This document shows, in pieces, positions 1 to 22,775 of a stretch of DNA of 22,775 nt (within the stretch, counting starts at the first letter, position 1; the number at the start of each line of letters is the position of its first letter). The notes beneath the pieces are model-generated. The model had not been told where the DNA came from and made no database searches. It was given only the letters and a program-made list of their open reading frames with translations. The translations under genes and the position numbers were made by a program. This DNA comes from a virus. The DNA is taken from positions 1-22,775 of the IMG/VR virus record IMGVR_UViG_3300020187_000239, one strand, 5' to 3'.

Positions 1-3000
1 CAGCAAAAAACTGCTCGTGGTGGTGCGGTTATTGGTAATGCCTTGAAAACAATTTTCACAAAAACAGGAAAAACTGATACGCTCAATCAACTTGAAAATT
101 TAGGAATCGCAGTTCGCGATCTCGAGGGAAATACTATTGGAGCAAAACGCATACTTACCGATCTTGCCGATACGTTTGATACTCTTAGCGCTGCGCAAAA
201 AGCTCAGATTACTCAAACAATGGGTGGACTGTTTCACATCAATATTTTGAAAGCTGTTTTGAGTGATGCTGCTAAGCAAAATGGTATCATGGCCGAGGCT
301 ACTAGAATATCTGCTGGCGCTACAGATGAAGCTATACAAAAAAATGAAGAGTTGCGCAAAACAATGTCTGCAGTTGCCACAGAAACAGGACTTGCCATCA
401 AACAAGTTAGTACGCAAATTGGAGAAATTGCACTTGCTCCAGGAATGGAAAAGATTCTCAACGCTGTCAAGAGTCTTGCCGAAGGGCTGAGTGGGGTATT
501 GGGTGATGGAGAGGGTATGGGTAATAAATTCGCAACAGGTCTCCTGAAAGGTATTGGTAATGTTATTACTGGACCAGGACTTGTGGTCTTGGCAAGCGTA
601 TTTTTTAAACTCTTTGGTCAAGCATTAAAGTTTACAAAAGAAAGTTTGACTTCGTTAGTCGGCGTAACAACCGAAAAACAAAAACAAAAAGCCATACAAA
701 CAAGCTTGGTTGCATTGTTTGGTCAAAACGCAGCACTCAATAAAGAAATGTTGCGTACCGATATTGGTCGCACCGAAAAAGAAAAAATCATACTCGGGTT
801 GCTTAGAGCTCAGGTTGTGGAAGCTAGCTCATTAAACAAATTGACTGCTGGCATGGCTGGAACATTGTATCGAAAAGGATATGGTGCAAATTTGACGCCT
901 GTTGGTAAAAAAGCTGGTGGACACATTCCTAATTATGCAAATCCCGAACGTGCACAAGCTGCACAAGGTGGATATGCCGCTGGAAGTATTCGCACAATGA
1001 ACATGCCTGGCGAAGGCCCAGTCATATACAACAGCGCAGAAACAGTCAAAAATTTCGCAGGCTTTAAACAACCTGCAATCATGCCACCACAATCCAGCAA
1101 AGCTGGAAAAAACTATCAACAAGCATTTGGCGATATACATGGATTCGATCCATATGCTGCAGGAGGATATATACCGAATTTTAAGAAATCGAAAGCGAAA
1201 ACTAAGGAAAAAGCTGGACCTGATATTAATTTAAACAGGTTGTTTAAAGCACAAACAGAATCGATGGGGGTGTTATTGGGCTTTGGATCAGAGGGGGCCG
1301 CTAAAGGACAAGAGTATAGTCAAACATATAATAGTCTACCTCCGAAAGCTAAAGCAGCGTTAAAGAAGAAAAATGTAGTTGATCGTGGGACATCTCGGGT
1401 AGTTGCAGAATTGCCAACCAAGGCTGTTTATGAAATAACTGATGGGGACGTTGGAAGAATTCAGGGGGTTTTAGGGGAAAGTGAGTTAGAAAAGAAGCTT
1501 TATCACTATGTTGGCAACCCTTTTGATAAATTCTCTCAAGCCGTTGGAAAGGATATGTTTGGGGGTAAAATTGGTAAAGCTGGAATTAATGTTTTAAAGT
1601 CACATATGGAAGGTTCTGTATTGGGGGGTTTGTTTGAGGCTGCAGTTAGGGGATCTTTGGATAATAAAAAAGTTGCAGATAGTCAAGCCCCTTTTGATTT
1701 CACAGGATCTAACGCTAAGAATATTTCAGAGTTCATGGGCAATGATAATTTAGACCTTATTGAAGCAAAGTATAATTTATCTGCAGCAAAATCAGGTGGT
1801 ATTCCAAAGAAAATTTTAAATTATATAAATACAACTATTCCTGGTGCAACTACTGCTAGTAAGACATCTGCTCTTGGGGGCGTATTGACTAGAAAAGGTG
1901 ATGCCATGTACATTAACGACGAGCCATTTGATAGCAGAAGTGATAAGCAAAAAAAAGCTCTTAAGGGTAAAGGATTTGAGGGAACATTTGGTAGAAATAG
2001 TTTGAAAAAATTATTTAACTCTCGCGGATTCATCCCCAACTTCGCCGATCCATTATCAGATGCAATAGGCAGAGAAAAAGCAGCCGGTGTTCCAGTTTCA
2101 CAAATTCGAGTAGGATCGCACGGTTCACTCATGGGCAAGGGAAACCCCCTTGGCCTCGGCGTAACCAATACACATGATGAGCCAAATGGTTTGCGTGATG
2201 TGTTTGGTGCGAATGGATTTGTGCCGAATTATGCAGAAGGTTTTGCAGCCGGAGATATAGGTAAAGATGCTGGAAATAATGACGCAAGAAAAGCTCTCGC
2301 TAGAAAAATAAACGAGCAAATTCAAAGTATTGATGCTTCAATTTATTCAGAGGAAGACTACAGGAAAGAAATAGATAAAATCATTAAAAAACAAAAGAAA
2401 AATGGCAAATCTATTGAATTGAGTAAGAGTGGACTAGATAAGGCAAGTCAAATTTCAAAAAGAAATACCGCAGAAATACAAAAAAATACCGTATCACAAC
2501 AAGCAAACACCATAGCTTCTCAGTCTAACACAACACAAACGGCGGCCAACACCGCAAAAAGAAAAACGCTTGGAGCTAAATTGGTTGGCGGAATTAAAAA
2601 TATGAACCAAGGAATGGGCGGTATGGGCTTGATGATGGGACTACCAATGCTTGCGGGATTTATTCCTGGAGCAGATAAGCCTGGTTCTGCGGGAGGTATG
2701 GTTTCTGGCGCACTCTCTGGCGCGGCAACGGGGGCAAGTATTGGTATGATGTTTCCTGGTTGGGGTACTGCAATTGGTGCTGCAGTGGGTGCCCTAGGAG
2801 GGTTTGTGACTTCTTTAGATTCAGCTAAAGACGCAATCAAAGAAGAAGCTTATGCAAGAGGACAATTCTTGGCGGCTTCTTTCGGAGGTGTGGGACAAAA
2901 AATATTCTCAGAAGGAAGCTCTGAAGAGATAAAAAGAAAGAAAAGTATATTTGGTACATTTGGTAGTATACCTGAAGAGGTAGATTTTGACTGGTTTGAT

Positions 3001-5250
3001 TCTGCTATGGAGATGTTCAGTTCTACTGGTACGTCAAAATTTAAAACCAAAAGAGAGGTTGATCGATTGAGGGAAGATATGATGAGTAAAATGGGTCCCA
3101 CTATAAGAGAAGAATTTCTTGATAGTTTAGGGTCTTTTGGTGACGAAGAAATGAATTTGCCTAAAATAATCTTCGATCAAGAGGCGGCAAAGAAGACAAT
3201 TAGCACGAAAGAAACGGAGGTAATAAAAGCTTCTGAATTTAAGGATATTTTACAGTCTTCTGGAGCTTTGAATGATATAGATGTTTTGTCTGCACTAGCA
3301 AAAAGCCTTGTGAAGCAATATAAGGTTGAGGAAGTGAATGTAAAGAAAACTAACAACGCAATTATTACTCGACTCAATAAGGAAAAAATCTCTCTTTCAG
3401 CTCAAGACACTTTTAATGAAGCCATGAACACATCTGCTGTTTTTGGTCAAATGATGGCTGAACAATATCAGTTTAAAATGGCAACAATGTCTGCCTACAT
3501 GACCGAAGAAGAAATTGCGTCAGCCAAGCTGTCCGAAGCAAAAAGAGTTGCCGCAGACGCATACACTAAGTCGGTCAAAGAGGGGGAGCAAAAAGAAAAA
3601 GAATCAATTATTAATTTATTAAAAGGTGACAAATACAAAACCGGATTAACGGACTATTTAAAAACAAACAGTCTGGATGAAACAAGCTTTGGATCAAAAA
3701 GCTTGGAAGAGCTGCAAACTGCTGCCACAGAAATTGTTGGTGGTATTGCAGGTGGAGATAAAGTTATAGCAGAAATTATTGACAATCAAAACGAAAAATT
3801 AAGAATTCAAGAAGAAAAATACGAAAATATCAAAACACTTGCCGAATCAAGAGCCGAACTTGAGAAAAGAATAGCTGACGAATTACTCCGTCAACAAACT
3901 GGACCTGGCTCTTTTGGTAGGGGTATGGAGAGGGGTTTTTCTGATATGCGAAAACAAACTGAAAAAATGGATTACATGCTTGGAGCACAAATTCCTCAAA
4001 ACTTTGCGAATGGATTGGCCACTGCAATGAGCGAAGCTCTTTCTGGTGCAAAAGATTTGGATGATGCTTTGCGTGACGCCGCCATAGGTTTCTTGCAAAC
4101 CATTCAGCAAGCAATGATGCAAAAAGCTGCCAATAATATTGTTGGTATGCTTCCATTCTCTCGCGGCGGAAATGTAAGGAAATATTCTCAAGGAGGCGGT
4201 GTGCCTGCTATGGTCAGTAATGGTGAATATGTGATGGGTCGCGATGCAGTAAATAAATATGGCGGATCATTCATGCATGGAATGAATGCTGGTGGAAGTA
4301 TTCCTGGATTTAGTAATGGTGGTAAGCTTGAAGGTTTTCAATATAAGTCTGGTCGCGCATATCAAAACAAAAAAATGAGCGGTCGTTTTTATTCTCAATC
4401 TGGGAACGTGGGGCTTTCTGAGGATGCATCTGCTCTCGAGGGCGCACTACAAGACAAGCGCGAAAAAGAAGAGAAAGCTATTCAGGATGCAAAAGCAAAT
4501 GCAGAACGAAGAAATGCCAGGGTAAATAAAATTATAAGTTTTGTGGGTAGTGTTGCGATGGCAGGAATAACTTCTGGCATGATGGAAAAATTTGGGCCAA
4601 AAACTCCTGTTGGAAAAGGTACTGTTTTGAGTGCTACTGCAGATGGAGGTTTTTCGGGAGCTCAGGGTTACGGTACAGTTCTTAAGACTCCTGCCTCTGG
4701 ATACCCAGCAGCAACTATGCCTGACGCTTTATCGGCGTTTAGGGGTGGGCAGAGCAATCTCTCAACTCCGACTCGCCCGGGTAGTGTTGGAGCTTGGTTT
4801 CTTGACCCAACAAATAGATACATGGGTGGGCCAATTCGCAAATACGCAAGCGGTGGCCACATTGCAGGAAAATCTGGTATCGACCAAATTCCAGCCATGC
4901 TCAGCGAAGGAGAGTATGTTATTCGCGCAAGTAGTGCTCGTCAAATTGGCAAGCCAATGCTAGATCAAATAAATGCAGGAAAATTTAATGATGGTGGACC
5001 AATCGAAAAACTTGCAGAAAATTCAGAAACCTCTGGGTCAGGAGGAAGCACAAACAATATAAATATCTCGGTTAATATTGAAGGCGGATCTGTGAAGGGA
5101 GAAAATAAATCTTCTGATAAGGGATCTACTGACGTATCTGCAGGTAGTCAAAATCAAGAAGGTTCTCTTGCGATCGCCGAAAAAATAAAACAACAAGTAT
5201 TATCTGTTATTGTTGAAGAGCAACGTCCAGGAGGATTATTGAGTGATTGA
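1..5250 (+). CDS. Phage tail tape measure protein (5'-partial), TP901 type, with embedded cargo domain
   Basis: The frame is open from base 1, so the true start lies upstream. Residues are counted from the TTG at 43. The protein sets tail length, fills the tail tube and is normally ejected with the DNA. Residues 10-150 resemble the TP901 tape-measure core. Hydrophobic segments lie near 170-195 and at about 863-925 (Gly/Ala-rich), as expected of a protein that meets the host membrane. Residues 292-731 carry four G-x-(I/V)-PN-(F/Y) linkers around a nuclease-like cassette. A likely coiled coil lies at 1244-1285. Two Gly-rich blocks with a P-A-M-(V/L)-S-x-G-E-Y-V motif (about 1376-1417 and 1595-1652) are typical of tape-measure C-termini. 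At least 1749 residues are visible. The gene ends in TGA, overlapping the possible TTG start of the next gene. I am very sure of the family, less so of the cassette. Confidence 0.93.
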   Translation, partial: QQKTARGGAVIGNALKTIFTKTGKTDTLNQLENLGIAVRDLEGNTIGAKRILTDLADTFDTLSAAQKAQITQTMGGLFHINILKAVLSDAAKQNGIMAEATRISAGATDEAIQKNEELRKTMSAVATETGLAIKQVSTQIGEIALAPGMEKILNAVKSLAEGLSGVLGDGEGMGNKFATGLLKGIGNVITGPGLVVLASVFFKLFGQALKFTKESLTSLVGVTTEKQKQKAIQTSLVALFGQNAALNKEMLRTDIGRTEKEKIILGLLRAQVVEASSLNKLTAGMAGTLYRKGYGANLTPVGKKAGGHIPNYANPERAQAAQGGYAAGSIRTMNMPGEGPVIYNSAETVKNFAGFKQPAIMPPQSSKAGKNYQQAFGDIHGFDPYAAGGYIPNFKKSKAKTKEKAGPDINLNRLFKAQTESMGVLLGFGSEGAAKGQEYSQTYNSLPPKAKAALKKKNVVDRGTSRVVAELPTKAVYEITDGDVGRIQGVLGESELEKKLYHYVGNPFDKFSQAVGKDMFGGKIGKAGINVLKSHMEGSVLGGLFEAAVRGSLDNKKVADSQAPFDFTGSNAKNISEFMGNDNLDLIEAKYNLSAAKSGGIPKKILNYINTTIPGATTASKTSALGGVLTRKGDAMYINDEPFDSRSDKQKKALKGKGFEGTFGRNSLKKLFNSRGFIPNFADPLSDAIGREKAAGVPVSQIRVGSHGSLMGKGNPLGLGVTNTHDEPNGLRDVFGANGFVPNYAEGFAAGDIGKDAGNNDARKALARKINEQIQSIDASIYSEEDYRKEIDKIIKKQKKNGKSIELSKSGLDKASQISKRNTAEIQKNTVSQQANTIASQSNTTQTAANTAKRKTLGAKLVGGIKNMNQGMGGMGLMMGLPMLAGFIPGADKPGSAGGMVSGALSGAATGASIGMMFPGWGTAIGAAVGALGGFVTSLDSAKDAIKEEAYARGQFLAASFGGVGQKIFSEGSSEEIKRKKSIFGTFGSIPEEVDFDWFDSAMEMFSSTGTSKFKTKREVDRLREDMMSKMGPTIREEFLDSLGSFGDEEMNLPKIIFDQEAAKKTISTKETEVIKASEFKDILQSSGALNDIDVLSALAKSLVKQYKVEEVNVKKTNNAIITRLNKEKISLSAQDTFNEAMNTSAVFGQMMAEQYQFKMATMSAYMTEEEIASAKLSEAKRVAADAYTKSVKEGEQKEKESIINLLKGDKYKTGLTDYLKTNSLDETSFGSKSLEELQTAATEIVGGIAGGDKVIAEIIDNQNEKLRIQEEKYENIKTLAESRAELEKRIADELLRQQTGPGSFGRGMERGFSDMRKQTEKMDYMLGAQIPQNFANGLATAMSEALSGAKDLDDALRDAAIGFLQTIQQAMMQKAANNIVGMLPFSRGGNVRKYSQGGGVPAMVSNGEYVMGRDAVNKYGGSFMHGMNAGGSIPGFSNGGKLEGFQYKSGRAYQNKKMSGRFYSQSGNVGLSEDASALEGALQDKREKEEKAIQDAKANAERRNARVNKIISFVGSVAMAGITSGMMEKFGPKTPVGKGTVLSATADGGFSGAQGYGTVLKTPASGYPAATMPDALSAFRGGQSNLSTPTRPGSVGAWFLDPTNRYMGGPIRKYASGGHIAGKSGIDQIPAMLSEGEYVIRASSARQIGKPMLDQINAGKFNDGGPIEKLAENSETSGSGGSTNNINISVNIEGGSVKGENKSSDKGSTDVSAGSQNQEGSLAIAEKIKQQVLSVIVEEQRPGGLLSD
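916..2235 (+). repeat. Four G-x-(I/V)-PN-(F/Y) linker motifs in the tape measure
   Basis: The copies read GGHIPNYA (916-939), GGYIPNF (1162-1182), GFIPNFA (2026-2046) and GFVPNYA (2215-2235). The stretch before copy 2 (QPAIMPP at about 1066-1086, then a HGFDPYAA-like sequence) and the one between copies 3 and 4 (AAGVPVSQIRV, then NPLGLGVTNTHDEPNGL) look like conserved spacer peptides. I recall similar spacers in tape measures of other phages. They seem to mark boundaries between removable segments; what they do is unknown to me. Confidence 0.75.
1183..2025 (+). other. Cargo cassette in tape measure with PD-(D/E)XK nuclease-like core
   Basis: This is the segment between the second and third PNF linkers (residues 381-661). 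It contains G-L-F-E-A-A with E532, then A-P-F-D-F with D552, then D-L-I-E-A-K with E574 and K576. The order E ... D ... E-x-K, with 21 residues between D and E, fits a PD-(D/E)XK nuclease active site. A conserved glutamate on the first helix and an aromatic-Asp-aromatic strand are common in that fold. Glycine codon use differs from upstream: nine GGG codons in 1261-1900 against three in 43-1190. Nuclease activity is inferred from the motif only. It could instead be a catalytically dead structural insert. Confidence 0.55.
4168..4998 (+). repeat. Two Gly-rich GEYV blocks at the tape-measure C-terminus
   Basis: The block at about 4168-4293 has GGGVPAMVSNGEYVM followed by an alternating Gly/Asn segment. 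The block at about 4828-4998 has IDQIPAMLSEGEYVIRA followed by INAGKFNDGG. Both follow an (I/V)-R-K-Y-(S/A)-x-G-G start, so they are diverged copies of one module. They lie near the C-terminus, in the part of the tape measure expected near the tip end of the tail. Confidence 0.7.
5229..5235 (+). promoter_or_regulatory. Strong Shine-Dalgarno (AGGAGGA) inside the end of the tape measure gene
   Basis: This is the only full consensus ribosome binding site I see at a gene junction in the window. It lies 11 bases before the TTG at 5247 and 17 bases before the ATG at 5253. The spacing slightly favours the TTG; codon preference favours the ATG. Most later junctions have no clear site and rely on overlap. 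Confidence 0.6.
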
Positions 5251-5255
5251 TCATG
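5247..5255 (+). other. Gene junction TTGATCATG, first copy
   Basis: The upstream stop TGA (5248-5250), a possible TTG start (5247) and the ATG (5253) lie in one 9-base string containing the palindrome TGATCA. The same 9 bases recur at 6371-6379 at the next junction. This fits a gene duplication that carried its boundary along. Confidence 0.6.
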
Positions 5256-6374
5256 AGTTATTCGAATTACGAACAAACTGTAGTAGTAAATGGTCATCGA
5301 TTGCTGGGAGTACAAAGTGTTGATGGAAGTTATGGTATCAATGAAAAACCAATTCGCGTGGCGGGTGTTGGTTTTATCGATGCTGCGCCCAATGCGCCAC
5401 TGCAAGGAAATTTTAGTATAAATCGAAAAATGGTGGGCAGAGATCCACTGTTGGAAACCGATTCTCTGGGAAAATATATCTACGACGAAGCAGAAATTGA
5501 TGGTGTTATCATGTACGACAATGACGCCAAGGGCTTTGGGTTTACAAAAGGTAGGGTATCGAAATACAATGTAACATGCGGCGTAGGAAATGTTCCAGAT
5601 ATACAAACTGATATAACTGTATATGGTAATCTTGGAAAGAATGTATCAAGCGGATCAACTTATGCAGTAAATCAATTGAATCAATATTATCCTTTTGAAG
5701 TTGATGATAGTTACAGTGTTGCAATTGTATATTTAAATGGATCGGATGTTACTGCTCGGTGGAATGATGCTTCATTGACTATACAATACGATGTTTATCA
5801 ATCGCTTTCGGAAACAACAAGTTTTAGAAGGCGCGGTTCATTGAAAAGAGCTTATCTTGGAAAGGATGCTTTTATTTTTAAACCTTTTGAAAACGTTATT
5901 ACTCATGAAGATCAAGTCATACAATATCCTGATCAGTCAAGTATCAAATTGATTGTGAGTGATTTTAGTATAGATGCGGTTGTTGATTTTAGTTATAGTA
6001 GATCAATAAATGTTGTGCCTGTTTATGCATTAAGTAAAGGAAGTGCTGTAACTTGGCAAACAGGGGAAACCCTCAAAGATCCAAAATTGGAACCTGTGCA
6101 AATGGACACACAATATCCGATTGAAACAGATATTACTATAACCATGATTGCAAATGAATATGAAGTGCGCGAAATAAAAGATCGATTGCAAGCCGCACCA
6201 CAAAGTGATATAACAATACAGATTTGCGATGCCAATGATCATGCCAATGTAATAAATAGTTTTGTGGGTAAAAATGTGCGACTAATAAGCGAAAGTATAA
6301 ACAGTACAATCGACGGAGAGATGAATATATCTTTGTCCTATAAAAGTTATGAATCTTATCATAACGAACTTTGA
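5253..6374 (+). CDS. Tail protein, paralogue of the next gene (function unknown)
   Basis: The product has 373 residues, or 375 if it starts at the TTG at 5247. I do not recognise a named family. It has no signal peptide or membrane segment and is rich in beta-strand pattern. The N-terminal half has VNGHRLLGVQSV, a P-x-x-P-L-Q-G-N-F-S-I segment and ends in a D-I-T-V-Y-G strand. The C-terminal half has D-I-T-I-T and D-I-T-I-Q strands and closes with S-E-S-I-N-S-T-I-D-G and N-I-S-L-S-Y. The same order of elements is found in the next protein, so the two are probably paralogues. Its place directly after the tape measure and before the gpM-like gene suggests a structural tail or tail-tip part of tube-like fold; that is an inference. 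It is probably cotranslated with the tape measure. Confidence 0.85.
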   Translation: MSYSNYEQTVVVNGHRLLGVQSVDGSYGINEKPIRVAGVGFIDAAPNAPLQGNFSINRKMVGRDPLLETDSLGKYIYDEAEIDGVIMYDNDAKGFGFTKGRVSKYNVTCGVGNVPDIQTDITVYGNLGKNVSSGSTYAVNQLNQYYPFEVDDSYSVAIVYLNGSDVTARWNDASLTIQYDVYQSLSETTSFRRRGSLKRAYLGKDAFIFKPFENVITHEDQVIQYPDQSSIKLIVSDFSIDAVVDFSYSRSINVVPVYALSKGSAVTWQTGETLKDPKLEPVQMDTQYPIETDITITMIANEYEVREIKDRLQAAPQSDITIQICDANDHANVINSFVGKNVRLISESINSTIDGEMNISLSYKSYESYHNEL

Positions 6375-6379
6375 TCATG
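6371..6379 (+). other. Gene junction TTGATCATG, second copy
   Basis: Same string as at 5247-5255, again holding the upstream TGA stop (6372-6374) and the downstream ATG (6377). No Shine-Dalgarno sequence stands before this copy. Confidence 0.6.
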
Positions 6380-7297
6380 GCGCGACCTTTTTTAAGATTT
6401 GAAGATGGTAAGATAACCTTGAATAATAAGGATCTTATGGTTAACTCTGCAAATCTATCGATCGCCCCAAGCTTAACTGTTGAAAAAGTGTACGGCGATT
6501 ATGATGAATCAATTGGTGGTGCACGAACAGAGTTTGTAAAATTTGCGCCAACACAAAATTTACGAGGACAATTAAGTATATCTTTTTATATATCTTCTGA
6601 TGTTATTTCTCCGAATAGTGTTGATAGATTGTTTGAATTGATTGATGTAGCAAATCCAGCGAATGCAAAAAATACAATTTCCGAAGCTCCAATAAATGGT
6701 AACATAGTTGGGCGTTATAGTTTTGATAATATGTTTTTGACTGGTTTTAATTTTCAAATGAGTCCATTTCAATTGATTGTTGCAAATGCAACGTACGATA
6801 TTTATGGATCAATTCACAGTATGACTGACAGATATTTTTCAAAATCAGATGTGGATTTCGCGCATGCTATGAAATCATTCGGTCAAATAAAAATAAGCAA
6901 TCAAGAAAGCGATGAAGAGTTTGAGATGGCGAGTCTAAGATACAATATAAATGTGGAGAGAAAAATCAGCAACAAGATAAGAGAGAATGAAAATACCGCG
7001 ATTAATACATATGCTGGCGGTGCATTGCCAGATCGTGTGAGTGTAGAATCAATCACTTCAGAAGCGACAATAGAATGTAACGATATGATAGACAATTTGA
7101 ATCCATATGGCGATCAGCAATTCACAAGCAATCCTGCAACGATTCCAGATTCCGCAGTTGATATATTTATGTATTCATTGGGTGGAGAGCGAATATCTAG
7201 ATTTCGATGCCAAGGAAAAATTCAAAATCAAAACGTTGCGATATCTGAGGGTTCCCATGCGAAAAGCAGTATAACAATAAAACAAATAATCAAATAA
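6377..7297 (+). CDS. Tail protein, second paralogue (function unknown)
   Basis: The product has 306 residues from the ATG at 6377 (308 from the TTG at 6371). It shares the layout of the previous protein: an L-N-N-K-D-L opening, A-P-T-x-N-L-R-G-Q-L-S-I (compare A-P-L-Q-G-N-F-S-I), a first half ending in Y-D-I-Y-G-S (compare D-I-T-V-Y-G-N), and a C-terminus with D-I-F-M and V-A-I-S-E-G then S-I-T-I-K. No catalytic motif is visible. The start has no clear ribosome binding site. The preceding TGA ends two bases before the ATG, so translation is probably coupled. The last base of its TAA is the first base of the next ATG (TAATG). It is probably a structural tail-tip component. Confidence 0.84.
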   Translation: MARPFLRFEDGKITLNNKDLMVNSANLSIAPSLTVEKVYGDYDESIGGARTEFVKFAPTQNLRGQLSISFYISSDVISPNSVDRLFELIDVANPANAKNTISEAPINGNIVGRYSFDNMFLTGFNFQMSPFQLIVANATYDIYGSIHSMTDRYFSKSDVDFAHAMKSFGQIKISNQESDEEFEMASLRYNINVERKISNKIRENENTAINTYAGGALPDRVSVESITSEATIECNDMIDNLNPYGDQQFTSNPATIPDSAVDIFMYSLGGERISRFRCQGKIQNQNVAISEGSHAKSSITIKQIIK

Positions 7298-8517
7298 TGC
7301 AAAACCTAACAAACATATCCAATTATCTTGGAGAGTATAAAACTGGTGTTGATTATAAAAAATTTGATTTTGTATATAACAAAGCAGATGGTCTGTATTA
7401 TTATGCAAAAGATGATATATCTTGGCAGGATGAGTATATAGTGTCTGATGTAAATCGTTTTACTTTGGATCCAAAGGGTCCGCTATATAATGGATTGCAG
7501 ACGTATTATCTTTTCGACTCACAAAATAACATGACCAATTATAAAGTTGGTCAACAAATAAAAATAGAGGGATCTACTTTCACAAATAATGGTCAATATA
7601 AAATAATCGATATTGAGGAGAATTACAATCCAAATGCAATAAAAGCTGGAGATTATATTCTTTCTGAGATCTTGAATGGCACAGAGGGTATGTCTGATTG
7701 GTTCGAGTCTGACTGGTTTCTTTTCGGAGAAAAAAATTTTTATTGGCCTGGTAGAGATTTTTCGGCATACGTAGATAGTTATATTGATTTGTTACAAGTT
7801 TATGAGTCAAGCGGAACGACTTTATCAAAAGAACAGTGGGGTCGTCAACATTATAAAGATTACGGAGAATCAGAAAATAGATCGATACCCCTCAATAGCG
7901 TAGGCAACTGGATGTATAACCCTTTTCTTGGGTGGGTATATGCATCCAGCTCAAGCTTGAATCCATCAGATAAATCTATATGGTTTTATATAGGCGGACA
8001 ATCAAAACAAGACGATCCCAAAAATTCTATTTGGTTTTTTTCAAAAAAAGATTGGACTAGTGGCGATAAGGCTGTATTGTATTATGAAGAAGAAGCTGAC
8101 GATGAATATGGTTTTGTAAAAACAGACGAAAACAAAACGTTTCAAAGCGACAACACAAAAGAAATAAATGTTAGCTCTGACGGTTCCGTAATGATCGCTC
8201 GAACCGACTCATCAATTACTAGATATACAAAAGCTGGTAACGTTTGGAGTGGTGGCGCTTCACTCGATTTTAATGGTGCTGCATTTAGATATCTTGCTTG
8301 CGATGAAAATTGTAATACTATTGCAGTGTTAACATACAAGGATCGATATTATACATTAAATTCTAGCATAGTACTAGATTACAAAACTGATTATGAATAT
8401 AATTCAAAAAAAGTAGATTCGAGTTATTCTATAATAATCAGCGGAGTGCCTTGGACGACCGTAAATCAGTCTGTAACAAGAGAAAATTTAATAGATTTTG
8501 AGGAAATAATAATTTAA
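7297..8517 (+). CDS. N-terminal part of a large tail-tip protein, cut by an in-frame TAA
   Basis: The product has 406 residues. The ATG overlaps the previous stop (TAATG). Order of parts: residues 17-42 (FDFVYNKADGLYYYAKDDI) resemble a CBM5/12-type carbohydrate-binding strand pair. Residues 148-198 resemble the Y-x-x-x-x-x-DL ... HY-x-x-x-G-E-S-E-x-R repeat known from many large surface and phage proteins. Residues 203-253 form a Trp/Tyr module (NWMY, LGWVY, WFY) that recurs in the gpJ homologue. From about residue 284, V-S-S-D-G-S-V and C-D-E-N-C-N-T-I-A-V look like beta-propeller blade strands. The frame stops at TAA 8515-8517, yet the same frame stays open for 3,285 more bases. The gene is therefore probably the front of one protein of about 1,500 residues, broken or conditionally split. 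Confidence 0.8.
   Translation: MQNLTNISNYLGEYKTGVDYKKFDFVYNKADGLYYYAKDDISWQDEYIVSDVNRFTLDPKGPLYNGLQTYYLFDSQNNMTNYKVGQQIKIEGSTFTNNGQYKIIDIEENYNPNAIKAGDYILSEILNGTEGMSDWFESDWFLFGEKNFYWPGRDFSAYVDSYIDLLQVYESSGTTLSKEQWGRQHYKDYGESENRSIPLNSVGNWMYNPFLGWVYASSSSLNPSDKSIWFYIGGQSKQDDPKNSIWFFSKKDWTSGDKAVLYYEEEADDEYGFVKTDENKTFQSDNTKEINVSSDGSVMIARTDSSITRYTKAGNVWSGGASLDFNGAAFRYLACDENCNTIAVLTYKDRYYTLNSSIVLDYKTDYEYNSKKVDSSYSIIISGVPWTTVNQSVTRENLIDFEEIII
7903..8055 (+). repeat. Trp/Tyr module NWMY-LGWVY-WFY, copy 1
   Basis: Residues 203-253 of the N-terminal tip protein. NWMY, three residues, LGWVY, 13 residues, then WFYIGG and a later WFF. It is about 50 residues long and lies between other inserted modules. 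A diverged copy sits in the gpJ homologue at 17827-17975. Similar GW-x-Y/W-x-Y repeats occur at the ends of various bacterial surface proteins; binding to a surface polymer is a guess. Confidence 0.65.
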
Positions 8518-9640
8518 AAATACGCTGCAGATGTTAAGATATATAAATATAATTCTAATTCTAATTCTTGGAATGAGTCTCATACAATAGAAAAAGTCGT
8601 AGAAAAAGATATTGTCGCTAATTTTAGTGCAGATGGAAACTCTTTATGTGTTTTTGAACCAAAATTTTTCGAGTATTATGCTTTTGATAACGGAATTTTA
8701 ACTGGAGACACTCAAAGAATTTCTATATTTGAATATAGTCAATCAACTTGGGGTAGAGGCTTAACTATGAATTCTTCAAATTTTAATTCCTGGAGCACTA
8801 AACCTCAAGATGCGGACGAATATGGTTATTCTTTGGGTTTAACTAAAAGAATGAAACTTGGTTTTTCTGGCCAAAGAGAAAATAAAGACTATTTACTTGG
8901 AATGAATAAGGATTTTGTAAATTATGATCAGTACTCCAGGTCTAGTGAGATGTACAGATCCGAAGGGCGTTTTGTGTATATGAGCCCGGATGGTAAAAGG
9001 TTATTTTATGTTGATAAAGATAGAGATATAATATGTATCAAGAAGTCCGATGAGCATGGATGGACGAATTATAAAAATGACGATTCTCACCCAGAGGATA
9101 AGGTATGGCCTTTGGATATACAGAAAATAAAAATTGAAAACAAATTTAAGGAAGATTCTAGCTGGGGAGCAAACTATAAAGATTATAACATTAAAACAAA
9201 TTACGATGGAACATTAGTTGTTACATTTGGTGATACTAAAATAAATAATAATAGAAAAATTTTTAATGAATACGATCAAACGTATTCCTCTTTGGGGGAT
9301 ATAACTGAACATTCTTTTGTTGAGGAGCAGGGCGTTTGGAAGTATAAAGAAATGGTTTTTGCTTTTAATTATATTTATAATATTTTTATAAATGATTTGA
9401 TTGTTAGCAAAAATGAGTCAGGGAATGTTAGGGTTGCTGCTGTAGCTGGAAGGGGAGTCGCTGCAAAAAATAATTATAAATTACAATATTCTGGAAATTT
9501 TGATGATCCGGGGGACGCTTCTGAATTTTTAGATTACAAAAAAGCAAGTGTTTGTATTTTAGAATTGAATGATCAACAGGAGTGGGTCTCTGTTAATGGC
9601 GATAAAATGATAGAAAACTCAATTGATTTTGATGTAGATC
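8146..9640 (+). other. Beta-propeller-like region spanning the in-frame TAA
   Basis: Recurring units have the form S-x-D-G-(S/N/K/T)-x-(L/V/M), a short strand, then V/I-x-I/R-Y and a Trp. Examples are SSDGSVMIA before the stop, and FSADGNSL, MSPDGKRLFYV and NYDGTLVV after it. The blades resemble YVTN/WD-type or SMP-type propellers. The region crosses 8515-8517, which argues that the two reading frames encode one domain. Blade number is uncertain. Confidence 0.5.
8515..8766 (+). other. In-frame TAA followed by an uninterrupted reading frame up to the next start
   Basis: TAA at 8515-8517 ends the upstream frame. Codons 8518-8766 (83 codons) contain no stop and no ATG, GTG or TTG, and run in the same frame into the gene called from 8767. 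The translation looks like ordinary coding sequence, with propeller-like strands such as A-D-V-K-I-Y-K-Y and F-S-A-D-G-N-S-L. This is not an intergenic spacer. A point nonsense mutation, a consensus error or stop readthrough would each explain it. Confidence 0.7.
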
Positions 9641-11802
9641 AAAATTTAGAGAAAATATTTAACTTGGAATATGACCCTTTAATAACTTACAAGAATAAAC
9701 TATATAATTATACTTTTGGGTATAATAAGTTTTACTCGCTGGGTGAGCCTAGTGGGTTTATTTATGCTCAACCATCTGAACCGACAAATAGTTTAATTAA
9801 GGGCGGCCTGCTTGATTTATATTCTATTGATCAACAACAGTGGTATGTATACAAAGATGGAAGAATTTATCAAGATGACATTAATCGCGCGGCACCAACA
9901 ATAAATATAAATTACCAACAATCTCAAGTTCAAGAACTGACGGAAACAAAGAACTATGGAACAAGAGTGTGGTTAAAGGGATCTTCTGGTAATTATTCTA
10001 TTGATGTTTACGAGCCTCGCTCAACTAATGAGATAACCATAACATCAGAAAATATAAATCCAAGTGTTGAATCTTCTGATTGGATTGCCGATCAATTTTT
10101 CTTTGATGCAGATTATGGATCTTCTGTAACTTTTAGGTGTGAGAATAGAAAAAACGAATACTCTGATGGATATTATACTTATCAACCCGTAGGCATAAAC
10201 TCTGTAAAAATAGAGATTGATTTACAGTTTAAGAATCGCACAAATAGAGAAACAAATGCAATTATTCATTTTGTGGAAAGTCATTTTGGTCAATACGATA
10301 AAGATCGTGCATCTCCAAATCTAAAATACAATCAAGGAATTGGTGGTTTTCGTTGGGCCGGAGAATCTACGTTTCATCCATACGATTCAACTGACATGCA
10401 ATCAAAAACATTTTATTGTTTAAATTTTAATCATTCTTTAAACTTTGAAAATAGTAATGACGTGTCCATAAAATTAAATAATTTTGATACATCGTTGTTG
10501 AATAAATCTGAAAGTTTGTATGTTGCTGGAGTTGATAGTTATTCAGGTCTAGAAAATTATATAAGAAATGATATCGTATTATTTGAGGGTAATCATAAAT
10601 ATTATTATTGTATATCAGATAGTTTTGTGCAAGAAGTTACTCCTGCTGTAAAAACAGAAACATGGCAAAGAAATGGTGGGTATTTTTTAGATACTAATCC
10701 AGGTGTTTGGACTAGGGATTTTCTTTGGAGACCATCAATTGGTTTAAAGGTATCTCAGGCTCCAAGATTAAAAAACATAAGCTTGACAAAAGATTATACG
10801 CAAATACATCGCGACGGAATTAATGAAAGTTTGCTTGTTTTGGATCTTGAGTTTAATAACAGAACAGATGATGAAGCTCGCGCAATACTACATTATCTCG
10901 AACATCATTATGGGTGTGTGCCATTCAGATTTAATGCTCCAGCGCCGTATGAAAAAGATAGAAATTTTGTTTGTCAACAGTGGACGCATACATACAATTA
11001 CAAAAATAATCACAGCATAAAGGCCAAATTCGAAGAGTTTCCATTTAATTTAGACGCCTCTAAATATGATGCAATTGTGACCGAGCCTATTTTGAGAGAA
11101 TCTGAGTTTTTGATTACCAACTCTATATCTTTTGCGGATGATTCTGAGAATTTAAATTATCAAAATAAATTTAGAAAAAGAATAACATTTAGAAATACTG
11201 GCGACAAGTCCTTGACTGTTGATTCTGTAAAAATAGAAAATGGACCTTTTGTGATAGTTGCTAGAAATTCATCTGACGATGTTCCTGTATTGATTGAGGG
11301 TGAAGAATATGATTATATTTTTCAATTGAGTCCAGATTCCTCGTTGCCATTTGGATTGAACAATCAAAATATTAAAATGTTCAAGCAATATTCTGGCGGA
11401 GTTTCTGGAGGGATGACATTTGCCGCAATAGATTCAAGTGGAAATAGATTAATAAATAATGGAAAAGCTAGTAGTTTTTTACAAAATAATACTGGTACGA
11501 TACTTAATCTTGTAACAGGAGAAACTAATGCAGGTTATGATAAATTTATTAATGAACTTTTTATTCAAAATAATGCTGCATCAGGCACGATTCATCCAGG
11601 AGAAACTGGGTATATTGATGTGTATTACGATGGATCATTGAGTGCTGGTGATTTTACGAGTCAAATGAGTGGATTGGATGGATTAGTTACAGTTACTCCA
11701 AGAACAAAAACTTTTTCTGGAAGTTTGCGTTTTGGAGTAACGCATAGTGACGGATCTAACGAAACAATCAAGGCAGCCTTAACAATAGAACTTCATAGAT
11801 AA
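8767..11802 (+). CDS. Tail-tip protein with two tandem gpM-like domains (C-terminal part of split frame)
   Basis: The product has 1011 residues from the ATG at 8767, which has AGAGG seven bases upstream. If the TAA at 8515 is read through, it belongs to the protein starting at 7297. Residues 1-290 continue the propeller-like region (M-S-P-D-G-K-R-L-F-Y-V; N-Y-D-G-T-L-V-V). Residues 435-578 and 658-764 each match lambda minor tail protein M: YGSS/GIN ... L-x-F-(K/N)-N-R-T-x-x-E-x-x-A-I-(I/L)-H-(F/Y)-(V/L)-E. The second also has F-V-C-Q-Q-W-T-H and a closing F-E-E-F-P-F. Between them, near 10543-10640, is a carbohydrate-binding-like strand pair. Residues from about 780 have an Ig/ASH-like pattern (F-R-N-T-G-D-K-S-L-T-V-D). 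The protein is far larger than lambda gpM (109 residues). Its position just before gpL agrees with the gpM role. It ends TAATG, overlapping gpL. Confidence 0.85.
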   Translation: MNSSNFNSWSTKPQDADEYGYSLGLTKRMKLGFSGQRENKDYLLGMNKDFVNYDQYSRSSEMYRSEGRFVYMSPDGKRLFYVDKDRDIICIKKSDEHGWTNYKNDDSHPEDKVWPLDIQKIKIENKFKEDSSWGANYKDYNIKTNYDGTLVVTFGDTKINNNRKIFNEYDQTYSSLGDITEHSFVEEQGVWKYKEMVFAFNYIYNIFINDLIVSKNESGNVRVAAVAGRGVAAKNNYKLQYSGNFDDPGDASEFLDYKKASVCILELNDQQEWVSVNGDKMIENSIDFDVDQNLEKIFNLEYDPLITYKNKLYNYTFGYNKFYSLGEPSGFIYAQPSEPTNSLIKGGLLDLYSIDQQQWYVYKDGRIYQDDINRAAPTININYQQSQVQELTETKNYGTRVWLKGSSGNYSIDVYEPRSTNEITITSENINPSVESSDWIADQFFFDADYGSSVTFRCENRKNEYSDGYYTYQPVGINSVKIEIDLQFKNRTNRETNAIIHFVESHFGQYDKDRASPNLKYNQGIGGFRWAGESTFHPYDSTDMQSKTFYCLNFNHSLNFENSNDVSIKLNNFDTSLLNKSESLYVAGVDSYSGLENYIRNDIVLFEGNHKYYYCISDSFVQEVTPAVKTETWQRNGGYFLDTNPGVWTRDFLWRPSIGLKVSQAPRLKNISLTKDYTQIHRDGINESLLVLDLEFNNRTDDEARAILHYLEHHYGCVPFRFNAPAPYEKDRNFVCQQWTHTYNYKNNHSIKAKFEEFPFNLDASKYDAIVTEPILRESEFLITNSISFADDSENLNYQNKFRKRITFRNTGDKSLTVDSVKIENGPFVIVARNSSDDVPVLIEGEEYDYIFQLSPDSSLPFGLNNQNIKMFKQYSGGVSGGMTFAAIDSSGNRLINNGKASSFLQNNTGTILNLVTGETNAGYDKFINELFIQNNAASGTIHPGETGYIDVYYDGSLSAGDFTSQMSGLDGLVTVTPRTKTFSGSLRFGVTHSDGSNETIKAALTIELHR
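10069..10500 (+). other. gpM-like domain 1
   Basis: The features are F-D-A-D-Y-G-S-S at residues 446-453, G-I-N-S-V-K-I-E-I-D-L-Q-F-K-N-R-T ending at residue 492, and A-I-I-H-F-V-E-S-H-F-G ending at residue 508. This order matches lambda gpM (gly-asp-gly-tyr segment, LSVPREEATVLESFLEE helix, then core strands). The C-terminal strand region reads F-Y-C-L-N-F-N-H-S. Confidence 0.65.
10737..11060 (+). other. gpM-like domain 2
   Basis: L-E-F-N-N-R-T-D-D-E-A-R-A-I-L-H-Y-L-E (residues 695-712) is closely similar to the same helix of domain 1. After it come P-F-R-F-N-A-P-A-P, R-N-F-V-C-Q-Q-W-T-H and S-I-K-A-K-F-E-E-F. This copy is closer to the lambda gpM pattern than domain 1. The two copies probably arose by internal duplication. 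Confidence 0.7.
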
Positions 11803-12911
11803 TGTCAAAATCAGAATCAAATGTAAATAAACAATTATCATCTCTTCAACCAGACGCATTGATTGAATTGTTTGAAATTGATTTTAGTAATATGCAGGAA
11901 AATTTTGAACAACTAAAAGATATGTATGGTATAAATGTTGGAGCTGATACTGTGTATAGATTTTGTTCTTCAATAAATTCAAGCAATCCAATTGTATGGC
12001 AAGGAAAATCTTACCAACCCATGCCAATTATGGCTGACGGATTTGAAAGTAAAAATGATGGAAGATTTCCGCGCCCCAAGCTTGTTATTGCGAATCCTGA
12101 AGGAATATTCTCGCGAATAATATACAACAATAATGATTTTGTTGGGTGTAAAATTACTCGCAAAAGAACATATGTTCGATTCTTGGATGATGAAAACTTT
12201 CAAAACAAAAATTTAAATTCAGATGGAAAAAATCCATTTGGGCAATCAGATAGAGATTCTTATTTACCAGACGACGTTTATTACATAAACAGAAAAATGT
12301 CTGAAGATAAGAACGGAATAAGTTTCGAGCTTTCTTCTCCTCTGGAACTCAAAAATTCTTGGTTGCCCGCTAGAAACCTATATGCTAACCTTTGCACGTG
12401 GACATATCGTTGTGAAATTGGTTGTGGCTATAAAGGTCTTCCTATTGAAACTTCAGAAGGACATGATTTGACTAGTGGGTTCGCGTTCAATCAAAATGCA
12501 AACAATCCTGGAGCGGTTGATCCTACTGCTTATCCTGGAGGCCTGGATGATGTATTAGAGTGGTCAAAATATGGGAACGGAGGGTCTTCAACTTCTACCA
12601 CTGGATATCAATTGAATAACGTTGTTAAAATAATCTCCCGAAATTCAGACAATCCATATCATCGTGCACCGCAAGTATTTGTTTGCATTCAGGATCATAT
12701 AAATCCATCCGATCACCATCCGTTTTTTGATAAAGAATATTGGCAAAAAGATGATTGCCCAAAAACACTTCAATCTTGCAAAAAAAGATTTGATAGTACC
12801 TCAGAGAATGAATTGGGTACCGCTTTAAGTAGTTTTAATAAATCAAAGCCTGATAATATTTTAAGATTTGGTGCATTTCCTGGTGCAGCGGGATATGGAT
12901 ACGAATTATAA
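11802..12911 (+). CDS. Minor tail protein L homologue, iron-sulfur type, with inserted binding-like segment
   Basis: The product has 369 residues; lambda gpL has about 230. In lambda, gpL is a tail-tip protein that holds a [4Fe-4S] cluster through four cysteines. Here L-C-T-W-T-Y-R-C-E-I-G-C-G-Y (C198, C204, C208) and D-D-C-P-K-T-L-Q-S-C-K-K-R-F (C319, C326) match that pattern, with one extra cysteine (C204). The end, R-F-G-A-F-P-G-A, matches the FGGFPG close of the family. The N-terminal W-Q-G-K-S-Y-Q-P-M-P is also typical. Between the two cysteine pairs is an extra stretch (residues about 225-316) resembling a carbohydrate-binding module. Start and end overlap neighbours (ATG inside the previous TAA; the gpK start lies 17 bases before this stop), so expression is coupled. 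Confidence 0.93.
   Translation: MSKSESNVNKQLSSLQPDALIELFEIDFSNMQENFEQLKDMYGINVGADTVYRFCSSINSSNPIVWQGKSYQPMPIMADGFESKNDGRFPRPKLVIANPEGIFSRIIYNNNDFVGCKITRKRTYVRFLDDENFQNKNLNSDGKNPFGQSDRDSYLPDDVYYINRKMSEDKNGISFELSSPLELKNSWLPARNLYANLCTWTYRCEIGCGYKGLPIETSEGHDLTSGFAFNQNANNPGAVDPTAYPGGLDDVLEWSKYGNGGSSTSTTGYQLNNVVKIISRNSDNPYHRAPQVFVCIQDHINPSDHHPFFDKEYWQKDDCPKTLQSCKKRFDSTSENELGTALSSFNKSKPDNILRFGAFPGAAGYGYEL
12520..12750 (+). other. Carbohydrate-binding-like insertion between the cysteine pairs of gpL
   Basis: The segment has L-E-W-S-K-Y, then N-N-V-V-K-I, then P-Q-V-F-V-C-I-Q-D-H-I, and closes with Y-W-Q-K-D-D-C. The order W ... V ... Y/F-x-C ... H ... W resembles CBM5/12-type modules (W, GD-x-V, Y-x-A/C, H, W). 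It sits where lambda gpL has only a short loop. Binding is inferred from pattern only. Confidence 0.45.
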
Positions 12912-13251
12912 TATAGAGCGAGAAATATTGCGCGAAATAATTTATTACTGCAAAAAAATAAAGAACGAGGAAAGTTGCGGAATTATTGTTAAGGTGGGAG
13001 ATTCTAAAGAATTCATGCCGTGTGAAAATATTGCTTCCGATAAACAGAAATATTTTGCAATAGATTCAAGTATTTATATTGATTATAATGTTGATATGAT
13101 TGTACATTCTCATTGCTTGGGAAGTGCTAAGCCATCAAAATTAGATCGATCCTGCTCTGATGACTTAGCGGTACCTTTTTTAATTTATAGCATCATTGAT
13201 GATAACTTTTGCTTATACGAAAATAAAAGTGTAATAGAGTTCAAGGTTTAA
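12895..13251 (+). CDS. Tail assembly protein K homologue, JAMM/Mov34 domain only
   Basis: The product has 118 residues from the ATG at 12895; a TTG at 12868 would add nine residues of no visible value. It shows the complete JAMM metalloprotease motif: E26 in E-S-C-G, then H71-S-H73, seven residues, S81, two residues, D84. These residues bind zinc and the catalytic water in the family. Lambda gpK (about 200 residues) also has an NlpC/P60 peptidase domain, which is absent here. The protein would act in tail-tip assembly, perhaps by cutting a tail protein. It overlaps gpL by 17 bases. Its TAA is followed after nine bases by the GTG of gpI-J, in the same frame. Confidence 0.9.
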   Translation: MDTNYNIEREILREIIYYCKKIKNEESCGIIVKVGDSKEFMPCENIASDKQKYFAIDSSIYIDYNVDMIVHSHCLGSAKPSKLDRSCSDDLAVPFLIYSIIDDNFCLYENKSVIEFKV

Positions 13252-13260
13252 GGTTTTAAA

Positions 13261-13800
13261 GTGAATACAGTATATTTACATGGCGGCATCGGCAAGCGAT
13301 TTGGTAAAAAATGGCAGGTTGATGCGCGCAATTCACAAGAGGTAGTCAAAGCTTTAGACGCAAATAATGAAGGCTTTGTTGCATATGTTGTAAAACAAGC
13401 GTTAGAGGGAAATGAGCATTTTTTACTTGCGAAACATCCAGATAAATTAAAGTCAAAACAAGATTTGATTGACAATATAATTGCAGAGAATGAAATAAAT
13501 AGAGAAATACATGTTGTGCCAAGTGTCTACGGGGGATTTGTCGCTGCTTTCATTGGAAAATTTATCGTTTCAAAGGCCGTTATTGGAGCAATGACTGCTG
13601 CATTTTGGGGTGGAGTTGCACAATTGGCAATTGGGGCACTACAGAAAACTCCAGACGATAAAGTAAATACCAGAGGAGATAATGTGTCAACAAAATCATT
13701 TCTTCTTGGAGCGTCTCGAGAAACTGCATCTCAAGGAGGATCAATTCCATTAGGATATGGTAGGGTGCTTGTTGGGCCTAATTTGATTGGGCAATCAATG
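13261..13800 (+). other. gpI-like domain fused to the N-terminus of gpJ
   Basis: These 180 residues align by landmarks with the whole of lambda gpI, including the end Y-G-R-x-x-V-G-x-x-x-x-x-Q. No stop or start codon with a ribosome binding site is evident between this part and the gpJ start at residue 200. In lambda the two are separate genes. Confidence 0.8.
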
Positions 13801-16800
13801 ACTACTACAAAAATAAATTCTAGTTATTTAGAATCTTCTACTCAACTAAGATTTACACACTTGATTTGTGAGGGCCCAATTGAAGGGCCAGTTAATGAAT
13901 ACGGCGCTAAAATAAATGCGTGGAATAATGACAGCGGAAAACTTGTTCCGAATATAGATGTACAAAAAGCATTATACATAAACGAAAGCCAGTTATTGAA
14001 AGGAGAATTTTATAATTTTAACTTGAATGAAACGGGAGATCTTCCTTCGATCAATATTAGTCGAGGTGAGTCAGATATTCTTGATGATAATGTAGCTATA
14101 ATTCACACAATAAATCAAGAACTTTTTGGAGTATCTCCGCATTATGGCGGTAAGAAAAAAGCTCATTTGGGAATTAGTGAAGCTTTTCCATCAGGCCAAG
14201 ATAAAGAAAAACCAACTGTTTTTTCTCATAAAATATCAAATATCGATACGAAGCAAGTTGTTATAAATTTTAGAGGAAGTGTGTTTACAACTAGACAAAA
14301 GGATGGAATAAATCAAGCGGACAGTGTATATTTTGCTATTTTTATTTTGGATAGTGACGGAGTAAGGAGAAATGTTCTAGAGCATCCTGATCGATACTTA
14401 TTGAGATTTAATGGTAATCAACTGGTGGACGCAAACAGAAAAGCTCTTGGGGTATATAAAGATTCGAGCGGAAGAATATATTTACTGGGAATTGCTACAT
14501 CTTCATATCAATTTGAATTTTCTGTAGTATTCAGGGAAAGCTTTACTAAAAATACACCAACAATACAAATAGTCAAACTTAGTAAAGAAACTGATACCAG
14601 TGCAGCATCTAATATATATACTACATGGAGTACAACAAGTAGAAAATGGTACGGAGCAAAAAAAGTTCATCAACACGAAAAAACAGACTGGAATAGCATT
14701 GGTGGACAAGGAAGAAGTAGAAGTATTTCTGTGTCAAGTATAGAAGAAAGAATTGTTGGAAAATTTGCATATCCAAATTGTGTCACATCAAGAATCGTTA
14801 TAGACAGTTTGAATTTTGCAAGCCAACCAACATTCATGTGGCATTTAAAATTAAAAAAAGTACTTGTTCCAGAAAATTATAATCCAAAAACCAGGCGATA
14901 TAATGGCCCATGGAATGGATTGTTTAAAGGGCAGGCTCAGGGCCAATCGATATACTCTATCGACGAAAAACATAAAGAATGGACCGATAATCCTGCTTGG
15001 ATATTTTATGATATGGTTTCTAATCCAACATATGGTTGCGGAAAGTATGGTGTTGGTGAATATGATATCGACAAGTGGCAAATTTATAAAATCGCAAAAT
15101 ATTGCGATGAAATGGTAGAAACAAATTATCCAATACAAACCGATTCTGGATTGTTAAAAACATTTGAATATAAGAGTTTTGGTAATGTTTCATATACAGA
15201 AGGTCAACTTGGGAAAAATAATAGTGTTGCTCAATTTAAAATAACTCTTGATAAATCAAAATATTCCAAGGATCAATACGGAAATCTTGTAGCTCAAGAA
15301 GTAGTTGATCAAGCTGGTTTTGATACGTACTATGAATATACTAGTGCGGGAAATTATTCTTTAACCATACCTGAGGGGGTGACAGAAATTGAAATATTAA
15401 CTATTGGTGGAGGTGGAAGTGGACAAGCGGGGAGCTTCGAAAATTTTTATTCCAACACTATTAGAACTAATGGTAGTAATGGACAAAGCTCTATTGTGTC
15501 GGGGAATAGTTGGAGTGTTTCTTCAATGGGGGGTAGTGGTGGGGGCGCGATTGATAGAAATGTTATAATTAATATCAGCGAATCTTTAAATATTATTTCT
15601 CAAATCAACGGAGTGAATCAAAAAATTGAAAACAGTAGCGGCGCAGACAGATCTGGCTCTTCCGATTTCTTGATTTCTGGTGCAAATGGATCAAAAAGAG
15701 CCTCGAACGTTGGCGCTTTTTTTAGTGAAACTAAATCTTCAAACACTCCAACTTTTGGGGCCGGTTCTGGGTCATCCTCTACACAATACGATGCTTTGTT
15801 TTTTGGAAAGCGTAATTTTACCCTAACTGGGGGCGGGTCTTCTGCTGCTGCCATAGTAATAGCCACTGTTAGTAATGGTGATGTTGTAAATATTACTGTT
15901 GGATCGGGAGGTACTGGGAAAAATGGTAAAATCGGTAGCAGAGTTTTTTCTAAATCAGGAAGAGGCGGAAGTGGTATGGTTGCTGTTAGGTATATTGTTG
16001 AAGGCTATAATGTAGGATTATCTACCCGAGAACAATTTGTGAAATCATTTGGAGATGGCAATAGTTTTAAGGGTAAGTCTGTCGCATTCTTTATTAATAA
16101 ACATAATTATGGATCTGCTGCATCAAATTATAGAACGCAAATAAAAAACAAATCTGTACTTAAGCAAAACTGTTTGATCGAAAGAAGGCAAATTATTAGT
16201 TCTGACCCAGATGAATTTTCAGTAACTTTAGCTGGAGAAGACTTTTCGAAGCATGAAGCAAGTTTTGAGGTTGATGTTGATGGAAACAGGGAATATATTA
16301 TGTATGGAGCTTGTGCGGCAGAGATTGACCATCCTATCGTTGAACCTAGATTTACTGCAAATTTATATCTAAAAGATTCAGTAGAGTCAATAAATTTGCT
16401 GAATATGTTTGCAAATATGTTTCGCGCGAGATTGTCATATAGTTCTGGTAAAATTAGCATACAGCAAGACTCAAAAAACTTACCCATACAATTATTTAAT
16501 AATACAAATGTATCAAGTGAAGGGTTTGCGTATTCTGGCTCTCAAAAGGATCAGCGTTTTTCAGTTGCAAAGGTTATGTTTAATAATAAAGAAAATGAAT
16601 TTCAGCAAGAGTACGTCTATGAAGAAGATGCTTCCGCAATACAAAAAATAGGTATTGTCGAAACCGAGATGAGCGCTCTTTCTGTGTCAAGTGAATCGGA
16701 GGCAAGAAGGCTTGCAAAATGGATATTGATGAGCGCGCAATATGAGCAAGAAGTTGTTAAATTTACAGCCGGACAAGAAGGCGCTTACACTTTTCCTGGA

Positions 16801-18786
16801 GCAATCATAGAAATATACGACGAAATGCGATCAGGAGATTTAAGATCGGGGAGGATTTTAGACGTGATTGATGATATCGAGGAGGGTGGCGAAACATATT
16901 TTTTAGTAGATAAAAGTATCATAAAAGAACCTATATTAGGTGATGTCGAAGTGACTGTTTCTGCTGGCGCAGATAATACAACACTCGAAAAAATAGAATC
17001 AAGAGCACAAAATGAATCGTCTGTCGCTGACCAAGATTATGAGATAGAAAATTTACAGTCTCAACAGCTTTTGAAATTTCAAGCGCGATTAATACCAGAT
17101 ACAGACGAAAGTAAATCTAGGGTTATTGATATGGTGGCTAAAATGCAATTTGAGCTTTCTGTCGATGAGGCAGTTTTTAAAATATTTTATCACGGATTTA
17201 ATGATGGAGATAAAATTAGATTTTTTAGTGATGGAATTCTTCCTTCAGGACTATCTCCTTTTGAGGAGTATTATGTTATATGCGCGGCAAAACACTCATT
17301 TAGGGTGTCGTTATATCCTCCTTTGTACCTAAGTGGCACATTAACTTTGCATGCTAGGTCAGAGGGTTCTAATTTAGTTGCAAATATTGTAAATGGAACG
17401 GGAACTTCTTTCACTTCTGAGTTGAATGTTGGAGATCATCTGATTGTTGAAGGTTTTGATTTTATTGTGACAGAGATAGAAAGTGATATTAAATTAATAA
17501 TTAATAAATCTCATCCTAGAGGATTTACTCAAGCGACTGGGTATACAAATATTATTCCATTAAATATGTTTAATATTGGTAGAGATAAACTGTTTAATAT
17601 TGGTGGCGAACATTTTGTGGTTCCGCTTGATCCACAAAAAACTCAAGAAAAAATAAATCAAGTAATGATTGGGGCAATTTACTCAATCAGGGGAGATATA
17701 GGAGTAATAGAAGATAATAAAAACTCTGTGACTTCTGGTGATCTTGCTAAAATAGGAGTCTCTGAAATATTTACAGATGATTGGTTGACGTCTAGCGTTT
17801 TTGGTCAAGTTAAAATTGTTGATGCAAATTGGATGTATGCGAAAAATCTTGGTTGGGTATATATCAAGGATATTATTTCTAGAGAAACTCAGAATGCAAA
17901 TGAATATTTTTGGTTTTATGTTGGTTCTTTTGGTTGGGTTGGAACAACAGAAGTTTTAAAGAATACGACATGGTACGTTCCATCGTTAAAGCAAAATAAA
18001 GATGGTGCTACTGGTTTTGTTAATATTAAATATGATGTTTATTCTGGAAATATTTCAAGTGTTTTTGTTTATTATGAATCTCAAGAAAATATAGACACAA
18101 CTATAGGAAGTTTTAATCTTGGGAGTTCAAATAAAAAACTAGGAAGATTGTGCGAGGTAAAAGAAGTAAGAGATCAAGAACCTTTCGGGTATCTTTTGAG
18201 CGTATCTGATTACAATGAAGATTTTGAATCATATGTTCCGTCAGTATTTAATCAATCGGCAAGTCAAGAAAAATACGACGCAATAAAAATAACAGGAGGT
18301 TCCCAAATAACTCCTGGAGAATCTCTGCAACAACAATACGCACTCAGATTAAATATAGAAAATCAGCTTGAATTTGACTTGTCTAAAAATTATAATATGT
18401 TTGTATCTGGATCTAGCTCTGCGAGTATTAATAAAACATGGAACTTTATATTTATAAATGAAACAACTATAGAGCTTGCTGGTTCTGCGAATGCGGCGGC
18501 GTTTGTATCTGATGTTAATTTTGATAATGCATATCTTTATTTGGTGAAAGAATTTGATAGTGATTTGAAGAAGTTTATTGAAGCAAAATATTTTAAAGTT
18601 TTAAATAACAAAGAAATTACAGACGGAAAATATGAAATTACTGCCACAGAATATTCATTTGATAAATTTGATGCTATTGACAGAAAGGGTGTAATTCGAA
18701 AACCAGTTATACCAATTCCTCCACAAGAAGGAATGGATATTCCAGAGGCTCCAACAAATCTTATACTCGCAAGCTCAACCGAATAA
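13261..18786 (+). CDS. Fused tail assembly protein I and central tip hub protein J
   Basis: The product has 1841 residues from a GTG start; the frame between the previous TAA and this GTG is only nine bases, with AAGG eight bases upstream. Residues 1-180 match lambda gpI: a beta-grasp start (Y-L-H-G-G-I-G-K-R-F-G), I-H-V-V-P-S-V at 83-89, a hydrophobic Gly/Ala stretch at 93-127 and L-G-Y-G-R-V-L-V-G near 164-172. From residue 203, C-E-G-P-I-E-G-P-V opens gpJ. N-Y-N-P-K-T-R-R-Y (540-547), N-P-x-Y-G-C-G (588-594), D-K-W-Q-I-Y-K-I-A-K-Y-C-D (604-616) and V-E-P-R-F-T-x-N (1027-1034) are hub landmarks. About 410 residues are inserted between the last two, including a glycine-rich domain. Accessory strands follow: G-D-K-I-R-F-F near 1316, a GTGTSFTSELNVGDHLIV element near 1380 and a Trp/Tyr module at 1523-1571. 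The hub closes with Y-E-I-T-A-T-E-Y near 1791. P-E-A-P-T-N-L then begins an Fn3 that is cut by the TAA. Confidence 0.93.
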   Translation: MNTVYLHGGIGKRFGKKWQVDARNSQEVVKALDANNEGFVAYVVKQALEGNEHFLLAKHPDKLKSKQDLIDNIIAENEINREIHVVPSVYGGFVAAFIGKFIVSKAVIGAMTAAFWGGVAQLAIGALQKTPDDKVNTRGDNVSTKSFLLGASRETASQGGSIPLGYGRVLVGPNLIGQSMTTTKINSSYLESSTQLRFTHLICEGPIEGPVNEYGAKINAWNNDSGKLVPNIDVQKALYINESQLLKGEFYNFNLNETGDLPSINISRGESDILDDNVAIIHTINQELFGVSPHYGGKKKAHLGISEAFPSGQDKEKPTVFSHKISNIDTKQVVINFRGSVFTTRQKDGINQADSVYFAIFILDSDGVRRNVLEHPDRYLLRFNGNQLVDANRKALGVYKDSSGRIYLLGIATSSYQFEFSVVFRESFTKNTPTIQIVKLSKETDTSAASNIYTTWSTTSRKWYGAKKVHQHEKTDWNSIGGQGRSRSISVSSIEERIVGKFAYPNCVTSRIVIDSLNFASQPTFMWHLKLKKVLVPENYNPKTRRYNGPWNGLFKGQAQGQSIYSIDEKHKEWTDNPAWIFYDMVSNPTYGCGKYGVGEYDIDKWQIYKIAKYCDEMVETNYPIQTDSGLLKTFEYKSFGNVSYTEGQLGKNNSVAQFKITLDKSKYSKDQYGNLVAQEVVDQAGFDTYYEYTSAGNYSLTIPEGVTEIEILTIGGGGSGQAGSFENFYSNTIRTNGSNGQSSIVSGNSWSVSSMGGSGGGAIDRNVIINISESLNIISQINGVNQKIENSSGADRSGSSDFLISGANGSKRASNVGAFFSETKSSNTPTFGAGSGSSSTQYDALFFGKRNFTLTGGGSSAAAIVIATVSNGDVVNITVGSGGTGKNGKIGSRVFSKSGRGGSGMVAVRYIVEGYNVGLSTREQFVKSFGDGNSFKGKSVAFFINKHNYGSAASNYRTQIKNKSVLKQNCLIERRQIISSDPDEFSVTLAGEDFSKHEASFEVDVDGNREYIMYGACAAEIDHPIVEPRFTANLYLKDSVESINLLNMFANMFRARLSYSSGKISIQQDSKNLPIQLFNNTNVSSEGFAYSGSQKDQRFSVAKVMFNNKENEFQQEYVYEEDASAIQKIGIVETEMSALSVSSESEARRLAKWILMSAQYEQEVVKFTAGQEGAYTFPGAIIEIYDEMRSGDLRSGRILDVIDDIEEGGETYFLVDKSIIKEPILGDVEVTVSAGADNTTLEKIESRAQNESSVADQDYEIENLQSQQLLKFQARLIPDTDESKSRVIDMVAKMQFELSVDEAVFKIFYHGFNDGDKIRFFSDGILPSGLSPFEEYYVICAAKHSFRVSLYPPLYLSGTLTLHARSEGSNLVANIVNGTGTSFTSELNVGDHLIVEGFDFIVTEIESDIKLIINKSHPRGFTQATGYTNIIPLNMFNIGRDKLFNIGGEHFVVPLDPQKTQEKINQVMIGAIYSIRGDIGVIEDNKNSVTSGDLAKIGVSEIFTDDWLTSSVFGQVKIVDANWMYAKNLGWVYIKDIISRETQNANEYFWFYVGSFGWVGTTEVLKNTTWYVPSLKQNKDGATGFVNIKYDVYSGNISSVFVYYESQENIDTTIGSFNLGSSNKKLGRLCEVKEVRDQEPFGYLLSVSDYNEDFESYVPSVFNQSASQEKYDAIKITGGSQITPGESLQQQYALRLNIENQLEFDLSKNYNMFVSGSSSASINKTWNFIFINETTIELAGSANAAAFVSDVNFDNAYLYLVKEFDSDLKKFIEAKYFKVLNNKEITDGKYEITATEYSFDKFDAIDRKGVIRKPVIPIPPQEGMDIPEAPTNLILASSTE
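15331..16011 (+). other. Glycine-rich adhesin-like domain inserted in the gpJ hub
   Basis: Residues about 691-917. It opens with Y-T-S-A-G-N-Y-S-L-T-I-P-E-G-V-T and then E-I-L-T-I-G-G-G-G-S-G, holds several Gly/Ser blocks, and closes with G-R-G-G-S-G-M-V-A-V-R-Y. This is the usual frame of glycine-rich domains in phage fibre and tip proteins, some of which carry variable receptor-binding loops. It lies between the hub landmarks K-Y-C-D-E and V-E-P-R-F. Receptor binding is likely but inferred. Confidence 0.7.
17827..17975 (+). repeat. Trp/Tyr module NWMY-LGWVY-WFY, copy 2
   Basis: Residues 1523-1571 of the gpI-J fusion: NWMY, three residues, LGWVY, 16 residues, WFY, then GWV and a final W. 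It matches the module at 7903-8055 in the tip protein upstream of gpL. It lies among accessory strands of the hub, before the conserved hub end, so it is an insertion relative to lambda gpJ. Confidence 0.65.
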
Positions 18787-18789
18787 ATG
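18784..18789 (+). other. In-frame TAA followed at once by ATG, splitting an Fn3-like domain
   Basis: TAA (18784-18786) is followed directly by ATG (18787) in the same reading frame. The last residues before it, P-E-A-P-T-N-L-I-L-A-S-S, look like the first strand of an Fn3. The residues after it (I-T-V-E-F-Q-V, then F-D-I-R-V-F-A-V-T) look like its later strands. No Shine-Dalgarno sequence is visible, so the second protein depends on reinitiation or on readthrough. Confidence 0.65.
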
Positions 18790-21700
18790 TCTACTTCGAT
18801 TACAGTCGAATTTCAAGTAAATGATCTTGATGCAAACTACGAAGTTCTTGGAACTTCTGATAATTATTCGTTCCAAGAAAAACTTGGGCTTGGTTCGAGC
18901 CTTGTGTTAAACGAAGGAGAAGAATTTGTAAAAGTTATTCCACTTAAAGGAAACTATGGAGTTTTTGATATACGGGTATTTGCGGTAACAGATATAGGTG
19001 TGAGGTCTCCATCTTTGATTGGGTCTGTAGAGGTGTTGCCGAAAGAATTAGAGAATACATTTACATTTTCAGAAATAAAAATAACAGATAATAAATATGA
19101 AAATCTAGAATCTAGCATAACTTACACCCCTCAATATCCAGGAGACAAGCTTGAGATTGAGTCAGAATTTGCAGAAAGAAGTATAAAGTTTAGTTGGAAT
19201 CTTGTCCCTCCTGATGGACACCCTCTTGAGGGTGCGGCGGTTTCTAATCAGTTGCTGAATGACACATTCTTTTCTGGTTTTAAAGTAAACATAAAGAATA
19301 ATGGTCAAACTATCAATCTTTCTGATGCAGGTTTCTCGAGCACTTCTCTTGATGCTCTTTCTAATACATTCGAAACAGATAAAGAAAATGTATTTGATAT
19401 ATTACAAAATTACCGAGATTTTTATCTTAACTTTGATAACAGTGTATTTAATGATCTTGGGCTTTCTAGGAATGTCGAACTTGAGATTATTTCGGTTGAT
19501 AGATTTGGGCGAGAGGCGACTGGAATAATTCGAGCAAACAATCCTGAGCCTGTAATAAATAATTTAACTCATTCTTTGCACGGTTCAGAGGCAAGTTTTT
19601 CATGGAGTTATCAAGATGTTGATTTTAGTTCTGTCGATATAAATGTTTTAGCGGTGCCCGAGGGTACAATTTTACCCTTTGATCAAGATCTAGATTTAAG
19701 TGCAAAACATTTTCAATCATTAAAACAAGCAAAGCCTTATAACAAATATAAAGGCGCATATTATAATGATGGAGAAAAAGTAGTATACGATAATAGAGTA
19801 TATAATTGTATATCTGGTCATACTAGAGAATTTAACGAAACACCAGATTATTCTGAAAGTTGGGAATTGATTGGTAATGTGGTTGATTTTAATTATTTTT
19901 CTTCTGCAGATGATGATAATAAAAACTTAATCGAAGATGTAAGTTTGTCTGATACTGTTGATGTTGAAAATACTTTTAATGTTCCGCAGTTATGGGGATA
20001 TGAATATTACTATACATTCCAGCCAAGCGATGGATTTGGAGAAGGACAAGTATACAATTTTACCAACCGAGGACTTATACAAAGGGGAGATGAAAATGAC
20101 GAGCTAGATCCACTGATTGTAAATATAAAACTAGATAATCTTCGATTTCGCGAAGTTAAAGATGATCTTGTTTTTAATTGGGATGTTACTGATCAAGACG
20201 GTAATCTTGTTGATATTAGTCAGTATAAATTTTTGTTTGGAAATAATGATACCCCTTCATTGTTGGGTATAAGTGGTTCGTTGTATGATGTTCATAGTCG
20301 ACAAAAAATAACTGGTATTACAGACGGATATAATTCTAAAGGTTTAGATTTTGATGAAGATGGGGATATTGTTGTCAATACGAATCTTCCATCAACAAAA
20401 GTATTCGATCAATATAAATATACGCGCGAATCTAATAATGCAATATACGCAACAGGAGGATTTCCCGCGGATTATCAAGATTACGACAATCAGGTCGTAT
20501 ATAATGTTGGTGATAATGTGTTATCAAATAATAAAATATATACTTCAAATACAAGCAATAATTCGCACTCTCCATCATATCCTTTGTGGCAGGAATCAGA
20601 AACATATTTTGCCGAAACATCAGATAAATTTGTATACAAAAATAATGTATATGTAACAACAGATAATTTTGGTGCAGATGCTGACACTACAAGCGGATTG
20701 TATAATGAAGGTGAGTCGTATAATCTCGGAGATATTGTATTGTCTCCAGAAAAGAATATTGCAATTTTTGAAGAGCAAGAGGCTTACAGTCCTGGAGATT
20801 TTGTTTTTCATAGTGGTTCTATATACGAATGTTTAATTGATATCTCAACCGAAGAAATTGCTCTTATTGAAAATAAAGACTACTGGAGAAGATCAGATAT
20901 ATTCGGAGATATTAAATGTTCATATTTTAAATCGCTAACAAGCAGTAATACTAGTTATCCATTTTCTAGTACATTAAATTGGGAAAAACTTAATCCAGAA
21001 AACCTTGCCGCAAACGCACAGTTCTTTGATGTTTTTGCGCCAGCTTATGAGTTTTCTATTTCCGATTGGAACTCTGGAAGTAAATATTCCTCAGGAAGTT
21101 TTGTTGTTTATGAAAACGATATATGGAGCGGAACTCAGTTAAGCCAGGGCCAAGCCCCATCCGGCACATCTGAGTATTGGGCTAATAATTTAAACGGTCA
21201 AGATTTTGGAACAGGTTATCAGGCTGGGGACTTGGTTTACAGTAATAATTTTATTTATCAATGCACTCAAAATAATCCTGCTGGTGGACCAATTGTTGCA
21301 CGCACAAATGAAGGTGATACTATTCTGTCTAGTTACGAAGAAACAAATTGGTTGCCATTCTGGGAATTGAATGATCAATATGATGATATTGTTTTTGGTC
21401 ACGTTGGTATTCCCCAAAGCGGAAAAAGAAGTGTTGGTATAGAGCTTGGTATTGTAGATAAATATGGAAAAATAGTAAACAAAGCAAATTTAGATGCCGA
21501 TAACCCAGCGCCATATATATTGACCGAAGGATTTGATGTTGATAGCACAAGCGAAGCAACAAAAGTAAAATTTAATTTCAATTACGCATTAGGATTTCAA
21601 GAAAAAACGACAAAAGTATATTTGTATAGATCTAGTGAACCAGATTTCGAGATCACTGGATCAAATGGATTGCCTTATGATAAAGTTTCTGGTGTAAATA

Positions 21701-22775
21701 ATCCTGATTCAACACTTGTATCAATTACTCTTGGAGTTGAAGGTGCCGCATTTGGAGATAATATAAATCAAATAATTGACGAGCCTCCGATCGATAAAAT
21801 TGATGGCGTTGATCAAATAACGGGTTACTATTATAAAATATTACCTTTTGATGATTTTGGTAGTGGTGTTTTATATAATGTGCCAGATGGATCAATGCGC
21901 AGGGTAATTGTTTATCCAAAGAGATACAATAATCCAAATCCAAATGTAATGCCTGGCAGGGTATTAAGATCAAATCCGACATCCACAACAGATGCTGTTC
22001 CTGGAGCAATACAAAACCTAACAGGATCCACTTCTTTTGAGAATTTCTTTTTGAATTGGAATGCGCCAGGATCTAACTTTTTTGATAATAATACATCCAC
22101 CGATTTTGAAAATGATATTGATCATTATGAGGTATGGCAAAGTGATGATCCGTATATAAAAAGCGGACAAAATGAAAATGCAACAAGTCCATGGCTTGAA
22201 GTCGAAAATACTGGATACAGAAAAATAAAAGGTGTTGCTTATAGTGTTTCCGAAGGGGATACTACTCCCGAAGAATCTTTGGATCCGGCAAGATATATAT
22301 ATGGCGCAGAAAATATATTTAATGTTGCCGCGAATACTCCATCTGTTGAAGTTGTTCATGGTGGAAAAACAAATGACACAAAATATTTTTGGGTACGAGC
22401 TGTTGATTTTGCGGGAAATAAAAGTCCATTTTCTAGCGCCGCAAACGAAGTAAATGTAAAAGGTTTAGGTTTGAATCTTGGTAGAGCTTCTGCAACAGAT
22501 ATTGCAGGTTTTGAAATAAATATGACCGACACCTTTAATGATGCCATTGCATCTGTTCCTAATAATCCATTCAGTCAAGATGGTAACGGGGGTTTGGAGT
22601 GGGACGAGCATGTTTTGTTTAGTGAGGGTACTGGATATATCGTTGAAGGTGGAGGCTTTGGATCTGATGTGGGTTACATATGGTGGGATAAAAAAGATGA
22701 AAACGGTAATTCAAATTTAAGTCAAAATTACTATGTTAAAACTGTTAATGGAGTGGAATTGTTTACAAATCAATC
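18787..22775 (+). CDS. Tail-tip fibre with Fn3-like and carbohydrate-binding-like modules (3'-partial)
   Basis: The frame is open from the ATG at 18787 to the right edge (1329 residues seen); no stop lies in the window. It holds about six Fn3-like units, recognisable by their closing strands: F-D-I-R-V-F-A-V-T (about 18967), L-E-I-I-S-V-D-R-F-G (about 19474), Y-Y-Y-T-F-Q-P-S-D-G-F-G (about 20005), I-E-L-G-I-V-D-K-Y-G (about 21436), Y-Y-Y-K-I-L-P-F-D-D-F-G (about 21826) and Y-F-W-V-R-A-V-D-F-A-G (about 22384). Units 3 and 4 contain inserted carbohydrate-binding-like modules. In lambda the Fn3 part belongs to gpJ itself, so this is probably the distal half of gpJ, made as a separate chain or by readthrough. 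Likely role: receptor contact at the cell surface. Base use is like the neighbouring genes. Confidence 0.88.
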   Translation, partial: MSTSITVEFQVNDLDANYEVLGTSDNYSFQEKLGLGSSLVLNEGEEFVKVIPLKGNYGVFDIRVFAVTDIGVRSPSLIGSVEVLPKELENTFTFSEIKITDNKYENLESSITYTPQYPGDKLEIESEFAERSIKFSWNLVPPDGHPLEGAAVSNQLLNDTFFSGFKVNIKNNGQTINLSDAGFSSTSLDALSNTFETDKENVFDILQNYRDFYLNFDNSVFNDLGLSRNVELEIISVDRFGREATGIIRANNPEPVINNLTHSLHGSEASFSWSYQDVDFSSVDINVLAVPEGTILPFDQDLDLSAKHFQSLKQAKPYNKYKGAYYNDGEKVVYDNRVYNCISGHTREFNETPDYSESWELIGNVVDFNYFSSADDDNKNLIEDVSLSDTVDVENTFNVPQLWGYEYYYTFQPSDGFGEGQVYNFTNRGLIQRGDENDELDPLIVNIKLDNLRFREVKDDLVFNWDVTDQDGNLVDISQYKFLFGNNDTPSLLGISGSLYDVHSRQKITGITDGYNSKGLDFDEDGDIVVNTNLPSTKVFDQYKYTRESNNAIYATGGFPADYQDYDNQVVYNVGDNVLSNNKIYTSNTSNNSHSPSYPLWQESETYFAETSDKFVYKNNVYVTTDNFGADADTTSGLYNEGESYNLGDIVLSPEKNIAIFEEQEAYSPGDFVFHSGSIYECLIDISTEEIALIENKDYWRRSDIFGDIKCSYFKSLTSSNTSYPFSSTLNWEKLNPENLAANAQFFDVFAPAYEFSISDWNSGSKYSSGSFVVYENDIWSGTQLSQGQAPSGTSEYWANNLNGQDFGTGYQAGDLVYSNNFIYQCTQNNPAGGPIVARTNEGDTILSSYEETNWLPFWELNDQYDDIVFGHVGIPQSGKRSVGIELGIVDKYGKIVNKANLDADNPAPYILTEGFDVDSTSEATKVKFNFNYALGFQEKTTKVYLYRSSEPDFEITGSNGLPYDKVSGVNNPDSTLVSITLGVEGAAFGDNINQIIDEPPIDKIDGVDQITGYYYKILPFDDFGSGVLYNVPDGSMRRVIVYPKRYNNPNPNVMPGRVLRSNPTSTTDAVPGAIQNLTGSTSFENFFLNWNAPGSNFFDNNTSTDFENDIDHYEVWQSDDPYIKSGQNENATSPWLEVENTGYRKIKGVAYSVSEGDTTPEESLDPARYIYGAENIFNVAANTPSVEVVHGGKTNDTKYFWVRAVDFAGNKSPFSSAANEVNVKGLGLNLGRASATDIAGFEINMTDTFNDAIASVPNNPFSQDGNGGLEWDEHVLFSEGTGYIVEGGGFGSDVGYIWWDKKDENGNSNLSQNYYVKTVNGVELFTNQ
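19747..21372 (+). repeat. Five CBM5/12-like modules in the fibre
   Basis: Each module has the order Y/W, G-(D/E/S)-x-V, a strand with Y or W, and a closing W. Copies: 19747-19880 (Y-N-D-G-E-K-V-V-Y, V-Y-N-C, S-W), 20464-20600 (Y-N-V-G-D-N-V-L, I-Y-T-S, L-W), 20785-20900 (Y-S-P-G-D-F-V-F, I-Y-E-C, Y-W), 21058-21192 (Y-S-S-G-S-F-V-V-Y, I-W-S-G, Y-W) and 21193-21372 (Y-Q-A-G-D-L-V-Y, I-Y-Q-C, W-L-P-F-W). A degenerate copy may lie at 20701-20770. Such modules bind chitin or other glycans in known proteins; the target here is unknown. Confidence 0.65.

Follow-up and report, generated by a model that had tools for sequence, protein, structure and literature searches.

A predicted Fn3 domain divided between the adjacent hub and central-fibre genes of a lambda-like phage tail tip

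The hub of a lambda-like phage tail tip and its central fibre, encoded here by two adjacent genes, are likely to be two separate chains in which the domain FNIII-1 is cut between its strands A and B and joined again by strand complementation. Comparison of relatives and structure prediction point to such a joint between hub and fibre as the most likely explanation of the gene boundary described below.

Hub and fibre genes of the window

The window, by which we mean the whole stretch of DNA analyzed, is an entire IMG/VR virus record of 22,775 bases and holds a lambda-like tail operon with a tape-measure-like ORF, minor tail proteins and the hub. Tight or overlapping gene junctions are common in this operon, including TAATG junctions at 7297 and 11802, and tail genes abut or overlap at 5247, 6371, 7297, 11802 and 18787 (TAATG, TGATCATG, TAAATG). 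The ORF at 7297–8517 ends where a near-identical relative (L122) stays in frame, with the next ORF running from 8767 (region 8400–8770); in the window's copy this is either a broken gene or an assembly error.

The hub ORF, whose length of about 1,841 residues a sequence-only reading of the window had already given, produced matches to the phrog_31 family (central tail fiber J, E 8e-96), to the Pfam family Phage-tail_3 (E 3.9e-14) and to lambda gpJ in the PDB (8iyk_J, E 1.2e-33), which together identify its hub domains as homologs of lambda gpJ. Upstream of these, a profile built from hub residues 1–185 matches lambda gpI (full-sequence E 4.3e-16). This gpI-like region was detected in 56 of 70 hub ORFs tested, namely in 56 of 59 ORFs of the split clade defined below against 0 of 11 outgroup ORFs, some of which are incomplete; among the three split-clade ORFs without it, two start at a locus end, and the remaining one is an ORF fragment of 239 aa. 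A glycine-rich stretch was also observed within the hub at 15340–15441 (Pfam Gly_rich_2, E 1.8e-5, residues 694–727).

The fibre ORFs of relatives are mostly about 1,850–2,170 aa long, these lengths being limited by the available flanks. Four CBM_5_12 stretches were found in the fibre ORF of the window (E 1.9e-16), one of them at 19753–19836, which suggests binding of surface polysaccharide. A role of the N-terminal fibre domain as an adaptor for swapped receptor-binding parts was considered and found no support, all 2070 ordered pairs of 46 fibres being detectable along residues 1–1200. Searches of the phages collection for cultured relatives returned none, neither by tblastn with the first 400 aa of the fibre nor by blastn with the L118 junction, and among GTDB genomes 77 candidates for the hub–fibre pair in one search and 22 in another yielded 0 confirmed cases each.

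Table. Features of the hub and fibre genes in the window
Feature	Coordinates	Strand	Remarks
Hub ORF	13261..18786	+	1841 aa, GTG start, stop TAA; gpI-like N-terminus, gpJ-type hub domains and predicted strand A of FNIII-1
gpI-like region, in-frame fusion to hub	13261..13815	+	Residues 1-185; phrog_32 (tail assembly protein), E 3e-17
Conserved gpJ hub core (Phage-tail_3)	16393..16857	+	Pfam PF13550, residues 1045-1199
End of conserved linker before FNIII-1 (IPIPPQEGMD)	18709..18738	+	PP and Q invariant in 56/56
Predicted Fn3 strand A at hub C-terminus (PEAPTNLILASSTE region)	18739..18783	+	Predicted strand, model residues 120-129, block pLDDT 87-89; P, P and L invariant; alignment with full Fn3 domains starts at model residue 115
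TAA stop with ATG immediately after it in the same frame	18784..18789	+	TAA 18784-18786, ATG from 18787
Central-fibre ORF	18787..22775	+	1329 aa in window, open at window end
Fibre N-terminal domain, predicted Fn3 strands B, C, C', E, F, G	18787..19041	+	Structure prediction; six strands alone, seven with hub tail

Conservation and predicted structure around the gene boundary

To collect relatives, viral contigs were searched with the hub end and the fibre as well as with the N-terminus of the fibre (A1) and the C-terminus of the hub (A2). Loci identical over the 600 nt surrounding the start of the fibre gene were merged, which left 56 distinct junctions; one locus without a fibre match (L112) was dropped. 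Across the 56 rows the hub tail follows the conserved pattern PPQ..M..P..P..L.L.DLT. Within the putative strand-A motif P..P..L.L, both Pro residues and the first Leu are conserved at 100% and the second Leu at 95%, and the hub chain ends five residues after L.L in 44 junctions, four residues after it in 4 and 7–32 residues after it in 8. On the other side of the boundary the fibre opens with M..ST.I.I.F, in which the conserved Phe of the putative strand B lies 8–9 residues after the Met in 56/56. Read in succession, the hub and fibre ends look like strand A of an Fn3 domain followed by a short loop and strand B, and on this alignment the place of the cut within the predicted domain is a conserved feature of the junction. 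The longest of the hub ends, at the L056 hub C-terminus (L125:5304-5381), continues for 32 residues beyond the strand-A motif as a Gly/Ser-rich tail, so a donated strand could evidently bear a free extension; the non-uniform hub end, running 7–32 residues past strand A in 8 of 56, likewise suits a free chain end.

The segments flanking the cut are the most conserved among the stretches measured. The last 75 aa of the hub have a median of 58%, against 27% for the preceding 300 aa, and the first 105 aa of the fibre have 56%, against 35% for fibre residues 106–400 (the next 295), as measured on the 46 fibres available over 1200 aa or more (47 before the near copy L002 was removed). Such peaks on both sides of the cut are what an interface at this place would give.

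Structure prediction was carried out on the fibre domain alone and on the joined sequence, and the structure alignments (A3 and A4) drew on a selection of the 56 rows. When fibre residues 1–105 were modeled alone with AlphaFold2 (46 sequences), six strands were predicted with a mean pLDDT of 83.5, and strand A was absent; VIA-align fitted this lone domain to Fn3 domains with the match starting past their strand A (1fna from 14, 6xay from 1644), with a best Z of 9.3. Hence, the first domain of the fibre is not predicted to be complete without the hub residues; a complete lone domain would have spoken against a shared one. The joined model comprised the last 129 hub residues, a Q at the position of the stop and fibre residues 1–105 (79 sequences). 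Here seven strands were predicted, the seventh being supplied by hub residues (model 120–129, blocks 87–89) and the next strands reaching blocks of 89–96, within a model of overall pTM 0.53 in which the hub part has low confidence. Model residues 115–215, corresponding to window positions 18739–19041, fit whole Fn3 domains with Z of 11–12 by VIA-align, including FNIII-1 of lambda gpJ (8xci_F 616–712, Z 11.1, rmsd 2.1, 89 aligned; 8iyk_F, Z 10.9) as well as the equivalent region in DT57C and T5 (8hqz_A 733–834, 7zn4_b 726–834). A seven-stranded Fn3 fold across the junction is thus predicted by AlphaFold2 and VIA-align. As the joined chain by itself sets the strands side by side, the model is a statement of fit and compatibility, not of binding.

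Profile searches give a different picture of the same region. With E values allowed up to 10, Pfam fn3 was found in 0 of the 12 joined members, the complete Pfam search of these joined members (A5) returned one weak PKD match in 1 of 12, and a PDB profile search across the joint retrieved no Fn3 and chance-level matches only. In the one-chain relatives L199 and L200 introduced below, Pfam fn3 was matched at E 0.004 and 0.0091, which is below the curated cut-off. The apparent Fn3 over the junction to which the sequence-only reading had drawn attention is therefore supported by the predicted structure over 18739–19041, whereas Pfam finds 0 families in the window member. For annotation this means that a domain can be divided between adjacent TAA-ATG genes and be invisible to profile searches in either of them.

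The same observations can be read with the hub tail outside the fibre domain. The fibre would then begin with an Fn3-like domain of six strands, and the tail of the hub would be a linker or bind elsewhere, for example to a neighboring hub subunit. This is compatible with the confident prediction of the lone domain without strand A (pLDDT 83.5), with the hub tails that extend 7–32 residues beyond strand A in 8 of 56 and with the silence of sequence profiles regarding Fn3. We nevertheless judge it improbable, because the strand-A pattern P..P..L.L is kept in nearly all 56 hub tails, because joining restores a standard Fn3 (Z of about 11–12 against 8–9), and because the 8xci_F alignment places the same strand at the same place in lambda gpJ, as part of one chain. 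Prediction and conservation agree instead on an acceptor domain lacking a strand that its partner carries, and the proposal that two chains complete one Fn3, made earlier as one of several possibilities, finds its backing in the step from six strands alone to seven when joined and in the conservation of the cut.

The junction among relatives and its history

The same-frame TAA-ATG noticed at the outset is present between the hub and fibre genes of the window, and all 56 distinct junctions are split, with 0 fused. The frame relation across the boundary is not conserved. Relative to the hub, the fibre lies in frame 0 in 14 junctions, +1 in 23 and +2 in 19; after clustering at 90% identity, the 42 clusters retain a similar spread (9/17/16), and at least 17 frame changes are required on the tree. 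A clear spacer between the genes was found in none of the relatives, the stop-to-ATG gap ranging from -4 to +11 nt across the 56 junctions and measuring -8 nt in two further relatives (L190 and L192). By this comparison the same-frame relation of the window junction looks like chance (14/56), while chance is a very poor account of where the gene boundary lies (56/56 split): the in-frame state appears as one of three that are gained and lost among the relatives, and the gene boundary persists.

These frames bear directly on the idea that the stop is leaky or recoded, with readthrough of the TAA yielding some hub–fibre fusion as in lambda, so that the tip would hold hub-only and hub-plus-fibre forms. 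In the window and 13 other junctions the two genes are indeed in the same frame, which is open past the stop. However, in the 42 out-of-frame junctions readthrough would end after 0–26 codons; the share of in-frame junctions does not exceed one in three, the frame has changed at least 17 times, and the stop is TAA in 52 of 56 hubs and TAAT in 29 of 56. With frames varying among the 56 junctions and kept across the stop in only 14, readthrough cannot be the shared mechanism, the two-form tip loses its footing, and we regard a leaky stop as very unlikely. Fusion by frameshift was likewise rejected as a shared mechanism, as in-frame junctions would need readthrough and the others shifts of different sense, and so was programmed recoding more generally, no single type of which fits all frame relations. 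In 16 of 56 hubs, XXXYYYZ heptamers lie within the final 60 nt. Only 1 of 56 relatives has an SD-like motif ahead of the fibre start, and this scarcity hints at a host with little SD use.

Ordinary operon packing offers another account, in which the cut inside the Fn3 is accidental and without functional meaning. It draws on the tight and overlapping junctions common in this operon (TAATG at 7297 and 11802), but a cut site that stays constant despite deep divergence and 17 or more frame changes, flanked on both sides by the most conserved stretches among those measured, makes it highly improbable. That the stop stems from a sequencing error or a broken gene is barely credible and is refuted by the relatives: another ORF of the window is broken near 8515 when compared with a near-identical relative, but the junction is repeated letter for letter in a second, independent IMG/VR record (L009/L002) and the gapless in-frame TAA-ATG recurs in L003, L004 and L029 (only 5 junctions in all, counting the window and its near copy L002), which makes a wrong base in a single assembly very improbable, and all 56 junctions are split.

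A search with divergent hub tails recovered three more split relatives (L190–L192) and the distant hubs L194–L203. In L194–L203 the hub C-terminus runs on without a stop through this region as one chain; L193 carried no label in the tree described next, its ORF reaching the locus end, still open, before the domain is complete. In a tree of the hub sequence up to the linker, 33 split rows fall on one side of a single branch, and the one-chain rows and lambda J fall on the other side, with an SH-aLRT of 100 for this branch in what is a quick tree with long-branch warnings. The rows comprised 30 of the 56 split rows, all three of L190–L192, 9 of 11 outgroup loci and lambda J, with L199 and L201 omitted as too short upstream. 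The simplest history suggested by these sequences would be one split of a single-chain gpJ inside FNIII-1, retained since.

Proposed joint and comparison with known systems

Returning to strand complementation, the arrangement we propose can be outlined as follows. A hub in which gpI is fused to gpJ hub domains and a central fibre would be produced from adjacent genes, probably by translational coupling. Reinitiation or coupling is a plausible start for the second chain, giving a separate chain, since tight junctions are common in the operon and an SD-like motif before the fibre start is limited to the single relative mentioned above. Strand A of FNIII-1 would follow the linker at the hub C-terminus, and strands B–G would make up the fibre N-terminus. 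Strand A of the hub would insert beside strand B of the fibre and thereby attach the fibre, probably three times around the trimeric axis, a stoichiometry that we infer, and the joint would carry the pull that opens the tube. The fibre domain without A and the full Fn3 on joining are both predictions of the models; that strands A and B meet in the particle is the step we infer from them. A study of Fn3 folding reports that strands B, C, E and F form the folding core and that A and G are the last to pack (PMC4330816), so it is reasonable for such a domain to obtain A from a second chain.

A more tentative extension, which we hold at a little short of even, is that the chain break has moved into the Fn3 and that the donated strand serves as a non-covalent, force-bearing clutch between receptor binding and tube opening. 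The force path from receptor binding through fibre and hub to tube opening is an open question for long-tailed phages, and the hub tail peptide and the fibre domain would make a simple binding assay. No report of an Fn3 shared by hub and fibre was found in a literature search of partial coverage, which is not proof of absence; within that search, the hub–fibre pair appears as a new form, a variant of a known tail tip not previously described.

Completion of a domain by a strand from another chain has precedents outside phage tails. In chaperone-usher pili, donor-strand complementation completes an Ig-like domain that is without one strand by a strand of the next subunit; the pilin is without its G strand and takes up an N-terminal extension, with a chaperone involved. 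Here, by contrast, an Fn3 without A would take the C-terminus of the hub, and no homology is claimed. Another case is Tencon, a consensus-derived Fn3 scaffold whose PDB entry (4m6a) names N-terminal beta-strand swapping in its title, which indicates that the A strand of an Fn3 can be supplied in trans. That swap is engineered and homomeric, whereas the present one would involve two different natural genes.

Among tail tips, one close likeness is to lambda gpJ, which matches the hub domains by sequence and whose FNIII-1 (8xci/8iyk) is matched by the joined model. In lambda a linker precedes FNIII-1 (PMC10721106), as it does here. The chains are divided differently: in lambda the hub, FNIII-1, FNIII-2 and the fibre form one chain and gpI is separate, whereas the present pair has gpI as part of the hub chain and the fibre as a chain of its own. 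The single polypeptide of lambda is therefore not what the window encodes, given the stop at 18784–18786 and the split in 56/56 junctions, most of them out of frame.

In having hub and fibre on separate genes, the pair resembles T5, in which pb3 (hub) and pb4 (central fibre) are separate proteins with a string of FNIII domains below the hub, and the plug, the gpI equivalent, lies within the hub chain, similarly to the gpI–hub fusion found here (PMC10038345, PMC10721106). The break itself is placed differently. In T5, pb3 ends after two whole FNIII domains, pb4 starts with three, and the two are joined through loops and the pb4 N-terminus (PMC10038345); here, with strand A predicted in the hub tail, the break would not fall between whole domains, and one domain would be shared between the chains. 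In both T5 and lambda a linker connects the hub to FNIII-1 (PMC10038345, PMC10721106, PMC11101478), and for T5 it has been proposed that bending of the fibre exerts a zip-like pull on this linker, which opens the tube (PMC10038345). The joint is thus one chain in lambda and a set of whole domains on two chains in T5, and in the lineage described here its first domain would itself be cut, which makes this lineage a natural test of how much of the hub–fibre joint must be covalent.
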